From Mangrovimonas sp. ST2L15 (GTDB taxonomy: Bacteria; Bacteroidota; Bacteroidia; Flavobacteriales; Flavobacteriaceae): a stretch of 64,000 nucleotides of DNA. Each line of letters opens with the position of its first letter. Position 1 is the first letter of the stretch. The translations under genes were made by a program, and so were the position numbers. The stretch lies in assembly GCF_001280515.1 (NCBI RefSeq), contig NZ_LBIQ01000030.1, forward strand, positions 1,240,001 to 1,304,000, in the 5' to 3' direction. Of this stretch, positions 1 to 64,000 are shown piece by piece. The notes beneath the pieces are model-generated. The model was not told where the DNA came from, searched no databases, and saw only the letters and a program-made list of their open reading frames with translations.

Positions 1-1
1 T

Positions 2-637
2 GTGAGCAATAATTATGATTCAGTGTCTTGGGATTTTGGAGATGGTACACCCATTACAGAAAATAATCCAACCTACACATTTGAATGTCCAGGAGTACAC
101 CAAGTGATTTTGACAATCACCAATGAATTTTGTGATCCCAACTTAGAAGATAGTATCACTTTACCTGTAGTTATTTCAGATCCTGATGGTTTGTATACCA
201 ATGCAGTGACTGTAGATGCCACTAGTTTAACCGCTGTAAGGGACACAGAGGGAACTTCGTACCAATGGGTAGATTGTGATAATGACAATACGGCAATTGA
301 GGGTGAAACGTCGCAAGTATTTATGCCTTCAGAAGATGGAACCTATGCTGTTATCTTAACCACAAATGGCTGTACCTCCATGTCTGCTTGTTATACTTTC
401 GAAAGTTTAAGTGTTTCAAGCTATCATTTGGATGATCAAATAAAATTATATCCAAATCCCACAACAGGCATGCTTCAGGTCATATCTAAAGAAACCATCT
501 CTCAAATTCAAGTGTTTGATGTGCTTGGGAAACAAATAGGGAGTTCTTTAAATCTTTCAAAACACCCATCTGGGATTTATTTTGTCAAATTAACGTCTCA
601 AACAGGAAGTGTTACCAAAAAAATAATAAAACTGTGA
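2..637 (+). CDS. C-terminal part of a secreted T9SS type A protein with PKD domain (5' partial)
   Basis: The reading frame is open at the left window edge, so the first codon here (GTG) is probably not the real start. The visible 211 residues begin with a PKD-like Ig fold (SWDFGDGTP, then YTFECPGVHQV) and end with a type A T9SS sorting domain: KLYPNPTTG near residue 150, followed by VFDVLGKQ and GIYFVKL, ending in KKIIKL. Proteins of this kind are exported by Sec, carried across the outer membrane by the type IX system and anchored or released at the surface. What the missing N-terminal part does cannot be seen. A strong terminator follows at 671-697. Confidence 0.85.
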   Translation: MSNNYDSVSWDFGDGTPITENNPTYTFECPGVHQVILTITNEFCDPNLEDSITLPVVISDPDGLYTNAVTVDATSLTAVRDTEGTSYQWVDCDNDNTAIEGETSQVFMPSEDGTYAVILTTNGCTSMSACYTFESLSVSSYHLDDQIKLYPNPTTGMLQVISKETISQIQVFDVLGKQIGSSLNLSKHPSGIYFVKLTSQTGSVTKKIIKL

Positions 638-664
638 TTGATGATAGCTAGTGAGTTTGTCTTG

Positions 665-1120
665 CTATTGAACCGGCACGAAAGTGTCGGTTTTTTTATG
701 TTCATAATTAAACAACATAGAACAATCCATTACATTTGAAATTTGATCCAATTCACACAAAGTACTTACAACTGCTGATAGACCTTGAAAAAGAAGTTCT
801 TTATCCTGAGGGTTGTCAGGTTTGTTATTTCTATAATGTACGGGTAATTCATAACCACAAGCTCGTAAAAACGAAACCTCAATACATAATAGTTCCTGTG
901 GAGTATAGCCATTAAAACGCTTTCCTTTAGCCTGGTGAAGCTTACCAAGTAGATTTAACTGGGTAGAGCCATGATCGTCGGATAAATGTTTCCAAAAATC
1001 CTGACCGTCCAAAATGTTACCTACCGCACACTGCTTACAACATTCGGGATGTAGCCTATTGCTATGGAATGCCTCGTATAGTTTGTTTATCGCCTGATCA
1101 AATCGTTTACTCGTTCTCAT
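665..1120 (-). CDS. Conserved small protein of unknown function, Cys-rich
   Basis: 151 residues without signal peptide or membrane segment. The recognisable core includes CCKQCAVGNI near residue 28 (CxxC), a DFWKHLSDDHGSTQLN stretch, KRFNGYTPQELL and NVMDCSMLF. I believe this is a family widespread in Bacteroidota and sometimes carrying unreliable automatic names; no catalytic motif supports any of them. The CxxC and further cysteines would allow metal binding or redox activity, but that is inference. The last ten codons (KKTDTFVPVQ) are the reverse complement of the terminator of the convergent gene, so the real family core probably ends near residue 140. The gene stands alone. Confidence 0.7.
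   Translation of the reverse strand: MRTSKRFDQAINKLYEAFHSNRLHPECCKQCAVGNILDGQDFWKHLSDDHGSTQLNLLGKLHQAKGKRFNGYTPQELLCIEVSFLRACGYELPVHYRNNKPDNPQDKELLFQGLSAVVSTLCELDQISNVMDCSMLFNYEHKKTDTFVPVQ
671..697 (+). terminator. Intrinsic terminator of the T9SS protein gene
   Basis: Nine-base arms AACCGGCAC and GTGTCGGTT (one G-T wobble) enclose a GAAA tetraloop and are followed by seven T. The hairpin lies inside the last codons of the convergent gene 665-1120, so those codons are shaped by the terminator. Confidence 0.8.
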
Positions 1121-1308
1121 AGTTTCATGAATAGGATCCTTAAATTACAGAATTTATTTGAATCGGTCGCTTATAGGTTTATTAAAATTGGATTACATTC
1201 TTCTGATTGGATACTACTTATATGTTCAGAATGATGGTTTTAAACATGAAATTGGCAAAGTGGAATCAAAGTTTAATTAGAAATTACGTTGGCCATAGGC
1301 ATGAAATC

Positions 1309-1341
1309 TTTGCGTTTTCTATGGGTTTTGTAATACCTTTG
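1309..1341 (+). promoter_or_regulatory. Bacteroidota-type promoter with a possibly leaderless start
   Basis: A TTTG at 1309-1312 and a perfect TAnnTTTG box (TACCTTTG) at 1334-1341 are 21 nt apart, as in the flavobacterial sigma-ABfr consensus. The ATG of the next gene is at 1346, only 4 nt after the -7 box, so transcription should begin at or beside the start codon. Confidence 0.6.
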
Positions 1342-1345
1342 CTAA

Positions 1346-1723
1346 ATGGGTAAACCGTTGTCTAAACAAGAAATGCATAATTTGGCTATGAACCATGTAG
1401 GGAAGGACCTAGAGGAAAGAGGGTTTGAATTTATAGCGGTTAATAGTCAATTGAAACGTCATCCACAATTTGTTTGTATCGATAAGAATGCCCAATACTA
1501 TTTTGTGATTGTAAAGGTGGTCTTGTTGCCTGAAAATCCTAATAATTATGATGTGGTTTGGATGGAATCTTTCAAAAAACATGCTCGAGATAAGGATGCC
1601 AAAGTCCTTTTCGCTGGAGTGGGATTAGGGAATCCTGATGGCGAAGATTTACCCATTTACCTCAATGAAGAATACCTTATGGAATACAATGGTATCCAAG
1701 TCGTAGAAACCAATTTGAACTAA
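1346..1723 (+). CDS. Conserved small protein upstream of apbE
   Basis: 125 residues, soluble, no signal peptide. It reads as one compact domain (HNLAMNHVGKDLEERGFEF, HPQFVCIDKNAQYYFVIVK, then a C-terminal LPIYLNEEYLMEYNG). I recognise it only as a flavobacterial protein that travels with apbE and the Na+-translocating NADH:quinone reductase genes. It carries no 2Fe-2S or FAD motif of NqrF, so any name as NqrF would be unsupported. Its stop codon is directly followed by the apbE ATG (no gap), so the two are cotranscribed and probably translationally coupled. The context suggests a role around NQR flavinylation or assembly. Confidence 0.75.
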   Translation: MGKPLSKQEMHNLAMNHVGKDLEERGFEFIAVNSQLKRHPQFVCIDKNAQYYFVIVKVVLLPENPNNYDVVWMESFKKHARDKDAKVLFAGVGLGNPDGEDLPIYLNEEYLMEYNGIQVVETNLN

Positions 1724-2698
1724 ATGAAACAATCTTTACTTGCCCTACTTTTATTAATAGCTTTTTCTTGTTCCAAACCACCTCAAAATACTAAATTATC
1801 GGGTCCTGTATTCGGAACTTCGTATTCGGTGATTTACGAAGGTTCTGAAAATTACCAAAAAGATTTCAATAGGCTTTTTAATGAAGTCAACGAATCCATG
1901 TCGACTTATATTGAAGATTCTAAAATTTCAAGGATCAATAGAGGGGAAGATGTCGTACTTGACAAACATTTTAAAACCGTTTTTGAGGCTTCTAAGCTTA
2001 TTTATAGATATACGGAAGGTGCATTTGATCCTACTATAGGAGGTGTTGTAAACGCTTGGGATTTTGGCCCTGAAGGCGCAATTCAAAATATTGACAGTAT
2101 CCAGGTAGATAGTTTGATGAAATCGGTAGGTTTTAATAGAATGGGAATCGTTGATAGCCATGTGAAGAAAACAGCTCCAAATGCTTTTATTGATTTTAAT
2201 GCTATTGCCAAGGGTTACGGTGTAGATGTTATTGGGGAATTTTTGGAAAGCAAACAAGTCAAAAATTATTTAGTCGAGATAGGAGGTGAAATAAGATGTA
2301 GAGGTTATAACGCGCAAAAGGAAAGCCCATGGAAAGTTGGTGTTGAAATGCCTCATTTTGATGGAAGTCAATCCGTAATGCGCACCATCGATATGGAAGA
2401 TGCGGCTATGGCAACTTCTGGAACCTACAGAAAATTCAAGGTTGATGGATTAGGAAACCGATATTCCCATATTATTGACACCAAAACTGGCTACCCTAGT
2501 AAAACAAACTTATTGAGCATTTCTGTCATTGCAGAAAATTGTATGACGGCTGATGCCTATGCCACAGCCTTTAAAAGCATGGGAATGGATCGTATAGAGG
2601 AATTCTTGGTTTCGCATCCCGAACTTCAAGTTTTTTTAATTTTTGAAAATGATAAGGGGGAGCTGGAAACCAAATCATTAAATGGTTTTCCAGAATAA
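1724..2698 (+). CDS. apbE: FAD:protein FMN transferase, lipoprotein
   Basis: ApbE moves FMN from FAD onto a threonine of target flavoproteins such as NqrB, NqrC and RnfG, outside the cytoplasmic membrane. The 324-residue length is typical. The N-terminus is a lipoprotein signal (LLLLIAFSCSKPP, lipidated Cys16). Family blocks are clear: VFGTSYSV, a FDPTIGGVVNAWDFGP stretch near residue 103, FNAIAKGYGVD, LVEIGGEIRCRG, and the metal/FAD site with ATSGTYRKF and HIIDTKTGYPS near residue 250, then TADAYATAFKSMG. It directly follows the small gene 1346-1723 and converges on the lipoprotein gene 2702-3754 with 3 nt between stop codons. The NQR operon itself is not in the window. Confidence 0.95.
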   Translation: MKQSLLALLLLIAFSCSKPPQNTKLSGPVFGTSYSVIYEGSENYQKDFNRLFNEVNESMSTYIEDSKISRINRGEDVVLDKHFKTVFEASKLIYRYTEGAFDPTIGGVVNAWDFGPEGAIQNIDSIQVDSLMKSVGFNRMGIVDSHVKKTAPNAFIDFNAIAKGYGVDVIGEFLESKQVKNYLVEIGGEIRCRGYNAQKESPWKVGVEMPHFDGSQSVMRTIDMEDAAMATSGTYRKFKVDGLGNRYSHIIDTKTGYPSKTNLLSISVIAENCMTADAYATAFKSMGMDRIEEFLVSHPELQVFLIFENDKGELETKSLNGFPE

Positions 2699-2701
2699 TT
2701 T

Positions 2702-3754
2702 TCAATCATTTTCTTGATATACCAGGACTTGACTTTTAGCAATTCGATTATTAAGAACCTTTAAATATCGTAAGGCATTACCGTCTTCATAATCGGTATA
2801 GGCTTTAGAAGCCCAGGAAGTTGCTGCCTCTAAATCACCATTAATCTCGTTGATAATGGCCATGTTATAACAAGCGCGTCCCGCTACTTTTGCTTTACGA
2901 TTGTTGGTCTCCATTTCCCAAAGCTCTGCAGCGCCATCCCAATTTCCTGTTTGAGCGCGCCTTTTTGCAATTTCGAAATTTTCCGTACCTCTTACATAGT
3001 ATTCACGAGTCACGCGAATTTTATATGGAAAGGTTCGTAAGGCATAATCATGTCCTAAGTGATCACTTATTTGAAGTACATTTTCTTTGCGTCCACTGAT
3101 GGCCTCTAGCGCTTTGGCAGGATTTACACCTTTGCCTACTGAAGTAGACCATTGGTCAATTACAAACTCATCCAATATTTCTTTGGTAAGATTGTTATAA
3201 ACTCTAAAACCAGCTTTAATATTGGTTGTTATTTTGGCCGTATGCTCAATCACAGGAATTTTAAGTTCAAAAGCGTTCAACTTTTGTACGGTTTGATTGC
3301 TGTAAGCAATGTGGGCATCCGTATCATAAAATGATAGGACGAATAATGCATCCACCTGATATTTTTGACATAATTGATTGACGGTTTCCCATGACATATT
3401 ACTAGGAAAAATTCCCAAACCTGGATTTTCAACTTGATCGGCTTCTATAAAAGTGACTATCTCAAACTGGTTTAGTTTTTTAAATTCATCTGAAATGCCT
3501 TGAACGACACGTTGGGCACCTTCTTTATCCAATAATTTTCCTTCCAGAGAAAAGACTTGATCCATTTGATCTAAGGTTTTATTGGAAGTCGATTCACTTC
3601 TGTTAAGGATACCAATGCGCTGTACTTGAGAAGATACATGAACAGGGGCAGGCTCTGTCACACTCATAGTAAGATGGTTCATAGACTGGCAACCAGTCAA
3701 AAGGAGAGCCCCTAAAACTAGGGCATAAATAGGGATAGTAATAGTAGGTTTCAT
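2702..3754 (-). CDS. DUF6340-like lipoprotein
   Basis: 350 residues with a lipoprotein signal (ALLLTGCQSMNH, Cys22), so it is membrane-anchored in the periplasm or at the outer membrane. The N-terminal half resembles periplasmic proteins that build a name-value style domain (VQRIGILNRSES, then ALFVLSFYDTDAHI), and the C-terminal part (residues ~265-340, RRAQTGNWDGAAELWEM and ACYNMAIINEINGDLEAA) looks like TPR-type helices. This matches what I remember of the flavobacterial DUF6340 family; function unknown. It is a single gene with a free 5' region of about 290 bp. Confidence 0.75.
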   Translation of the reverse strand: MKPTITIPIYALVLGALLLTGCQSMNHLTMSVTEPAPVHVSSQVQRIGILNRSESTSNKTLDQMDQVFSLEGKLLDKEGAQRVVQGISDEFKKLNQFEIVTFIEADQVENPGLGIFPSNMSWETVNQLCQKYQVDALFVLSFYDTDAHIAYSNQTVQKLNAFELKIPVIEHTAKITTNIKAGFRVYNNLTKEILDEFVIDQWSTSVGKGVNPAKALEAISGRKENVLQISDHLGHDYALRTFPYKIRVTREYYVRGTENFEIAKRRAQTGNWDGAAELWEMETNNRKAKVAGRACYNMAIINEINGDLEAATSWASKAYTDYEDGNALRYLKVLNNRIAKSQVLVYQEND

Positions 3755-3879
3755 GTCTAAATTAGATTTGGGTTAATCTGTTATTTTAGATATTTAGTTA
3801 GTGTGCAAAACTTTTTGGGGAAAGTAATTGCATCGGGATAAAGATAACATTTTTAATTTAATGGAATGAAAATTAGTGG

Positions 3880-4025
3880 TTTGATACAGGAATCTATAAG
3901 TGGCTGTTCTAAAATATGGCTGCAGGAAAACATTGTTTCAAGGGCTTAAGAAAGCGAAAGGGAAAAGATGTTCGGAAGGTCCGAAGGACTTTCCTGCGAG
4001 CAGTGACCTACCAATTATTTTTAAA
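3880..4025. other. GC-richer intergenic segment with hairpin, possible repeat remnant
   Basis: Between the divergent 5' end of the lipoprotein gene and the 3' end of the next gene, about 110 bases (3905-4012) are clearly richer in G and C than the flanks. They include an imperfect hairpin at 3974-3994: arms GGAAGGTCC and GGACTTTCC, loop GAA, one wobble pair. A short open frame crosses it but then runs antisense into 4043-4675 and has no believable start, so I do not call a gene. It may be a copy of a dispersed intergenic repeat; that needs a genome-wide search. Confidence 0.3.
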
Positions 4026-4042
4026 TTTTTTGCAAGGTTATG

Positions 4043-4675
4043 CTATTTGGATTTTTCAATTTCCAATTTTATTCTTTTCATAGCGATAATTGCGTTTTCC
4101 ACTTGTGTTTTCTGTTCCGTTTCGATTTCAACTATTCCGGAGGGAATATGAGTAATTTTAACTTCATTATGGGTTTCTCCACTATAATCAATTCTTATAT
4201 TTTCCTTTCCGAAATATCTTTCGAGCTCTAAATATCTCTCAGAAAAAGTAAAACAGTCAAATTCTATTTTTCGTTGATTGAATTCATCCCAAAATTGCTC
4301 ATATGTGATATTATTTTCAATTATCAAGTTTAACTTATTATAGGAATGAGTAACACCATCCATTGGATAGTAAAGTTCAAATCCACCTCTATCTTTGAAA
4401 CCTATCTTGGCTTTTGCTTTTTTTGAACCTTCTCCAAAATATAAATGATAAATAGTGTCATTTTTTATGTCAAACTCTCTCCAATTCGAGATCCAACCCA
4501 AACTAGTTGCGGATTGCATAGAGTCATTTTCAATATATAATTCAGCATAAAGTCCATTGTGGCAAGTACAATAATTTCCGTCTAGCTTCCTTTCGGATTT
4601 ACATCCGATAACTGTAAAAACCAATATCAGTAATACGTTTTTTAATGTTTTCAGGTGGCTTTTTTTATGTTGCAC
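4043..4675 (-). CDS. Putative lipoprotein of unknown function
   Basis: 210 residues. Residues ~8-25 form a hydrophobic signal ending in VFTVIGCKSERK, a likely lipobox with Cys25. The mature part has CTCHNGLYAELYIENDS, a beta-rich middle and a charged C-terminal helix (VENAIIAMKRIKLEIEKSK). I do not recognise the family. The gene is alone, with about 85 bp to its upstream neighbour. Its base composition is more AT-rich than the housekeeping genes around it, as often seen for strain-specific lipoproteins. Confidence 0.6.
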   Translation of the reverse strand: MQHKKSHLKTLKNVLLILVFTVIGCKSERKLDGNYCTCHNGLYAELYIENDSMQSATSLGWISNWREFDIKNDTIYHLYFGEGSKKAKAKIGFKDRGGFELYYPMDGVTHSYNKLNLIIENNITYEQFWDEFNQRKIEFDCFTFSERYLELERYFGKENIRIDYSGETHNEVKITHIPSGIVEIETEQKTQVENAIIAMKRIKLEIEKSK

Positions 4676-4760
4676 AACTAATTATAGGAAGATAAATATA
4701 CCCTTTTATGAGTATTTCTCTCAGAACATGTTAGATTTTTCTGGATTTATTAGCGGCTAT

Positions 4761-5525
4761 TTATTTGCGCACAAAAGGAACAATTTCACCCGGAGCCAAA
4801 CAATACTTTTCCAGGTCTTCTTTTTCAAAAGTTTTGGTATAATCAACTTCCTCTACTTGAAAACCAATACTTCGTAATTTGTCAAAATAATCCCTGCCGT
4901 ATACGCGTACGTGGTCATACTGTCCAAAGATTTTGGCTCGTTCCTTTTTATCCGTTATGCTATCATCTTCAAAAGTGGTTGCCCGATTTAAATCCTGCGG
5001 AATTTGAAAAACACCCCAACCACCAGGCTTCATAACGCGATACAATTCTTTCATGGCTTGGGTATCATCTGGGATATGCTCCAATACATGATTGCAAAGA
5101 ATCACATCGTAAGTGTTATCATCAAAAGGAAGGTTGCAAATATCGGCTTTGACATCTGCAAGAGGTGAATTGAGATCAGTTGTGGTATAGTCCAGATGAG
5201 GTATATTTCTAAATCGCTTATAAAATGCCTGTTCAGGAGCAAAATGAAGTACTTTCAAATGGTCGGTAAAAAAGTTAGTTTCCTTTGTGAGAAACAGCCA
5301 TAGTAAGCGATGTCTTTCCAACGAAAGCGTGGACGGAGATAAGACATTGTGCCGCTGTTCTCCATAACCATAGGGTAAAAAACTTTTAAAACTTTTGCCG
5401 TCAATAGGGTCGGTGTAGGTAGAGCCTTTTAAAAATGATTCCATGAAAGGCCTAACCACATAGCTGAGCCTAATGAGAATAGGTCTCGGTATGGTATTGA
5501 GCAATATTTTAAAAAGTTTTTTCAA
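4761..5525 (-). CDS. Class I SAM-dependent methyltransferase (Methyltransf_11 type)
   Basis: 254 residues. The SAM-binding Rossmann core starts late, near residue 100: VLHFAPEQ (motif I position, without a classic GxGxG), DYTTTDLNS, then LPFDDNTYDVILCNHVLEH near residue 135 and MKELYRVMKPGGWGVFQIP. The first ~70 residues are basic and hydrophobic and may set substrate choice. Substrate unknown. The gene follows the DUF3050 gene with a 3-nt gap and map upstream of that, so it is likely the last gene of a map-DUF3050-methyltransferase transcript. Confidence 0.85.
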   Translation of the reverse strand: MKKLFKILLNTIPRPILIRLSYVVRPFMESFLKGSTYTDPIDGKSFKSFLPYGYGEQRHNVLSPSTLSLERHRLLWLFLTKETNFFTDHLKVLHFAPEQAFYKRFRNIPHLDYTTTDLNSPLADVKADICNLPFDDNTYDVILCNHVLEHIPDDTQAMKELYRVMKPGGWGVFQIPQDLNRATTFEDDSITDKKERAKIFGQYDHVRVYGRDYFDKLRSIGFQVEEVDYTKTFEKEDLEKYCLAPGEIVPFVRK

Positions 5526-5528
5526 TGC

Positions 5529-6311
5529 CTAGGCTTCTTGTAGTTGGTTTGAATTGATTAATTCAGAAATACCATTCCAGAGTTCAATCCTTTTGTTCAA
5601 GGCTTCTTTGGCTACTTCCAAAACCTCCTGCCACTTTTGGTCATTCTCCTCACATAGCTCCTCAATCATTTTAAGAGATAGGGGTCCATGCTCATCCCCA
5701 TCCAACTCAATATGTCGCTTTAAATAATAAGTGAGTTTGGAATAGGTTTGATCTTGGGTTTGTGATTGATTGATAATCTGAAAGAACATATCAGGAATGA
5801 CATCTTCTCGGCCAAAAGTAAAGGCCGAAGCAATTTTATGAGGCTCCTCTGTGGCAATGATATCAAACGTGAATTTGATAAAGTCGGCAGTTTCTTTTTG
5901 AATCTTTACACTATCCAAACTAGAATCAATAGATGCTCCTTTTGAAATTAGATCAATAAAATTTTGGATGGTATGTGTGTTGGCTCCTATTTGATTCATG
6001 GCGTCCAAATACATTTCAAAATGACTTTTCGGAATGCCATTTTCATCTAAATCACTTTCCTCACCCAATACGATTTCGTTTATAAATCGAGCCGTTGTGG
6101 CATTTTGAGCTGGAACCCATGGTGTTTTCGTACAAGTTAGTTGGTTTTGAAGCGCCTTTAAAAGGGACATAAAATCCCACACGGCAAACACATGTTGTTC
6201 CATAAAGATTTTTACATCATCCATATGGGAAAGTGCTTTATAAACTGGATGGTTGTTTAAAGTAGTTCTCAGGTTTGAGAGCTCCTTTTCTACAAATTCA
6301 ATTCGTTTCAT
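5529..6311 (-). CDS. DUF3050 (heme oxygenase-like fold) protein
   Basis: 260 residues, all-helical and soluble. The pattern [22 protein letters not shown] at the start, [16 protein letters not shown], then [12 protein letters not shown] and a late [16 protein letters not shown] agree with the DUF3050 family, whose fold resembles heme oxygenase / TenA-like diiron proteins. Conserved His and Glu residues ([40 protein letters not shown]) could form a diiron site; this is inference. It lies 7 nt after map and 3 nt before the methyltransferase, in one operon. Confidence 0.8.
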
Positions 6312-6318
6312 ATACTGT

Positions 6319-7137
6319 TTAAAGGACTAAAGCTTTTTGTCTAAATTCAGTTTCCTCATCACTTTCAATTCCCAGTGCTTCGTAGATATAAGCAAATGTT
6401 GAAAGAATTTCTGGTTTACCATCAACTAAGGCCACATCATGTTCAAAATGGGCACTTGGTTTGCCATCAAGAGTCACAATAGTCCAGCCATCTTTAAGTT
6501 GCTTGACTTTATGCGTTCCCATATTGATCATGGGCTCAATCGCAACAACCTGACCTTCGATAAACTTTTTACCACGACCACGTTTTCCGTAATTTGGCAT
6601 TTCTGGGTCTTCGTGCATTTTTTTACCCAATCCATGCCCTACAAGCTCTCTTACAACTCCGTAGCCTTCATTTTCACAAAACTTTTGAATGGCGAAACCA
6701 ACATCTCCGACGCGGTTACCGTTTTTAAACTCACGAATTCCTACATAAAGAGACTCTTTAGTAATATCGAGAAGTTTTTTGGTTTCAGGAGCAACTTCAC
6801 CAATTTCAAAGGTATAGGCATGATCACCATAAAACTCATTCATCAAAGCTCCACAATCAATAGAAACGATATCGCCATCTTCAAGTGGTTTGTCTGTAGG
6901 AAGTCCATGAACTACGGCTGCATTAACGCTGCAAAGTAGGGTAGAAGGACATCCATAAAGTCCTAAAAAGCCAGGAACCGCGCCATGATCTCTAATAAAT
7001 TCTTCAGCCATTTTATCCAATTGAAGGGTGGTTACACCAGGTTTTACTTCTTTGGCTAGCATTCCCAAAGTTTTGGAAACAACGAGTGCGCTTTGACGCA
7101 TCAATTCTATTTCTTCTCTAGTTTTTACTATAATCAT
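6319..7137 (-). CDS. map: Methionine aminopeptidase, type I
   Basis: Removes the initiator methionine from nascent proteins in the cytoplasm. 272 residues, usual for type Ia enzymes. All metal ligands and catalytic residues are visible: VVHGLP (His near 79), IDCGAL and FYGDHAYTF (two Asp), [13 protein letters not shown] (His), AIEPMINMG (Glu) and HFEHDVALV (Glu). The first gene of a three-gene minus-strand run. Here map is not beside secY/infA as in many bacteria, which is common in Bacteroidota carrying several map copies. A -7 box is seen at 7154-7161. Confidence 0.96.
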
Positions 7138-7153
7138 ATCACAAAAATATCGG

Positions 7154-7161
7154 CAAAGTTA
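7154..7161 (-). promoter_or_regulatory. -7 box (TAACTTTG) upstream of map
   Basis: TAACTTTG on the minus strand fits TAnnTTTG and ends 16 nt before the map ATG. No clear TTTG at the -33 distance. Confidence 0.45.
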
Positions 7162-7234
7162 CTTAAAATTTATGGATGTCTATTTATCAACTCGTTTTAT
7201 GATTTTTGACATGTTTTTCCCTATTATTTGTCTT

Positions 7235-7242
7235 TAAATTTG
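7235..7242 (+). promoter_or_regulatory. -7 box (TAAATTTG) upstream of the CoA-transferase gene
   Basis: Perfect TAnnTTTG box, 16 nt before the ATG at 7259, in the divergent region shared with map. The -33 element is not clear. Confidence 0.45.
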
Positions 7243-7258
7243 TTGAAAATTAGAAGCC

Positions 7259-8530
7259 ATGTATGAGTCTATTACAGCTGATGAAGCACTAAAAGTAGTT
7301 AAATCAAACGATAGGGTATATGTTCAAGCTGCCGCTGCCGCGCCACAATCTTTAGTTCAAGCACTTGCAAGAAGACATGAAGAACTTAGAAACGTGGAAG
7401 TATGTCATTTACACACCGAAGGTCCGGCACCGTATGCCAATCCAGAATATAAAGATAGTTTTCATGTTAATTCCTTTTTTATTGGAAAAAATGTGAGACA
7501 TACTTTAAGAGCAGGCAATGGGTCCTATACCCCTGTATTTTTAAGTGAATTGCCCATTTTATTTAAGAGAAACATATTAAAGTTAGATGTGGCATTAATA
7601 CATGTTTCACCTCCAGACAGACACGGGTACTGTTCTTTAGGAGTGTCGGTTGAAGCTACTTTAGCAGCGATTGATAATGCTAAGCACGTGATTGCCCAGG
7701 TGAACCCTAAGATGCCTCGAACACATGGGGCGGGAATTATCCATATTTCAGAGATTGACGCATTTGTTGAGGTTGATACGCCCATTTTTGGTCATGAAGC
7801 AACCATACCAACCGATATAGAGAACAAAATTGGGGAGTATGTGGCAGGTCTTATAGAAGATCGAAGCACGCTTCAAATGGGTATAGGAAGTATTCCAAAT
7901 GCCGTATTATCAAAGTTGACCAGTCACAAAGATTTGGGGCTTCATACCGAGATGTTTTCTGATGGAGTTATTGATTTGATCTTGAATAATGTTATCACCT
8001 GTAACTATAAATCGATTAATAGAGGACGAGCCATGGCCACATTCTTGGTTGGGTCTCAACGTTTGTATGATTATGTAGATGACAATCCATTTGTGGAAAT
8101 GAGAGGCTCTGATTATGTGAATAACGTTTCGGTTGTGAAGCAGAACCCTAAAATGGTAGCCATTAATTCAGCTATTGAAATTGATTTAACTGGCCAGGTT
8201 TGTGCCGATTCTATTGGATCAAACATGTACTCTGGGGTAGGTGGGCAAATGGACTTTATTAGAGCCGCCTCATTAAGTGAAGGAGGAAAAGCCATCATTG
8301 CATTACCATCAACTACCAGAAAAGGTATCAGTAGAATAGTTCCTTCTTTAAATCCAGGAGCAGGTGTGGTAACAACAAGGGCACACGTTCACTATGTGGT
8401 GACTGAATACGGAGTAGCTGATTTATATGGAAAAACTATTAAGCAACGTGTAAAAGCATTGACAGAAATAGCGCATCCCGATCATAGAGAGGACATTGCT
8501 AGAACCTACTTTGATTTAATAAACGGATAA
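7259..8530 (+). CDS. Acetyl-CoA hydrolase/CoA-transferase family protein
   Basis: 423 residues, the length of the single-chain family that includes 4-hydroxybutyrate and butyryl-CoA:acetate CoA-transferases. N-terminal domain: SNDRVYVQAAAAAPQSLVQAL; HVSPPDRHGYCSLG near residue 118; LQMGIGSIPNAVL near 200; FSDGVIDLI. The catalytic glutamate is expected in VVTEYGVADLYGKT near residue 380, followed by the HP motif AHPDHREDI. It moves CoA between an acyl-CoA and acetate or another short acid; the real substrate cannot be told. It is a single gene between map and a convergent HAD gene (3 nt between stops). An acid/CoA exchange step could serve amino-acid or aromatic breakdown. Confidence 0.9.
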   Translation: MYESITADEALKVVKSNDRVYVQAAAAAPQSLVQALARRHEELRNVEVCHLHTEGPAPYANPEYKDSFHVNSFFIGKNVRHTLRAGNGSYTPVFLSELPILFKRNILKLDVALIHVSPPDRHGYCSLGVSVEATLAAIDNAKHVIAQVNPKMPRTHGAGIIHISEIDAFVEVDTPIFGHEATIPTDIENKIGEYVAGLIEDRSTLQMGIGSIPNAVLSKLTSHKDLGLHTEMFSDGVIDLILNNVITCNYKSINRGRAMATFLVGSQRLYDYVDDNPFVEMRGSDYVNNVSVVKQNPKMVAINSAIEIDLTGQVCADSIGSNMYSGVGGQMDFIRAASLSEGGKAIIALPSTTRKGISRIVPSLNPGAGVVTTRAHVHYVVTEYGVADLYGKTIKQRVKALTEIAHPDHREDIARTYFDLING

Positions 8531-8533
8531 AAG

Positions 8534-8947
8534 TTATTTCTTAAAAAACGAAAATAATCCCCTTTTTTTTGGAGGCTTTATAGGTTCATTGTTTGGGTCA
8601 GATAGCATTTGATAAATTTCTCCCCAACCTATAAAGCCTCCAATATTTCTATCGTCTATGAATAAATCAGCGTGGATTTTCCTACTCTTTGTATAGTCAA
8701 ATTGTTCTTCAGGAAAACTTTTGTTCACCGAATAGAAATGAATTCCATTTTCTTTACAAAACGTTACAGCTTCTTCTAGGCGAACATCACATCTGTAAGT
8801 CCAAAGGATTAGTCGGTGTCCATCTTCTTGAAGCTGTCTTAAGGTTTCAAATGCAAATAGTTTAGGTTTTCCAATTTTAGGATAAGCATCCTCTACAATG
8901 GTTCCATCAAAATCTACGGCAATGATTAACTTGTTTGTAAAATTCAT
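8534..8947 (-). CDS. Small HAD-superfamily hydrolase (BT0820-like)
   Basis: 137 residues, a minimal HAD fold with no cap. Motif I is IAVDFDGTIVEDAYP (nucleophile Asp near residue 12), motif II region LILWTYR, and the late acidic motif ADLFIDDRNIGG. The pattern matches the BT0820-like phosphatase group known structurally from Bacteroides. Likely a cytoplasmic small-molecule phosphatase; substrate unknown. The C-terminal tail ends in basic KKRGLFSFFKK, outside the fold. Monocistronic, convergent with the CoA-transferase gene. Confidence 0.85.
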   Translation of the reverse strand: MNFTNKLIIAVDFDGTIVEDAYPKIGKPKLFAFETLRQLQEDGHRLILWTYRCDVRLEEAVTFCKENGIHFYSVNKSFPEEQFDYTKSRKIHADLFIDDRNIGGFIGWGEIYQMLSDPNNEPIKPPKKRGLFSFFKK

Positions 8948-9024
8948 GTTTCGGTCTTGGTCGTAAAATTACAACTTTAAATAGTATTTTATTTTAGGGT
9001 TGATTTTTCCTTAGAATCAGGTAT

Positions 9025-10542
9025 TTAAACTAATGATTTTTGTGTCATAGCTTCTGGCTGTTCTACGCCCATCATGTGTAAAATAGTCGGAGCCATGTCT
9101 CCTAGAATACCATTCTTAATTTCTTTCAAGTCTTTGTCAATCAAAATAATTGGGACCGGATTGGTCGTGTGGGCTGTATTTGGTGTGCCATCAGGATTGA
9201 TCATGGTTTCACAATTCCCATGGTCTGCAATCAACAAAGTTGAATAATCATTTTCAAGAGCGGTTGTAACCACATCTTTTACGCAATCATCAACAGCTTC
9301 ACATGCTTTGATAGCAGCTTCCATGACGCCAGTGTGTCCTACCATGTCACCGTTGGCAAAATTGAGACATACAAAATCAATATCCCCTTTTTGTAAAACA
9401 GGTACTAAAGCATCTCTGAGTTCATAGGCACTCATTTCGGGTTTTAAATCATAAGTGGCCACTTTTGGTGAGTTTCTTAAAATTCTTTCTTCCCCTTCAA
9501 AAGGCTCTTCTTTTCCTCCAGAGAAGAAGAATGTAACGTGTGGATACTTTTCAGTTTCTGCAATACGCAATTGTTTTTTGTGATGTTTTTCCAAAACTTC
9601 CCCTAGAGTATCCTTTAAGTTGTCTTTGGTATATACCACATGTATGTTTTGGAAGGTGTCGTCATAAGTAGTCATGGTGACATAGTAAAGTGACAACTTG
9701 TGCATGTTTTGCTCATGGAAATCTGATTGTGATAGGGCTTCTGTTAATTGACGGCCTCTGTCAGTTCTGAAGTTGAAGAACAGCACCACATCCCCTTCTT
9801 GAATTTTAGTAACAGGTTCTTGGTTTTCATCAACCATGACGATAGGTTTGATAAACTCATCAGTAACGTCTTGATCATAACTTTCTTGGATAGAAGCCAA
9901 AGCATCTTGGGATTTGCTCCCTTCTCCATTAACCAGGGCGTCATAAGCTAATTTGACACGTTCCCAGCGTTTATCTCTATCCATGGCATAATAACGACCG
10001 GTGACGGTTGCTAATTTGGTATTCGTGTCTTTTACGTGATTCTCCAGACTTTCTATAAACCCATAGCCTGATTTTGGGTCTACGTCACGTCCATCTGTGA
10101 AAGCATGCACATAAGACGATGGTACACCATAGTCTTTGGCAGCGTCAATCAAACCAAATAAGTGTTTTATGTGCGAGTGAACCCCTCCATCGCTTACCAA
10201 TCCTAAAAAGTGAACTGGTTTGTTGTTTGATTTGGCATATTCAAAGGCATCTTTAATGACTTTTTCATCTTTTAAAGTGTCTTTTTCAACAGCCATATTA
10301 ATCTTTACCAAATCTTGATAAACAATACGGCCAGCACCCAAATTCATGTGTCCAACTTCACTGTTTCCCATCTGGCCTTCTGGCAAACCAACATTAAGTC
10401 CGTCGGTTCTCAAACTAGCATTGGGGTACTTGGTATATAGGGAATCTATAAAAGGAGTATTGGCATTGTCAATAGCTGAAACTTTTGGGTCTGGAGATTT
10501 TCCCCACCCGTCTAAAATCATTAAAATTACTTTCTTATTCAT
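9025..10542 (-). CDS. gpmI: 2,3-bisphosphoglycerate-independent phosphoglycerate mutase
   Basis: Interconverts 3- and 2-phosphoglycerate in glycolysis and gluconeogenesis using two Mn ions and a phosphoserine. 505 residues, full length. Metal site 1 and catalytic Ser: ILDGWG at residue 8 and MGNSEVGHMNLGAGR near 57-70. Insert domain: GLVSDGGVHSH, HAFTDGRDVDP and TVTGRYYAMDRDKRWER. Metal site residues also in FANGDMVGHTG and LIADHGNCETM, then TAHTTNPVP. Single gene; the upstream region has a TATCTTTA sequence, a near match to the -7 consensus. Confidence 0.97.
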   Translation of the reverse strand: MNKKVILMILDGWGKSPDPKVSAIDNANTPFIDSLYTKYPNASLRTDGLNVGLPEGQMGNSEVGHMNLGAGRIVYQDLVKINMAVEKDTLKDEKVIKDAFEYAKSNNKPVHFLGLVSDGGVHSHIKHLFGLIDAAKDYGVPSSYVHAFTDGRDVDPKSGYGFIESLENHVKDTNTKLATVTGRYYAMDRDKRWERVKLAYDALVNGEGSKSQDALASIQESYDQDVTDEFIKPIVMVDENQEPVTKIQEGDVVLFFNFRTDRGRQLTEALSQSDFHEQNMHKLSLYYVTMTTYDDTFQNIHVVYTKDNLKDTLGEVLEKHHKKQLRIAETEKYPHVTFFFSGGKEEPFEGEERILRNSPKVATYDLKPEMSAYELRDALVPVLQKGDIDFVCLNFANGDMVGHTGVMEAAIKACEAVDDCVKDVVTTALENDYSTLLIADHGNCETMINPDGTPNTAHTTNPVPIILIDKDLKEIKNGILGDMAPTILHMMGVEQPEAMTQKSLV

Positions 10543-10800
10543 GTTTACAAACTTTGGTACTGTAAAGATAATTCATATAAATGTCTTGAATAAATATGGG
10601 ACTTTAAAATAAATGACTTTATGGAATTTTTATGATTTCTGAAAGGAACTGGAACCCAAAAAAGAGAGATGTACAAAATTTAACAGATTTGTTCTCTGAT
10701 AGTTAATAAAATGTTATAAAAAATATTTTGTGTAACAATCTAAAAATTTAATCGTCTCTTTAATACAATCAAAAAAATCATTAATCAAAAATCTTTCATC

Positions 10801-11187
10801 ATGAAAAAAACAGCAGTCATTCTTGCAATCGCATTAGGCTTTTCTTTTAGTCTAGTAAATGCCAATCACAATCCAGTATCATCAACTGCATTGGAAACCT
10901 TAATCGGACCAAAAATTAGTCCTTTATGTATGTCAATAGTTAAGGGAGATACAGAAACAGTAAAAAAATTATTAGGACTAGGTGTTGATGTCAATGAAAA
11001 ATCAGCTGGAATGACTCCAGCAATCTATGCAGCCCGATACAATAGAGTAGAGATTTTAAACTACCTTATTGAAAGCGGTGCAAACTTAAAAGTAAAATGC
11101 GACAAAGGCTATACAGCCTTAGAACATGCAGAAATGTCTAATGCTACTGAGGCCAAAGCTGCCATTAAAAGCGCTTTGGATAAATAA
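10801..11187 (+). CDS. Exported ankyrin-repeat protein
   Basis: 128 residues. Cleavable signal peptide (KKTAVILAIALGFSFSLVNA, cut near residue 21). The mature part has about two and a half ankyrin repeats: CMSIVKGDTETVKKLLGLG, VNEKSAGMTPAIYAARYNR, VEILNYLIESG and KCDKGYTALEHAEMSNATEA. Ankyrin repeats bind proteins; the partner is unknown. The gene is preceded by a 258-bp AT-rich region in which I see no clear -7 consensus box, and it is followed by a strong hairpin terminator at 11219-11248. Small secreted ankyrin proteins of this size are common in flavobacteria. Confidence 0.8.
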   Translation: MKKTAVILAIALGFSFSLVNANHNPVSSTALETLIGPKISPLCMSIVKGDTETVKKLLGLGVDVNEKSAGMTPAIYAARYNRVEILNYLIESGANLKVKCDKGYTALEHAEMSNATEAKAAIKSALDK

Positions 11188-11218
11188 TCAATAGCATTTT
11201 TCATCGGTTGGTTAGTTG

Positions 11219-11248
11219 AAAAAGCCTCAGGTTACTGGGGCTTTTTCT
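11219..11248. terminator. Bidirectional intrinsic terminator
   Basis: Arms AAAAAGCCTCAG (11219-11230) and CTGGGGCTTTTT (11235-11246) around GTTA, with T runs in both directions. It serves the ankyrin gene and overlaps the stop codon and last three codons of the convergent GNAT gene. Confidence 0.8.
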
Positions 11249-12194
11249 TTAAATGTTTAAGCGATTTGAACATTGAGAAATGGGTTCCTATTTGAGGTAT
11301 TTCAAAAGGTTCACCAAAGATTTCAAAACCGTTTCTTAAATAAAAATTAAGTGCTTTTTCTCTGGCATTACACCAAACCAATCCTATTTTCTTCTCCATG
11401 AGAATTTTATTTCCAGCATCAATCAATAGACTGCCATAGTTTTTGCCTTGTGCCGATGATAGAACTGCCATCCCTCTTAGTTGAAATTGATTGGGATTAG
11501 CCAAGTCTGGATGATGATTTTTTATAAATGTAACCACTCCCACTAATTCGTTTAAGAAATAAAGTCCCAAATGAAATGTGTCAGGATCATCATCGCCATT
11601 AAAAACGCAATCTTCTTTGGGTCTGCCTTCCCGCAAGACAGGATGTCTAACTTCATGAGTTTCCAAGGGTGAGATTATTTTCACCTTTAAATCAGGGTTA
11701 TTCAATTTATAAAGTTTGGCGGGCATGCCATCATAAAAGCCATCGCCGATCCAACTTAAACCAGATTTTATAATGACGTTATGAGAAGCCAAATTGTCTT
11801 TATGGGCATGGGCGAAAATAGTCGCCAATTTCAGTGTTTTGAAACCATAGGTAATGGATGCTTTGCAACTTTCTGTGGCATAACCATGCCCCCAATACTT
11901 TTTGTAGAAACGATATCCAACTTCAATCAAATGTTCTTTTGGATGAAATTTCAAACCGCACCAGCCTAAGAAAGCATTATCTTCCTTTCTGATAACGGCC
12001 CATCTGCCCATATTGTATGTTTTATATTGGTCGTAGGCTTCAATAAATTTTTGAGCTTCTTGAAGTGAGGGGAATGAGGAGTCGCCTGTAAATTGAATCA
12101 CTTCAGGATCCTTGTTCATCTCAAAAAAATGAATAGCATCCGAAGCATTAAACTCTCTTAAATACAAACGATTTGTTTCAGCAATTAAAGTCAT
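11232..12194 (-). CDS. Double-domain GNAT N-acetyltransferase
   Basis: 320 residues made of two GNAT folds. The first (residues ~1-165) resembles the RimJ/RimL type: NRLYLREFNASDAIHFFEMN, WAVIRKEDNAFLGWCGL, EVGYRFYKKYWGHGYATES (acetyl-CoA loop) and IKSGLSWIG. The second (residues ~170-310) has FLNELVGVVTFI, QLRGMAVLSSAQGKNYGSLL (acetyl-CoA loop RGMA..QGKNYGS) and NFYLRNGFEIFGEPF. Both loops look intact, so both domains may bind acetyl-CoA. Substrates unknown; a fusion of a protein/small-molecule acetyltransferase pair is likely. Confidence 0.85.
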   Translation of the reverse strand: MTLIAETNRLYLREFNASDAIHFFEMNKDPEVIQFTGDSSFPSLQEAQKFIEAYDQYKTYNMGRWAVIRKEDNAFLGWCGLKFHPKEHLIEVGYRFYKKYWGHGYATESCKASITYGFKTLKLATIFAHAHKDNLASHNVIIKSGLSWIGDGFYDGMPAKLYKLNNPDLKVKIISPLETHEVRHPVLREGRPKEDCVFNGDDDPDTFHLGLYFLNELVGVVTFIKNHHPDLANPNQFQLRGMAVLSSAQGKNYGSLLIDAGNKILMEKKIGLVWCNAREKALNFYLRNGFEIFGEPFEIPQIGTHFSMFKSLKHLKKKPQ

Positions 12195-12285
12195 TGAGTT
12201 TCAATTGGTATGCTTAAAAGCAGGTTGTTTTTTGTAATTTATGAATTTAAGAACACGATTAATTTTCCAAAAAAAAGAAGAAAAA

Positions 12286-12318
12286 TTTGTTTGGAAATAA
12301 AAGTAAGTAATATATTTG
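12286..12318 (+). promoter_or_regulatory. Promoter of tRNA-Gly
   Basis: TTTG occurs at 12286-12289 and again at 12290-12293, followed by a perfect -7 box TATATTTG at 12311-12318. The tRNA begins at 12330, so the transcript has a leader of about 5-7 nt. A clear example of the Bacteroidota housekeeping promoter. Confidence 0.7.
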
Positions 12319-12329
12319 CAACTGCAATC

Positions 12330-12402
12330 GCGGGAGTAGCTCAGTTGGTAGAGCGTCAGCCTTCCAAGCTGAATGTCGCCGGTTCGAACCCGGTCTCCCG
12401 CT
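12330..12402 (+). tRNA. tRNA-Gly (anticodon UCC)
   Basis: 73 nt cloverleaf. Acceptor arms GCGGGAG (12330-12336) and CTCCCGC (12395-12401) pair fully, with discriminator T at 12402. D arm AGCTCAGTTGGTAGAGC, anticodon stem TCAGC/GCTGA with loop CTTCCAA giving anticodon TCC, and T arm with GGTTCGAACCC. CCA is not encoded. Reads GGA and, by wobble, GGG codons. A terminator follows at once. Confidence 0.98.
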
Positions 12403-12403
12403 C

Positions 12404-12435
12404 AAAAAAAGTCTCACATTTGTGAGACTTTTTTT
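12404..12435. terminator. Bidirectional terminator of tRNA-Gly and pepE
   Basis: Arms AAGTCTCACA (12409-12418) and TGTGAGACTT (12421-12430), loop TT, with an A run on the left and T run on the right. It ends the tRNA transcript on the plus strand and pepE on the minus strand. Confidence 0.85.
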
Positions 12436-12437
12436 AT

Positions 12438-13145
12438 TTATTTCAGGTTGTTTAATGATGATCCCGTTTCTATTTCATAAGGGGTTTTCCCACATTCAAA
12501 TACCCTGCCTGTTAATTCACCTTTTAAGGTAATATTCTCGTTTTCGATGTGTAGCCAACTGCCTTCCCTTAAACCAACCACCGGCTGCGTATTAAATTGA
12601 TGGAATTCTTTGATTCTGGTTTCTCGAGTTTCGCCCATGTGATTATCTCCAGGTACGGGATCTAAGTAATGAGGGTTTAAGTTAAAAGGAACCATACCTA
12701 ACGTTTTAAAACTTGGCGGGTAAACAATTGGCATATCATTGGTGGTGTTCATGGTTAACCCACAAATGTTGCTTCCTGCGCTAGTTCCTAAATATTTTGT
12801 TCCATTGAAAAGGGCATCCCTTATGGGTTCGATTAACTGGTTTTTGTATAATTGGTTTGCCAAAACAAAGGTGTTTCCGCCTCCTGTAAAAATAGCCTCG
12901 GCATTTTTTACTGCTTCAATAGGGTTATTATACGTGTGGATCCCCGTTATGTTTTTACCAATTTTTGAAAAGCCCTTTTGTGCAATTTCAGTATATGCAT
13001 CATGACTGATGCCTCCCGGTCTGGCATAAGGTATAAACAAGATGTTCGTTATATTTTTAAAGAACACTTCAAGTTCTGGATGCAGGTATTCCAAATAGCC
13101 ACTCCCATGAATGGTTGAAGTGCTAGCCATTATAATTTGTTTCAT
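12438..13145 (-). CDS. pepE: Dipeptidase E (peptidase family S51)
   Basis: Cytoplasmic serine peptidase that splits dipeptides with N-terminal aspartate. 235 residues, family length. Nucleophile elbow LGTSAGSNICG near residue 120, preceded by AIFTGGGNTFVLANQL; the acid is likely in TTNDMPIVYPPSF and the histidine in FNLNPHYLDP, as in Salmonella PepE. Monocistronic; the 5' region has a TACCTTTA near-consensus -7 box. The same fold includes cyanophycinase, but the small size and motifs fit PepE better. Confidence 0.93.
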   Translation of the reverse strand: MKQIIMASTSTIHGSGYLEYLHPELEVFFKNITNILFIPYARPGGISHDAYTEIAQKGFSKIGKNITGIHTYNNPIEAVKNAEAIFTGGGNTFVLANQLYKNQLIEPIRDALFNGTKYLGTSAGSNICGLTMNTTNDMPIVYPPSFKTLGMVPFNLNPHYLDPVPGDNHMGETRETRIKEFHQFNTQPVVGLREGSWLHIENENITLKGELTGRVFECGKTPYEIETGSSLNNLK

Positions 13146-13261
13146 TTCGTGTTGTTTTTTGTAAAGGTAGACAATATCAGGTTTAACAAAAGTTTATTAT
13201 CTTAATAGGATAATATTCATTTGAAAAATAGTTCCTTTAATAAAAACTTTAAAGCGATCTC

Positions 13262-14056
13262 ATGAAACAACTTTTACTTTTCACTTTTTTTTTAATCACT
13301 ATTTCAACTTTTTCACAAGGTGTCATTAGAAAGGAAATTACCGGCCAAGTGGTTTCCAATGAAAATGATGTAGAAGGTGTAACCATTTATAATAAATCTA
13401 CTTCCAAAGGAACTATAACAGATCAGTTTGGGGAGTTTACCTTGTTAATGGGAGAGGGTGATATAATAGAGATATCGGCACTTCAATATACTCCAGTATC
13501 CTTTCCTGTAGCCAAAGAGACTATGATTACAGGCGTTTTGAAAATTTGGCTAACTGAGCAGGTCAATAGTTTGAACGAGGTCTATGTCTTTTCTTCGGAA
13601 CTGACGGGTAATTTGGGTGTTGATGTAGATAGCGTTAAAGTGATGAAAATTGACCCCTTGGGGAATTTGACTTTAGGAGATGTGAGGAATATGAATTTCC
13701 CGACAGATCATTTAACCAAAGTAGATAATTTCATAACCAGGCAAGGTCAATTTTACAATGGCGTTGATTTTGCGGCCCTATTAAGTGTGTTTTTTAAGAA
13801 AAAATCCAAGCCACTTCCTAAACACCAAGAACTGAAGAGAGAAGATCAAATTGTTGATATTTCTGAAAAATATACCCATGCGTTTATAACCCAACAGTTT
13901 CATATTCCGGAGGATCAAATAGAAGCCTTTTATTCTTTCTGTTATGAAAAGGGATTTGATGCCGATTTGTTAAAGGATGAAAATGAGGTAGAGCTGATTG
14001 AGTATATGGTGAAAATGAGTGAAAAGTTCAGAGGTTTGGGTAATGGGGAAGATTGA
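13262..14056 (+). CDS. Exported CarboxypepD_reg-like protein (first of a tandem pair)
   Basis: 264 residues. Signal peptide (LLLFTFFLITISTFSQG, cut near residue 19), then a carboxypeptidase regulatory-like beta sandwich over residues ~24-110: ITGQVVSNENDVEGVTIYN, SKGTITDQFGEFTLLMGEGDIIEIS, ending in LNEVYV. This domain is the same as the N-terminal domain of SusC/TonB-dependent receptors, but no plug or barrel follows; residues 130-264 are charged and helical. Function unknown, periplasmic or at the outer membrane. Its 3' end overlaps the next gene, a paralogue. Confidence 0.8.
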   Translation: MKQLLLFTFFLITISTFSQGVIRKEITGQVVSNENDVEGVTIYNKSTSKGTITDQFGEFTLLMGEGDIIEISALQYTPVSFPVAKETMITGVLKIWLTEQVNSLNEVYVFSSELTGNLGVDVDSVKVMKIDPLGNLTLGDVRNMNFPTDHLTKVDNFITRQGQFYNGVDFAALLSVFFKKKSKPLPKHQELKREDQIVDISEKYTHAFITQQFHIPEDQIEAFYSFCYEKGFDADLLKDENEVELIEYMVKMSEKFRGLGNGED

Positions 14057-14813
14057 TGTAATCTTTTTTGTTATCATTTTTCTATCTGCCAATGTTCTGT
14101 GCTCCCAAGAAGTGCTGTTATCAGGTAGGGTTACTTCAAATGAGGATGTAGAAAATATCCATGTAATTAATAAAACTTCAAGTAGGTTTACTATTACGAA
14201 TGAAAAAGGCGAATTCATAATTCCTGTAAAACTTCATGATACCATATTGTTTTCCTCCTTGTTGTATCATCCAAAGGAAATAGTAGTCTACCAGAAAATG
14301 ATAGAAGAAGGAATAGTAGAAGTCTCATTGACTGATACAACCTATGAATTAAATGAAGTGGTTTTAGGTAAGGTGCTTACGGGAGATTTAATGGATGATG
14401 TTTCGGCTGTAGAAGGTGAACCCATCACAGCAAGAAAATTAGGAATACCCAGTTATGAGGGACCACCACCAACCCAAAGTGAAAGACGGTTAAAAGAAGC
14501 AACTACTGGAGGAGGATTTGTTCCTTTGAACCCTATTCTTAATGCCATATCGGGACGAACAAAAATGCTCAGGAATAGAATTAAGTTGGAACGCCGAGAT
14601 GATCTAATGTATGAGATAAGAAGAAGTCTTGAAGATAAATTATTTGAAATGGAAGACTTACCAGAAGAAAGGCGTAATGAATTTTTCTACTTTTGTTCCG
14701 AAGACGATATCTTTATCCAACGATGTAAAGTGAGTGGTGATATTGAAATTTTAGAAATGCTATTGGTCAAGCTTCAAGAGTTTAAAAAGCAGTGGCAAAC
14801 TAAAACCGATTAG
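14043..14813 (+). CDS. Exported CarboxypepD_reg-like protein (second of a tandem pair)
   Basis: 256 residues from the ATG at 14043, which gives a proper signal peptide (GKIDVIFFVIIFLSANVLCS). An ATG at 14019 would put eight extra residues before it and is less likely. It overlaps the previous gene by 14 nt. The domain order repeats the first protein: VLLSGRVTSNEDVENIHVIN, SRFTITNEKGEFIIPV, YELNEVVLGK, then a variable charged half (GEPITARKLGIPSYEGPPP, FEMEDLPEERRNEFFYFCSED). Clearly a paralogue from tandem duplication, much diverged. Function unknown; coupled translation suggests they act together. Confidence 0.8.
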   Translation: MGKIDVIFFVIIFLSANVLCSQEVLLSGRVTSNEDVENIHVINKTSSRFTITNEKGEFIIPVKLHDTILFSSLLYHPKEIVVYQKMIEEGIVEVSLTDTTYELNEVVLGKVLTGDLMDDVSAVEGEPITARKLGIPSYEGPPPTQSERRLKEATTGGGFVPLNPILNAISGRTKMLRNRIKLERRDDLMYEIRRSLEDKLFEMEDLPEERRNEFFYFCSEDDIFIQRCKVSGDIEILEMLLVKLQEFKKQWQTKTD

Positions 14814-14849
14814 TTGGAACACTTTTTGTAAAGAAGTCAAAAAAATCAA

Positions 14850-15344
14850 ATGAAATACCTGTTAATTTTATTCGTAGTGCCACTTATGGCATTTTCCAGT
14901 TTGCATAAATATTATGTAAGCATTACCCAAGTGGAATATGTTCCTGAGAAAAAATCGTTGCAACTTATCTCACGAATTTTTATTGATGACCTAGAAGATG
15001 TCCTACAAGCTAGGTATGATGAAAATTTAGTAATGGCTTATAAAAATGAAGATAAGCAAGTAGATCTTTATGTTGAAAAATACATAAGGAGTAAATTTGG
15101 AATTAAAATTAACGGCCAGGAGGTATCCTTAAATTACATAGGGAAAGAATATGAAGATGATATTGCCATCGTTTATTTGGAAGTTGAAAATGTGAAGAAA
15201 ATTTCCTCTATTGAAATTACCAATTCCGTGCTCTATGATTTGTATGAAGAGCAACAAAATATCATTCGCACGAAAATTAACTCCAAGAATAAATCCTTTA
15301 TCCTCACTAGAGAAAATGATAAAGCAATGTTAAATTACGATTAA
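14850..15344 (+). CDS. DUF6702-like exported protein
   Basis: 164 residues with a signal peptide (KYLLILFVVPLMAFSSLHK). The mature part starts YYVSITQVEYVPEKKSLQL and has RIFIDDLEDVL, YVEKYIRSKFGIKINGQ, then IEITNSVLYDLYEEQQNII, which fits my memory of the DUF6702 family found beside M1 metallopeptidase genes in flavobacteria. Function unknown. It lies 36 nt after the CarboxypepD_reg pair and 73 nt before the peptidase and may belong to the same transcript. Confidence 0.75.
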   Translation: MKYLLILFVVPLMAFSSLHKYYVSITQVEYVPEKKSLQLISRIFIDDLEDVLQARYDENLVMAYKNEDKQVDLYVEKYIRSKFGIKINGQEVSLNYIGKEYEDDIAIVYLEVENVKKISSIEITNSVLYDLYEEQQNIIRTKINSKNKSFILTRENDKAMLNYD

Positions 15345-15417
15345 ATGTCTCATTTGCATTGATTTTTTGCTATTTTCCGCCGAATTTTTTACCACTAACA
15401 AACTTTTCAAAAGAATA

Positions 15418-17730
15418 ATGAAAATCTACAAGTATTTCTTTCTTTCGATGGCTTTTTTATCTGTTCAAGCTTTTGCACAAGAACAGGAACAAGAAAAGCC
15501 CGAAACAAAAACCGGTCATACCAATAACAATAAATTTAAGCAATTGTATGACGAATTTTCAACCCCAAATATGTTCAGGACGGCTTCTGGTGCTCCGGGT
15601 CCATCCTACTATCAGCAGCAGGCAGATTACAAAATGGACATAACCTTGGATGATGATAAGGCTACAATTTCTGGATTTGAGACGATTACTTATCACAATA
15701 ATTCTCCAGACGAGTTAACCTATCTATGGGTTCAATTGGATCAAAACATGAGAGCCAAAGATTCTAAAACGCCTTTAATTGAAGGAAGTGGTGTAGCACC
15801 TGCTCAACAACCTTCTGGTTTTGTTTCAACTTATATGAAAGAACCTTTTGATGGTGGTTTCAATATCATGGAAGTAAAAGAAGCGGGCGGAAAGGCGTTA
15901 CAACATACTATTAACAGAACCATGATGCGCGTTGAATTACCAAAGCCATTAAAATCTGGAGAGAAATTTTCATTTTCAATCAAGTGGTGGTATAACATCA
16001 ACAATCACGTAGATGGAAGAGGAAGATCTGGATATGAATATTTTGAAAAGGATGATAACCGAGCATATGTTATAGCTCAGTTTTACCCTAGAATGGCCGT
16101 TTATAATGATGTAGAAGGATGGCAAAATTCCCAATTCTGGGGACGTGATGAATTTGCGTTACCTTTTGGTGATTTTGAAGTGAACATCACCGTTCCAGCC
16201 GACCATATTTTGGATGGTACAGGAGAGTTGGTAAACCGTAAGGATGTTTTTACTAAAGAAATGATGAATCGTTATGAAAAGGCTAAAAAGTCTTATGACG
16301 AACCAGTGATTATAGTAACTCAAGCAGAAGCAGAAGCTGCTGAAAAGAATAAATCAACTAAGACTAAGACGTGGAAGCTTCATGCTAAGAATGTTCGTGA
16401 TTTTGCTTTTACAACATCCAGAAAATATATCTGGGATATGATGGCCGTTAATATCGGTGGAAAAGACATCATGGCAGTATCTTTATATCCTAAAGAAGGC
16501 AATCCGTTATGGGAAGATTGGTCAACCAAAGCGGTGGCTAGTACTTTGAAGTCTTACTCAAGAATGACATTTGATTATCCATACCATAAGGCTATTTCAG
16601 TTCATGCTAAGAACCAAGGAATGGAATATCCGATGATTTGTTGGAACTATGGTCGTCCTGATGAAAACGGAAATTATAGTGACCGAACCAAGTATGGAAT
16701 GATGAGTGTTATTATCCACGAAGTTGGACATAACTTCTTTCCGATGATTGTGAATAGTGATGAGCGTCAATGGACTTGGATGGATGAAGGCTTAAACACA
16801 TTTACCCAATATGTGGCGGAGCAGGATTTTGGTAAATGGTATCCTGATGCCTTATCAGAAGGAGATGAAACCTATCCGTCGAGAAGAGGGCCTGCGGCTA
16901 AAATAATCCCTTACATGGGAGGAAATCAAGATTTTATTGCGCCTATTATGACTAAAGGTTTAAATACCTATCAGTTTGGAAGCAATGCTTACAGCAAGCC
17001 AGCAACGGCTCTTAATATTTTAAGAACGACCATTATGGGGGAGGAATTGTTTGACTATTCCTATAGAACTTATGCGCAAAGATGGATGTTTAAGCACCCA
17101 ACGCCAGAAGATTTCTTTAGAACGATGGAAGATGCCTCTGCAGTTGACTTAGACTGGTTTTGGAGAGGTTGGTTCTACACTACAGATTGGGTTGACATAG
17201 GAGTGAAGGATGTTAAAAAATACTATGTGTCTTCTGAACCAAACAAATATGTTAAGGATATCGTGGCACAAAGAGGAATGAAAATGTCAGATTTACCTCC
17301 ATTAGTATACATGGTAGAAGAGGGAAGTGAAGATTATAAGGAAAGTTTAAAGAATGGTTCTGCAGTTGAAAATTCATCTACATTAAAAGAATACCTTATG
17401 GACAATTTCACTGCGGATGAAAGAAAGAATATTAAAGAACCAAAATATTTCTATTCTATTACATTTGAAAAACCAGGAGGTTTGGTAATGCCTATTATTG
17501 TAGAGTATACCTATAGCGATGGAACTTCTAAAACAGAAACATATCCAGCGCAAATATGGAGATACAATGATAAAGAAGTTAGCAAATCTGTGGCTTCTGA
17601 TAAGGAAATCGTAAAGATTACAGTTGATCCTAACCTGGAAACTGCAGATATAGACACATCAAATAACAGTTGGCCAAAAGAAGTTCAACAAAGTGATTTT
17701 GATAAATTTAAAAATCAGGTAAGAGATTAA
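15418..17730 (+). CDS. Secreted M1 family metallopeptidase
   Basis: 770 residues from the ATG at 15418, which opens a good signal peptide (KIYKYFFLSMAFLSVQAFA, cut near 21); an upstream in-frame ATG at 15367 would bury it. Zinc site HEVGHNFF near residue 435, followed exactly 18 residues later by the Glu of WMDEGLNTF, the M1 HExxH-x18-E pattern. The substrate-binding motif that is GxMEN in aminopeptidase N is QGMEYPM here, so strict exopeptidase action is not certain. N-terminal M1 beta domain (MDITLDDDKATISGFETITYHNN). Probably a periplasmic peptidase for peptide uptake. No T9SS sorting domain. A terminator follows. Confidence 0.92.
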   Translation: MKIYKYFFLSMAFLSVQAFAQEQEQEKPETKTGHTNNNKFKQLYDEFSTPNMFRTASGAPGPSYYQQQADYKMDITLDDDKATISGFETITYHNNSPDELTYLWVQLDQNMRAKDSKTPLIEGSGVAPAQQPSGFVSTYMKEPFDGGFNIMEVKEAGGKALQHTINRTMMRVELPKPLKSGEKFSFSIKWWYNINNHVDGRGRSGYEYFEKDDNRAYVIAQFYPRMAVYNDVEGWQNSQFWGRDEFALPFGDFEVNITVPADHILDGTGELVNRKDVFTKEMMNRYEKAKKSYDEPVIIVTQAEAEAAEKNKSTKTKTWKLHAKNVRDFAFTTSRKYIWDMMAVNIGGKDIMAVSLYPKEGNPLWEDWSTKAVASTLKSYSRMTFDYPYHKAISVHAKNQGMEYPMICWNYGRPDENGNYSDRTKYGMMSVIIHEVGHNFFPMIVNSDERQWTWMDEGLNTFTQYVAEQDFGKWYPDALSEGDETYPSRRGPAAKIIPYMGGNQDFIAPIMTKGLNTYQFGSNAYSKPATALNILRTTIMGEELFDYSYRTYAQRWMFKHPTPEDFFRTMEDASAVDLDWFWRGWFYTTDWVDIGVKDVKKYYVSSEPNKYVKDIVAQRGMKMSDLPPLVYMVEEGSEDYKESLKNGSAVENSSTLKEYLMDNFTADERKNIKEPKYFYSITFEKPGGLVMPIIVEYTYSDGTSKTETYPAQIWRYNDKEVSKSVASDKEIVKITVDPNLETADIDTSNNSWPKEVQQSDFDKFKNQVRD

Positions 17731-17740
17731 AAATTAACAA

Positions 17741-17768
17741 AAGGCCAGTTGAATTAACTGGCCTTTTT
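17741..17768 (+). terminator. Intrinsic terminator of the M1 peptidase gene
   Basis: Arms AAGGCCAGTT and AACTGGCCTT with loop GAATT, followed by a T run. It lies only 24 nt before the next -7 box. Confidence 0.85.
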
Positions 17769-17791
17769 AATTTTCATATAATTCATCTTAG

Positions 17792-17799
17792 TATATTTG
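17792..17799 (+). promoter_or_regulatory. -7 box (TATATTTG) of tatA, possibly leaderless
   Basis: A perfect TAnnTTTG box ends 4 nt before the GTG start at 17804, so the transcript would begin at the start codon or within a few bases of it. Confidence 0.5.
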
Positions 17800-17803
17800 C
17801 ATC

Positions 17804-18091
17804 GTGATAGCAAGTGCGATTATATTGTTTATAGGTACACCAGAGGTGATTTTCATTCTCTTCATCGTGGTGTTGGTTTTTGGAGCGGATAAAATTCCAG
17901 AAGTAGCCAAAGGCTTAGGGAAAGGCATGCGTATGCTGCGAGATGCTTCCAATGATATTAAATCTGAGATTAATAACAGTAGTGATAAGATGGGTATTGA
18001 TACCAATATCACCAAAGATGTTCAAGACGAACTCAATAAAGTCAAAGACGATCTAGAGGACTTTACGGGCTCAATAAAAAGGAACATGTAG
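17804..18091 (+). CDS. tatA: Twin-arginine translocase TatA/TatE family subunit
   Basis: Forms the membrane pore of the Tat system for folded proteins. 95 residues: one N-terminal membrane helix (PEVIFILFIVVLVFG), the conserved FG before the hinge (VFGADKIPEVAKGLGKGMR) and an amphipathic helix, then a charged tail (DDLEDFTGSIKRNM). The start is GTG; no ATG precedes the membrane helix. tatC is not adjacent. Such stand-alone tatA genes are common in Bacteroidota. Between the M1 peptidase terminator and a convergent redoxin gene. Confidence 0.9.
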   Translation: MIASAIILFIGTPEVIFILFIVVLVFGADKIPEVAKGLGKGMRMLRDASNDIKSEINNSSDKMGIDTNITKDVQDELNKVKDDLEDFTGSIKRNM

Positions 18092-18098
18092 ATTTCTT

Positions 18099-18530
18099 CT
18101 AATCTAAACTCTCCAAAGCATAAAGCAAACGATTTTCAGCATTGGCCTGAGAACCAAACACCGAGCGGTATATCATTTTATCTTTTGTAATTAGTACCCA
18201 CTGAGGTGTTCCTTCGCTTTGGAAGAAATCATAAATCTCATGTGTTTCATCTAAATAGATGGGGAAGGGTAATTCTTTTGAGGTGAATATACTTTTGATG
18301 TCTTCTTCAGAGGTTGTTTGAGTACCAAAATTACTATGAATGCCAATAACAGTTACGTTTTTATGCATGTTCTGCAGCTTGTAGGCTAATGGCACAGCTC
18401 TTCCAGTGCATCCTAAACATTGGTTGTTATAAATTAAGAGTAGCAGGTTTTGGTTTTTGTAAATTGACAATAAATCCACTGGATTTTGATCAAAGTCTTG
18501 AACCACTATCGAATTTAATTGGTTATCCAT
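18099..18530 (-). CDS. Thioredoxin-fold redoxin (TlpA/AhpC-TSA like)
   Basis: 143 residues, no signal peptide, so cytoplasmic. Thioredoxin fold with the redox pair CLGC near residue 37 (LLLIYNNQCLGCTGRAVPL), IGIHSNFGTQ, and the cis-Pro region EGTPQWVLITKD near residue 112. Likely a thiol peroxidase or disulfide reductase. It is the last gene of the kynurenine cluster strand, 3 nt after the O-methyltransferase, so it probably is cotranscribed; a direct role in that pathway is not evident. Confidence 0.8.
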   Translation of the reverse strand: MDNQLNSIVVQDFDQNPVDLLSIYKNQNLLLLIYNNQCLGCTGRAVPLAYKLQNMHKNVTVIGIHSNFGTQTTSEEDIKSIFTSKELPFPIYLDETHEIYDFFQSEGTPQWVLITKDKMIYRSVFGSQANAENRLLYALESLD

Positions 18531-18533
18531 TAT

Positions 18534-19175
18534 CTAACGCTTTCTACTTATTGTTAAGCCATCACGTATGGGCAAAATAACGGTTTCAACACGAGAATCT
18601 TCCTTCAATAGTTGATTGTATTCAACCAATAGTTTTGTTGACGTATCCTTATCATTAATAGGTTCGGCTACTTTGCCACTCCAAAGAACATTATCTGAAA
18701 GGATGATGCCTCCAGGTCTCAATTTGTCTACAATAGCATGAAAATAATTGATGTAATTTGGTTTGTCGGCATCAATAAAAACCAAATCGAAAGTGTGATC
18801 AAGTTTTGGAATGATATCTAAGGCATTACCTAAATGCTGATAAATTTGTTCTCCAAATGGTGAGGCGTCAAAATACTTCCTTTGAAAATCCACCAGTTCC
18901 TCATTTACGTCAATGGTATGTAATTCACCACCCTTTGTTAAGCCTTCCGCCAAACATAGCGCAGAATATCCTGTATAGGTCCCTATTTCCAATATGTATT
19001 TAGGCTGAATTAATTTGGAAAGCATGCTTAAAACCCTTCCTTGGTAGTCGCCACTTAACATTCTTGGTTGTAAAATTTTTTGATGGGTCTCTCTGTTGAG
19101 CTTTTGCAGAAGCTCCGGCTCATTTTCAGAGTGCTTTACAACATAGTTGTCAATATGTTCAGGCAGAAAATGCAT
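18534..19175 (-). CDS. O-methyltransferase (Methyltransf_3 / COMT-like)
   Basis: 213 residues, the family length. SAM motif I ILEIGTYTGYSALCLAEGL near residue 57, metal- and SAM-binding VFIDADKPNYINYF near residue 133, and GGIILSDNVLWSG (metal ligand Asp-Asn). Divalent-metal-dependent enzymes of this family methylate catechol-like hydroxyls and related compounds. It starts 1 nt after the ACMS decarboxylase gene, which makes a phenolic pathway intermediate or by-product (3-hydroxykynurenine, 3-hydroxyanthranilate) a possible substrate. That is inference from position. Confidence 0.88.
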   Translation of the reverse strand: MHFLPEHIDNYVVKHSENEPELLQKLNRETHQKILQPRMLSGDYQGRVLSMLSKLIQPKYILEIGTYTGYSALCLAEGLTKGGELHTIDVNEELVDFQRKYFDASPFGEQIYQHLGNALDIIPKLDHTFDLVFIDADKPNYINYFHAIVDKLRPGGIILSDNVLWSGKVAEPINDKDTSTKLLVEYNQLLKEDSRVETVILPIRDGLTISRKR

Positions 19176-19176
19176 A

Positions 19177-20259
19177 TTAAGCCAGAATCTTGTTTACTAA
19201 ATTTTGCTTTTTGACTTCATCATCACCAAATAACCATTGCAATACATTATCCTCCCACATGGCATCCTTTTCAGTTTCGTCGATGATATTTCTCTCAATG
19301 GCTAAATCCAAAATTTTCCCTGGATATGAAGATTGGGTAGTGCTTTCCATTTCCCCTAATGGATACGGATCGTCCAAGCCAATTAGCACCTGTTTAGCCG
19401 TTTGGTTTTTTATCAATAATTGAAGTGAGCCTGTGTCATGCACTAGGGTGTCAAAGAATATGTTTTTATGCCCCACAGCTTTTCTAGGATGTACTTTACC
19501 TTCAAATAAATCATGACGACCATCAAACCCTTGAATACGTCGCCCTAAATTAATCTGGGCCAATTGTCCGCCATGAGCAAAACAAATTCGCATATTTGGA
19601 TATTTCTCATAGTAACCATTTAAGGTTAGGAAGTGGTAAGCATCTGCGCATTGTGCTAACATCCAGATCAAATGAAATCTCCAAGCAGTGTTTTGAAGTT
19701 TGATGAATTTCTCTCCATCATAGGGGTGAATTTCAACGGCCAAATTATATTTGTTGGCTAACTCAAAAATAGGTTCGTTTTCCTCATCAAAAATACAACG
19801 CCAAGTTCCAATAGTGTCCATATAATGGGTGGGAAGGCATAATAAGTTCATACCTAACTCTTCCACACAACGCTCAATTTCCCAGCAAGCACCACGAACA
19901 AATCCTGGGTGTACTACAAATCCACACGTGAATTTGCTAGGGTTTTCGGCTTGAATTCTACCATTAAAATCATTTTGAAACCTAAGGGCCTGCTTCATCT
20001 CTTCTAAACGCAGACCGTTCCCATACAACTGCGACAAGTTGAGTACTACCGCATGATCTATTTTGTAGCGCTCCATCCATTCAAGCTTCTCGTTTAAGAA
20101 AAAACTCGAATCGGTTACAGGTCTGCTCCAGTCTTTCTGAAGCATGTATTTTCTGTCTTTGTCAACCCAAAAAATACCCTTATCCTTCATAAATTGAGGA
20201 ATCTCCTCGGGATAGGGCAATAGGTGAGAATGGCCATTAATTCTTAGTTTGCGTTTCAT
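19177..20259 (-). CDS. 2-amino-3-carboxymuconate-6-semialdehyde decarboxylase (amidohydrolase family)
   Basis: Removes CO2 from ACMS to give 2-aminomuconate semialdehyde, steering the path away from quinolinate. 360 residues, near the ~335 of known ACMSD enzymes. Amidohydrolase metal ligands are visible: INGHSHLLP (HxH, residues ~9-11), AVEIHPYDGEKF (His ~ 178), ICFAHGGQLAQ (His ~ 228) and LIGLDDPYPLGEM (Asp ~ 297). The last motif matches ACMSD strongly. It lies 20 nt downstream of the 3-hydroxyanthranilate dioxygenase gene that makes its substrate, which supports the call. Known in Pseudomonas as NbaD. Confidence 0.92.
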   Translation of the reverse strand: MKRKLRINGHSHLLPYPEEIPQFMKDKGIFWVDKDRKYMLQKDWSRPVTDSSFFLNEKLEWMERYKIDHAVVLNLSQLYGNGLRLEEMKQALRFQNDFNGRIQAENPSKFTCGFVVHPGFVRGACWEIERCVEELGMNLLCLPTHYMDTIGTWRCIFDEENEPIFELANKYNLAVEIHPYDGEKFIKLQNTAWRFHLIWMLAQCADAYHFLTLNGYYEKYPNMRICFAHGGQLAQINLGRRIQGFDGRHDLFEGKVHPRKAVGHKNIFFDTLVHDTGSLQLLIKNQTAKQVLIGLDDPYPLGEMESTTQSSYPGKILDLAIERNIIDETEKDAMWEDNVLQWLFGDDEVKKQNLVNKILA

Positions 20260-20279
20260 GTTGGTAGTTGGTAGTAATA

Positions 20280-20816
20280 TTAGTCTTCTAGTTGTACTTT
20301 TTTAGGTGGTTGCATCACTTGCCCACAATTGGGACAGGTTCGCTTCTCGGGATCGCCATAGTATTTATCAAAAATTTTGGGCATGTCAGTTTCAATGTTG
20401 TCCAATGTAAAATCTTCCTCATACAATTTGGTTGTGCAGTTTTCACAAAACCACAACAAGGCATCTTGCACTCCTTTCTCTCTTGGGTATTCTATAACCA
20501 AGCCCACGGTGTTAGCACCACGTTGTGGAGAATGTGGAACTTTTGGAGGCAAAAGAAAGATTTCACCTTCCTTTATGTGAATGTCTTTAGGTTGACCTTC
20601 GTCAATAACTTTTAAAACAATATCTCCTTCCACTTGGTAGAAAAACTCAGGAGTTTCATTGTAGTGATAATCTTTACGGCTGTTAGGCCCGCCAACTACC
20701 ATGACAATAAAGTCGCCATCTTTCCAAACCACTTTATTCCCTACAGGAGGTTTTAACAAGTGACGGTTTTCTTCAATCCATTCTTTGAAATTTATAGGAG
20801 AAACTAATTGGCTCAT
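20280..20816 (-). CDS. 3-hydroxyanthranilate 3,4-dioxygenase
   Basis: Opens the ring of 3-hydroxyanthranilate with O2 to give ACMS. 178 residues, a bacterial-type single cupin. Catalytic iron ligands fit His and Glu in RKDYHYNETPEFFYQVEGD (near 47-53) and His in LPPKVPHSPQR (near 94). The C-terminal rubredoxin-like iron site of bacterial enzymes is complete: WFCENC near 125 and RTCPNCGQ near 161. Immediately upstream of the ACMSD gene. In other organisms called HaaO or NbaC. Confidence 0.95.
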   Translation of the reverse strand: MSQLVSPINFKEWIEENRHLLKPPVGNKVVWKDGDFIVMVVGGPNSRKDYHYNETPEFFYQVEGDIVLKVIDEGQPKDIHIKEGEIFLLPPKVPHSPQRGANTVGLVIEYPREKGVQDALLWFCENCTTKLYEEDFTLDNIETDMPKIFDKYYGDPEKRTCPNCGQVMQPPKKVQLED

Positions 20817-20830
20817 ATGTTATTTTTTTA

Positions 20831-20900
20831 GGCGTGCCCCTTGCGGGTCGGGTTTTTCGCGCTACACGGTAGCTAGCTTCAACCCCTCACGCGGGTTTTG
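20831..20900. repeat. GC-rich intergenic repeat-like element
   Basis: A 70-bp patch much richer in G and C than its surroundings fills the 91-bp gap between the HAO and SDR genes. It begins GGCGTGCCCCTTGCGGGTCG, contains the palindrome AGCTAGCT at 20871-20878, and can close on itself by GCGTG (20832-20836) with CACGC (20888-20892). From memory, sequences of the form GCGTGCCCC..CGGGTCGGG..TTTCGC recur between genes in many Bacteroidota genomes. Coding content is not likely. Confidence 0.55.
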
Positions 20901-20907
20901 GTTAAAT

Positions 20908-21690
20908 TTACAAACTTTTTGTTCGACCACCATCAACAGGAAGGTTAATTCCGTTGATATAACTGGCGCGAGAACTTGCTAAAAACGTGATAGCATCAGC
21001 CAATTCCTCGGGTTGGGCAAAACGTTTGGCTGGCACCGCTTGTTTCATGGCCTCGGCAGCTTCATCTTCACTTTTACCTGTTTTTGCCGATTTATTTTTA
21101 ATGATTTCCGTCAATCGCTCTGTTCCTGTTGCCCCGGGTAGGACATTATTCACCGTGATTCCAAATTGTCCTAACTCATTGGCTAGAGTCTTGCTCCAGT
21201 TTGCAACGGCACCACGAATGGTATTGCTCACCCCTAAACCATCCAAAGGTTGTTTTACTGAGGTGGAAATAATGTTTATGATCCTTCCAAAACCAGTTTC
21301 TTTCATAAAAGGAACAACTGCTTGCGCCAAAACGTGATTGCATTTTAAATGTTGGGTAAAGGCATTTTCAAATTCTTCAAGTTTAGCACTAAATACTGGG
21401 CCTCCGGCAGGACCTCCTGTATTATTTACCAAAATATGGAAGCCATGGTTTTGAGTTATAAAGGTGTTTACCTTTTCTTGAAGTTCTTCAGGGTTTGAAA
21501 AATCAGCAACCAAATAACTGTGCTTGTCTGAGTTTGGTAAACCCCTTAACACTTCTTTTAACTTGGTTTCATTTCGAGCCACTAAAGTGACTGTTGCGCC
21601 TTCGTTGGCTAGAGAAATAGCAGTTGCTTTTCCTATACCAGCGGTACTTCCACAAACTAGGGCGTATTTATTATTTAGTTCTAGATTCAT
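20908..21690 (-). CDS. SDR-family protein with altered catalytic residues
   Basis: 260 residues. The NAD(P)-binding start is good (ALVCGSTAGIGKATAISLA), with DFSNPEEL, ILVNNTGGPAGGP (NNAG site) and the C-terminal FLASSRASYINGINLPVDGG. At the catalytic place the usual Tyr-x3-Lys is replaced: the chain runs STSVKQPLDGLGVSNTIRGA, so Ser and Arg stand where Tyr and Lys belong. A subgroup of SDRs has this form; their reactions are poorly known. It sits in the kynurenine cluster between two repeat elements, so it may be a later insertion or an accessory reductase. Confidence 0.85.
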   Translation of the reverse strand: MNLELNNKYALVCGSTAGIGKATAISLANEGATVTLVARNETKLKEVLRGLPNSDKHSYLVADFSNPEELQEKVNTFITQNHGFHILVNNTGGPAGGPVFSAKLEEFENAFTQHLKCNHVLAQAVVPFMKETGFGRIINIISTSVKQPLDGLGVSNTIRGAVANWSKTLANELGQFGITVNNVLPGATGTERLTEIIKNKSAKTGKSEDEAAEAMKQAVPAKRFAQPEELADAITFLASSRASYINGINLPVDGGRTKSL

Positions 21691-21714
21691 TTTCTAAGTT
21701 AATTTTTTTTGTCA

Positions 21715-21734
21715 GGTCGAGCGCAGTCGAGACC
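21715..21734. repeat. Palindromic repeat, downstream copy beside GIY-YIG gene
   Basis: GGTCGAGCGCAGTCGAGACC contains the 14-bp core TCGAGCGCAGTCGA (21717-21730), the exact reverse complement of the core at 22061-22074. It ends 4 nt after the stop codon of the GIY-YIG gene. It can form a hairpin with TCGA arms and a six-base loop. Confidence 0.75.
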
Positions 21735-21738
21735 TTTC

Positions 21739-22050
21739 TTAGGGTTTGTATTTGGAATGCGTTGCATTTCGGCATTCAGATAATATTTGAATTAAATCAA
21801 AGTCACCATTTGACAATGCTAATTTCTTTTTCCTACTCCATGTTTTAATTTTCTTTTCAAAATAGATTGCTTGTTCAATATCATTGAATTCTTGTTGAAA
21901 AACTAATTTTAATGGTCTTCTTTTATAAGTGAAGCATTTTGTGTTTAAACCATTTTGATGTTCTTCAAACCTCCTTCCAAGATTATTTGTAACTCCTGTA
22001 TAAGTTAAATGATCAGAACAAAGTAATATGTAAACATAATAGGTTTCCAT
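21739..22050 (-). CDS. GIY-YIG nuclease domain protein, flanked by inverted palindromes
   Basis: 103 residues, a single UvrC/YhbQ-type GIY-YIG domain. The motifs are YYVYILLCSD (GIY position), TYTGVTNNLGRRFEEHQNG (YIG position plus catalytic Arg), FTYKRRPLKLVFQQEF and AIYFEKKIKTWSRKKKLAL with the metal-binding Glu. It ends SECRNATHSKYKP. No DNA-binding domain is attached. The gene lies inside the kynurenine cluster, on the same strand, yet has no metabolic link to it. Two inverted copies of one palindrome lie just outside the coding sequence (see the repeats at 21715 and 22057), giving a compact unit that looks mobile or repeat-maintaining. Alternatives: a DNA-repair-like nuclease, with palindromes there by chance or as terminators. 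Confidence 0.9.
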   Translation of the reverse strand: METYYVYILLCSDHLTYTGVTNNLGRRFEEHQNGLNTKCFTYKRRPLKLVFQQEFNDIEQAIYFEKKIKTWSRKKKLALSNGDFDLIQILSECRNATHSKYKP

Positions 22051-22056
22051 TATTTA

Positions 22057-22078
22057 CCTCTCGACTGCGCTCGAGGGG
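22057..22078. repeat. Palindromic repeat, upstream copy beside GIY-YIG gene
   Basis: CCTC-TCGA-CTGCGC-TCGA-GGGG: eight-pair stem (one T-G) with loop CTGCGC. The core TCGACTGCGCTCGA at 22061-22074 is the exact inverted match of the copy at 21717-21730. It begins 6 nt before the GIY-YIG ATG and would hide the ribosome entry site when folded in mRNA. Confidence 0.75.
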
Positions 22079-22088
22079 ACATACGATT

Positions 22089-23531
22089 TTAATATTTTAT
22101 ACAAACATTCTTAGGTTCGGTAAAAAATCGTAAGGCATCAAAGCCGCCTTCACGACCTACACCGCTGGCTTTTACTCCACCAAAGGGTGTACGCAAATCA
22201 CGTAACATCCATGTGTTAACCCATACAATTCCAGCCTGCAATTGTTGGCTCATTCGCATGGTGCGTTTTAGGTCATTAGTCCAAAGGGTCGTGGAGAGAC
22301 CATATTTTACCTTATTCGCCATTTGTAAAACTTCATCTTCGGTTTCAAAAGGCATGATAGTTACAACTGGGCCAAAAATTTCTTCTTGATTCACACGGCA
22401 TTCATCCGTTTTAACCTCAATGACGGTAGGCTCGAGATAATAACCATTTTCAAAACCTTCAACAGTTACCTGGTTGCCCCCGCATAGTATGCTTCCGCCT
22501 TCTTCTTTGGCAATATCAATGTAGTTTAAAACCTTTTCCAAATGGGGTTTGGAGACTAAGGCGCCAATATTGGTGTATGTTTTTGCCGGATGACCTACTT
22601 TCAGGCCTTTAACTTTTGCAACGAAATCGGCTTTAAATTGGTCGTAAATAGTTTTTTCTACAAAAATTCGGCTTCCGCAAAGGCAAATTTGCCCTTGATT
22701 AGCAAATGAGGAACGTACCGTTGTGTTAAGCATATCCTCATAATCACAATCTGCAAAAATGATATTGGGGTTTTTTCCGCCCAATTCCAACGATAGCTTT
22801 TTAAACATCGGGGCTGCTACTCTTGCAATATGGGCTCCAGTTGCCGTACCTCCCGTAAAGGAAATGGCTTTAATGTCTGGATGTTCAATAATGGCTTGAC
22901 CTGTTGAGGTTCCCAAACCATGAACAATGTTTAAAACTCCCTTAGGTAAACCTGCTTCATTACAAATTTCTCCCAGTAAAAAAGCTGTCATAGGCGTAAC
23001 TTCGCTGGGTTTGGCAACAACACAATTACCAGCTGCTAATGCAGGGGCAATTTTCCATGTAAATAAATAAAGCGGTAAATTCCATGGGGAAATGCAGCCG
23101 ACAACGCCTATAGGTTGTCTTAGGGTATAATTAATAGCTTGTTGACCTACACTTTCATGACTTTCACTGGCAAATTGCGTAATGGCATTTCCGAAAAATC
23201 GAAAATTACTTGCGGCTCTGGGAATGTCTACCGACTTGGCCAAACTTATTGGCTTGCCATTGTCCTTACTTTCAGCTTCTGCAAATCGATCTAGATTAGC
23301 CTCCAGTAATTCCGATATTTTAATCAAGATACGGCTCCGTTCTTCCAAAGTCGTTTGCGACCAATTAGGAAAAGCAGATTGGGCTGCTAAATAAGAGTTT
23401 TCAACATCTTCTTTAGTTGAATTAGGGATTTGGCCATATACTTCTCCATTGGCTGGACAGTAGTTGTCAATCCAATCGTTAGATGATGGATTATGAAAAC
23501 TTCCGTTTATATAATTTTGGATTTTTTCCAC
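22089..23531 (-). CDS. Aldehyde dehydrogenase, probable 2-aminomuconate semialdehyde dehydrogenase
   Basis: 480 residues, full ALDH length. Active-site Cys in NQGQICLCGSRIF near residue 280, general base Glu in LELGGKNPN near 250, NAD-binding SFTGGTATG near 224, and EEIFGPVVTI near 385. The group of hydroxymuconic/aminomuconic semialdehyde dehydrogenases shares the QICLCGSR pattern. Next to HAO and ACMSD genes, the expected reaction is 2-aminomuconate semialdehyde + NAD+ to 2-aminomuconate. A -7 box lies at 23556-23563, so this gene may start its own transcript inside the cluster. Confidence 0.92.
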   Translation of the reverse strand: MEKIQNYINGSFHNPSSNDWIDNYCPANGEVYGQIPNSTKEDVENSYLAAQSAFPNWSQTTLEERSRILIKISELLEANLDRFAEAESKDNGKPISLAKSVDIPRAASNFRFFGNAITQFASESHESVGQQAINYTLRQPIGVVGCISPWNLPLYLFTWKIAPALAAGNCVVAKPSEVTPMTAFLLGEICNEAGLPKGVLNIVHGLGTSTGQAIIEHPDIKAISFTGGTATGAHIARVAAPMFKKLSLELGGKNPNIIFADCDYEDMLNTTVRSSFANQGQICLCGSRIFVEKTIYDQFKADFVAKVKGLKVGHPAKTYTNIGALVSKPHLEKVLNYIDIAKEEGGSILCGGNQVTVEGFENGYYLEPTVIEVKTDECRVNQEEIFGPVVTIMPFETEDEVLQMANKVKYGLSTTLWTNDLKRTMRMSQQLQAGIVWVNTWMLRDLRTPFGGVKASGVGREGGFDALRFFTEPKNVCIKY

Positions 23532-23555
23532 AAAATATTATAGTTGGTTTGATTC

Positions 23556-23563
23556 CAAAAGTA
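23556..23563 (-). promoter_or_regulatory. -7 box (TACTTTTG) upstream of the semialdehyde dehydrogenase gene
   Basis: TACTTTTG on the minus strand fits TAnnTTTG and ends 24 nt before the ATG. It suggests that the lower half of the kynurenine cluster is a separate transcript. Confidence 0.5.
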
Positions 23564-23635
23564 CAAATAAATTAAGGAAGCTACCCCATGAAAATCCCGT
23601 GCATATTTTGTATTTTGGTCTAAGTAATTCGTCTT

Positions 23636-23986
23636 ATGAATGTTGAAAACAGTTTCTCGATTATTCTTTTGACCACTTCTGTATTAATGTTTTTTACAGG
23701 TTGGTGGCAAACCAAAAAACCACCTAAATACCAGGAGGACTTTAAAATGCTTTCTAAATCCAAGCGAGCCGGAAGAAGTTCGGAGCATTGGTATTTTTCC
23801 TTAAGCTATGGAGGAAACCTTTACTTAAAATTTGCAGGCATTCTTTTTGGCTTAGGTATATTGGGATTTTTGTTAAATTTCCAAATGATGGTTGGTTTTA
23901 TCCTCGCCATCTCCATTGTTGTTATTGGAGTTGCCGTTATAGGGTTGAAAACGGAAAAGGCTTTAGTTAATAAGTTTGGGAAATAG
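23636..23986 (+). CDS. Small membrane protein of unknown function
   Basis: 116 residues with three membrane helices: SIILLTTSVLMFFTGWW (7-23), LKFAGILFGLGILGFLLNF (62-80) and MVGFILAISIVVIGVAVIG (84-102). Between the first two lies a basic stretch, KSKRAGRSSEHWYFSLSYG. No family recognised. It lies on the plus strand and splits the otherwise minus-strand kynurenine cluster in two, between ridA and the dehydrogenase gene, so it is probably not part of the pathway. Confidence 0.7.
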   Translation: MNVENSFSIILLTTSVLMFFTGWWQTKKPPKYQEDFKMLSKSKRAGRSSEHWYFSLSYGGNLYLKFAGILFGLGILGFLLNFQMMVGFILAISIVVIGVAVIGLKTEKALVNKFGK

Positions 23987-24000
23987 ACTCTAGTTTTTTA

Positions 24001-24411
24001 TTATTCTTGTTTCTTATAAGCCGTTACCTTGATCTCTACAACTAAATCAGGATGAGGTAGCTGATGTACTGCTACCGTAGTTCTTGTTGGGCCTGTTTCT
24101 TTCTCAAAGAATTCCCCATAAGCTTTGTTGTAACCAGCAAAATCATTCATATTCACCAAAAAAGTGGTTACATCTACGACATCTTTGATGCTAGCTCCAA
24201 CGGTTTGTAAGTTTCTGTCGATGTTTTTTAAGACCTCACGGGTTTGAACTTCTATATCCAGTTTTTTGGTGTTCATCTCGTCTATCAATTCGACTCCTGC
24301 AATGGTGTTGTCTGGTTTCCTAGAACTAGTACCTGAGACAAAAATGAAATCGCCAACTACTTTTACATGCGGATAGGCTCCTCTGGGTGTTACTTTTTTT
24401 TCTTCACTCAT
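24001..24411 (-). CDS. RidA/YjgF-family deaminase, probable 2-aminomuconate deaminase
   Basis: 136 residues from the ATG at 24411; an ATG at 24432 would overlap the kmo gene and add seven residues. Family marks: [45 protein letters not shown], and the C-terminal [23 protein letters not shown] with the invariant Arg. RidA proteins hydrolyse enamines and imines. 2-Aminomuconate deaminases of nitrobenzoate and tryptophan degraders (AmnD, NbaF) belong to this family. With the rest of the cluster here, deamination of 2-aminomuconate to oxalocrotonate is the best guess; general enamine detoxification is the alternative. Confidence 0.85.
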
Positions 24412-24415
24412 CGTT

Positions 24416-25813
24416 TTATGCGTTTTTAGCAATGCGATCTTCTTCTAAAATATGATCGGTTTCTACTTTAACTTTTTCAAAATTGGTTTTTAAATCATCT
24501 TCCATATTTAAAGTGCCATCGGCCAGCATGTTTAAAATGGCTTTGTCCTGGGCACGTCCCCTCAACATGGCTTCTTGATATCCTATATCTTCATTAAAAG
24601 TCACTAGGGAATATTTTGAAGCGTACTCTGGAAATTCTTTTTCCAAAGCCATTTCCAATTTTCGTTTTTCCCTAAAGTTAGGGTGATTGACATGACCCTT
24701 CATTTCATGGAAATTGTCAATGGCTAAATCAGCTATGGCGTCGGTGTCCTTTTTGCGTCGGGATTCATAAATTTTAAAGATGGTTTCCCAATCCTTATGT
24801 TCTTCTTCCAATACTTGATCTAAGACCGTTACATCCTCAAAGGAAGCATTCATCCCCTGCCCATAAAAAGGAACAATGGCATGCGCTGCATCACCCATCA
24901 ACAAGGTGTTTCCTTTGTAATGCCAAGGAGAACATTTCACTGTTCCCAAAGGCGATGTAGGGTTTTCAAAAAAGTCTTCAGCCAAATTAGGCATCAATTC
25001 CAAAGCATCTTTAAAATATTTATCAAAGAACTCCAAAACGCTTTCTTTGGTTGTTAGGTTGTTGAAATTGTATTCCCCTTCATCATAACTTAAGAACAAT
25101 GTGACTGTAAAACTGCCATCCAAATTGGGTAAAGCAATAAGCATAAACGATTCACGTCCCCAAATATGCAAAGCATTTTTAAAGGTTTTAAAATCACCAT
25201 TCTCGTTGGGTAAAATAGAAAGTTCCTTATAGCCGTGAGAGAGCCAATTTTGAGAAAAGCTAAAAAGGAATTTTTTACTCAAATAGTAACTTTTTCTCAT
25301 TGCTGATCCAGCACCGTCAGTCGCGAAAATGACATCGGCATCTTCAACAAACTCAGATTGGCTATTATAATCCTTAAAAGTAGCAGTGGTTTTCTCGAAA
25401 TCGACAGAAAGGCATTTTTTGTTGAAATGGATGGTAACATTATCATGCTTTTCTGCTTCGTCGAGCAATAGAGAATTCAAGCCACCTCTGGAGATGGAAT
25501 TGATATATTCCTCTTCGCGCCCGCTGTAAGGGGCTAAGATGGTATTCCCTTCCAAATCGTGAAGCATTCTTCCATTCATAGGAATACAAAGTGGCATCAC
25601 TTTATCCAGAATGCCGACCATGTTCATGGCTTTGATTCCTCGATCTGAAAAGGCTAAATTTATGGATCTTCCGGCACTTATGTCAACTTTGCGCATGTCT
25701 GGACGCATTTCCATAACAGTTACGTTATAACCTCGTTGACCAAGTCGCAATGCTAAAAGAGAGCCACAAAGTCCGGCACCAATAATTAGTATGTTTTGTT
25801 GTTTATCTTTCAT
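24416..25813 (-). CDS. kmo: Kynurenine 3-monooxygenase (FAD)
   Basis: Hydroxylates kynurenine to 3-hydroxykynurenine with NADPH and O2. 465 residues from the ATG at 25813; an upstream in-frame ATG at 25834 is possible but adds only a polar extension. FAD-binding start [21 protein letters not shown], the ADP site [11 protein letters not shown] near residue 165, and the second FAD motif [24 protein letters not shown] near residue 305. [15 protein letters not shown] near residue 50 is typical for KMO. No C-terminal membrane anchor, as in other bacterial forms. 4 nt upstream of ridA. Confidence 0.96.
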
Positions 25814-25843
25814 TTTTTTATTTTCAGAGAACATGAATTCGAT

Positions 25844-26191
25844 TTAATGCAATACATTTTTTATTTTCTGAATCTCGTCATAAGTTAATCTCAGACTTCT
25901 TAAACTCAATTCTTGAGCATTTTTTATTGGATGATTAAAACTTATGGAATCATTCAAGGGATTAAATTTGATGTTTAGAACACCATCATGTTCAATTTCT
26001 GTAACTAATTCATTTTCTATGATTAGAATAATTCTATTTTCGGTAATGATTAAGCAATCTCTTTTTTTGTTCAAAAGGAAACTGAATAGTCCGAACATTT
26101 GATAATTCCAAAACCCTACTTCCGACTTTTTGTCAATAAATAAAATATGTTTTTCATTTGAATAGGGTTTCAAAATTATTTCTTTATCCAT
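25844..26191 (-). CDS. Hypothetical protein between kynU and kmo
   Basis: 115 residues, soluble, no signal peptide; a mostly beta pattern (EIILKPYSNEKHILFID, RIILIIENELVTEIEHDG, LNIKFNPLNDSISFNHPI) ends in a helix LTYDEIQKIKNVLH. The order resembles small PH-like or bacterial pleckstrin-type folds, but I do not recognise the family. Its start overlaps the end of kynU by 8 nt, and kmo follows after 30 nt, so it is a real member of the transcript. More AT-rich than its neighbours. Confidence 0.65.
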   Translation of the reverse strand: MDKEIILKPYSNEKHILFIDKKSEVGFWNYQMFGLFSFLLNKKRDCLIITENRIILIIENELVTEIEHDGVLNIKFNPLNDSISFNHPIKNAQELSLRSLRLTYDEIQKIKNVLH

Positions 26192-27455
26192 TTAAAATCG
26201 ATTTTAGATTTTCCACCATTCTGTAAACATCTTCAAACGAATTGTATAATGGCACTGGGGCACATCTAATTACATCAGGTTCCCGCCAATCGGCAATGAC
26301 GCCCGATTTGGTAAGTTTATCAAATAGGTTTTTATCAGCATTTTTTACTTGAATGGATAGTTGGCAACCTCTTTCTTTTGGATTCTCAGGAGTAATGATT
26401 CTGATAGTGTCTTCACCCAGTTGTTTCAAAAGAAATTCAAAATACCCTGTAAGTTTTTTTGATTTTTCGTTCAAAGCTTCGATGCCTACTTCACCAAAAA
26501 TATCTAAAGAAGCTTTGATAGCTGCCATAGATAAAATAGGAGGGTTGCTTAATTGCCAACCTTCGGCACCAGGCAACACATCAAATTCATGTCGCATGTT
26601 AAAGCGGGTTTGTTTGTTATGACTCCACCATCCTGTAAAGCGATTCAGTGATTTATCATAGGCATGTTTTTCATGCACAAACGCGCCAGCCAAACTTCCT
26701 GGGCCAGAATTTAGGTATTTATAGGTACACCAAACTGCAAAATCAGCATCCGATTCATGAAGCTTTAAATTGACATTTCCAGCACCATGGGCACAATCAA
26801 AACCAACAATACAACCATGTTTATGTCCCAAATCTGAAATGCGTTTCATATCAAAAAATTGCCCCGTGTAATAGTTTGTATTTCCAATTAATACAAGTGC
26901 AATTTCCTCACCATGTTTATCCAAAAGGCCTTCAAGGTCTTCATATCTCAAAAGTTCTTCACCTTCTCTAGGTTTCCATAAGATAAGCCCATCTTTATCG
27001 TCATATCCATGATGACGCAATTGGGATTCTACGGCATATTTATCGCTAGGGAAGGCATCACTTTCGATAAGTATTTTATATCGCTTAGTGGTAGGCTTGT
27101 AAAACGATACCATCATAAAATGGAGGTTGGCTGTTAAGGTGTTCATGACAACCACCTCAATGGGTTTGGCTCCAACAACCTTGGCCATATTTTCAGTCAG
27201 TAATTCATGATAAGGTAACCATGGATTTTTGGCTTCTGTATGCCCTTCTACTCCCAATTGGGCCCAATCATTCAATTCCTGATCAATATATTCTTTGGTG
27301 GTTTTTGGTTGAAGCCCTAAAGAGTTACCACATAAATAAACCAGTTCCTTTCCATCTTGATCCGTGGGAATATGGAACTTCTTTCGATAGTCTTTTAGAG
27401 GATCATTTTGGTCTTGTTCTTTAGCATAATCAAGACCTAGTTTGTGATTAGTCAA
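26184..27455 (-). CDS. kynU: Kynureninase
   Basis: PLP enzyme that splits kynurenine or 3-hydroxykynurenine into alanine and (3-hydroxy)anthranilate. 423 residues, normal length. Substrate/PLP signs: YLCGNSLGLQPK near residue 40, EVVVMNTLTANLHFMM (PLP phosphate), GFDCAHGAGNVNLKLH, and the PLP lysine in VWCTYKYLNSGPGSLAGAF near residue 245, then RFTGWWSHN. First gene of the upper half of the cluster (kynU, unknown, kmo, ridA), followed on the same strand by the lower half. Confidence 0.96.
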   Translation of the reverse strand: MTNHKLGLDYAKEQDQNDPLKDYRKKFHIPTDQDGKELVYLCGNSLGLQPKTTKEYIDQELNDWAQLGVEGHTEAKNPWLPYHELLTENMAKVVGAKPIEVVVMNTLTANLHFMMVSFYKPTTKRYKILIESDAFPSDKYAVESQLRHHGYDDKDGLILWKPREGEELLRYEDLEGLLDKHGEEIALVLIGNTNYYTGQFFDMKRISDLGHKHGCIVGFDCAHGAGNVNLKLHESDADFAVWCTYKYLNSGPGSLAGAFVHEKHAYDKSLNRFTGWWSHNKQTRFNMRHEFDVLPGAEGWQLSNPPILSMAAIKASLDIFGEVGIEALNEKSKKLTGYFEFLLKQLGEDTIRIITPENPKERGCQLSIQVKNADKNLFDKLTKSGVIADWREPDVIRCAPVPLYNSFEDVYRMVENLKSILNG

Positions 27456-27528
27456 TTTGTTTGTGTTTTGATTTCGGTAAAAATAAGAATTCTAATTCAA
27501 GCTATGAAGTTTTAGGGGTATCTTAAAT

Positions 27529-27668
27529 TAGGTTTGAAATTTGTATTCATAAAGAAATTACTATAGTTTGGAAACCAGAAATTTGCTTTTATTCTGGTTC
27601 TTGGACTAAGGTTTTGAAAGCCAAGAAAGGAAAAAGCGCTTCAACTGATAGTGGAAGCGCTTTTTCGA
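27529..27668 (+). ncRNA. Candidate small RNA between divergent kynU and methyltransferase genes
   Basis: A TAnnTTTG box (TAGGTTTG, 27529-27536) is followed by a hairpin at 27573-27599 (arms AACCAGAA and TTCTGGTT, loop 11 nt) and then a strong intrinsic terminator at 27631-27665. No start codon with an open frame lies between. Neither flanking gene ends here, because both start outward, so the terminator has no other client. Expected transcript about 125 nt, from about 27542 to 27667. Promoter -33 element not clear; expression untested. Confidence 0.35.
27631..27665. terminator. Strong intrinsic terminator in a divergent intergenic region
   Basis: Perfect 12-bp arms AAAAAGCGCTTC (27631-27642) and GAAGCGCTTTTT (27654-27665), loop 11 nt, with T runs both ways. 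It lies between the 5' ends of kynU and the methyltransferase gene, so it must end a transcript of its own or isolate the two promoters. Confidence 0.8.
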
Positions 27669-27752
27669 TTTATAGAGACGCGTATTGCGGAATTTTTAAG
27701 TTTATTATATTTACGCGTGTATGATGCATTTGGATGATGTAATTCTTTGATT

Positions 27753-28559
27753 ATGGAAGATTTAACAAAATATTTTGAAACTAATAAGAATACCTGGAAC
27801 AAAAAGGCTGAGGTACATTCTCAAAGTGATATGTATCAATTAAGTGATTTTAAGAAAGGGAAATCTTCATTAAATTCTTATGAACTGGAGGCTTTGGGTG
27901 ATGTGTCTGGCAAATCATTATTGCATTTGCAATGTCATTTTGGGCAGGATACCTTAAGTTGGAGTAGGTTGGGCGCTAAGTGTATGGGAGTTGATATTAG
28001 TGATAAGGCGTTAGAAATCGCAAAGCAACTCAATGATGATTTAAAACTGGATGCAGAGTTTCTCTGTTGCAATGTATTGGATACCTCAAAGTATGTGGCC
28101 TCTTTGTTTGATATTATCTTTACGAGTTACGGGGTGATAGGTTGGTTGCCGGATTTAAAACCGTGGGCGATAATGATTGCGGAGCGGTTAAAACCTAGAG
28201 GGGTTTTTTATATGGCAGAATTTCATCCTATAGTTTGGATGTTTGACTACTTGGAAAAACCTGCTGTGATAAAGTATGGATACATGCAAAAGGAAGCCAT
28301 CTATGAGGAGTATGAAGGTACCTACGCTGATACAGATTCTGAAATGATTAGCAAAGAATATGGTTGGAATCATGGCTTTGGTGAAATCATTAGCTCCCTT
28401 ACAGAGGCTGGTTTGCAGATTGAATATTTAAAAGAGCATTATGAAAGTCCCTATGATGTATTGCCAGATTTGACAGAAACTTCTTCAGGGATGTATGTGG
28501 CTAATCATCAATTATATCCATTGATTTTTGAAATAAAGGCATCAAAACCTTTGAAATAG
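27753..28559 (+). CDS. Class I SAM-dependent methyltransferase
   Basis: 268 residues from the ATG at 27753 (a TTG two codons earlier is not needed). SAM core: SGKSLLHLQCHFGQDTLSW near residue 52 (motif I with H/Q, as in a common group of uncharacterised methyltransferases), GVDISDKALEIAKQ, FDIIFTSYGVIGWLPDL near 125 and LKPRGVFYMAEFHP. C-terminal half (EEYEGTYADTDSEMISKEYGW) is typical of that group. Substrate unknown. Single gene, followed by a 349-bp gap. Confidence 0.85.
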   Translation: MEDLTKYFETNKNTWNKKAEVHSQSDMYQLSDFKKGKSSLNSYELEALGDVSGKSLLHLQCHFGQDTLSWSRLGAKCMGVDISDKALEIAKQLNDDLKLDAEFLCCNVLDTSKYVASLFDIIFTSYGVIGWLPDLKPWAIMIAERLKPRGVFYMAEFHPIVWMFDYLEKPAVIKYGYMQKEAIYEEYEGTYADTDSEMISKEYGWNHGFGEIISSLTEAGLQIEYLKEHYESPYDVLPDLTETSSGMYVANHQLYPLIFEIKASKPLK

Positions 28560-28908
28560 AAATTACTTTTTTAAATGAATTTGTAGTCCTATTTCCTTAT
28601 TTACGAGTAGTTTAAGCATTAAAATAGCATTCTGACGTCTTTTTTCGATGGTGTATTAAGGTTTGATTATCTTTAATTAGCTGTTAATCAAATTATAATA
28701 TTTTTCTCTCCAGTTAATTAATAGTGGTTCAAGCCGCAAACCTCCATGGTTTAATAAACTTCTATTAAACCTCTCAAAATTATCATGTCTTTTCATTGTT
28801 ATGCATCCTAACTAGACTTCCAAGGATTTTCTTGCTTAAAAGTGGTGTTTTATTCCCCGGTCTAATTGACTTGGCCTCATGCTATTAATCAATTAAATCT
28901 TAAAACCC
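28560..28908. other. 349-bp intergenic region upstream of the repeat protein
   Basis: AT-rich and without a coding frame I can support. It holds one perfect inverted repeat at 28748-28771 (arms GGTTTAATA and TATTAAACC, loop AACTTC), about 140 bp before the ATG of the T9SS protein. This could be an operator or a structured leader. No TAnnTTTG box is evident. Confidence 0.4.
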
Positions 28909-31398
28909 ATGAAATCACAAATTTTACTTTTAAAGCGCCAAAACTTCCAACATGTTCACTCTGAAAAAAACCTTAATGCTTTAATTAAAAAGACAATCAG
29001 ATCTTCTAAATTATTTTTTCAATTACTATTTTTTCTTTTTGTATCGATAATGTTTTCACAAGAAGACATCGTTTTTCCTCCTGAAGGAATTTCTTGTACT
29101 TCAAAGGATTTAGAACTTGTTGGGGCATCTTTACCTCCTCCAGGTAATGACCCCTGTGCTTGTGATGGAACCAGAACATTAACCCTGAAAATCTATAATA
29201 AAACCGGTTCTACCCGAACCTCATTTGCCTTTTGGGGTTACCTCCATAGGTATGATTCTAGCGGTAATGAGCTCCCTGGATCGCCTACACCTATCTTTGC
29301 TTGTGGAGGTCCAGTCCTACCCAATCAAGAAACAGAGATAACTACCGCAACAGCCATTACTGTGAGCTGTAATGAATCCTTGGAAATTACTGATTTGACA
29401 TTAGCATGGACTTCAGCCAGTCCCAACCAAACTTGTGAAGTATTATTTAATAATCCAGATGAGATCAACCCAAAATGTGGAACCTTACCCCAAATTGCGG
29501 TAGAAACTGGTGTCAATGGTGTTCTTTCAGTAACTGATGCTACGTGTACAAGTGGAGGATCCATTCAAGTGTCTCCATTCGGTGGTGTCCCGCCGTATTC
29601 TGTGCAAATTGATGGGCAAACAGGAATTACAGTCAATTCTGGTGGTTCAACAACTTTTTCCGCTTTGACAGCAGGTTCGCATACCGTAACGATTACAGAT
29701 TCAAATGCTCCCAGTGGCTGTACTAATTCTTTTAACCGTACTATTAATGCAGCTGTCGTTCCGACTACTCTCGTTCTTACAGGTAGCTCTATATGTAGTT
29801 CTAATGCTAATACGGGTGGGATTACCTCTTCGGGGTCAGAGACTGGTGTCAGTTATCAACTTTATGATAGCTCTAATGCCACAGTTCAAAGTGCACAAAA
29901 TGGAACGGGGTCTGGATTGAGCTGGAGCAACCTTCCCGCTGGTAATGGGTATTATGTAATAGGTACTGGATCATCAACTATTCCTTGTACTTCACAAAGT
30001 AACACAGTCAATGTTTCAACAGTTACCAATCCTACTGCCTTGGTTTTGACAGGTAGTTCTATATGTAGTTCGGCACCAAATACAGGGGCAATTACCTCTT
30101 CAGGGTCAGAAACAGGAGTTAGTTATCAACTTTATGATAGTTCTAATGCGACCGTTCAAAGTCCCCAAAATGGAACAGGATCTGGATTGACGTGGAGTAA
30201 TCTTCCATCTGGTAATAATTATTACGTAGTAGGTACAGGAGCATCACCAACTTCCTGTACTTCCCAAAGTAATGCAGTCAATGTCTCAACTGTGACCAAT
30301 CCAACAGCCTTGGTTTTGACAGGTAGTTCCATATGTAATTCAGCACCAAATACAGGAGTAATTACATCTTCTGGATCAGCAACAGGTGTGAGTTATCAGC
30401 TTTATGATAATTCTAATGCCGCTGTTCAAAGCCCACAAAATGGAACCGGATCAGGATTGACATGGAGTAATCTTCCATCAGGCAACGGTTATTATGTGGT
30501 AGGTACAGGAGCATCACCAACCTCGTGTACTTCCCAAAGTAATACAGCCAATGTGTCAACAGTAGCCAATCCGATTGCCTTGGTTTTAACAGGTAGTTCT
30601 ATTTGTAGCTCTAATCCGAATACAGGAGGGATTACCTCTTCAGGGTCAGAAACAGGTGTTAGTTATCAACTTTATGATAGCTCTAATGCAACTGTTCAAA
30701 GTCCTCAAAATGGAACTGGATCTGGGTTGAGTTGGAGTAATCTTCCGTCTGGAAATGGATATTATGTAATTGGCACAGGGACAATCCCAACAAGTTGTAC
30801 TGCACAAAGTAATGGTGTCAATGTTAGTTCGGTGAATAATCCTGGAACGCCGGTGGTAGGTATAAAAACTAATGCGAGCTGTTCGTCGTCATCCATTACC
30901 TTGGAAGTTACCTTTCCATTAGGAAATTATGAGTACAATAATAATGACGGTCCTTGGCAAGAAAGTACCGAATTTGTAATTGCAGCTGGAGCTGGGTATA
31001 GTATCAAGGCTCGTATAAAAGGAGGTCTCTTATGTGAATCTAATGCTGACACTTGCCAAGGAGAACAGCAAGTGGAGAAGTTAGCTTCTAACGAAATGGA
31101 GGTTCCTCAATTGGAAAGTTTGGAGTTGGCTATAAGGGAGCCTTCAATAAAGGCTTACCCAAACCCCTTCAACAATGAGGTTAATTTTAAAGTAGATGTT
31201 CCAGATAAAAGTGAAGGAGAATTGGTATTAATGAATTTGTTAGGCCAACGCGTAATGACTGTATTTTCAGGTGAAATAAAAGAGGGTAGTAATCATTATC
31301 AGGTCAATTTACCTTCATTAAATTCAAATACATTGATTTACATTTTATCCATTAATGGAGAGCGCTTTACAGGGAAGCTCGTCCAAAACAAAATGTAG
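28909..31398 (+). CDS. T9SS type A surface protein with four near-identical 90-residue repeats
   Basis: 829 residues. A long basic N-terminus (residues 1-33) precedes the signal helix LFFQLLFFLFVSIMFSQ, so the real start could be later, though no better ATG is present. Residues ~60-190 form a Cys-containing domain (GNDPCACDGTRTLTLKIYN). Residues ~195-283 are an SprB-type repeat (GVLSVTDATCTSGGSIQVS). Residues 285-644 are four 90-residue repeats starting near LVLTGSSICSS. The C-terminus is a type A sorting domain (KAYPNPFNNEVNFKV, LVLMNLLGQRV, ending GKLVQNKM). Probably an adhesin-like surface protein. Terminator at 31438. Confidence 0.88.
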   Translation: MKSQILLLKRQNFQHVHSEKNLNALIKKTIRSSKLFFQLLFFLFVSIMFSQEDIVFPPEGISCTSKDLELVGASLPPPGNDPCACDGTRTLTLKIYNKTGSTRTSFAFWGYLHRYDSSGNELPGSPTPIFACGGPVLPNQETEITTATAITVSCNESLEITDLTLAWTSASPNQTCEVLFNNPDEINPKCGTLPQIAVETGVNGVLSVTDATCTSGGSIQVSPFGGVPPYSVQIDGQTGITVNSGGSTTFSALTAGSHTVTITDSNAPSGCTNSFNRTINAAVVPTTLVLTGSSICSSNANTGGITSSGSETGVSYQLYDSSNATVQSAQNGTGSGLSWSNLPAGNGYYVIGTGSSTIPCTSQSNTVNVSTVTNPTALVLTGSSICSSAPNTGAITSSGSETGVSYQLYDSSNATVQSPQNGTGSGLTWSNLPSGNNYYVVGTGASPTSCTSQSNAVNVSTVTNPTALVLTGSSICNSAPNTGVITSSGSATGVSYQLYDNSNAAVQSPQNGTGSGLTWSNLPSGNGYYVVGTGASPTSCTSQSNTANVSTVANPIALVLTGSSICSSNPNTGGITSSGSETGVSYQLYDSSNATVQSPQNGTGSGLSWSNLPSGNGYYVIGTGTIPTSCTAQSNGVNVSSVNNPGTPVVGIKTNASCSSSSITLEVTFPLGNYEYNNNDGPWQESTEFVIAAGAGYSIKARIKGGLLCESNADTCQGEQQVEKLASNEMEVPQLESLELAIREPSIKAYPNPFNNEVNFKVDVPDKSEGELVLMNLLGQRVMTVFSGEIKEGSNHYQVNLPSLNSNTLIYILSINGERFTGKLVQNKM
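29761..30840 (+). repeat. Four in-register 270-bp tandem repeats
   Basis: Units at 29761, 30031, 30301 and 30571, each 270 bp (90 codons). The landmark AGGTAGYTCYATHTGTARYT appears at 29781, 30051, 30321 and 30591, exactly 270 apart. The copies are alike at the DNA level, differing by scattered, often silent changes, which points to recent duplication or gene conversion. Confidence 0.95.
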
Positions 31399-31437
31399 TG
31401 ATATTTTTGATTAGTAGTTTTTTGAATTAGTCTTTAG

Positions 31438-31466
31438 GGTGCCAGAAAATATCTGGCACCTTTTTT
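31438..31466 (+). terminator. Intrinsic terminator of the repeat protein gene
   Basis: Arms GGTGCCAGA and TCTGGCACC around AAATA, followed by six T. The T run touches the stop codon of the convergent msrA gene. Confidence 0.85.
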
Positions 31467-32121
31467 AATGTTCCTTTTTCAATAAAAGGGGGCACGATTG
31501 TCTTAATTGCTGCAGTCTTTTGTTTGAGACATTTCTGATGTAGGGGTTTGTGGGGTTTAGTCTTTCAAAATCTTGATGATAATCTTCGGCTACATAAAAC
31601 TTTTGAAAGGGTACAATTTCAGCAGCTATATTGGAATTTAATTTTTTGCCCCATTCTGCTTTTTTCTTTTCTGCGATTTGTTTTTGCTCGTCATTTTGAT
31701 AAAATATAATGGATCTGTATTGCGACCCTTTATCAGGACCTTGACCATTGACTTGGGTCGGATCTTGCGAACTAAAATACACCTCGACTAACTCTTCAAA
31801 GCTGATAACTTCTGGGTCATAAATGACTTCGATGGCCTCAGCATGTCCTGTTGCCCCGGTGCTTGTGGATTTGTAGCTGGGATTGTCTGTGAATCCGCCA
31901 GAATAACCTGAAATGGCTTCATCAACACCTTTAATGCTTTCATAAATAGCCTCGGCGCACCAAAAACATCCACTAGCGAAATAGGCTTTAGCTTTGCCAT
32001 TTTGAATTGGAACCTCCATAGGTGTGACTTCTAGTAATGCTTGTTTTTTTGAGTTGGATTGAGCTTTGTTTTCACAATTAAATAGGAAAATTGTCATAAA
32101 AAGGGCTACAATATGTTTCAT
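31465..32121 (-). CDS. msrA: Peptide-methionine (S)-S-oxide reductase, exported lipoprotein form
   Basis: Repairs oxidised methionine. 218 residues from the ATG at 32121, which opens a lipoprotein signal (KHIVALFMTIFLFNCENKAQ, Cys15); a start at 32163 would put 14 residues before it. Catalytic motif ASGCFWCAEAIYES near residue 51, GYSGGFTDNPSYKSTSTGATGHAEAIEV, FSSQDPTQVNGQGPDKGSQYRS and AEDYHQDF near 185. A C-terminal resolving Cys is present (LRQSCPLLLKKEH). So it works in the periplasm, on exported proteins. Single gene. Confidence 0.95.
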   Translation of the reverse strand: MKHIVALFMTIFLFNCENKAQSNSKKQALLEVTPMEVPIQNGKAKAYFASGCFWCAEAIYESIKGVDEAISGYSGGFTDNPSYKSTSTGATGHAEAIEVIYDPEVISFEELVEVYFSSQDPTQVNGQGPDKGSQYRSIIFYQNDEQKQIAEKKKAEWGKKLNSNIAAEIVPFQKFYVAEDYHQDFERLNPTNPYIRNVSNKRLQQLRQSCPLLLKKEH

Positions 32122-32198
32122 GAGATTGATTTTATTAATTGTAGTAGTCGTAAGAAAATGCATATCCTTAATTCTAAATAGTGAAAGTTTTATTAAAT

Positions 32199-32227
32199 AA
32201 AAAAGCCTTTACAAATGTAAAGGCCTT
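32199..32227 (-). terminator. Intrinsic terminator of the NIF3/coiled-coil operon
   Basis: Arms GCCTTTACA and TGTAAAGGC around AA. On the minus strand the hairpin is followed by a T run (complement of the A run at 32198-32204). Confidence 0.75.
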
Positions 32228-32249
32228 CGAAAGTATGTTGTAAATTATA

Positions 32250-33032
32250 TTAAGCTAAGCTCGCAAATAATTTTTCCATTTTCTCTTTTTGCTCATCAGC
32301 TAAAGCTGGGTCAACCAAAATTCTACCACTGTGCTCATCTGTAATGATTTTTTTACGTGAAGCAATTTCCATTTGGATTTGTGGTGGAATGGTAAAGAAA
32401 GATCCTCCTGAAGCACCTCTTTCAACAGGTACAACGGCTAAACCATTTTTTACATTTTCTCTGATTCTAGTATAAGCTTTAACCAATCTTTCTTCAATGT
32501 TTGATTTGTAGTCGTCAGACTTTTCAATCAAGGCCTTTTCTTCTTTCTCAGTTTCAGCTAAAATAGCATCCAATTCACCTTTTTTGTGCTTAAGGTGTTT
32601 TTGACGCTCTTTAAGACGGTCTTTAGTTTCAGAAATAACTTCTTTCTTTTGCTCAATTTGAGCTTTGAATTCCTTGATGTGCTTTTCAGCTAATTGAATT
32701 TCCAGTTCTTGGAACTCAACTTCTTTGGTTAAGGAATTATATTCTCTGTTATTTCTAACATTTTTTTGTTGCTCACTGTATTTTTTAATCAAAGCTTTTG
32801 ATTCTTCAATTAAATTTTTCTTGTCAGTAATTTGGTGATCAATCGATTCTAAACTAGACTCAAGTCTTTCTAATCTAGTATTCAAACCAGCAACTTCATC
32901 TTCCAAGTCACGAACTTCTAAAGGAAGCTCTCCACGAACATTTCTAATTTCATCAATACGTGAGTCGATGAGTTGTAAATCGTATAAGGCTCTTAAGCGC
33001 TCTTCTACAGTTGTTTCTTTCTTTTTTGCCAT
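32250..33032 (-). CDS. Coiled-coil protein of the C4 zinc-ribbon family, cysteines lost
   Basis: 260 residues. Residues ~20-190 are one long coiled coil (LRALYDLQLIDSRIDEIRN, LEDEVAGLNTRLERLESSLE, RNNREYNSLTKEVEFQELEI). The C-terminal domain, GGSFFTIPPQIQMEIASRK then DEHSGRILVDPAL, lines up with the zinc ribbon of the putative nucleic-acid-binding family (CxGC..LPPQ...C..CGRILY), but all four cysteines are replaced and the whole protein has none. NNREYNSLTKE is the conserved family motif. Function unknown. It follows the NIF3 gene after 3 nt, a pairing seen widely in bacteria. Confidence 0.85.
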   Translation of the reverse strand: MAKKKETTVEERLRALYDLQLIDSRIDEIRNVRGELPLEVRDLEDEVAGLNTRLERLESSLESIDHQITDKKNLIEESKALIKKYSEQQKNVRNNREYNSLTKEVEFQELEIQLAEKHIKEFKAQIEQKKEVISETKDRLKERQKHLKHKKGELDAILAETEKEEKALIEKSDDYKSNIEERLVKAYTRIRENVKNGLAVVPVERGASGGSFFTIPPQIQMEIASRKKIITDEHSGRILVDPALADEQKEKMEKLFASLA

Positions 33033-33035
33033 ATA

Positions 33036-34133
33036 TTAAAAATACTTTACTGGATTGGTTTGGGTCGTTGATAAAACGACTGCAAAATTAGTAATTTTTT
33101 TTGTAAGATAAGAGGCTAAAAGATTTTTTGTGTATTGTTCACTTTCAAAGTGGCCGATATCGCATAAAATAATTTGATTTTCAGCGGAAAAGAAGTCGTG
33201 ATATTTCAAATCTGCAGTTAAAAAAACATCTGCTTTTGCAGCCTTAGCAGCTCCTATAGCAAATGCTCCAGATCCTCCTAAAACAGCTACTTTCTTAATT
33301 GGTTTGTTGAGAAGGGTTGTATGTCGGATGCATGAAGTTTTCATTTGCTTTTTTAAAAAGGCTAAAAAGGATTCCTCATTCATTGCAGTCTCCAGTTCTC
33401 CTGCCATTCCCATACCTATATGTTGGTTCTTGTTTTCTAGTGTGACAATCTCATAGGCTACTTCTTCATAGGAATGGGTTTCAAACAATGTCTTTAAAAT
33501 GATTCCTTCAAGATGTTTTGCATATGTAACTGAAATTTGTGTTTCTTCCTCATAATGAATGGAACCCCGACTTCCTTTGGTTGGGTTGGATTGATCGTTC
33601 CCCTGGAAAGTACCAGTTCCTTCAACATTAAAACTACAGCAGTCATAATTACCAATGGCTCCTGCACCCACAGCGAATAAAGCCTGACGAAGCGTTTCTG
33701 CCTCATTTTTGGGAACAAAGGTTGTTAACTTTTTAATTGTGCCAGATTGAGGAATTAAAATTTGGTTGTTTTTTAAACCAAGTTGGTCGCAAATCATAGC
33801 GTTCACTCCTTGGAAAGAGTTGTCCAGAGCCGTATGAATCGCATATATGGCAATATCGTGTTTAATGGCTTTTAAAACAGTTCGTTCCACATAGGATTTT
33901 CCTGTAATTTTTTTTAAACCTTTAAAAATAATAGGGTGGAAGCTAACAATTAAATTACATTGTTTTTCAATAGCTTCGTCAACCACTTGTTCTAAAGTGT
34001 CTAAGGTAACTAAGATCCCTTTCAAAGGGGTGCTTGCCTCACCTACTAGTAAGCCTGTGTTATCAAAATCCTCTGCATAATGGAGAGGGGCAAATATCTC
34101 TAGGTGATTTATTACATCTTGTATGGTCATCAT
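33036..34133 (-). CDS. NIF3-family dinuclear metal centre protein
   Basis: 365 residues, the long form with an inserted PII-like domain. Metal-binding blocks: LVSFHPIIFKGLKKITG near residue 63, IYAIHTALDNSFQGVNAM near 97, and the C-terminal LTADLKYHDFFSAE (His) and ILCDIGHFESEQ (His/Glu) near 325. The first part has HYAEDFDNTGLLVGE. These proteins form toroid hexamers; some act as GTP cyclohydrolase-like or hydrolase enzymes, but the role is not settled. Cotranscribed with the coiled-coil gene. Confidence 0.92.
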   Translation of the reverse strand: MMTIQDVINHLEIFAPLHYAEDFDNTGLLVGEASTPLKGILVTLDTLEQVVDEAIEKQCNLIVSFHPIIFKGLKKITGKSYVERTVLKAIKHDIAIYAIHTALDNSFQGVNAMICDQLGLKNNQILIPQSGTIKKLTTFVPKNEAETLRQALFAVGAGAIGNYDCCSFNVEGTGTFQGNDQSNPTKGSRGSIHYEEETQISVTYAKHLEGIILKTLFETHSYEEVAYEIVTLENKNQHIGMGMAGELETAMNEESFLAFLKKQMKTSCIRHTTLLNKPIKKVAVLGGSGAFAIGAAKAAKADVFLTADLKYHDFFSAENQIILCDIGHFESEQYTKNLLASYLTKKITNFAVVLSTTQTNPVKYF

Positions 34134-34241
34134 GTTTTGAGCCTATTTTCATCAAACCTACAAAATTTTTTCAAGTGCTTGAGGATGGATTTTTTATGAA
34201 TTGGTTCATTTCAGGTGAATAAAAAATAATACTTTAGTTTC

Positions 34242-35249
34242 ATGAAATTTTTCAGGAAGTTGCTTTATCCATTGAACCCCATTTATTATGTGGTTACTTA
34301 TTGGCGTAACAAAGCCTTTGATTATGGGTGGTTGAAAAGTAAATCATATAATTTTCCAGTTATTGGAGTTGGGAATTTGAGCGTGGGAGGTACTGGAAAG
34401 AGTCCGATGATTGAGTATTTAATCAGGTTACTATCTAAAGAATTTCAAACGGCTACTTTAAGTCGTGGATATAAAAGAAAAACCACCGGGTTCAAATTAG
34501 CTGATGCATCAGACTCGGCAGTATCTATTGGTGATGAGCCGTTTCAGTTTTTTTCAAAATTCAAGGATCAAATACAGGTTGCTGTAGATGAAAACAGGCA
34601 AAGGGGAATAGAGCATTTAAAATCCCAGAACCCCAGTTTGGAGGTCGTTTTATTGGATGATTCTTTTCAGCATAGAAAGGTGCAGGCTGGTTTTTATATA
34701 TTGCTTACGGCTTATGATAATATATATACAGATGATTGCATGCTCCCAGCGGGGGATTTAAGGGAGCCTAAAACAGGAGCTAAAAGGGCAGATGTTATTG
34801 TGGTCACAAAGTGCCCAAGCAGTTTGAATGAGCTTGAAAAGACACAAATTGCTAAAAGGCTGAAGCCTTTGCCTCATCAGCAGGTATTTTTTAGTCACAT
34901 CAAATATAGTGATGCTGTTGTTTCAGAAAATCGTTCTCTTCAGCTTAAAGAATTAGAAGATTTTACCTTGGTGACTGGAATAGCCAATCCAAAACCATTG
35001 TTGGAATTTTTAAATCTAGAAAACCTGAAGTTTAAACATTCAAATTTTCCAGATCACCACCATTTTTCAGATCAGGAATTAGAAATGATTGCAAAAAGTA
35101 AAACTGTTGTTACTACCGAAAAGGATTATATGAGATTGAAAGACTATTCTCAATTAAAGGATAAATTGTTCCACTTGCCCATTGAAATAGTCTTGGACAA
35201 ACCCAAAGAGTTTAATCAAAAAGTACTGGATTTTGTCAATTCCTTTTAG
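34242..35249 (+). CDS. lpxK: Tetraacyldisaccharide 4'-kinase
   Basis: Phosphorylates the 4' position of the lipid A precursor at the inner membrane. 335 residues, normal length. Walker A GNLSVGGTGKSPMIEYL near residue 48; TLSRGYKRKTTGF; GDEPFQFFSKF; VVLLDDSFQHRKV (Walker B-like) near 135; LREPKTGAKRADVIVVTKCP; C-terminal HHHFSDQELEMI and TTEKDYMRLK. N-terminal hydrophobic/amphipathic segment (FRKLLYPLNPIYYVVTYWR) sets it on the membrane. Converges with the sensor kinase, overlapping its stop by 4 nt. Confidence 0.96.
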   Translation: MKFFRKLLYPLNPIYYVVTYWRNKAFDYGWLKSKSYNFPVIGVGNLSVGGTGKSPMIEYLIRLLSKEFQTATLSRGYKRKTTGFKLADASDSAVSIGDEPFQFFSKFKDQIQVAVDENRQRGIEHLKSQNPSLEVVLLDDSFQHRKVQAGFYILLTAYDNIYTDDCMLPAGDLREPKTGAKRADVIVVTKCPSSLNELEKTQIAKRLKPLPHQQVFFSHIKYSDAVVSENRSLQLKELEDFTLVTGIANPKPLLEFLNLENLKFKHSNFPDHHHFSDQELEMIAKSKTVVTTEKDYMRLKDYSQLKDKLFHLPIEIVLDKPKEFNQKVLDFVNSF

Positions 35250-37468
35250 GATGGTGAGCCTTCACTAATTAGAGCGTGGAATAGTTTTTTCTCAAAGTCT
35301 TCCTGCTTGAATGGTTTGGAGATAATATCATTAAATCCTGCTTCGTCAAATTCATGCATTTTATCCTCAAGGGTTACGGCTGTTAAGGCAAATATTGTAA
35401 TGTCCTTGTTAAACTCTCTAATGAGCTTAGTAGCTTCTAAACCGCTAATTCCTGGCATATGAATGTCCATCAAGATAACATGATAACGGTTGGTTTTAAC
35501 TTTTTCAACAGCTGCTTCACCATTGTCTACAACTTCACATTGTAACTTCATCTTTGTCAAGATTTTTTTGGTGATCATCTGATTGATTTTGTTGTCTTCA
35601 ACTACTAAAATCTTGATGTCTTTTAAATCAACATCTCGAACATCTTTGAAATAACTCTTAGTTTCCTCAATGATTTCTTTTTCAGAATATTTCATGGGAA
35701 TTTCAAAGGTGAAAGTAGATCCTTTTCCTAGTTCACTGTCAAGGTATATTTTACCGTTTAATATCTTAATTAACCCTTTTACTATGGAAAGTCCTAATCC
35801 CGTACCTCCATATTTTCTGTTAATTTGAATCGAACCTTGGGCAAAACTTTCAAACAACTGGTCTTGCTTTTCCTTGCTGATACCAATTCCGTTATCCTGA
35901 ATTTCAAATTTCAGATTATAGATGTCTCCCTTTTGTTCTGTTTTACTTACTTTAATCCAGATGTCACCATCTTTTGTAAACTTAATGGAGTTTCCTATCA
36001 GATTAATGAGAATTTGGGAAATTTTAATTTGGTCAGCAACATAATTTTCTGGTAAGCCATTTTCAAACTTAAAATGAAGTTTGGTATTGTTATCTAGAGC
36101 AGAGTTGTTCAAAGCCGCGATAACATTGGTTATTTTTTTCTTTAGATTGAAGGGTTCAGGTTCTAATTCTACTTTATTCGCCTCAATTTTGTTGATTTGA
36201 AGGATGTCATTGATGAAGGTTAGTAAGTAATCACCAGAAAATTTCAATGATTTTAAATGCTGAATCTGTTCTGGTTTAGGCTCTTCTTCCAATAGCATAT
36301 TGGTTAAACCGGTTACAGCATATAGAGGTGTACGTAATTCGTGGGTTACTGTGGAAAGGAAGTTGGCTTTCGTTTTAGATGCTAATTCGGCCTTTTCCTT
36401 GGCTATAATCAATTCACTATTTTTCTTGTGCAACATGTTGTTGGTTTTTAACCTAATGTTGTTGTTTTTGTACAACGACAAGGTTAAAAGTGAAAGGATT
36501 GTAATTAAAGCGATACTTAAAATGGTGGTAAGCTTATTTAGATTATTGGCATCTCGCTCTTCTTCAAGATCTGCAAGTTTTTCTTTTTGGTATTGGGTTT
36601 GGTTTTCTATTAATAACTGCATCTTCTTTTCTTCAGAAAGGCTGTTTCGTTTTGCCTTTAAAATGGAGTCTGATAAAGCAATGTGTTTTAATAACAAATC
36701 ATTGGCCTCTTTGAAATTTCCAACATTATGATTTAATTCGCTTAAAAGCAGGTATCCATGGTTCAATACATCATCAAATTGATGTTCCAGGGCAATTCTT
36801 AATCCCTCATTTGCTTCTTGCAAACCGGCTGTCTCATCTTTTAAATGAAAAATCGCATACCCTAAATGTATTTTGCCGCTACTTAATATTTTATAATTTT
36901 CATAGCGTTTAGCCATTGAAGTACTTTGGCTTAATAACATCTTAGCTCTTCTATAATCCTTCAGTTTAATGTAGGTTCTTCCTTCATTTAGATTTACTTC
37001 AGCTACATATTCATTTAGTCCTTCCTGTTGAAATAAAGTTTTTGAGGATGTATAATAATCTAATGCATCTTGATATTGTTCCATGCTGAAATAGACATTT
37101 CCCATGGTCTTGTAAGTTTCGGCAAGATTGGCATCATCTTTTGCGAAACGTTGCTTTTCATTGGCTTTAATAAGGTATTTAATAGCCTCTTCCGGTTCGT
37201 CTATTAGATATTGCAGTTTTCCAAGTTTGGAATAGATGATACCTTGGCTCTTTGTGTTATCAATTTTATTAGCAAGCACCAAAGCCTCGTCCAGTGTTTT
37301 TTGTGCTTCAAAATACCTGCCGTTTTCAATATCAGATTGTGCTTGATTGACATGATAATTTATCGCATTCTGAATGGTCTCAGGATCATCTTTAACTGAA
37401 TCCTGAGAAAGCGCTTTAAAGCTTAATAGCAGAAGGAAAGCATATATGTAAATACTGATTCGGGACAT
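35246..37468 (-). CDS. Hybrid sensor histidine kinase with TPR sensor region and receiver
   Basis: 740 residues from the ATG at 37468, chosen because it opens the signal peptide (SRISIYIYAFLLLLSFKALS) and because a -7 box covers the alternative upstream start. Residues ~25-290 are about six TPR repeats in the periplasm (AIKYLIKANEKQ, ETYKTMGNVYFSMEQYQDAL). One membrane helix at ~315-335 (LTTILSIALITILSLLTLSLY). HisKA phospho-acceptor STVTHELRTPLYAV near 377; ATPase boxes DNGIGISKEKQ and GGTGLGLSIVKGL; receiver ILVVEDNKINQMI with acceptor Asp in ILMDIHMPGISG. No DNA-binding domain or partner regulator nearby, so output goes elsewhere. Confidence 0.93.
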   Translation of the reverse strand: MSRISIYIYAFLLLLSFKALSQDSVKDDPETIQNAINYHVNQAQSDIENGRYFEAQKTLDEALVLANKIDNTKSQGIIYSKLGKLQYLIDEPEEAIKYLIKANEKQRFAKDDANLAETYKTMGNVYFSMEQYQDALDYYTSSKTLFQQEGLNEYVAEVNLNEGRTYIKLKDYRRAKMLLSQSTSMAKRYENYKILSSGKIHLGYAIFHLKDETAGLQEANEGLRIALEHQFDDVLNHGYLLLSELNHNVGNFKEANDLLLKHIALSDSILKAKRNSLSEEKKMQLLIENQTQYQKEKLADLEEERDANNLNKLTTILSIALITILSLLTLSLYKNNNIRLKTNNMLHKKNSELIIAKEKAELASKTKANFLSTVTHELRTPLYAVTGLTNMLLEEEPKPEQIQHLKSLKFSGDYLLTFINDILQINKIEANKVELEPEPFNLKKKITNVIAALNNSALDNNTKLHFKFENGLPENYVADQIKISQILINLIGNSIKFTKDGDIWIKVSKTEQKGDIYNLKFEIQDNGIGISKEKQDQLFESFAQGSIQINRKYGGTGLGLSIVKGLIKILNGKIYLDSELGKGSTFTFEIPMKYSEKEIIEETKSYFKDVRDVDLKDIKILVVEDNKINQMITKKILTKMKLQCEVVDNGEAAVEKVKTNRYHVILMDIHMPGISGLEATKLIREFNKDITIFALTAVTLEDKMHEFDEAGFNDIISKPFKQEDFEKKLFHALISEGSPS

Positions 37469-37489
37469 CACATTTCGTTGCCAATGTGA

Positions 37490-37497
37490 CAAATATA
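37490..37497 (-). promoter_or_regulatory. -7 box (TATATTTG) of the hybrid kinase gene
   Basis: Perfect TAnnTTTG on the minus strand, 21 nt before the ATG at 37468. It excludes the longer reading frame beginning at 37492. Confidence 0.55.
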
Positions 37498-37516
37498 AAT
37501 ATTTATTCGATAAAAG

Positions 37517-38515
37517 TTACTTTTTTATCGATAAATTGCAAATTAAATCTAAAACTCGTGAAGAATAGCCCGTTTCATTATCATACCAACCTATAATCTT
37601 AACCATATTTCCAATGACTGAGGTCATCTGTGCATCAAAGATACAAGAGTGCTGGTTGCCGACAATATCTATAGATACAATAGGGTCTTCAGTATACTCC
37701 AAAATACCTTTTAAACGGTTTTCGGCAGCAGTCTTAAAAGCATTGTTAATTTCTGAAATGGAAGTTTCTCTCTTCACATTAAATGTAATGTCAGTTAAGG
37801 AGCCATTTGCTACTGGAACTCGAATACCACATCCTCCTATGACATCGTTTAAATCTGGGAAAATTTTCGTCAAAGCCTTGGCTGCACCAGTAGTAGTTGG
37901 CACAATTGACTGTCCAGCGGCTCTGGCTCGCCTTAGGTCTTTATGGGGTTGGTCATGTAAACTTTGGTCTGTTGTATAGGAATGAACCGTTGTAATATAA
38001 GCCTGATCTATTCCGCACAAATCTTTGATGATAGAAATCATTGGGGCAGCATTGTTGGTAGTGCAGGAGGCATTTGAGATAATGGGTTCCTGACCATCTA
38101 ATATTTGATCATTGACTCCCAAAACAATCGTCTTAATGTCATCTTCTAAAGGAGGGACACTTAGAATAACTTGTTTGGCTCCATTTTGAATATGGTATTG
38201 TAGGCTTTCTCTATCCTTAAATTTACCGGTAGATTCAATTACGAAATCCAATTTGAAAGCTGACCAATCAATATCTTTAGGGTGGGTATGGTTTAAAATG
38301 GAGACTTTTTGATCATCCACGTTTATGAATCCTTCGGAATAGGAAACATGCTGTTTCAAGACACCATGAATACTATCGTATTTTAAAAGATGGCTTAGAG
38401 TTTGAACATCTGCCAAATCATTGATGGCTACAACTTCAATATCTGGTCTTTCTAAAGCCAGTCGAAATACACGTCTTCCAATACGACCAAATCCGTTAAT
38501 ACCAATACGGATCAT
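37517..38515 (-). CDS. gap: Type I glyceraldehyde-3-phosphate dehydrogenase
   Basis: Oxidises glyceraldehyde-3-phosphate with phosphate and NAD+ in glycolysis. 332 residues. NAD site RIGINGFGRIGRRVFRL at residue 2, VAINDLADVQTLSHLLKYDSIHG, catalytic Cys in SNASCTTNNAAP near 149, the His in TTVHSYTTDQ near 176, phosphate-binding RAAGQSIVPTTTGAAKA and WYDNETGYSSR near 314. Its start overlaps the lipA stop by one base, so the two genes are translated together. It may be one of several GAPDH copies in the genome. Confidence 0.95.
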   Translation of the reverse strand: MIRIGINGFGRIGRRVFRLALERPDIEVVAINDLADVQTLSHLLKYDSIHGVLKQHVSYSEGFINVDDQKVSILNHTHPKDIDWSAFKLDFVIESTGKFKDRESLQYHIQNGAKQVILSVPPLEDDIKTIVLGVNDQILDGQEPIISNASCTTNNAAPMISIIKDLCGIDQAYITTVHSYTTDQSLHDQPHKDLRRARAAGQSIVPTTTGAAKALTKIFPDLNDVIGGCGIRVPVANGSLTDITFNVKRETSISEINNAFKTAAENRLKGILEYTEDPIVSIDIVGNQHSCIFDAQMTSVIGNMVKIIGWYDNETGYSSRVLDLICNLSIKK

Positions 38516-39396
38516 TATTCGATATGCTTTTGTGCTTTATAAGAAGAGCGTACAAGAGCACTACTTTCAACATGTCTAAAGCCAAGATCTAAGCCTATTT
38601 CTTCATAAGCCTTAAACTCATCGGGTGTCACAAAGCGTTGAACAGGTAAATGCTTCTTGCTAGGTTGTAAATATTGACCAATGGTCACAACATCTACTTG
38701 ACTGTCTCTTAAATCATGAAGCGTTTCAATGACTTCTTCCTTTGTTTCTCCAAGTCCAAGCATGATACCAGATTTAGTCCTACGCTGTCCTTGTTCTTTT
38801 AAATATTTTAATACTCCCAGGCTTCTGTCATATTTCGCTTGAATTCGAACTTCTCTGGTCAGTCTTCTTACGGTTTCCATATTGTGTGAAACGACTTCAG
38901 GGGCTACTTCCACGATACGATCAATATGTCTTTCCATACCTTGAAAATCTGGGATTAGCGTTTCAAGAGTTATTTCGGGGTTCATTCTTCTTACAGCCTT
39001 AACAGTCTCAGCCCATAAGATGCTCCCCATATCCTTCAAATCATCTCGATCTACACTGGTTAAAACGGCGTGTTTGATGTTCATGATTTTAATAGATCTT
39101 GCAACTTTCTCAGGTTCATCCCAATCCACTGTTTCCGGTCTACCTGTTTTTACACCACAAAAACCACATGATCTCGTACAAATATTACCTAAAATCATGA
39201 AAGTGGCAGTTCCTTCTCCCCAACATTCTCCCATATTCGGACAGCTACCCGACGTACAAATAGTATTCAGGCTATATTTATCGACCAAACCTCTTAATTC
39301 CGTGTATTTCTTTCCGGTAGGAAGTTTTACTCGTAACCATTTTGGTTTTGGTTGTCGTTCTGTTGGTTTTAAATTTGAAGTTGTTGCGGTATCCAT
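38515..39396 (-). CDS. lipA: Lipoyl synthase (radical SAM)
   Basis: Inserts two sulfurs into octanoyl groups on lipoyl domains. 293 residues. Auxiliary cluster cysteines CTSGSCPNMGEC near residue 47, radical SAM cluster CTRSCGFC near 73, TSVDRDDLKDMGS, and the C-terminal Ser/Arg of auxiliary cluster binding in SSALVRSSYKAQ. All cluster ligands are intact. Lipoylated proteins include the glycine cleavage H protein, linking it in function to GcvP at 56792. A -7 box lies at 39417-39424. Followed directly by gap (1-base overlap). Confidence 0.97.
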   Translation of the reverse strand: MDTATTSNLKPTERQPKPKWLRVKLPTGKKYTELRGLVDKYSLNTICTSGSCPNMGECWGEGTATFMILGNICTRSCGFCGVKTGRPETVDWDEPEKVARSIKIMNIKHAVLTSVDRDDLKDMGSILWAETVKAVRRMNPEITLETLIPDFQGMERHIDRIVEVAPEVVSHNMETVRRLTREVRIQAKYDRSLGVLKYLKEQGQRRTKSGIMLGLGETKEEVIETLHDLRDSQVDVVTIGQYLQPSKKHLPVQRFVTPDEFKAYEEIGLDLGFRHVESSALVRSSYKAQKHIE

Positions 39397-39416
39397 AACA
39401 TTAAAATCTAAGGCTG

Positions 39417-39424
39417 CAAAGATA
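39417..39424 (-). promoter_or_regulatory. -7 box (TATCTTTG) of lipA-gap
   Basis: Perfect TAnnTTTG on the minus strand, 20 nt before the lipA ATG, just downstream of the transporter gene stop. It separates lipA-gap from the run above. Confidence 0.55.
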
Positions 39425-39447
39425 CAAAGTATTCATCACATAGGATA

Positions 39448-40662
39448 CTAAACAGTTGTTAAGTACCAAATGCTAAAACTTATTAAAAGTAAGATGCTAA
39501 TGATGCTGTAGAAGCGCATTCCTTTTTTAGGTCTTAATTCTTTGGGTGTATGTTTGCTTGTAATTAAGATGAAATTAACAACAGCATAAAACGGGGCTGT
39601 TAAAAAGGAGAGAATTGTGGCTATTTTTACTAACATAGCCATTTCGGATAGGAAAAAAACAAAAATAATTAAGGTACCTATTGCCAATCCTACCATCCAA
39701 TAAAAATAGCCTTTATTATAATTTTTGTTAAAAAGGAGTTCTACCGATTTGGACATGGCTCTAGGAGAAGCGTCCAAAGTAGTTAAGGTTGTGCTAAACA
39801 TGGTGGTAAAAGCAGCTAAAGCAATTATTAAATAGGTCCAATTGCCAAGAGTTTGGGTATAAAGAGTAATGAGTTGGTTGGCAAACGAGGAAGCTTGTGG
39901 ACTGAATGTTTCGCCGCTATGGTTCATGACAAGGGCTCCCAAAGCTAAAAAGCAACAGCCTACTAATATGGTACTCATAAAGCCAATATTGAAATCGAAT
40001 AAAGTTGACTTTTGGGATAATTCGGGATTCAATTTTTTCTTTTCTAGAGTCCATAAAGATTGCCAAATGGATACATCCAATGGAGCTGGCATCCAACCCA
40101 TAAAAGCAATTAAAAAAGAAATGGCTAAAGTGTCTGATGGAATTATTTGTTCAAATGATAAAGGTTGATCCGTGTTTGGGATGGCTATAATCACGGCAAT
40201 AATTGTGCTTAAAGTGAGGGTGATGACGATCACTTTCATTAAATGGTCCAAAAAGGAGTACTTGCCATTTAATAGAATAAAAAAGCAAATGCCTAAAACA
40301 ATAAATGCCCACCATTCAATAGGTAAATTAAACCCGAAGAGGTTGGATGCCAATCCAGCGGTAACGATTGTAACTGCTGTTTGGATGGTAAACATTGTTG
40401 CCAGATTCAGTAGGAAATAAATCCATAGAATGGGTTTTCCTAGCTTATGATAGCCATCCAGTAGACTCTCCCCAGTGGCTGAGGTGTATTTTGGTCCAAA
40501 TTGAAAAAATGGATATTTTATGATATTGATGAAGAAAAGTGCCCAAAGCAATCCAAATCCAAAATCGGCTCCTGCTCTAGTAGATTGTACTAAGTGCGAT
40601 ACCCCAATGGCGGCTCCAGCAAACATTAAGCCAGGGCCTAGTTTTTTTAACCGCGATTTCAT
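39448..40662 (-). CDS. Nramp-like divalent metal/proton transporter family protein
   Basis: 404 residues, about 11 membrane helices (e.g. LLWALFFINIIKYPFFQFG, VIVITLTLSTIIAVIIAIP, TILVGCCFLALGALVMN, IGTLIIFVFFLSEMAMLVKI). It begins GPGLMFAGAAIGVSHLVQST, where classical Nramp proteins have a DPGN metal motif in helix 1; here that motif is absent. Helix 6 keeps a Met-Pro pair (FMGWMPAPLDVS). So the fold is Nramp/APC type but the substrate may not be Mn2+ or Fe2+. Its start overlaps the upstream ECF sigma gene by 4 nt, so the two are coupled. Confidence 0.85.
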   Translation of the reverse strand: MKSRLKKLGPGLMFAGAAIGVSHLVQSTRAGADFGFGLLWALFFINIIKYPFFQFGPKYTSATGESLLDGYHKLGKPILWIYFLLNLATMFTIQTAVTIVTAGLASNLFGFNLPIEWWAFIVLGICFFILLNGKYSFLDHLMKVIVITLTLSTIIAVIIAIPNTDQPLSFEQIIPSDTLAISFLIAFMGWMPAPLDVSIWQSLWTLEKKKLNPELSQKSTLFDFNIGFMSTILVGCCFLALGALVMNHSGETFSPQASSFANQLITLYTQTLGNWTYLIIALAAFTTMFSTTLTTLDASPRAMSKSVELLFNKNYNKGYFYWMVGLAIGTLIIFVFFLSEMAMLVKIATILSFLTAPFYAVVNFILITSKHTPKELRPKKGMRFYSIISILLLISFSIWYLTTV

Positions 40663-41207
40663 TTTGTTTTAATGATTTCGGCAAGCAGTTTTTTGGCTCT
40701 TAAAAGTTTTACCTTGACATTGTTCATGGGCTCTTTTAGCTCATCTGATATTTCTTGATAGCTTAGCTCTTGGAAATATCTAAGGTTGATGATTTCTTGA
40801 TAATGGGGCTTGAGCTTTTTGATGTCTTTAAGCAATTTAGCCAAGTTTTGTTCTATGATCAACTGGTCTTCGGCAGAAGGCGATTCATCTAGAATTTGAT
40901 TCAGGGAATCTTCATCCTGATTAGAAATAGTTTGGGAAATTTTATTTTTTTCTTTCCGCACCATATCAATATGAATGTTCTTTGAGATGGTAATGATCCA
41001 AGTTTGAAACGAATAGGATTCGTCAAAAGTAGCTATTTTATCAAATGCTTTTGAAAATGCTTGTATGGTAATGTCTTCGGCTTCATTTTCATTACCGGTG
41101 CGTTTTATTTGGTAACCATAAACATAATCCCAAAAGGAATCCAATAAAAATTTAAATGCTTTTTGATCATTTTCCTTGGCTTTTTTTATGGCTTCTTTTA
41201 TTTCCAA
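40659..41207 (-). CDS. RNA polymerase ECF-type sigma factor
   Basis: 182 residues. Region 2 (FKFLLDSFWDYVYGYQIKR, NEAEDITIQAFSKAFDKI, FQTWIITISKNIHIDMVRK) and region 4 (LKPHYQEIINLRYFQELS, YQEISDELKEPMNNVKVKL) are both present, without region 3. No anti-sigma gene lies beside it. It is tightly packed between a glycosyltransferase gene (10-nt overlap) and the Nramp-like gene (4-nt overlap), so the regulator is made together with envelope/transport functions. The targets are unknown. Confidence 0.92.
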   Translation of the reverse strand: MEIKEAIKKAKENDQKAFKFLLDSFWDYVYGYQIKRTGNENEAEDITIQAFSKAFDKIATFDESYSFQTWIITISKNIHIDMVRKEKNKISQTISNQDEDSLNQILDESPSAEDQLIIEQNLAKLLKDIKKLKPHYQEIINLRYFQELSYQEISDELKEPMNNVKVKLLRAKKLLAEIIKTK

Positions 41208-42322
41208 TGCTTGGGCGGGGATATGAGGTTAGTTATAAAGATAATTAATTGGAAAAAGATGAGAAAACATTCCAGAACGGGAATTATTGGAACAAGGTCT
41301 TTTTCCATTAATTTTTTTGAAGCTTTTCCCAATGCAACCCATTGAATAAGAAATCGAAACGAAATTAATCCGACAACCCAAGGCCATTGAAATAAAAATA
41401 TCAAAAGGATAATGGAAAGCATCCAAAACAGTAATTGGGTACTGTAAAATAGGCCCAAAAGAAACTTATGCTTCGATTTATAAAGTTTCGCAGTTGAAAT
41501 ATGTCTTCTCTTTTGATGAATCCATGCCTTGAAAGAGGTTTTAGGTTGTGAGACCGTGAAGCTTTCTTCAGAAGTACAAATAGTGGTGTTTTTCCCGTTG
41601 GCCACCTCATTTATAAAAAGATCATCATCTCCGGATCTTACTTTGATATGGTTGATAAAGCCATTGGCCTTAAAAAATACAGTTTTGGTATAAGCTAGAT
41701 TGCGACCAACACCCATGTAAGGATTACCCCAAGAAGCATAAGAAAAGTATTGAACAGCCGTTAAAAGCGTTTCGAACCGAATTAATTTATTTAAAAAAGA
41801 ATTTTTAATCTTGGCATAGCTACCATAACCCAAAACAATGGATTTTGACTCTGAAAATTGTTTACTCATTTTAGAAATCCAATGCTTGGAAACCGGTTTG
41901 CAATCGGCGTCGGTAAATAAAAGGTGTTCGTATTCTGCTGCCTTGATACCTAGGGTTAGAGCATATTTTTTATTGGCCCAAAAGGTTTCGTTGTTCCTCA
42001 CATTAACAATTTTGATATTTGAAAATTGTTCTTGAAATGATTCCATGATTTCTAGTGTATCGTCACGTGAGGCGTCATTGATCAAAATAACTTGAAACTT
42101 AGGGTACTCTTGATTTAAAATAGAGGGGAGAAATGATTTTAAGTTCTCAGCTTCATTTTTCGCACAAACAATAACTGAAACAGGTAAGTTAGGAGAGGCA
42201 CCTATTTGCCTCCTTTTATCTTTACCAGATGGGAGTAACTTTAAAAAAAATAGATAATAGATTACTTGAATACCTACTACTCCAGAAAAAAAGTAGAAAA
42301 CCCAATCAAGCCAGGTCATCAA
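41198..42322 (-). CDS. Membrane-bound glycosyltransferase family 2
   Basis: 374 residues. N-terminal membrane helix (WVFYFFSGVVGIQVIYYLFF), GT-A domain from residue ~45: PVSVIVCAKNEAENLKSFL, VILINDASRDDTLEIM, metal-binding LLFTDADCKPVSKHW near residue 135, then a conserved GDDDLFINE and the QKRRH motif (HQKRRHISTAK) of processive or polyprenyl-linked enzymes. Two or three C-terminal helices (LLFWMLSIILLIFLFQWPW). Probably transfers a sugar to a lipid or polysaccharide at the inner membrane. Overlaps the sigma gene by 10 nt; 3 nt after the small Cys protein gene. Confidence 0.9.
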   Translation of the reverse strand: MMTWLDWVFYFFSGVVGIQVIYYLFFLKLLPSGKDKRRQIGASPNLPVSVIVCAKNEAENLKSFLPSILNQEYPKFQVILINDASRDDTLEIMESFQEQFSNIKIVNVRNNETFWANKKYALTLGIKAAEYEHLLFTDADCKPVSKHWISKMSKQFSESKSIVLGYGSYAKIKNSFLNKLIRFETLLTAVQYFSYASWGNPYMGVGRNLAYTKTVFFKANGFINHIKVRSGDDDLFINEVANGKNTTICTSEESFTVSQPKTSFKAWIHQKRRHISTAKLYKSKHKFLLGLFYSTQLLFWMLSIILLIFLFQWPWVVGLISFRFLIQWVALGKASKKLMEKDLVPIIPVLECFLIFFQLIIFITNLISPPKHWK

Positions 42323-42325
42323 ATA

Positions 42326-42529
42326 TTAAGAATGTTGAGGTTCGTTACAGTTTTGAAATTGGTCTGGAGTTTTTCCACAAAATCCGCATGCCTCACCATC
42401 TTTATTCAACATCGGATTTTGACTTGCACAAGTTCCTGCAAATTTTCCATCTTTTTTGGCCCAGATTTTAATTGCAATACCAGCAAATCCCAAACCTAAT
42501 AATATTAAAGTAACTAAAAGAAGCTTCAT
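42326..42529 (-). CDS. Small membrane-anchored Cys-containing protein
   Basis: 67 residues. One N-terminal helix (LLLVTLILLGLGFAGIAI) followed by a short outer part with four or five cysteines (FAGTCASQNPM, GEACGFCGKTP, NCNEPQH). The CxxC and neighbouring Cys suggest metal or Fe-S binding, or disulfides in the periplasm; this is inference. The family is common in flavobacteria without known role. First gene of the run with glycosyltransferase, ECF sigma and Nramp-like transporter (3-nt gap). Promoter box at 42544. Confidence 0.75.
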   Translation of the reverse strand: MKLLLVTLILLGLGFAGIAIKIWAKKDGKFAGTCASQNPMLNKDGEACGFCGKTPDQFQNCNEPQHS

Positions 42530-42543
42530 AATTTTTCTTTTTG

Positions 42544-42551
42544 CAAAGTTA
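42544..42551 (-). promoter_or_regulatory. -7 box (TAACTTTG) for the Cys-protein/GT/sigma/Nramp run
   Basis: Perfect TAnnTTTG on the minus strand, 14 nt before the ATG at 42529 and just after the terminator of the upstream anti-sigma gene. Confidence 0.55.
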
Positions 42552-42572
42552 GGAATTTTAAGTTCAAAACAT

Positions 42573-42607
42573 AAAAAGCGGGTTCCAATATTTTGAAACC
42601 CGCTTTC
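42573..42607 (-). terminator. Intrinsic terminator of the ECF sigma/anti-sigma operon
   Basis: Arms AAAGCGGGTT and AACCCGCTTT with a loop of about 13 nt; a T run follows on the minus strand. Confidence 0.8.
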
Positions 42608-42631
42608 TTTTCTCAGTAGTGTTATTTTTAG

Positions 42632-43459
42632 TTATTGGTTGCTCTTATTTTTTAATAAAATTTCAGCAACACTATTTTCTTTTGTAGCCGTTTCATGCTC
42701 ATTCCCTTTAGATTCAATAGTAATACTGTATCCAAGAGCATTTTCGGTATAAGGGATTTCTTTCAGCTGCCTATCGGTTTCAGTTAAGATTCCCAGGTCT
42801 ACCATTTTATCTTGCAATTGAGCCCAAATTTTATACTCTTGGTCTTCAGGTAATTTAGGTAATGAAACCACATCAATCATAGAAGTTCTTTCTTTGGGAT
42901 TAATATAAGCCACAGTCTTTAAGTTCTTGGCGCGTTGGTTCCCATTAATGATGTATTTTTCAGTTTCCGGATTGTTCAATTGCTTGAACTGCTTCATAAT
43001 CTTGTCAATGTCTCCCCTAAGATCAAAAATTTCATCAACAATTACTTGGCTTTCATGCTTTTGAAGGCTTAAGTTATTTTTTAAGTCTAGATTTTGGGTG
43101 TATAGAAAATAAGAGGTTCCTGCAAAAATAAGTGTAGCAATACTAGCTGCTATACTTAGGTGGTACCACTTTTTTGTCTTTTTTCTAGAATTTAAATTAA
43201 TAACCGGAGTTTCCTTTTCAAAAGTGTCTTCTTCATTAAGTTCATCAAGGATGTTGTCCAAGATCGCTTGAGGCGCTTCAACAGCATTGCTTTTGGCTAC
43301 GATTTCCAAATTGTGTTGCAAGGTGTTGTATGCATTCTCAACTTCAGGGTACTTGGCGATGTAATTTTCCACCATCAAGCTTTCCTGCAATGTTGTTTCG
43401 TCCATCAGATATTTTTCCAACAGACCAGAATGTAAGAAAGTATTTATTTTATCATTCAT
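42632..43459 (-). CDS. Anti-sigma factor with RskA-type domain
   Basis: 275 residues. Cytoplasmic N-terminus with anti-sigma-like helices (LLEKYLMDETTLQESLMVE, NYIAKYPEVENAYNTLQ), one membrane helix near residues 98-118 (LSIAASIATLIFAGTSYFL), then a periplasmic coiled part and an RskA-like domain (LPKLPEDQEYKIWAQLQDK, LGYSITIESKGNE). Holds the ECF sigma encoded 7 nt upstream at the membrane until a signal frees it. No zinc-binding HxxxCxxC motif, as in other RskA-type proteins. Confidence 0.88.
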   Translation of the reverse strand: MNDKINTFLHSGLLEKYLMDETTLQESLMVENYIAKYPEVENAYNTLQHNLEIVAKSNAVEAPQAILDNILDELNEEDTFEKETPVINLNSRKKTKKWYHLSIAASIATLIFAGTSYFLYTQNLDLKNNLSLQKHESQVIVDEIFDLRGDIDKIMKQFKQLNNPETEKYIINGNQRAKNLKTVAYINPKERTSMIDVVSLPKLPEDQEYKIWAQLQDKMVDLGILTETDRQLKEIPYTENALGYSITIESKGNEHETATKENSVAEILLKNKSNQ

Positions 43460-43466
43460 GACTTTT

Positions 43467-44000
43467 TTATTTTGGATCGTAAATCTTTTTTAGTTCACGA
43501 AGTCCAATTTTTAATCTTGACTTAATTGTTCCAAGAGGAATATCCAATTCCTCACTTGCTTCCTGCTGCGTCATGCCTTCAAAAAATAAGGCATTCAATA
43601 CAATCTGATATTTCTCATCCAAAGTTTTTAAATGCTCTTTGATATCTAGAACATCCTGATTGATACTTTCGGAAGTCAATTTATATACGTTTGAAATGTC
43701 GATTTGGATTTCCTTACTATCCTTATTTGTTTGTGACCTAACTTTGTCAATAGCAGTATTATACGCTATGCGATACAGCCATGTAAAGAGTTTGGCTTTG
43801 GAAGGGTCATAAGTCTTGGCTTTTTTCCAAACTTTAATGAATGTTTCCTGCAATGCATCTTGGGCAAGGTCATCATCTGATAGAACTTTTTTTATAACAC
43901 CAAAAAGCGCATCTGCATAGTTTTCATAAAGCAAGGATATGGCTTGTTTGTTGCCTCGTTCCAACAAGTCAACTATTCTTTGTTCAATGGGTGAAATCAA
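43467..44000 (-). CDS. ECF sigma-70 factor (paired with anti-sigma)
   Basis: 177 residues. Region 2: ALFGVIKKVLSDDDLAQDALQE, FIKVWKKAKTYDPSKAKL, FTWLYRIAYNTAIDKVRSQ. Region 4: LDEKYQIVLNALFFEGMTQQ, EASEELDIPLGTIKSRLKIGL. The order resembles SigK/RpoE-type factors that pair with RskA anti-sigmas. The gene precedes the anti-sigma by 7 nt in one operon ended by the hairpin at 42573. It likely controls its own operon and an envelope or oxidative stress set; no matching promoter can be defined here. Confidence 0.93.
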   Translation of the reverse strand: MISPIEQRIVDLLERGNKQAISLLYENYADALFGVIKKVLSDDDLAQDALQETFIKVWKKAKTYDPSKAKLFTWLYRIAYNTAIDKVRSQTNKDSKEIQIDISNVYKLTSESINQDVLDIKEHLKTLDEKYQIVLNALFFEGMTQQEASEELDIPLGTIKSRLKIGLRELKKIYDPK

Positions 44001-44071
44001 GCTATTATTTGTTAAAGTGTTTTATAAGTTCAATCAAAGCAGATTTCCAAAAATATAGAAATCTGGGCAAA

Positions 44072-45085
44072 TTAAATAATATTTACCTCTGCTTCAATTG
44101 AAATATCAAAAATTCGACGTACGGTCGTTTGGATTAATTTTGACAGTTGATAAATTTCTTGCCCTGAAGCGCCACCATAATTAACGAGTACTAACGCTTG
44201 TTTGGTATGCACACCGTAGTTTTTGAACGTTTTTCCCTTAAATCCAGCTGTCTCGATAAGCCAACCGGCAGGGACTTTTACTTCAGAATCTGAAAGAACA
44301 TAACCAGGAATATCTGGAAAATTTTCCTTGAGCTTTTCAAATGCCTTGGAAGAAATGACAGGATTTTTAAAAAAACTGCCACTATTTCCAATCTCTTTTG
44401 GATTAGGAAGTTTACTTTCTCTAATATTTATGACTGCGCGAGAAACATCCTGTATGGTAGGGTTTTGTATCTCAAGACTGTCAAGTTCTTGAGTGATGGC
44501 ACCATATTCTGTGTGTAAAACGTGATTTCTTTTGGTTAACTTAAAAGTGACACTAGTGATGATGAAATTTCCTTTTTCTTGAGTTTTGAAAATAGAATTT
44601 CTATATCCAAACTGACATTCAGCATTTGAGAAACTCCTAATTTCCTTGGTTTTGATGTTTAAGGCTTCGCAACTATCCATAACATCCTTAAGTTCCATTC
44701 CATAGGCGCCAATATTTTGAATGGGAGCGGTGCCAACATTTCCAGGGATAAGGGATAGGTTTTCGAGACCTCCAAAGTTGTTTTCTAGGCAATACAAAAC
44801 AAATTCATGCCAAACTTCTCCAGCATTTGCCTTAACCCAAACATGTTCTGAATTGTCCTTTAAAATTTCTATTCCCTTAAGATTAACGTGAATAACCAAT
44901 GCATCCACATTTTTGGTCAAGAGCATGTTGCTGCCACCTCCCAAAATAAATTTATCAGGGTATTCCTTTAAATCAAGAACTTCCTTTAATTGGCCAACAT
45001 GGGACACAGAAACAAAAGAACTAGCTTTAACGTCTATTCCAAAGGTGTTATAAGGTTTTAGTGATATGTTTTTTTGAACAGGCAC
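44072..45085 (-). CDS. murB: UDP-N-acetylenolpyruvoylglucosamine reductase
   Basis: FAD/NADPH enzyme that forms UDP-MurNAc for peptidoglycan. 337 residues, type I (E. coli-like) length. Signs: SLKPYNTFGIDVKA, KFILGGGSNMLLT (FAD), SLIPGNVGTAPIQNIGAYG near 115, QFGYRNSIFK (with the Tyr loop of type I), NSGSFFKNPVIS near residue 232 (catalytic Ser) and the final Glu region. Its start overlaps the stop of the aminotransferase gene by one base. Confidence 0.96.
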   Translation of the reverse strand: MPVQKNISLKPYNTFGIDVKASSFVSVSHVGQLKEVLDLKEYPDKFILGGGSNMLLTKNVDALVIHVNLKGIEILKDNSEHVWVKANAGEVWHEFVLYCLENNFGGLENLSLIPGNVGTAPIQNIGAYGMELKDVMDSCEALNIKTKEIRSFSNAECQFGYRNSIFKTQEKGNFIITSVTFKLTKRNHVLHTEYGAITQELDSLEIQNPTIQDVSRAVINIRESKLPNPKEIGNSGSFFKNPVISSKAFEKLKENFPDIPGYVLSDSEVKVPAGWLIETAGFKGKTFKNYGVHTKQALVLVNYGGASGQEIYQLSKLIQTTVRRIFDISIEAEVNII

Positions 45086-46275
45086 TAATTGGGATAAACT
45101 TTAAGAGCTTCTTTAAGAATGTTAACGGCTTTTCTTAAACTGTTTTCATTTAAAACATACGCAATCCTGATTTGGTTCAAACCAACCCCTGGGGTTGAAT
45201 AAAAACCGGCAGCTGGCGCAACCATAACAGTTTCTCCATTAACAACAAAATGTTCCAAAAGCCATTGGGCAAAATCATCTGCGTTTTTAACTGGTAACTC
45301 AGCAACACAATAAAAAGCTCCTTTAGGTTTGGCTACTTTTACGCCTTCAATTTTTTCTAATTCTTCGATTAAGGTATTTCTTCTAGATACATATTCAGCT
45401 TTTACTTCATCAAAATAACTTTGAGGGGTGTTCAAGGCCGCTTCACTGGCAATTTGAGCTAAGGTAGGTGGACTTAATCTTGCTTGAGCAAACTTAAGAG
45501 CTGTTGCAATGACTTCCTTGTTTTTAGAAACCAAACAACCAATTCGAGCACCACACATGCTGTATCTTTTAGAAACCGAATCAATCATGATTGCATTTTC
45601 TTGAATGCTTTCTTCCTGCATAATAGAGTAATGCTCAATCCCGTCATAAACAAATTCACGGTAAACTTCATCAGCAATTAAAAACAAATCATGTTTTTTA
45701 ACAATAGCCGCAAGTTTTTTAATCTCTTCTTTTGAATAAAGGTATCCTGTGGGGTTTCCAGGATTACAAATAAGGATAGCTTTTGTTTTGGGTGTGATTA
45801 ACTTTTCAAATTCTTCAATAGCAGGAAGTGCGAAGTTGTCCTCTATTTTAGAAATGACAGGAACTATATTAACTCCTGAAGCCGTAGAAAAGCCATTGTA
45901 ATTTGCATAAAAGGGTTCTGGAATAATAATCTCGTCATCTATATCCATGATACTTCCAAAAGCAAAAAGTAAGGCTTCGCTACCACCAGTAGTTACGATG
46001 ATATCATCTTTGGAAACGTGAATGTCATTTTTTTTGTAATAACCCGCAATTTTTTGACGGTAATCATCAGAACCTTCAGATCTGGTGTAAGCCAAAATAT
46101 CCAAACTGTGAATCTTTACAGCATCTAATGCAATTTCAGGCGTTTTAATATCTGGCTGACCAATGTTTAAATGGTAAACCGTTTTTCCTTCAGCATAGGC
46201 TTTTTCAGCGTAAGGTGCCAATTTTCTTATGGGGGATTGAGGCATGTCTAACCCCTTTTTGGATATTGCAGGCAT
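45085..46275 (-). CDS. PLP-dependent class I/II aminotransferase (aspartate aminotransferase-like)
   Basis: 396 residues. Fold type I marks: VYHLNIGQPDIKTPEIA, AYTRSEGSDDYRQKIAGYY, VTTGGSEALLFAFG, AILICNPGNPTGYLYSKEE (Asn-Pro), IADEVYREFVYDG and the PLP lysine in SVSKRYSMCGARIGCLVS near residue 237, then the substrate Arg in QIRIAYVLN near 375. The group contains aspartate and other amino acid aminotransferases; exact substrate open. One base overlap with murB suggests coupled expression. Confidence 0.9.
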   Translation of the reverse strand: MPAISKKGLDMPQSPIRKLAPYAEKAYAEGKTVYHLNIGQPDIKTPEIALDAVKIHSLDILAYTRSEGSDDYRQKIAGYYKKNDIHVSKDDIIVTTGGSEALLFAFGSIMDIDDEIIIPEPFYANYNGFSTASGVNIVPVISKIEDNFALPAIEEFEKLITPKTKAILICNPGNPTGYLYSKEEIKKLAAIVKKHDLFLIADEVYREFVYDGIEHYSIMQEESIQENAIMIDSVSKRYSMCGARIGCLVSKNKEVIATALKFAQARLSPPTLAQIASEAALNTPQSYFDEVKAEYVSRRNTLIEELEKIEGVKVAKPKGAFYCVAELPVKNADDFAQWLLEHFVVNGETVMVAPAAGFYSTPGVGLNQIRIAYVLNENSLRKAVNILKEALKVYPN

Positions 46276-46404
46276 AGTATTTTTTTAATTTTATTGGAGT
46301 GCAAATTTCGAAATAATCTTAAACTTTATTTAAAAATAAATGCAAAAAATTATAGGTTTCCTAAAGATTTGTAAATTCAATGACATAGAATCGCTTGATA
46401 GCTT

Positions 46405-47736
46405 ATGATGCGGTATGTTTTGACATTGATTTTGGCATGCTCCTTTCAATTCTGTTTGGCTCAAGGACGATATGTGATTCAAAACAAAAAGGGATCGGAT
46501 AAAATCCACTTTAAATTAGTTAATAATTTAATAGTCATACCGATAAAAGTGAATGGGGTAGAATTGTCTTTTCTTTTGGATACTGGGGTAAGCAAACCTA
46601 TTATTTTTAATTTCTTAAATCTGACAGATTCCCTTCAAATAGAAAAAACATCAACCATTTTTCTTAGAGGTTTGGGTGAGGGTCAAGCTGTGGAATCCAT
46701 CAAGTCAGAGGGAAATGTAGTGCAGTTGGGAGATGCCATTAATGTCAATCAAGATCTGTACATCATTTATGATTCGGCATTGAATTTTACGCCAAGGTTG
46801 GGTTTTCCTTTGCATGGAATCATTGGCTTTGACCTTTTTAAAGACCTGATAGTAGAAATCAATTATTCTTCAAGATTTATTCGGATTACAGATCCCAAAA
46901 TATTTCGTTATAGGCACTGCAAAAGTTGTGTGTCCTCGGAAATGGAATTACATAAGAACAAACCCTATGTTGATGTAGCTATAGTTTTAATGGAAAAGGA
47001 AATTCCTGTGAAGTTATTGGTTGATACAGGCGGGAGTGACGCTCTTTGGCTATTTGAAAATAAGAGGATTGTAAACAATCAACCTTATTTCAATGATTTC
47101 TTGGGGCATGGGTTAAGCGGAAGTGTTCATGGTAAACGTTCCAAGTTAAAGAAGTTTATCATAAAAGAATTTGAATTAAAGAATACAAATGTGTCTTTTC
47201 CTGACACATCTGATATAGCCTATGTCAAAAAAATTAAAGGCAGAGATGGCAGTTTGGCAGGAAACATTTTAAAACGATTTAATTTGGTGGTCGATTACCC
47301 CAATTCAAAAATTAGTTTTAAAAAGAACCGACATTTTAAGGATCCTTTCAGCTATAATAATTCAGGGATTGAATTGGAGCATGATGGAGTTCGATTAATT
47401 ACAGAAGAAAAAGCTTACTATGAAATGCAACAAATTAATCGAGAAGACAATAATACGCCCTCAACTAAAATAGTTTTGAATCCCAGCTATAAATTGGCAT
47501 TAAAACCAGCTTTTTCAATAGTAGAGATTAGACCAGGCTCTCCGGCAGAGAGGGCAGGTCTTGAATTGGGTGATGTAGTTTTATCTGTCAATGGTAGACC
47601 GTGCGAAAAATATACACTACAAGAGGTGATGTTAAAATTTTATGAAGAGGTAGGTAAGGAAATAGAGCTTGAAGTAGATAGGAATGGCGATGTTTTGGAA
47701 TTTAAATTTGAATTAGAATCCCCGTTTAAAAAATAA
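46405..47736 (+). CDS. Exported retropepsin-like aspartyl protease with PDZ domain
   Basis: 443 residues with signal peptide (RYVLTLILACSFQFCLAQ). Two aspartyl-protease half domains: LSFLLDTGVSKPIIFN near residue 55 and VKLLVDTGGSDALWLF near residue 208, each with Asp-Thr-Gly, so the single chain can build the active site alone. C-terminal PDZ domain at ~365-440: FSIVEIRPGSPAERAGLELG and DVVLSVNGRPCEKYTLQEV. Family common in Bacteroidota; role likely in periplasmic protein processing. Single gene, ending in a weak hairpin near 47739-47756. Confidence 0.9.
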   Translation: MMRYVLTLILACSFQFCLAQGRYVIQNKKGSDKIHFKLVNNLIVIPIKVNGVELSFLLDTGVSKPIIFNFLNLTDSLQIEKTSTIFLRGLGEGQAVESIKSEGNVVQLGDAINVNQDLYIIYDSALNFTPRLGFPLHGIIGFDLFKDLIVEINYSSRFIRITDPKIFRYRHCKSCVSSEMELHKNKPYVDVAIVLMEKEIPVKLLVDTGGSDALWLFENKRIVNNQPYFNDFLGHGLSGSVHGKRSKLKKFIIKEFELKNTNVSFPDTSDIAYVKKIKGRDGSLAGNILKRFNLVVDYPNSKISFKKNRHFKDPFSYNNSGIELEHDGVRLITEEKAYYEMQQINREDNNTPSTKIVLNPSYKLALKPAFSIVEIRPGSPAERAGLELGDVVLSVNGRPCEKYTLQEVMLKFYEEVGKEIELEVDRNGDVLEFKFELESPFKK

Positions 47737-47782
47737 AAGCCTTGATTTCTCAAGGCCTTATTAAATGATACTTCCTATGGAA

Positions 47783-48208
47783 TTATTTTTCCATTAAGCT
47801 TTTCTGTTTTTTTTCTAGAACGCTACTTTTACTAGGGTCAATGACCTCTCCTTTGATTTTTAAAACTACAGTAGGAGTTTCAGCATTAGAAGTTACAGTA
47901 ATCGATTTTCTAATAGGCATCACACGTTTTGTGTCATACTTAACTTTGATTTCTCCTGTATCCCCTGGCATGATTGGTCCGTCTGGTTTCTCAGGTACCG
48001 TACAACCACAGCTTGACTTCACATTAGTTATAATCAGTGGGGCATTTCCAGTATTGGTGAATTCAAATGTTCTGACACCATCAGCGCCTTTTTCTATGGT
48101 TCCGTAGTCAATAACGTCTGTTTTAAATTCAATTTTAGCTACCTTATCCTGTGCTGAAACGCTCAAGGTCAATAATCCAACAAACAAGATTGTAATTAAA
48201 TTTTTCAT
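47783..48208 (-). CDS. Exported DUF1573 protein
   Basis: 141 residues. Signal peptide (KNLITILFVGLLTLSVSAQ), then one Ig-like ASH/DUF1573 domain: FKTDVIDYGTIEKGADGVRT, FEFTNTGNAPLIITNVKSSC, GCTVPEKPDGPIMPGDTGEI and TKRVMPIRKSITVTSNAE. The SSCGCT motif is typical of the family. Periplasmic; role unknown, perhaps structural. Single gene; its short C-terminal tail KKQKSLMEK is charged. Confidence 0.88.
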   Translation of the reverse strand: MKNLITILFVGLLTLSVSAQDKVAKIEFKTDVIDYGTIEKGADGVRTFEFTNTGNAPLIITNVKSSCGCTVPEKPDGPIMPGDTGEIKVKYDTKRVMPIRKSITVTSNAETPTVVLKIKGEVIDPSKSSVLEKKQKSLMEK

Positions 48209-48347
48209 AATATTTCTATTTAATTCATTGTAAACATACTCACTTTTTGTGCCTAACGCAAAAAAATTAGATGTAATGCGCCTAAAAAAAATGGAAATCC
48301 TTGATTTTAAGGCCTAAATCTTATTTCGAAAAACAACAAAATATAAG

Positions 48348-48355
48348 TACTTTTG
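48348..48355 (+). promoter_or_regulatory. -7 box (TACTTTTG) of valS
   Basis: Perfect TAnnTTTG, 30 nt before the ATG at 48386. It overlaps the TTG that would begin a longer reading frame, which argues for the ATG start. Confidence 0.5.
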
Positions 48356-48385
48356 CGGGATATATTCCAAAAACTATTCCAAAGT

Positions 48386-51019
48386 ATGAATATTCCATCA
48401 AAATATGATGCTAACCAAGTTGAAAGTAAGTGGTATGACTACTGGATGAAACACAATTACTTTCATTCTAAACCTGATAATAGGGAACCATATACCATTG
48501 TTATTCCACCTCCAAATGTGACGGGAGTTCTTCATATGGGACATATGTTGAACAATACCATACAGGATGTGTTGATTAGAAGAGCTCGTTTACAAGGTAA
48601 AAATGCTTGTTGGGTGCCCGGAACTGACCACGCATCCATAGCTACTGAAGCTAAAGTGGTAGCTAAATTGAAATCGGAAGGAATTGATAAAAACGATCTA
48701 AGCCGAGAAGAGTTTTTAAAGCATGCTTGGGATTGGACTCATGAGTACGGTGGGGTTATTTTGGAACAGCTTAAAAAATTGGGTTGCTCTTGTGACTGGG
48801 AAAGAACCAAATTCACTATGGATCCTGAAATGAGTGAATCTGTAATTAAGGTGTTTGTAGATCTATATAATAAAGGATTGATTTACAGAGGGTACCGAAT
48901 GGTGAATTGGGATCCAGAGGCAAAAACAACCTTGTCAGATGAAGAGGTGATCTATGAAGAGCGTCAAGGATTATTATATTACTTATCATATCCTATTGAA
49001 GGCAGTGATGAGACGGTAACTATTGCTACCACAAGACCAGAGACTATTTTAGGAGATACGGCAATTTGTATCAATCCTAATGATGAAAGATATGCCCATC
49101 TAAGAGGCAAAAAGGCCATTGTGCCACTTTGTAATCGAGTCATTCCTATCATTGAGGATGAATATGTGGATGTAGAATTTGGTACGGGTTGCTTGAAGGT
49201 GACACCTGCACACGATGAAAATGACAAGAACCTAGGAGAGAAGCATAACCTGGAAGTGATTGATATATTTAATGCGGATGCCACATTAAATAGCTACGGA
49301 TTGCAATATGAGGGGAAAGATCGTTTTGTTACTCGTAAGGAAATTGCCAAAGAATTGGAAGAAAAAGGATTTTTGGTAAAAACCGAAAATCACATCAATA
49401 AAGTAGGAACTTCAGAAAGAACCAAAGCTGTCATTGAACCAAGATTATCAGATCAATGGTTTTTGAAAATGGAAGATTTGGTGAAACCAGCCATTAAGGC
49501 GGTTTTAGAGGATGAGGAAGTTAAATTATTTCCTAAAAAGTTCGAAAATACCTATCGCCATTGGATGGAGAACATCAGAGACTGGAACATCTCCCGACAA
49601 TTATTGTGGGGGCAGCAAATTCCTGCTTTTTACTATGGTGATGGGAAGGAAGATTTTGTCGTTGCAGAAACTATGGAGGATGCTCTAGTCTTGGCTCAAG
49701 AAAAGACAGGAAATGCCGAACTTAAGACTTCAGATTTAACCCAAGACTCTGATGCTTTGGATACTTGGTTTTCTTCTTGGTTATGGCCCATGAGTGTTTT
49801 TGATGGTATCAGAAATCCAGAAAATGAGGAAATCAAATATTACTATCCAACAAACGATTTGGTTACAGGACCAGATATTTTGTTTTTCTGGGTAGCCAGA
49901 ATGATTATTGCTGGGTATGAGTATAAGGGAGAAAGACCTTTTGAAAATGTATATTTGACAGGTCTGGTTAGAGACAAGCAGCGCCGAAAGATGAGCAAAT
50001 CTTTGGGTAATTCACCAGATGCTTTGAAGTTGATTGAAGAGTTTGGTGCAGATGGTGTCAGAGTAGGACTGTTATTAAGTTCTGCAGCAGGAAATGACTT
50101 GTTGTTTGACGAAGCACTTTGTCAACAAGGAAAAGGTTTCGGAAATAAAATTTGGAATGCTTTTAGGTTAATCAAAGGATGGGATGTTGATGAAACTATC
50201 GAACAGCCTGAATCCAGTAAAATAGCCTTGGAATGGTTTGAAGCTAAATTTCAGCAAACTCTTGTAGAGATTGAAGACCATTTTTCAAAATATAGATTAA
50301 GTGATGCTTTGATGGCAACCTATAAATTGATTTGGGATGATTTTTGCTCCTGGTTGTTAGAGATGATTAAACCAGCATACGGGGAAGCTATAGATGCTAA
50401 AACCCTTCAAGGTGTTATTGCCATTTTTGAAGACAATTTAAGGGTTTTACATCCGTTTATGCCTTTTCTTACTGAGGAAATATGGCAATTTATCGCAGAT
50501 CGTACACCAGAAGAGGCTTTGATCGTAGCCAAGTGGCCCGCTCAAAAGTCATTTGATCAAGCTTTAATTTCAGAATTTGAAACGGCTCAAGAAGTGATTT
50601 CGGGTATAAGAACGATTAGAAAAGATAAGAACATTGCTTTTAAAGATGCTGTGGCATTTTCGGTAATAAATAATGAAGAGGTTAAGCCTACTTTTGATAG
50701 TGTCATTCAAAAATTAGGAAATTTAGAAGCTGTTGAATATACCAACGAAGCTGTTGATGGGGCTATTACTTTTAGGGTGAAATCCAATGAATATTTCATC
50801 CCTATGTCGGGTGCTATTGATGTGGAAGAGGAGATGAAAAAATTAATGGAAGAGTTGAATTACACCGAAGGCTTTTTGAAATCTGTCCAAAAGAAGCTGG
50901 CCAATGAGCGCTTCGTGAACAATGCACCTGAACAGGTCGTCGCTAGTGAGCGAAAAAAGGAAGCGGATGCTTTGGCAAAAATAGATACATTAAAAGCAAG
51001 CTTGTCTTCTTTGAAGTGA
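48386..51019 (+). CDS. valS: Valyl-tRNA synthetase
   Basis: Charges tRNA-Val. 877 residues from the ATG at 48386, followed by typical [19 protein letters not shown]. Class I signatures [18 protein letters not shown] (HIGH) near residue 42 and [11 protein letters not shown] (KMSKS) near 535. Editing domain with [16 protein letters not shown] near 215; [10 protein letters not shown] near 365; tRNA-binding helical domain; C-terminal coiled coil ([38 protein letters not shown]) of bacterial ValRS. The stop codon shares one base with the start of the next gene. Confidence 0.98.
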
Positions 51020-51825
51020 TGAAAAAGAATCAAATCTACACCATAATTGCGATTGCTATTGTGGTTGGGATATTTTCCTTTGAAACTTTTTTAAATCAAA
51101 AGGAAAAAGAAAGCATAGTTAAAGAAGGAAGAGAGATTGGTGATCGAACCAATCTCTTTTTTTTGCCCAGTAGTACAACCGGTGTGATCGTGCATCATCA
51201 AGGCTATTCCTTGTCATATAGTGAAGCCTATGAGCAAGCAGAATGGGTTGCTTATGAGCTTTTGGAAGATCAACTTTCTGATGTGGACCGAAAACGGCCT
51301 TATTTTGAAGTTGATGAAGCCATACCAACAGGCGCTGCTAGTTGGCGAAATTATAAAAACTCGGGTTACGATAGAGGACATTTATGTCCTGCGGCAGATA
51401 GGCAATTTGATGAGGACTTATTCAACGAAACTTTTTTGACTAGTAATATTTCTCCGCAGAATCATGAATTTAATTCTGGTATCTGGAATAGTCTGGAGCA
51501 AAAGGTGCGTTATTGGGCTAAATCATACCATGGGGTTTATGTGGTTACAGGCGGTGTTTTAAAACCGGGCCTTGAAACCATCGGGTCAGAGAAGGGGGCA
51601 GTTCCAGAATACTTCTATAAAATAATCCTGGACTATAATGAGGGTAACCCCAAAGCCATTGCTTTTTTGATGCCTAATCGAGCTTTGGGAAGAAAAATCA
51701 AGCCATATATTGTATCTGTCGATTCCATAGAAAAGTTAACTGGGATTGATTTTTTTCCAAAAATGGAAGATAGATTAGAGGAAGAAATTGAAGTCAAATG
51801 GGATGGAGCGGGATGGAAATTTTAA
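51019..51825 (+). CDS. Exported DNA/RNA non-specific endonuclease (NUC1 family)
   Basis: 268 residues starting at the ATG at 51019, overlapping the valS stop by one base. N-terminal signal/anchor helix (IYTIIAIAIVVGIFSFETFL). Catalytic motif GYDRGHLCPAADRQ near residue 120 (His base), metal-binding Asn in FLTSNISPQNHEFNSGIWN near 142, ending with PYIVSVDSIEKLTGIDFFP. Ser/Asn-type betabetaalpha-Me nuclease, made outside the cytoplasm and able to cut DNA and RNA for nutrients. Coupling to valS seems accidental. No inhibitor gene is next to it. Confidence 0.92.
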   Translation: MKKNQIYTIIAIAIVVGIFSFETFLNQKEKESIVKEGREIGDRTNLFFLPSSTTGVIVHHQGYSLSYSEAYEQAEWVAYELLEDQLSDVDRKRPYFEVDEAIPTGAASWRNYKNSGYDRGHLCPAADRQFDEDLFNETFLTSNISPQNHEFNSGIWNSLEQKVRYWAKSYHGVYVVTGGVLKPGLETIGSEKGAVPEYFYKIILDYNEGNPKAIAFLMPNRALGRKIKPYIVSVDSIEKLTGIDFFPKMEDRLEEEIEVKWDGAGWKF

Positions 51826-52670
51826 TATAATTTTTTAAGAATCCCCTTCCATCTGTAATTTCTAATATACTTACCTTCTTCGCTGGTGACCGTGAATTCA
51901 GGTTTTTCCTTTAAGGCTTTAAGGTAGCCAGCTATGTAATCTCTAAAATAATTGAAACTTTTCTTTTTAACACTTAATTTTAGAGCCGAAATGGTGGTGA
52001 GTATTAGCCCGTACCTCATTTTGTACATTGCTTCACCCTGTAAATGTTTGGCGGCTTTATTATAAGAAGCTCCGGTGGGTTTCAAATGTTTGACATGAAG
52101 TGTGTCATCTGCAAAGAAGTTCCAGCCGTAGAATTTAGCTAGTAGTTCATCAATGGTATCCCAGCCCATGGCTCTTTTTAATTTGCCTATTTCCAAAAAA
52201 CAGTCCTTTCTGTAAGCTTTTAACGCACCTCTTATATGGTCTTTTCCTGTTAAATCTTCTAAGACCCATTGACCATCATTTTCAATATAACAAACACCGG
52301 CAGCCATTCCCAATTTAGGTGATTTATTGAAGTGATTTGCTAATGATTCCAAGTAGTTCGATGGAAAGATCAAATCAGCATCATATTTACAAATAACATC
52401 ATATGCTTCATCTAAGGTAGCATACCCTTTATAAAAGGCGTTGATGATTTTGGTTCCAGGTAAATGTTCATCGGAGGAGGTAACGTTTACCAGTTCTATG
52501 AAGTTATGGGATTTTGAAAATTCTTCTACAATGTTTGGAGTATCATCTGAAGAATGATCATTGACTACCACAATTTTTTTGGGTAATAAAGTTTGATGGA
52601 TTAGAGAATTTAAAGTGTCTCCTATAGAATCCGCTTCATTATGGGCAGGTATAACAATGTAAAAGTTCAA
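51822..52670 (-). CDS. Glycosyltransferase family 2
   Basis: 282 residues, soluble GT-A fold. VIPAHNEADSIGDTLNSLI at the start, KIVVVNDHSSDDTPNIVEEF, the nucleotide/metal-binding CKYDADLIFPSNYL near residue 97, GAVKAY-like GALKAYRKDCFLEIGK near 148, and a GWDTIDELLAKFYGW acceptor loop. C-terminal helices are amphipathic, no clear membrane helix. Substrate unknown. Directly follows the methyltransferase gene with no gap between stop and start. The stop overlaps the convergent nuclease gene by 4 nt. Confidence 0.9.
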   Translation of the reverse strand: MNFYIVIPAHNEADSIGDTLNSLIHQTLLPKKIVVVNDHSSDDTPNIVEEFSKSHNFIELVNVTSSDEHLPGTKIINAFYKGYATLDEAYDVICKYDADLIFPSNYLESLANHFNKSPKLGMAAGVCYIENDGQWVLEDLTGKDHIRGALKAYRKDCFLEIGKLKRAMGWDTIDELLAKFYGWNFFADDTLHVKHLKPTGASYNKAAKHLQGEAMYKMRYGLILTTISALKLSVKKKSFNYFRDYIAGYLKALKEKPEFTVTSEEGKYIRNYRWKGILKKLY

Positions 52671-53222
52671 TTATTGAATTTTTTCAGCATAAACAATATA
52701 ATAACGAGGAGTGAACCATCTTAGTATGGGCCTAATTCCCAGTTTTTTTGTTGGATTAGTCCATTTTTGTCGATCCAAAATTTTCCAACCTGCTTTTTCT
52801 AATAGCCAATCAAATTGCCAATCTTCAAATTCATGGTAGTGCCTATCCCACAAGTCTGTTTTGCTTCTGTATGCAGGAGAAAACCAAAGTCTTAGAGGAA
52901 CACTAGCAACTAATTTGTCTGCTTTTATTGATTTTAAAACCGTAAAAGGAGATACTAAATGTTCGAAGATTTCAAAAGCGGTGACCACGTCTGCAGCAGA
53001 GTTTTCAATGGCTTCAGTATTTAAATCCAAATCTTCACCTTTGGTGTTAGATACCTGGAATCCTTCCTTTTTCATGATTTCAGAAAAGGGGTTTGAAACC
53101 CCCAAATCTAAAACCTTTGAATCCTTTGAAATATGTTTATTTAAGAATTCTAATGTGTTTTTAAATCTTTTGTTTGGATATGTTTTCTCGTACATCTGGT
53201 AGGAATAAATGGCATGCTGCAA
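52671..53222 (-). CDS. Class I SAM-dependent methyltransferase
   Basis: 183 residues, a short form. SAM core: SKVLDLGVSNPFSEIMKKE near residue 35, TEAIENSAADVVTAFEIFEH near 70 and LVASVPLRLWFSP; then HYHEFEDWQFDWLLEKAGW. The pattern is like methyltransferases coupled to glycan genes. It is directly upstream of a glycosyltransferase with no gap, so the pair probably works on the same sugar or lipid-sugar product. The start could be the ATG eight residues later, at MYEKTYPNKRF. Confidence 0.85.
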   Translation of the reverse strand: MQHAIYSYQMYEKTYPNKRFKNTLEFLNKHISKDSKVLDLGVSNPFSEIMKKEGFQVSNTKGEDLDLNTEAIENSAADVVTAFEIFEHLVSPFTVLKSIKADKLVASVPLRLWFSPAYRSKTDLWDRHYHEFEDWQFDWLLEKAGWKILDRQKWTNPTKKLGIRPILRWFTPRYYIVYAEKIQ

Positions 53223-53356
53223 ATATATAATTTCAAAATAAAGTTGTTATAATTTATAATTGTTAAAGAAGATGCAGGCTTTTTTTGTAATCCATAATTT
53301 TTATGTAAGATTTTTTTTAAAGGCTTGATTGATTTATATTTATAGAAAATTGCTGT

Positions 53357-55624
53357 TTGAAAATATCTTTCCAAAATATCAGGATCTTTCTAGTTATTTT
53401 AAGCTTAGCCTGGTTTCATGTTTTTAGTGTTGCAAGGGGTAACGTTATTCAAAATAATTGGGACCCTCAACTGGAGGTGATAACTCCTAGTTCATGCTCC
53501 TCTATGGACGGGGCTATTATAATTACTGAATTGGATTCCAATACAGCATATGAGATTCAATATCACAACGGTAGTTTACAAACATTAACCTTGACGACCA
53601 ATACCAATGGTACTTTGACCATTGGTAATTTACCGTCAGGAAATTATCAAAACTTGAAGTTAACAAACTTGGTTTTGGGTGACCAAATATCCTTTGGTAC
53701 GGTAGAGGTCCCTCACGTACCTCTACCAGCAGTTATTTCATTTGTAGTAAATGCAAGTGAGTGTTTTGCAAATGGTAATATTAAGATTTCTGGTCTGGAG
53801 CCCTTTACAGATTATGATGTGACTTATATTTTTGGGGGTTTACAAGATGTTACACTTACTTCAGATTTTTCTGGTTTAATAACAGTTTCTGGATTGGCGC
53901 CTGGGTTTTATGTAAATCTTACGGTTGAAGATATCAGTACTGGGTGCTATAGAGAGTTTGATCCTATTGAAATTGAAGGTGATCTTTTTGATGCTGTTTT
54001 ATCAATCATTCCTCCTTCTGGCTGTGACAGTCAAGACGCTATTATGTCTTTTTCCGTTTCCAATACTAGTCCGGCAGACTATGAGATTACTTACTCCATA
54101 AATAATCAAAGCTTTTCTGAGGTTGTTTCAACTTCTGGATTAGGGGGCATCGAGGTTAATGGTTTAGATGCGGGTTATTATTATGATATTTTCATTACCA
54201 ATATGGATACAGGATGTTTTGACAATATGGGGTATTGGGATGTGCCAAGACCAGAAATTAATTTGACAAGGTATTTTGCTGAGCCTTCAGGTTGTCTAGC
54301 TACAAATGGAGTAATCACGATTACGGGTTTAGATTTAAGTCCGTTAACCATTTTTGAGATTGGCTATTTTCATAATGGAATTCCCCAAAGTATAATTGTG
54401 GAATCTACGGACACTGGCCAGCTTATTATGACCGGACTGGGAACTGGTTTGTACGATAATTTTTCCATTTCAGAAATAGGAAATGATGACTGTCAAGGAA
54501 CCATCGAGCCAGTTGAGCTAATTGCTCCAGAAATGGAAACGGTTTTGAATATAAGCGGAACAACGGCATGCAATTCTGCGGATGGCGCTTTAATGTTCAC
54601 TGAATTGAATTCAGAAATGGAGTATACTTTAAGCTATGAGAATGGTAATGGTGAAACGGGGGAGTTTATTCAAATGTCCAATTCCCAAGGTCAATTGGAG
54701 TTTACAAGTTTGTCTTCAGGTTTGTATGCCAGTTTTACACTGGTGGAAGTTGAAACTAGCTGTTTTGCCCAATTTGAAGATGTTTTGATTTCCGCACCTG
54801 AATTGGAAATCCAGTTGGACGTGGCACCCGCATCACGATGTGGTGAGTCAGATGCTGCCCTTTACTTGTATGGTTTACTGCCGAATGCTTCCTATGAAGT
54901 GGGGTATTCTCATGGCGGTTCTCCATATGCGCTGGATTTGCAAAGTAATTCCAATGGCATTCTTACAATTATGGGACTTGATACGGGGACCTATGGATCT
55001 CTGGAAGTGTTGGAGTTGAGTTCTGGATGTTCCAAAACATTGGGTTCTTTTGAAATAGAATCACAAGATCTGGTTTTAGATTTTGAACCAATTATTCCTT
55101 CAAACTGTGCTGCTACAGATGGTGAAATTATCATTAATGACTTAATGCCAAACGAACAGTACCAGATTTATTTTTCTGGGGGCATCCAGGATGACGGAGA
55201 ATACCAAGTGTATAGTTCAGACTCTGACGGGACCCTTACGCTGCTAGGGCTCTCTGCTGGGATTTATGATGGATTATCCTTGGTTGAGGTAAGTAGCGGA
55301 TGTGTAGGTGTTATAGAGACCGTTAGATTGGGATGCTTGGATGGTTTTGGATGTTACAAATTAAGATCATTTTTCACTCCTAATCAAGACGGAGAAAACG
55401 ACTTTTGGGGGCCAGAGGCAGAATCTCAAAGTTGTGATTATACTTTAAGAATATTCAATCGCTTTGGAAAACAATTGGCCGTTTTAAGTCCACGTGATTA
55501 CAGGTGGGATGGAACCTATGAGGGTCATCAAATGCCTTCAGATGATTATTGGTTTACTGTAGAATATGTAGATGATCAAGGGAATCCTGGATTCTACAAG
55601 TCTCATTTTACTCTAAAACGCTAG
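53357..55624 (+). CDS. T9SS type B (gliding-motility type) protein with seven 90-residue repeats
   Basis: 755 residues. No ATG lies before the signal peptide (ISFQNIRIFLVILSLAWFHV), so TTG at 53357 is the only believable start. Residues ~40-660 are seven diverged repeats of 88-92 residues, each with a Cys near the front (TPSSCSSMDGAIIITELD, NASECFANGNIKISGL, PPSGCDSQDAIMSF, EPSGCLATNGVITITGLD, TACNSADGALMF, APASRCGESDAALYL, PSNCAATDGEIIINDL) and a GLxxGxYxxL ending. C-terminal type B sorting domain: FFTPNQDGENDFWGP, IFNRFGKQLAVL, RWDGTYEGHQMPSDDYWFTV. A secreted surface protein, perhaps adhesive, of the SprB/CHU_C kind. Confidence 0.85.
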   Translation: MKISFQNIRIFLVILSLAWFHVFSVARGNVIQNNWDPQLEVITPSSCSSMDGAIIITELDSNTAYEIQYHNGSLQTLTLTTNTNGTLTIGNLPSGNYQNLKLTNLVLGDQISFGTVEVPHVPLPAVISFVVNASECFANGNIKISGLEPFTDYDVTYIFGGLQDVTLTSDFSGLITVSGLAPGFYVNLTVEDISTGCYREFDPIEIEGDLFDAVLSIIPPSGCDSQDAIMSFSVSNTSPADYEITYSINNQSFSEVVSTSGLGGIEVNGLDAGYYYDIFITNMDTGCFDNMGYWDVPRPEINLTRYFAEPSGCLATNGVITITGLDLSPLTIFEIGYFHNGIPQSIIVESTDTGQLIMTGLGTGLYDNFSISEIGNDDCQGTIEPVELIAPEMETVLNISGTTACNSADGALMFTELNSEMEYTLSYENGNGETGEFIQMSNSQGQLEFTSLSSGLYASFTLVEVETSCFAQFEDVLISAPELEIQLDVAPASRCGESDAALYLYGLLPNASYEVGYSHGGSPYALDLQSNSNGILTIMGLDTGTYGSLEVLELSSGCSKTLGSFEIESQDLVLDFEPIIPSNCAATDGEIIINDLMPNEQYQIYFSGGIQDDGEYQVYSSDSDGTLTLLGLSAGIYDGLSLVEVSSGCVGVIETVRLGCLDGFGCYKLRSFFTPNQDGENDFWGPEAESQSCDYTLRIFNRFGKQLAVLSPRDYRWDGTYEGHQMPSDDYWFTVEYVDDQGNPGFYKSHFTLKR

Positions 55625-55638
55625 TTTGATTTTTAAAT

Positions 55639-56697
55639 TTAGGCTTTGTAAATCATGGCGTTAATATGCATTCCGGCACCTACACTGGCAAAAATGACGA
55701 CATCACCTTTATTTACAACATGATTTTCCAATTTATTTTTCTTTACCAAATCATATAGAGTAGGAATGGTGGCTACGGAACTGTTACCTAGTTTATGAAT
55801 GCTCATGGGGGTGATGTTCTCAGGCTCTGGCACACGGTATGCTCTATAAAAACGCTTCACAATAGCTTCATCCATTTTCTCATTAGCTTGGTGAATAAAT
55901 ATTTTTTTTACATCGTTTATATCCAAGCCACTTTGGTCCAAACAAGCTTTCATAGCTTGAGGAACGTGGGTCAATGCAAATTCGTAAACTTTTCTCCCTT
56001 GCATTTTTATGTAACTATTCGCTTTTGATTGCTCCTGATTATAAGAATTGCCAAAATATAAATAATAGGCCTCATCAAAGGTGTAACTCGCCGTATCAAA
56101 AGCCAATATGCCACCTTCTTCTTCAGTTTCTTCAATAACCGTAGCTCCTGCACCATCAGAGAATATCATGCAGTCTCTATCATGTTTATCAATAACTCTT
56201 GATAGCATTTCGGTTCCTATAACCAAACATTTTTTAGCCATTCCTGCTTTGATGAATGCTTGGGCTTGTATAACACCTTCTAGCCATCCAGGGCAGCCAA
56301 ACAAGAGGTCGTAGGCGACGCATTTTGGGTTTTTAATTCTTAATGTGTGTTTAATTCTTGCTGCAAGTCCAGGAACCATGTCACCTTGATTGGTGCCATA
56401 TTTAACATCTCCAAAATTATGGGCAACAATTATGTAATCGAGCGTTTCTGGGTCTATATTGGCATCGGTTAGGGCTTTTTCGGCGGCAAAAGCTCCCATG
56501 TCAGAGGTGACCAAATGCCTGTCGGCATAGCGCCTTTCTTGAATGCCTGTAATGGCTTCAAATTTTTCAACTATAACACTGTTAGGGGAACTGATTTGAG
56601 AGCCGTCGGCATTTAGGAATAAGTGTTGATTAAAATCAGAGTTTTTCTCAATGTTTTCTGGTATATAACTTCCTATACCAGTTATTTTGATGCCCAT
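55639..56697 (-). CDS. 3-oxoacyl-ACP synthase III family protein (FabH-like)
   Basis: 352 residues, thiolase fold. Start IKITGIGSYIPENIEKNSDF; catalytic triad Cys in AYDLLFGCPGWLEGVIQAQA near residue 125, His in IFIHQANEKMDEAI near 270 and Asn in HKLGNSSVATIPTLY near 300. Longer than plain FabH (about 320), with an N-terminal insertion (FLNADGSQISSPNSVIV), which fits the ketoacyl-ACP synthase III group of aryl-polyene/long-chain lipid or resorcinol-like pathways. Single gene after gcvP; substrate unknown. Confidence 0.9.
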   Translation of the reverse strand: MGIKITGIGSYIPENIEKNSDFNQHLFLNADGSQISSPNSVIVEKFEAITGIQERRYADRHLVTSDMGAFAAEKALTDANIDPETLDYIIVAHNFGDVKYGTNQGDMVPGLAARIKHTLRIKNPKCVAYDLLFGCPGWLEGVIQAQAFIKAGMAKKCLVIGTEMLSRVIDKHDRDCMIFSDGAGATVIEETEEEGGILAFDTASYTFDEAYYLYFGNSYNQEQSKANSYIKMQGRKVYEFALTHVPQAMKACLDQSGLDINDVKKIFIHQANEKMDEAIVKRFYRAYRVPEPENITPMSIHKLGNSSVATIPTLYDLVKKNKLENHVVNKGDVVIFASVGAGMHINAMIYKA

Positions 56698-56791
56698 AAA
56701 AAAAGCTTTTAATTTATTAGGCCATGAAGGTAGGCATAATAAACTAAAAGCAAATTTTAATTTATAATTTTATACGATGTCCAAAAATGGC

Positions 56792-59641
56792 TTATGCCTC
56801 CATATAGTGCTCTATTGGGGCGCAAGTACATATCAAATTACGGTCACCATACGCATCATCAACACGTCTAACAGTAGGCCAAAACTTATTTTCTCCAACA
56901 TAAGGTAATGGAAATGCAGCCTTTTCTCTTGAGTATGGGAAATTCCATGTGTCCGATGTTAACATTTCCAAGGTATGCGGTGCATTTTTCAATACATTAT
57001 TGACATCATCTTTAGAAGTAGCATCAATTTCCTTTTTTATAGAAATCATGGCATCACAAAAACGATCCAACTCTTCTTTGCTTTCACTTTCGGTTGGCTC
57101 AATCATTAGGGTTCCTGCTACAGGGAATGATACCGTTGGCGCGTGGAAACCGTAATCCATTAAACGTTTAGCAATGTCTGTTACTTCAATACCGTTAGCT
57201 TTAAATGGTCTACAGTCTACGATCATCTCGTGCGCTGCTCTACCCATTTCTCCAGAATACAGGGTGTCAAAATGCCCTTGTAGTCTTTGCTTCATATAGT
57301 TGGCATTCAAAATAGCTGTTTTGGTGGCATGGGTTAAACCATGTGCTCCTAACATCTTGATGTAACCGTATGAGATTAAACATACCAAAGCAGATCCAAA
57401 TGGTGCAGCAGAAATAGCTGTAATAGCTTTCTTTCCGCCTGTTTTTATTACTGGATTTCCAGGTAAGAATGGTACCAATTGCTTAGCAACACAAATAGGT
57501 CCTACTCCGGGTCCACCACCACCATGAGGAATGGCGAATGTTTTATGTAAATTCAAATGACAAACATCTGCGCCAATTCTACCAGGATTGGTTAATCCCA
57601 CTTGCGCATTCATGTTGGCACCGTCCATATAGACTTGCCCGCCGTTGTCATGGATGATTTTAGTTACTTCTTTAATGGCAGATTCATATACCCCATGAGT
57701 AGATGGGTAGGTCACCATTAAACAAGATAAATTGTCTTTATATTTTTCAGCTTTTTCACGTAAGTCCTCTACATCAATATTTCCTTTATCAGTAGATTTG
57801 GTCACTACTACCTGCATGCCAGCCATAACCGCACTAGCAGGGTTGGTACCGTGGGCAGAAGAAGGAATCAAACAAATGTTTCTGTGTCCTTCACCTCTAG
57901 ATTCGTGATAAGCTTTTATAACCATTAAACCAGCATACTCACCTTGTGCACCTGAGTTAGGTTGCAAGGATGTTGCAGCAAATCCTGTGATTTCTGTCAA
58001 TTGATCTTCAAGCTCTTTTAAAACAGTTAGGTATCCTTTTGCTTGTTTTTCTGGTACAAAAGGATGAACATTAGCCCATTTAAAGATACTTAGTGGTAAC
58101 ATCTCTGCAGCTGCATTAAGCTTCATAGTACAAGATCCCAAAGAAATCATAGAATGGTTCAAAGAAAGATCCTTGCGCTCCAATTTCTTGATGTAACGCA
58201 TCAATTCTGTTTCAGAATGGTAAGAATTGAATACATCTAATGTGAGGAATTCTGATTGACGTTGATACTTGTCAGAAATGGCATTTGCATAGGTAATGTC
58301 GTCAATAGTGAAGGCTTCTTCTCCAGCAATTTCAGAAAATACCAATATTAAATAATTTAAATCACGAACCGTTGTGGTTTCATTCAATGAAATGGTAACG
58401 GTTTCATCATCTGGATAATAAAAGTTGACTTTTTTAGCCTTGGCTATTTTCTTAACCTTTTTAGCTTTTACTTTTATTTGAAGGGTATCAAAATAGTCTG
58501 TGTTGACTTGTTTGAAACCTAATTTTTTAAGGGCATCAGCCAATAGAACCGTAGCACTATGTACACGATCTGCAATGAACTGAAGTCCTTTTGGTCCGTG
58601 GTACACAGCATACATTCCGGCCATAACTGCCAAAAGTACTTGGGCAGTACAAATATTGGAAGTTGCTTTGTCACGTTTAATGTGTTGCTCACGGGTTTGA
58701 AGTGCCATACGTAGCGCACGATTACCGTCCAAATCTTTGGTTACCCCAATAATTCTTCCTGGAATGTCACGCTTATAGGCTTCTTTAGTGGCAAAAAAGG
58801 CAGCGTGAGGTCCACCATAACCCATTGGTATACCGAAACGTTGGGTTGTGCCAACCACAACATCAGCACCAAAAGATCCTGGTGCTTCCAGCTTTACTAG
58901 GCTTAATATATCAGCCGCAACAGCTACTTTTATATTGTTTTCTTTGGCTTGTTCGATAAAGGATTTAAGATCTGTAACCTGACCATGTTTTCCTGGATAT
59001 TGTAAAATAGCCCCAAAGAATTCCTGTGAGAAATCAAATTCACTTTCTTTCCCAATAACCAATTCAATTCCAATTGGTAAAGCTCTTGTTTGTAATAGAG
59101 AGAGGGTTTGTGGAAGAATGTCTTCTGAAACAAAGAATTTATTAATGCCTTCTTTTTTCTGAGCTCTTTCACGTACAGCAAACAACAGACTCATCGCTTC
59201 TGCAGCTGCAGTACTTTCGTCTAACAAGGAGGCGTTTGCCAATTCCATTCCAGTCAAATCAGTAATCATGGTTTGGAAATTCAATAAAGCTTCCAATCTT
59301 CCTTGAGCAATTTCAGCTTGATAGGGAGTATAGGCCGTATACCATCCTGGGTTTTCCAAAATATTTCTTTGAATGACCGCCGGAAGAATGGTAGGGTGGT
59401 ACCCCAAACCGATATAAGTTTTGTAAACCTTATTTTTTTTGGATAAGTTGTGGATGTGAACTAGGTATTCTTGTTCACTCATGGGTTCATCCAAATTCAG
59501 TTCTTTTTTTAGTTTGATTCCATCAGGTAAGGTTTCATAGATCAGTTGGTCTAAGCTATCTACACCTATGGTTTTTAACATATCTTGTTGTTCCTGTTGA
59601 TCAGGTCCTATATGACGAAGTGCAAAAGAGGTTGTATCCAT
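56792..59641 (-). CDS. gcvP: Glycine decarboxylase P protein (aminomethyl-transferring)
   Basis: 949 residues from the ATG at 59641, the full fused alpha/beta form. Decarboxylates glycine with PLP and passes the aminomethyl group to lipoyl-H protein. Start TTSFALRHIGPDQQEQQDML; YTPYQAEIAQGRLEALLNFQ near 125; GIPMGYGGPHAAFFA near 265; PLP lysine in CHLNLHKTFAIPHGGGGPG near 700; VDCRPFKANGIEVTDIAKR; C-terminal REKAAFPLP and VRRVDDAYGDRNLICTCAP. gcvT and gcvH are not adjacent, as usual in Bacteroidota. No glycine riboswitch is seen upstream. Confidence 0.98.
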   Translation of the reverse strand: MDTTSFALRHIGPDQQEQQDMLKTIGVDSLDQLIYETLPDGIKLKKELNLDEPMSEQEYLVHIHNLSKKNKVYKTYIGLGYHPTILPAVIQRNILENPGWYTAYTPYQAEIAQGRLEALLNFQTMITDLTGMELANASLLDESTAAAEAMSLLFAVRERAQKKEGINKFFVSEDILPQTLSLLQTRALPIGIELVIGKESEFDFSQEFFGAILQYPGKHGQVTDLKSFIEQAKENNIKVAVAADILSLVKLEAPGSFGADVVVGTTQRFGIPMGYGGPHAAFFATKEAYKRDIPGRIIGVTKDLDGNRALRMALQTREQHIKRDKATSNICTAQVLLAVMAGMYAVYHGPKGLQFIADRVHSATVLLADALKKLGFKQVNTDYFDTLQIKVKAKKVKKIAKAKKVNFYYPDDETVTISLNETTTVRDLNYLILVFSEIAGEEAFTIDDITYANAISDKYQRQSEFLTLDVFNSYHSETELMRYIKKLERKDLSLNHSMISLGSCTMKLNAAAEMLPLSIFKWANVHPFVPEKQAKGYLTVLKELEDQLTEITGFAATSLQPNSGAQGEYAGLMVIKAYHESRGEGHRNICLIPSSAHGTNPASAVMAGMQVVVTKSTDKGNIDVEDLREKAEKYKDNLSCLMVTYPSTHGVYESAIKEVTKIIHDNGGQVYMDGANMNAQVGLTNPGRIGADVCHLNLHKTFAIPHGGGGPGVGPICVAKQLVPFLPGNPVIKTGGKKAITAISAAPFGSALVCLISYGYIKMLGAHGLTHATKTAILNANYMKQRLQGHFDTLYSGEMGRAAHEMIVDCRPFKANGIEVTDIAKRLMDYGFHAPTVSFPVAGTLMIEPTESESKEELDRFCDAMISIKKEIDATSKDDVNNVLKNAPHTLEMLTSDTWNFPYSREKAAFPLPYVGENKFWPTVRRVDDAYGDRNLICTCAPIEHYMEA

Positions 59642-59666
59642 CAAATTTAAGTTGTGTTTTAAGGCG

Positions 59667-59674
59667 CAAAAGTA
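59667..59674 (-). promoter_or_regulatory. -7 box (TACTTTTG) of gcvP
   Basis: Perfect TAnnTTTG on the minus strand, 25 nt before the gcvP ATG. Confidence 0.5.
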
Positions 59675-59760
59675 CGCATTTCTATATGTATTTTTGTTAT
59701 TGCAGACTAAAGTTTTTAACCAAAAAAAATGGTTATTAACACTTTGATTATTTTTGCTAT

Positions 59761-60600
59761 ATGTCTCGATTTAAGGCTTTATTCAATTTTTATATTAATA
59801 GCAGTATTCATGTGGCTTTATCTGTGTGTGCTCTTACATGGATTACCTTATTGGAGTTTGGTATTCCTTGGGATACCCTTCTTATCGGATTCATTTTTTT
59901 TGCCTCGATAACAGGATATAATTTTGTGAAATATTTTGGTTTGGCTAGGTTTCATCACAGGAGTTTGGCACATTGGCTTAAGGTGATTCAGGTTTTTTCA
60001 TTGTTGAGTTTCTTGGCCATGATTTATTTCGGACTGAAACTAAAGGAAATGACCTGGCTTTATATTGTAGGTTTTGGAATCGTAACATTTTTATATGCCA
60101 TACCCTTTTTGCCTAGAAAATTTCTTTTTGACCACCAACAAAATTTAAGAAATGTTGGAGGAGTCAAGGTTTATATCATTGGGTTGACTTGGGCTGGGGT
60201 AACAGTCATTTTACCCTTGGTCAATAATGATTTTCAATTGAATTCTGATGCGCTAATTACTTTAGTGCAACGATTTTTATTCGTGTTGGCATTGATGCTT
60301 CCTTTTGAAATCAGGGATTTGAATTATGATAGCCTAAAACTGGCTACGATTCCGCAGCAAATAGGTATTAAAAATACTAAGAGGTTTGGTGTGCTTTTGA
60401 TGCTGTTGTTTGTGATTTTGGAATTGTTCAAGGCCTCGGTTACTTGTCATTTTTTAACCGCAGTTTGTTTTATTGCTTTGGTTACTTTGGCATTTATTTG
60501 GGCATCCAAAAAGGAACAGTTTGAATATTATTGTTCTTTCTGGGTGGAAGGCATTCCTATTTTATGGTTGGCTTTGGTTTTGCTTTTGGAGTTCTTTTGA
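59761..60600 (+). CDS. UbiA-like polytopic membrane protein
   Basis: 279 residues, about eight membrane helices (VALSVCALTWITLLEFGI, LIGFIFFASITGYNFVKY, VIQVFSLLSFLAMIYFGL, VYIIGLTWAGVTVILPLV, FGVLLMLLFVILELF). The arrangement is that of UbiA prenyltransferases. The second Asp motif is kept (FEIRDLNYDSLKL near residue 185), but the first NDxxD motif is only YNFVKYFGL, without Asp. So transfer of a prenyl group is uncertain. Divergent from gcvP, convergent with a sigma operon, overlapping the small gene below by 39 nt. Confidence 0.75.
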   Translation: MSRFKALFNFYINSSIHVALSVCALTWITLLEFGIPWDTLLIGFIFFASITGYNFVKYFGLARFHHRSLAHWLKVIQVFSLLSFLAMIYFGLKLKEMTWLYIVGFGIVTFLYAIPFLPRKFLFDHQQNLRNVGGVKVYIIGLTWAGVTVILPLVNNDFQLNSDALITLVQRFLFVLALMLPFEIRDLNYDSLKLATIPQQIGIKNTKRFGVLLMLLFVILELFKASVTCHFLTAVCFIALVTLAFIWASKKEQFEYYCSFWVEGIPILWLALVLLLEFF

Positions 60601-60837
60601 GAAATGGTCTTTGAGGGATTGTTTTTCAGAATGCTTCATGCATTGCACTTTGGATTGCTTGAGGGAATGGGTCAGCTTTTTGTTTTTTGATATGTAGCCT
60701 CTGGTGTGTTTGCACCAAATTAATCGTAAATTTAGTTTTAGTTTTTCCCAAAGGGAGGCATCATTATACTGGGACTTGTCACAAATGTGATATGCTTCAT
60801 CACAGGAGATAAACAAGATAGATTTTTTTTCAGACAT
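60562..60837 (-). CDS. Small Cys/His-containing protein, possible anti-sigma factor
   Basis: 91 residues, soluble, very basic. It starts SILFISCDEAYHICDKSQYN, then LWEKLKLNLRLIWCKHTRGY and VQCMKHSEKQS. The arrangement C-x6-C followed by LWCK looks like a zinc-binding anti-sigma of the zf-HC2 type in which the last ligand pair is altered (CKHT instead of CxxC). It lies 3 nt after an ECF sigma gene on the same strand, the expected place for an anti-sigma. Function is inference. I have a memory of homologues named glycine dehydrogenase because gcvP is near; nothing in the sequence supports that name. The 3' end overlaps the UbiA-like gene. Confidence 0.65.
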   Translation of the reverse strand: MSEKKSILFISCDEAYHICDKSQYNDASLWEKLKLNLRLIWCKHTRGYISKNKKLTHSLKQSKVQCMKHSEKQSLKDHFSKELQKQNQSQP

Positions 60838-60840
60838 AGG

Positions 60841-61392
60841 TTAAAACCAGTTTTTTTCCATGCAATCAGCTAGGGCTGTTCTTGCCCTGTGAATGATTAC
60901 CCACAGGTTAGACGCAGTGATGTTTAATTCATTACAAATCGTTTCGGTATCCAAACCTTCTATAGTTTTCATTTTAAATACAGCGGCCTGTTTTTCTGGC
61001 AGTTTATCCAAACATTGAAAAATAGCATTTCCAAGTTCGTCATTTTCCATTTGGTCTTCTGCTGTTTTATCAAAGGGATCAGAAACTTGCTCTTCCAGCC
61101 AATCGCCATTATTGTCTTCTTCATTATAATTAATCTTGACTTCGGCCTGACCCTTTTTGGAGTTTATCTTACGGTAATAGTCAATTATTTTCCTTTTTAA
61201 TATAGAAATAAGCCAAGTGCGTTCAGATGCTTCACCTTTAAAATTCTTCATGGAATTTAAGGCAGCAAAGAAAGTTTCTTGTACTAAATCCTTGGCCATT
61301 TCCCGGTCGTTCACTCGAGATATGGTATAATTGAATAGGTAATCAGAATACCTATCAATCCACCGGTTGGGATCTAGTTTGTGGCTAGGCAT
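60841..61392 (-). CDS. ECF-type RNA polymerase sigma factor
   Basis: 183 residues from the ATG at 61392 (MPSHKLDPNRW); an in-frame start at 61491 would add 33 hydrophobic residues unlike the family. Region 2: WIDRYSDYLFNYTISRVND, REMAKDLVQETFFAALNSMK, ERTWLISILKRKIIDYYRK. Region 4: CLDKLPEKQAAVFKMKTIE, LDTETICNELNITASNLWV, IHRARTALADCMEKNWF. Ends 3 nt before the small Cys/His gene, with which it forms an operon. Confidence 0.92.
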   Translation of the reverse strand: MPSHKLDPNRWIDRYSDYLFNYTISRVNDREMAKDLVQETFFAALNSMKNFKGEASERTWLISILKRKIIDYYRKINSKKGQAEVKINYNEEDNNGDWLEEQVSDPFDKTAEDQMENDELGNAIFQCLDKLPEKQAAVFKMKTIEGLDTETICNELNITASNLWVIIHRARTALADCMEKNWF

Positions 61393-61597
61393 AACAGCAA
61401 TTCTTTTACTCAAATTTAAACTAAAAAAATGAGTTGGTAACTGATTTAATAATAATATGTTAAAGCGAAGCTGGAACTCATTTAAGTCCACATGATAATA
61501 AAGAAAATGTGAACTACTGTTTCAAATGATTTTCCTCCCCATAGTTTTGGGGAATAAACTAGTAATTGGAATTCAATAGTGATTTATATAAGTGCAC

Positions 61598-61641
61598 AAA
61601 GTGCGGAAGGCATATAATAGGTCTGCTTTTTTCCGCACTTT
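61598..61641 (-). terminator. Probable terminator of the paralogous membrane gene pair
   Basis: Perfect arms AAAGTGCGGAA (61598-61608) and TTCCGCACTTT (61631-61641) with a 22-nt loop, just after the stop at 61656. Only a short T run on the minus strand side, so it is less certain. Confidence 0.5.
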
Positions 61642-61655
61642 TATATGTAAAAGGT

Positions 61656-62051
61656 TTAATTAATGTTTGTTTCTTCGGTGGGCTTTAGATCTTGAATGGA
61701 CTTTCTTCGTCCTTTAAAAAAGAAGTAAAGGTTGATAAATAGCATAGTTCCGAGATATATTGTAAATCCACCTATTTTTTTACTTAATATTTCTAACATT
61801 TTTTGATAGTTCATCGTTTTGTCACTGTAGTAATATATTTCCATAATATATAAAGCAAAACCAATGTTAATAAGGTAAAATCCTATTTCGAAAAGTTTGT
61901 TTGTTGCATTAGCAATACCTGTGTTTCCTTTGAAGATATCAATCATAAATAGTCTTCCATTTTTGAATAGCATTTTGGAGACAAATATGGTTAAAGCAAT
62001 TACAATAGGGAGATAAATTAAATAGCCGATAATGATTTTTGATTGTTCCAT
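61656..62051 (-). CDS. Small membrane protein, downstream member of a paralogous pair
   Basis: 131 residues with three membrane helices: IIIGYLIYLPIVIALTIFV (5-23), FEIGFYLINIGFALYIMEI (53-71) and IYLGTMLFINLYFFF (98-112). Shared with the next gene: YLIYLP, FKNGRLFMIDIFK, TNKLFEIGFYLINIGFA. Charged C-terminus (GRRKSIQDLKPTEETNIN). No known family recognised. 3 nt after its paralogue, so one transcript. Confidence 0.65.
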   Translation of the reverse strand: MEQSKIIIGYLIYLPIVIALTIFVSKMLFKNGRLFMIDIFKGNTGIANATNKLFEIGFYLINIGFALYIMEIYYYSDKTMNYQKMLEILSKKIGGFTIYLGTMLFINLYFFFKGRRKSIQDLKPTEETNIN

Positions 62052-62054
62052 GAT

Positions 62055-62408
62055 TTAAAGATTTAAAATGTTATTTTTATTTAAAAAGTTTAGCCAGAAT
62101 ATGTTGTTGTAATGCAATACTGACAGAAGTAATATTATAAAACCTAGGTTTGACGCTACTGAATTAATTGCCTCTAAAAAGGAATTTACTTTGTCCCAAG
62201 ATGAAATTGTAAGTATAGCATAACCAATATTTGTTAGGTAATAACCAAGAAGAAGTAGATTGTTTGTGCTTTTTACTAGGTATATTTTATTCTTAAATAT
62301 CCGCATCAAAAATAGCTCCCCATTTAGGTAAAATAGCCAACCGATTTTTATCATGATTAGACAAATAAGGGGTAAGTACAAAAAATAGGACAGTATGTTA
62401 TAATTCAT
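62055..62408 (-). CDS. Small membrane protein, upstream member of a paralogous pair
   Basis: 117 residues. Same design as its neighbour: YFLYLPLICLIMIKIGWLF, LNGELFLMRIFK, TNNLLLLGYYLTNIGYA, a last helix near LGFIILLLSVLHYNN. The order of matching blocks shows a tandem duplication, with strong divergence outside them. The likely topology is N-terminus in, with a cytoplasmic loop between helices 1 and 2. Function unknown. Confidence 0.65.
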   Translation of the reverse strand: MNYNILSYFLYLPLICLIMIKIGWLFYLNGELFLMRIFKNKIYLVKSTNNLLLLGYYLTNIGYAILTISSWDKVNSFLEAINSVASNLGFIILLLSVLHYNNIFWLNFLNKNNILNL

Positions 62409-62458
62409 TTTGTTGTTATTAAACTTTCAGAAAAAATTGAAACATTGTATTAAAAAAA

Positions 62459-62962
62459 TTAGCGCATAATCTTGATAAATGTTTTAGTCACCCAATTAAG
62501 ATCTTGGTCAGCTATTTTGTTAAGCATGTCATCGGCTTGTTGGGTTAAATCATGAAGCGCTTTGGTTTGTTTCTTCAATTCCTCTGTTTCTTCACTTTGA
62601 TCGCTATCAATATTTGAAACCTCCTTTAAAACCTTCAATACAGGTTTTAATTCACGTCTACTTCGTTCTTTGGCTATATGTCTGGCCAGTTCTTCCACAT
62701 CCTTTTCTGTTGTGAAATATTCTTTACGTTCTCCTGGAATAATTTCTTTGGTAACGATACCCCAGTCCATCAATTGTCTTAAATTCATACTGGTATTACC
62801 TCTTGAAATTTTTAACTCCTCCATGATGTCTTCCATGGATAAGGGTTTGGTAGAGATAAATAAAAGCGCTTGAATTTGTGCCATGGCTTTATTGATGCCC
62901 CATAGGGAGCCTAAACTCCCCCAAGTGCTAATAAATTTTTCTTTGGCTTCTTGATAATTCAT
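62459..62962 (-). CDS. GbsR/MarR-family transcriptional regulator
   Basis: 167 residues. Winged helix of the GbsR type: NKAMAQIQALLFISTKPLSM, EDIMEELKISRGNTSMNLRQ (recognition helix), LMDWGIVTKEIIPGERKEYF. The C-terminal part is helical with long charged segments (EVSNIDSDQSEETEELKK) for dimer formation. The gene is preceded closely by a -7 box and a 26-bp palindrome that is probably its operator (see 62986-63011), so it likely represses itself. Target genes unknown; the membrane gene pair lies directly downstream on the same strand. Confidence 0.9.
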   Translation of the reverse strand: MNYQEAKEKFISTWGSLGSLWGINKAMAQIQALLFISTKPLSMEDIMEELKISRGNTSMNLRQLMDWGIVTKEIIPGERKEYFTTEKDVEELARHIAKERSRRELKPVLKVLKEVSNIDSDQSEETEELKKQTKALHDLTQQADDMLNKIADQDLNWVTKTFIKIMR

Positions 62963-62966
62963 GAGT

Positions 62967-62974
62967 CAAATATA
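62967..62974 (-). promoter_or_regulatory. -7 box (TATATTTG) of the GbsR-type regulator, possibly leaderless
   Basis: Perfect TAnnTTTG on the minus strand, ending 4 nt before the ATG, so the mRNA would begin at or next to the start codon. Confidence 0.6.
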
Positions 62975-62985
62975 TAAAATATTTT

Positions 62986-63011
62986 AAACTTTCAATAATA
63001 ATTGAAAGTTT
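62986..63011. promoter_or_regulatory. Probable operator: 26-bp perfect inverted repeat
   Basis: Arms AAACTTTCAAT (62986-62996) and ATTGAAAGTTT (63001-63011), spacer AATA. It covers the -33 region of the promoter whose -7 box is at 62967-62974, the usual place for a repressor site, and lies 24 nt before the regulator gene. A 12-bp palindrome AGAACTAGTTCT follows at 63022-63033. Confidence 0.65.
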
Positions 63012-63103
63012 ATTTTCTGAAAGAACTAGTTCTAAAAGGAAACTACTAAAACCGTTAAAACTTAGGCTCTATTTTAAAGACTTTTGAATTTGATTATAAA
63101 TGT

Positions 63104-63325
63104 TTAGGGTTTTGGTGGAAGATCAAATGCATTTGCCTCATGTTCAAAATGGTTGCGATGACTACCATCACAAAATGGTTTGTTTTCTGATCTTCCACAG
63201 CGGCAAAGTGAAACTAAAGTTCGGCCTCCCAAACCATAAACGTTACCTTCTTTATCAACAATTTCAAAATCGCCATCTACTTTTACGCTTCCGTTGCTAA
63301 GTATTGTGAGTTTGGTTTTAGACAT
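63104..63325 (-). CDS. CDGSH iron-sulfur domain protein
   Basis: 73 residues, a complete single zf-CDGSH unit: VSLCRCGRSENKPFCDGSHR, with ligands Cys, Cys, Cys and His in the C-x-C-x2-(S/T)-x3-P-x-C-D-G-x-(S/A/T)-H pattern. It binds one [2Fe-2S] cluster (mitoNEET fold). N-terminal part (KLTILSNGSVKVDGDFEIVD) is beta strand. No membrane anchor, so cytoplasmic. Likely redox or Fe-S transfer role. It is on the same strand as the GbsR regulator but 140 nt upstream. Confidence 0.93.
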   Translation of the reverse strand: MSKTKLTILSNGSVKVDGDFEIVDKEGNVYGLGGRTLVSLCRCGRSENKPFCDGSHRNHFEHEANAFDLPPKP

Positions 63326-63462
63326 GTTTAAATGTATTGGTTATTGGTGGTAAGATACACATTTTTAAAACTTCCTCTAAAGTTTTGAATCATACGCAAA
63401 CTAAAAATTTTATTAATGCTACTAAATAGTTAAGACGGTTTCACGATGAGCATAAAATCCAA

Positions 63463-63494
63463 AATAAAAGGGCGATGATTATCGCCCTTTTATT
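63463..63494 (-). terminator. Intrinsic terminator of the M3 peptidase gene
   Basis: Perfect 14-bp arms AATAAAAGGGCGAT and ATCGCCCTTTTATT around GATT; on the minus strand a T-rich tract follows. Confidence 0.85.
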
Positions 63495-63500
63495 ATTTCC

Positions 63501-64000
63501 TTATTTCTCTATCAATCCAGCCCTTCTTAAAAGCGCCTCTGGTTGTGGTTCCTGGCCTCTAAATTGTTTGTAAAGTTTCATGGGGTCATCTGTGCCTCCT
63601 TGAGACAATACATTATCCTTAAATTTACTAGCTACTTCTTTGCTGAATATGCCTTGTTCTTTAAAAAATTCGAAAGCATCGGCATCCAAAACTTCCGCCC
63701 ATTTGTAGCTGTAGTACCCAGAAGAGTAACCACCTTGAAAGATGTGTGAAAATGACGTGCTCATGCAATTTTCTGCTACGTCAGGGTATAATTTGGTGCT
63801 TTCAAAAGCTTTCAGTTCATGAGCTTTCACATTAGAAATATCAGTTGGGTCAATTCCATGCCAACTCATATCCAACAAACCAAAGCTTAACTGCCTTAAG
63901 GTTTGCATTCCTTCATGGAAGGTGGCCGATTCCTTAATTTTTTCAACCAAATCCATTGGGATTACCTCACCGGTTTCATAATGGGTGGCAAAAAGTTCCA
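63501..64000 (-). CDS. M3 family oligopeptidase, C-terminal part (5' partial)
   Basis: The frame is open to the right window edge, so only the last ~166 residues are seen. They match the end of dipeptidyl carboxypeptidase/oligopeptidase A-like M3 enzymes: ATHYETGEVIP, LRQLSFGLLDMSWHGIDPTD, FSHIFQGGYSSGYYSYKWAE (substrate-binding Tyr cluster), VLDADAFEFFKEQGIFSKEV and the family end RGQEPQPEALLRRAGL. The HExxH zinc motif lies in the part outside the window. Cytoplasmic or periplasmic peptide breakdown. Confidence 0.9.
   Translation of the reverse strand, partial: ELFATHYETGEVIPMDLVEKIKESATFHEGMQTLRQLSFGLLDMSWHGIDPTDISNVKAHELKAFESTKLYPDVAENCMSTSFSHIFQGGYSSGYYSYKWAEVLDADAFEFFKEQGIFSKEVASKFKDNVLSQGGTDDPMKLYKQFRGQEPQPEALLRRAGLIEK

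Follow-up and report, generated by a model that had tools for sequence, protein, structure and literature searches.

The window analysed here, a 64,000-nt stretch of the Mangrovimonas sp. ST2L15 genome (GCF_001280515.1, contig NZ_LBIQ01000030.1, positions 1,240,001-1,304,000 of the forward strand), carries a gene for a stand-alone, Slx1/UPF0213-like GIY-YIG nuclease of 103 aa (21739..22050, minus strand), which interrupts what is presumably a kynurenine-type operon, being placed between a presumed aldehyde dehydrogenase (ALDH) gene (ORF at 22089..23531, minus strand; a neighbour conserved in relatives) and a presumed SDR gene (ORF at 20908..21690, minus strand; an orthologue is found in 103 of the 199 family genomes at E<=1e-90). 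The nuclease ORF matches Pfam GIY-YIG (PF01541) with an E-value of 3.7e-17, and this is the only Pfam domain found in it, which bears out the single-domain gene described in an earlier note on this DNA; NCBIfam holds no model for the protein, and Rfam gave no match at E<=1 for window positions 20000-24000. Two 25-nt palindromic REP elements, both with their TGTC tags facing outward, enclose the gene: TGTCA-GG-TCGAGCGCAGTCGAGA-CC downstream (21710..21734, plus strand), an element further backed by family counts and arm covariation, and TGTCC-CC-TCGAGCGCAGTCGAGA-GG upstream (22057..22081, minus strand). The 14-mer TCGACTGCGCTCGA is present exactly at 22061-22074 (plus) and 21717-21730 (minus), that is, on both sides of the gene and in opposite orientation as had been claimed, and no third copy with up to two mismatches exists elsewhere in the window (chance expectation 0.03). 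The distances given earlier for the palindrome ends, 4 nt from the stop codon and 6 nt from the ATG, hold for the full 25-nt elements, and the palindrome-gene-palindrome arrangement is real, although the unit is slightly larger than the 364 bp proposed for it, spanning 372 bp from tag to tag (21710..22081, minus strand). Elsewhere in the window (28909-31398), an 829-aa protein with near-identical internal repeats (TGSSICSS...NTG.ITSSGS) is encoded.

By sequence, the solved structures closest to the nuclease are the UPF0213 proteins 1zg2 (phmmer against the PDB, E 4.2e-11) and 1ywl, and Foldseek with an AlphaFold model (mean pLDDT 76) retrieved the same two entries followed by Slx1, a branched-DNA nuclease by PDB entry titles, with only 1zg2 below an E-value of 0.001; the UPF0213 family presumably includes YhbQ and YazA-like members. 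The predicted catalytic residues Y7, Y17, R27, H31 and E65 are all present in the window protein and are conserved in 180, 181, 184, 183 and 183 of 184 homologous ORFs, respectively, their roles being, we assume, those of the Tyr, Tyr, Arg, His and Glu residues of GIY-YIG enzymes in general, which hydrolyse DNA without a covalent intermediate. The window enzyme is, in short, a minimal Slx1/UPF0213-like GIY-YIG protein.

A genome-wide count of the palindrome, which the earlier note had suggested, came out above chance, as six exact copies of TCGACTGCGCTCGA are present in the 3.56 Mb genome and none of the reversed-pattern control, and a longer tagged pattern allowing up to three mismatches likewise gave six copies and no control hits. 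Two copies outside the window, of the same type as those within it (type A, see below), form a head-to-head dimer with its tags facing outward. Seven GIY-YIG matches were found in this genome, and the other short full-length gene among them (L008, a 106-aa open frame) also lies between inverted TGTC-tagged palindromes, which differ in sequence from the window's (TGTCATGCTGAATTTATTTCAGCATCT upstream and TGTCATCCTGAACTTGTTTCAGGATCT downstream). The four longer proteins (L009, L011, L012 and L013), three of which appear by eye to be UvrC-like or DnaQ-fused, had inverted-repeat (IR) scores of 6, 13, 9 and 8, respectively (the downstream flank of L009 being cut by the stretch end), the IR score being obtained by reverse-complementing the downstream flank and aligning it locally to the upstream one (match +1, mismatch -2). 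A further match, L010 (C24:1628391-1631591 of the same genome, about 1420-1809), is an 80-aa GIY-YIG ORF directly before an intact tRNA-Pro (1734-1809), upstream of which a tRNA-like fragment is, by eye, apparently broken by a TCTCGACTACGCTCGAGA palindrome. A RAYT hiding in the genome was ruled out, as nothing in it matches the RAYT-defining family of Y1 transposases (PF01797).

Homologs of the nuclease (E<=1e-10) occur in 84 of 199 Flavobacteriaceae genomes, decaying copies with stops being present among them, and the flanks of 30 loci and of 40 further stretches show the same REP-gene-REP plan with differing palindromes, namely type A (TCGAGCGNAGTCGAGA), type B (CTGAGCGCAGTCGAAG), type C (TTCGAGTG...TGTATCGAGAA), type D (CTGAA..TTCAG) and type H (CTGAGCNTGTCGAAG). 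When tagged hairpins were sought with a generic detector based on folding, 11 of 42 GIY genes and 24 of 556 other ORFs had a match on either side; because bulged palindromes, the window's type included, escaped this detector, the IR score took its place. An IR score of at least 14 was then seen at 18 of 41 GIY genes against 6 of 536 other ORFs in the 40 stretches, and was absent at the other 23 GIY genes (the ORF caller found no GIY ORF in four stretches, L052, L058, L066 and L070, and of the 42 found in the others, one lay too near a stretch end). The type-A REP itself numbers 966 copies in 85 of the 199 genomes, with up to 111 per genome and none for the reversed control, and is present in 31 of the 34 genomes that carry a close enzyme (E<=1e-30) compared with 54 of the 165 others (Fisher 1.5e-10, indicative only, as are the other association p-values, because the genomes tested are related); its mean copy number is 17.8 in the former and 2.2 in the latter, and at least five copies are found in 24/34 and 26/165 of them, respectively. 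The enrichment beside GIY-YIG genes that had been anticipated is borne out. The correspondence is not complete in either direction: 27 of the 84 enzyme-bearing genomes are devoid of the type-A REP, which is in part explained by enzymes that go with other REP types, and some genomes without a detected enzyme hold numerous type-A REPs (30 copies in G084, 26 in G080 and 22 in G156).

The arrangement extends far beyond this family. Querying plasmids by tblastn with L008, the second GIY-YIG protein, gave 33 records, including ones from Azospirillum lipoferum, Sinorhizobium meliloti, Novosphingobium aromaticivorans and Neisseria, and among the eight stretches taken from this search, [CT]GTC-tagged palindromes were visible near the gene in seven, the IR score across the gene reaching at least 14 in six (12 in Planktothrix, none in Photobacterium). 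A scan of named-species genomes (nominally 84,980 species) with four proteobacterial GIY queries gave 561 confirmed loci, the best 80 of which belong, judging by record titles, to alpha-, beta- and gammaproteobacteria, Bacteroidota, Omnitrophota, Nitrospirae, Chloroflexota, candidate-phyla bacteria and others. Among these best 80, an IR score of at least 14 was found at 56 of the 78 usable GIY loci and absent at 22 (L156 was dropped for a flank too short and L148 for runs of N), as opposed to 12 of the 611 remaining ORFs in these loci, 4 of 115 ORFs that had at least 100 bp free on both sides (Fisher 1.8e-25 for the GIY loci against these) and 5 of 109 ORFs of up to 150 aa. The control ORFs are slightly contaminated, with matches in L129 and L098 falling in further GIY/REP repeats, which works against the enrichment claim. 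A tag near the start of both arms was, among the IR matches of the same best 80 loci, seen at 30 of 57 GIY loci and at none of 12 control ORFs.

The classic CGTC-1 REP, one type of these wider hosts, was found by pattern in 15 of 18 genomes from the named-species set (control 0), 15 of the 18 having been picked because their flanks suggested CGTC-1 or a related type. Among 300 Burkholderiales genomes, the enzyme is present in 50, the CGTC-1 REP in 90 and the control in none, the REP occurring in 39 of the 50 genomes with the enzyme versus 51 of the 250 without it (Fisher 1.1e-14, again merely indicative); 17 of 30 Burkholderiales GIY loci have an IR score of at least 14, the other 13 do not, and many CGTC-1 REPs can be present in genomes with no enzyme detected (e.g., 118 in G533 and 106 in G517). 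Both Arenibacter units (G210:C21:72959-73702 and G215:C5:56129-57768) have all of the ATTCC-type REP copies found in their genomes at up to one mismatch (three and five, respectively) at the GIY locus itself, which suggests that these units are recent arrivals whose REP has not yet dispersed. The palindromes occurring by chance was ruled out as an explanation, the reversed controls being zero in the single window genome and in the sets of 199, 18 and 300 genomes.

For comparing the enzymes with their REPs, 188 GIY records were kept (ORFs shorter than 75 aa or with short or N-containing flanks were left out), of which 112 had an IR score of at least 14 within 200-bp flanks and 117 a score of at least 13. 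A symmetric count over the latter 117 loci found tags facing outward only at 67, inward only at 14 (p 1.9e-9 for outward against inward), both ways at 9 and unreadable at 27. Enzyme identity and REP similarity, compared for the 94 of these 117 loci with a readable tagged repeat, correlated (Mantel r of 0.54 for all loci and of 0.77 for the 31 from Flavobacteriaceae), and none of 2000 permutations reached either value. The REP strings compared had been extracted by looking for an outward tag first, and a few are visibly misread (e.g., L045, L068, L074 and L112), which adds noise; the best value from permutations stratified into Flavobacteriaceae and others (0.446) also stayed below the observed 0.54. 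A tree of 73 of these short GIY proteins, in which few forks are well supported, requires five changes to distribute five REP types over its 63 labelled rows, compared with at least 23 in each of 300 label shuffles; ten rows had no REP label, among them that of L008, whose palindromes are visible but were missed by the regular expressions. Two labelled paralogs from different clades occur together in nine genomes. In eight of these (G013, G024, G132, G138, G148, G163, G168 and G174), the two carry different, clade-matched REPs; the ninth (G005) is ambiguous, an A-like motif and a B-like one both being found at its second paralog locus. Such matching within a single genome is not what host ancestry alone would yield, and host kinship alone was, on the grounds of these paralogs and the stratified permutation, ruled out as its cause.

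These figures also bear on a further explanation, namely, that REPs simply mark intergenic DNA tolerant of insertions, where small genes gather by chance or hitch-hike on REP recombination. REPs have indeed been reported as targets of IS-element insertion (PMC1525189), and other REP families do occur in the ALDH-SDR gap of relatives of the window's genome, but other ORFs, including small or free-spaced ones, mostly have no enclosing inverted repeats, the enzyme clade matches the REP type, and the tags face outward more often than inward, all of which leaves a passive hotspot disfavoured and, in our judgement, very improbable.

As for the mobility of the unit, the empty sites that the earlier note had proposed seeking in relatives do exist. 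The ALDH gene was captured in the stretches fetched from 29 relatives; eight of these have the GIY-YIG gene in the ALDH-SDR gap (the window's own counted and two of the copies broken) and 21 do not, the latter including the sole congener in the sample (G028), whose gap is, by eye, unlike the window's. Paired palindromes from a different REP family (TTCCTGCGAAAGCAGGAAT-like, of the ATTCC type) are, again by eye, present in the ALDH-SDR gap of L183, L185, L187, L198 and L205. The note's placement of the gene inside a metabolic operon stands, but its statement that the gene has no link to that operon is not quite right, since close relatives of the unit, of type A, occupy the same kynurenine-type operon (18534-25834 in the window, and L020-L049) at several of its joints: they are found there at 13 of 21 examined loci (of 30 fetched family loci) from many genera, namely, after ALDH on the SDR side at eight, before ALDH at three (two of these just after RidA), and at the KMO-RidA and ACMSD-methyltransferase joints at one each. 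Either local hopping or a functional tie might account for this preference.

A recent duplication of the unit at a new site is seen in a genome of the Rhizobium genus (G242), where two copies of the unit lie 40 kb apart on opposite strands and are identical through the gene and the downstream REP to about 14 bases past its tag, with unrelated sequence outside; their upstream REPs differ, and, with only one REP identical, the unit may not move as REP-gene-REP. The joint between the presumed phoB and gcrA genes was compared in G242 and 16 other loci of the genus, and holds REP-gene-REP in three genomes (G242, G279 and G287), a REP dimer in three (G227, G298 and G315), REPs without the gene in two (G272 and G288), no REP in two others (11 bp in G262 and 66 bp in G257) and other sequence of 206-497 bp in the remaining seven loci. 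Tandem copies of the unit exist in G013 and G108. One locus of the former genome (L065; G013:C15, about 9100-10950) is a tandem array of long type-C REP units that includes two GIY genes for identical proteins. Several Rhizobium loci (L098 and L238-L243) have their GIY units inside larger mosaics of other repeats, and many genomes of the genus share a stretch of about 105 bp that adjoins the unit (query 1403-1511).

It is at this point that the strongest rival has to be considered, in which something else spreads the REPs and the GIY-YIG gene, as a free-standing homing endonuclease, cuts REP dimers and copies itself between their halves, thereby protecting the site. The gene does have one half of a head-to-head pair on each side, sites orthologous to one another contain either a REP dimer or REP-gene-REP, the G242 copies differ in their upstream REPs as if the gene and one REP had entered beside a resident REP (unequal REPs that fit homing well), and GIY-YIG enzymes include homing endonucleases (PMC1564403). 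Homing by itself, however, does not account for REP copy number going with the enzyme, or for REP type going with the enzyme clade among paralogs of the same genome, and the closest structures are UPF0213 and Slx1 rather than homing enzymes, so we regard it as unlikely, if worth keeping in mind.

The palindromes themselves seem to be maintained as hairpins. Among 65 distinct type-A copies, which represent seven arm types and, having been gathered by a pattern requiring [CT]GTC, are no test of the tag, 63 have Watson-Crick pairing in both outer arm pairs (65/65 if G-T is allowed), compared with a mean of 21.6 and a maximum of 33 copies after partner shuffling, which argues that arm pairing has been preserved across sequence change. 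Folded alone as DNA, type-A hairpins are weak (-2.4 and -3.6 kcal/mol; z of 0.05 and -1.1) and the CGTC-1 hairpin is strong (-9.0 kcal/mol; z of -4.1); the L008-type and CGTC-1 REPs have 8-bp stems starting with AT, and the type-A stem is short, bulged and without the AT start. Upstream REPs no more than 12 nt from the ATG are of the CC..GG form with the 3' arm GAGAGG at five of six loci, and in the window, this GAGAGG, just before the ATG, is a possible ribosome-binding site, making translational control by the upstream hairpin, as the earlier note had envisaged, plausible from the sequence and perhaps coexistent with mobility.

Such control is central to another explanation, according to which the enzyme would be a domesticated maintenance nuclease that cuts or resolves REP cruciforms for the sake of replication, with the flanking REPs as sensors regulating its own gene, the one as a hairpin over the ribosome-binding site and the other as a transcript end behind the stop. 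The CC..GG upstream REPs with GAGAGG so close to the ATG would suit it, as would the modelled structural likeness to the branched-DNA nuclease Slx1, and DNA repair is the published guess for prokaryotic Slx1-like proteins (PMC1564403). The patchy spread (84/199 family genomes and 50/300 Burkholderiales), decaying copies with stops, multiple copies and a recent duplication nevertheless look selfish rather than housekeeping, and domestication is, to our mind, distinctly doubtful.

We return to the reading of the unit as mobile, and consider it quite probable that it is an autonomous copy of a REP-type element in which CGTC/TGTC-tagged REPs have the GIY-YIG enzyme as their dedicated partner; the REP/RAYT-like arrangement with a GIY-YIG instead of a Y1 enzyme, which the earlier note had proposed, is supported by the enrichment and the empty sites. 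That the enzyme cuts and moves REPs is something we infer because the two co-occur and match in type, the catalytic residues are conserved and the unit has recently been duplicated. A Slx1/UPF0213-like nuclease encoded between two head-to-head REPs, with [CT]GTC tags at the outer ends, would, under such a scheme, recognise a REP extruded as a hairpin or cruciform, much as Slx1 does branched DNA, with the tag as a landmark, and would cut at or near the tag, after which host repair or replication might copy the REP-(gene)-REP segment elsewhere, often beside a resident REP. With hydrolysis proceeding without a covalent intermediate, such movement would have to lean on host recombination instead of HUH strand transfer. 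The scattered gene-free REPs and REP dimers would then be non-autonomous copies, and the enzyme would be to CGTC/TGTC REPs what the RAYT tyrosine transposases are to GTAG REPs.

How far this can be generalised is a matter of some consequence, as Di Nocera et al. (2013; PMC3733652) described a super-family of CGTC/TGTC-tagged REPs that "apparently lack a dedicated transposase". CGTC-tagged REPs, one of two major classes of hairpin repeats in bacteria and including those of Neisseria (dRS3), span many bacterial phyla, and we lean, with less assurance, towards stand-alone Slx1-like GIY-YIG nucleases mobilising that whole super-family, which would give REP transposition a second class of independent origin, relying on hydrolytic hairpin cutting and host repair in place of HUH tyrosine chemistry. 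If this is true, the question of how CGTC-tagged REPs spread, posed in 2013, would be answered and the transposase gap closed, a widespread family annotated as nothing more than "GIY-YIG nuclease family protein" would gain a function, and bacteria would turn out to have two unrelated enzyme solutions to one kind of repeat; the matched enzyme/REP pairs would be ready substrates for a direct test, and the enzymes, at about 95-105 aa, may offer a compact nuclease that is both sequence- and structure-specific. A GIY-YIG-REP link was not found in the available parts of the open-licence literature, PMC3733652, PMC12306157, PMC6006769, PMC1564403 and PMC9465073 included (a report elsewhere being possible); the accessible text of PMC9465073 has both terms, unlinked, in a Moraxella clade gene table and in its prose.

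Set against known systems, the palindromes fit the CGTC/TGTC super-family, including neisserial dRS3, in their tag and dispersal. The account of that super-family (PMC3733652) gives a 5' CGTC/TGTC tag, an 8-9 bp palindromic stem starting with complementary AT and mostly head-to-head dimers, in hosts that overlap with those found here (A. lipoferum, S. meliloti, N. aromaticivorans, Neisseria and Bacteroidetes). Both window REPs carry TGTC, an outward tag is present at 76 of 117 loci (those with tags facing both ways included), the dispersal of the 966 type-A copies is as described above, if with only six in the window's own genome, and head-to-head pairs are seen in that genome and among the type-A copies, with only four gene-free dimers counted in the fetched stretches. 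Type A of the Flavobacteriaceae departs from the described stem, being short, bulged and without the AT start, and what distinguishes the present loci from that account is the GIY-YIG gene between such REPs. The enzyme resembles the Slx1/UPF0213 stand-alone nucleases in being a minimal single GIY-YIG domain whose best PDB matches are 1zg2 and 1ywl, then Slx1; such proteins are discussed in the accessible text of PMC1564403 as repair or restriction-like and without a tie to REPs. With the I-TevI-type homing endonucleases, the unit shares a GIY-YIG gene that interrupts a repeat or target and presumably copies itself, but 103 aa are too few to accommodate a NUMOD or any further DNA-binding domain, and the target would be a dispersed repeat family. 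The closest parallel is arguably REP/RAYT (TnpA-REP), with its REPtrons and REPINs, where a nuclease-type gene is likewise bordered by inverted tagged REP hairpins, gene-free REP dimers are dispersed, enzyme and REP co-vary and the distribution is patchy; the enzyme here is, however, a GIY-YIG protein and not an HUH/Y1 tyrosine transposase, and the tag is [CT]GTC and not GTAG, so that, differing in both features by which a REPtron is defined, the unit seems to work like one without being a member of that class.
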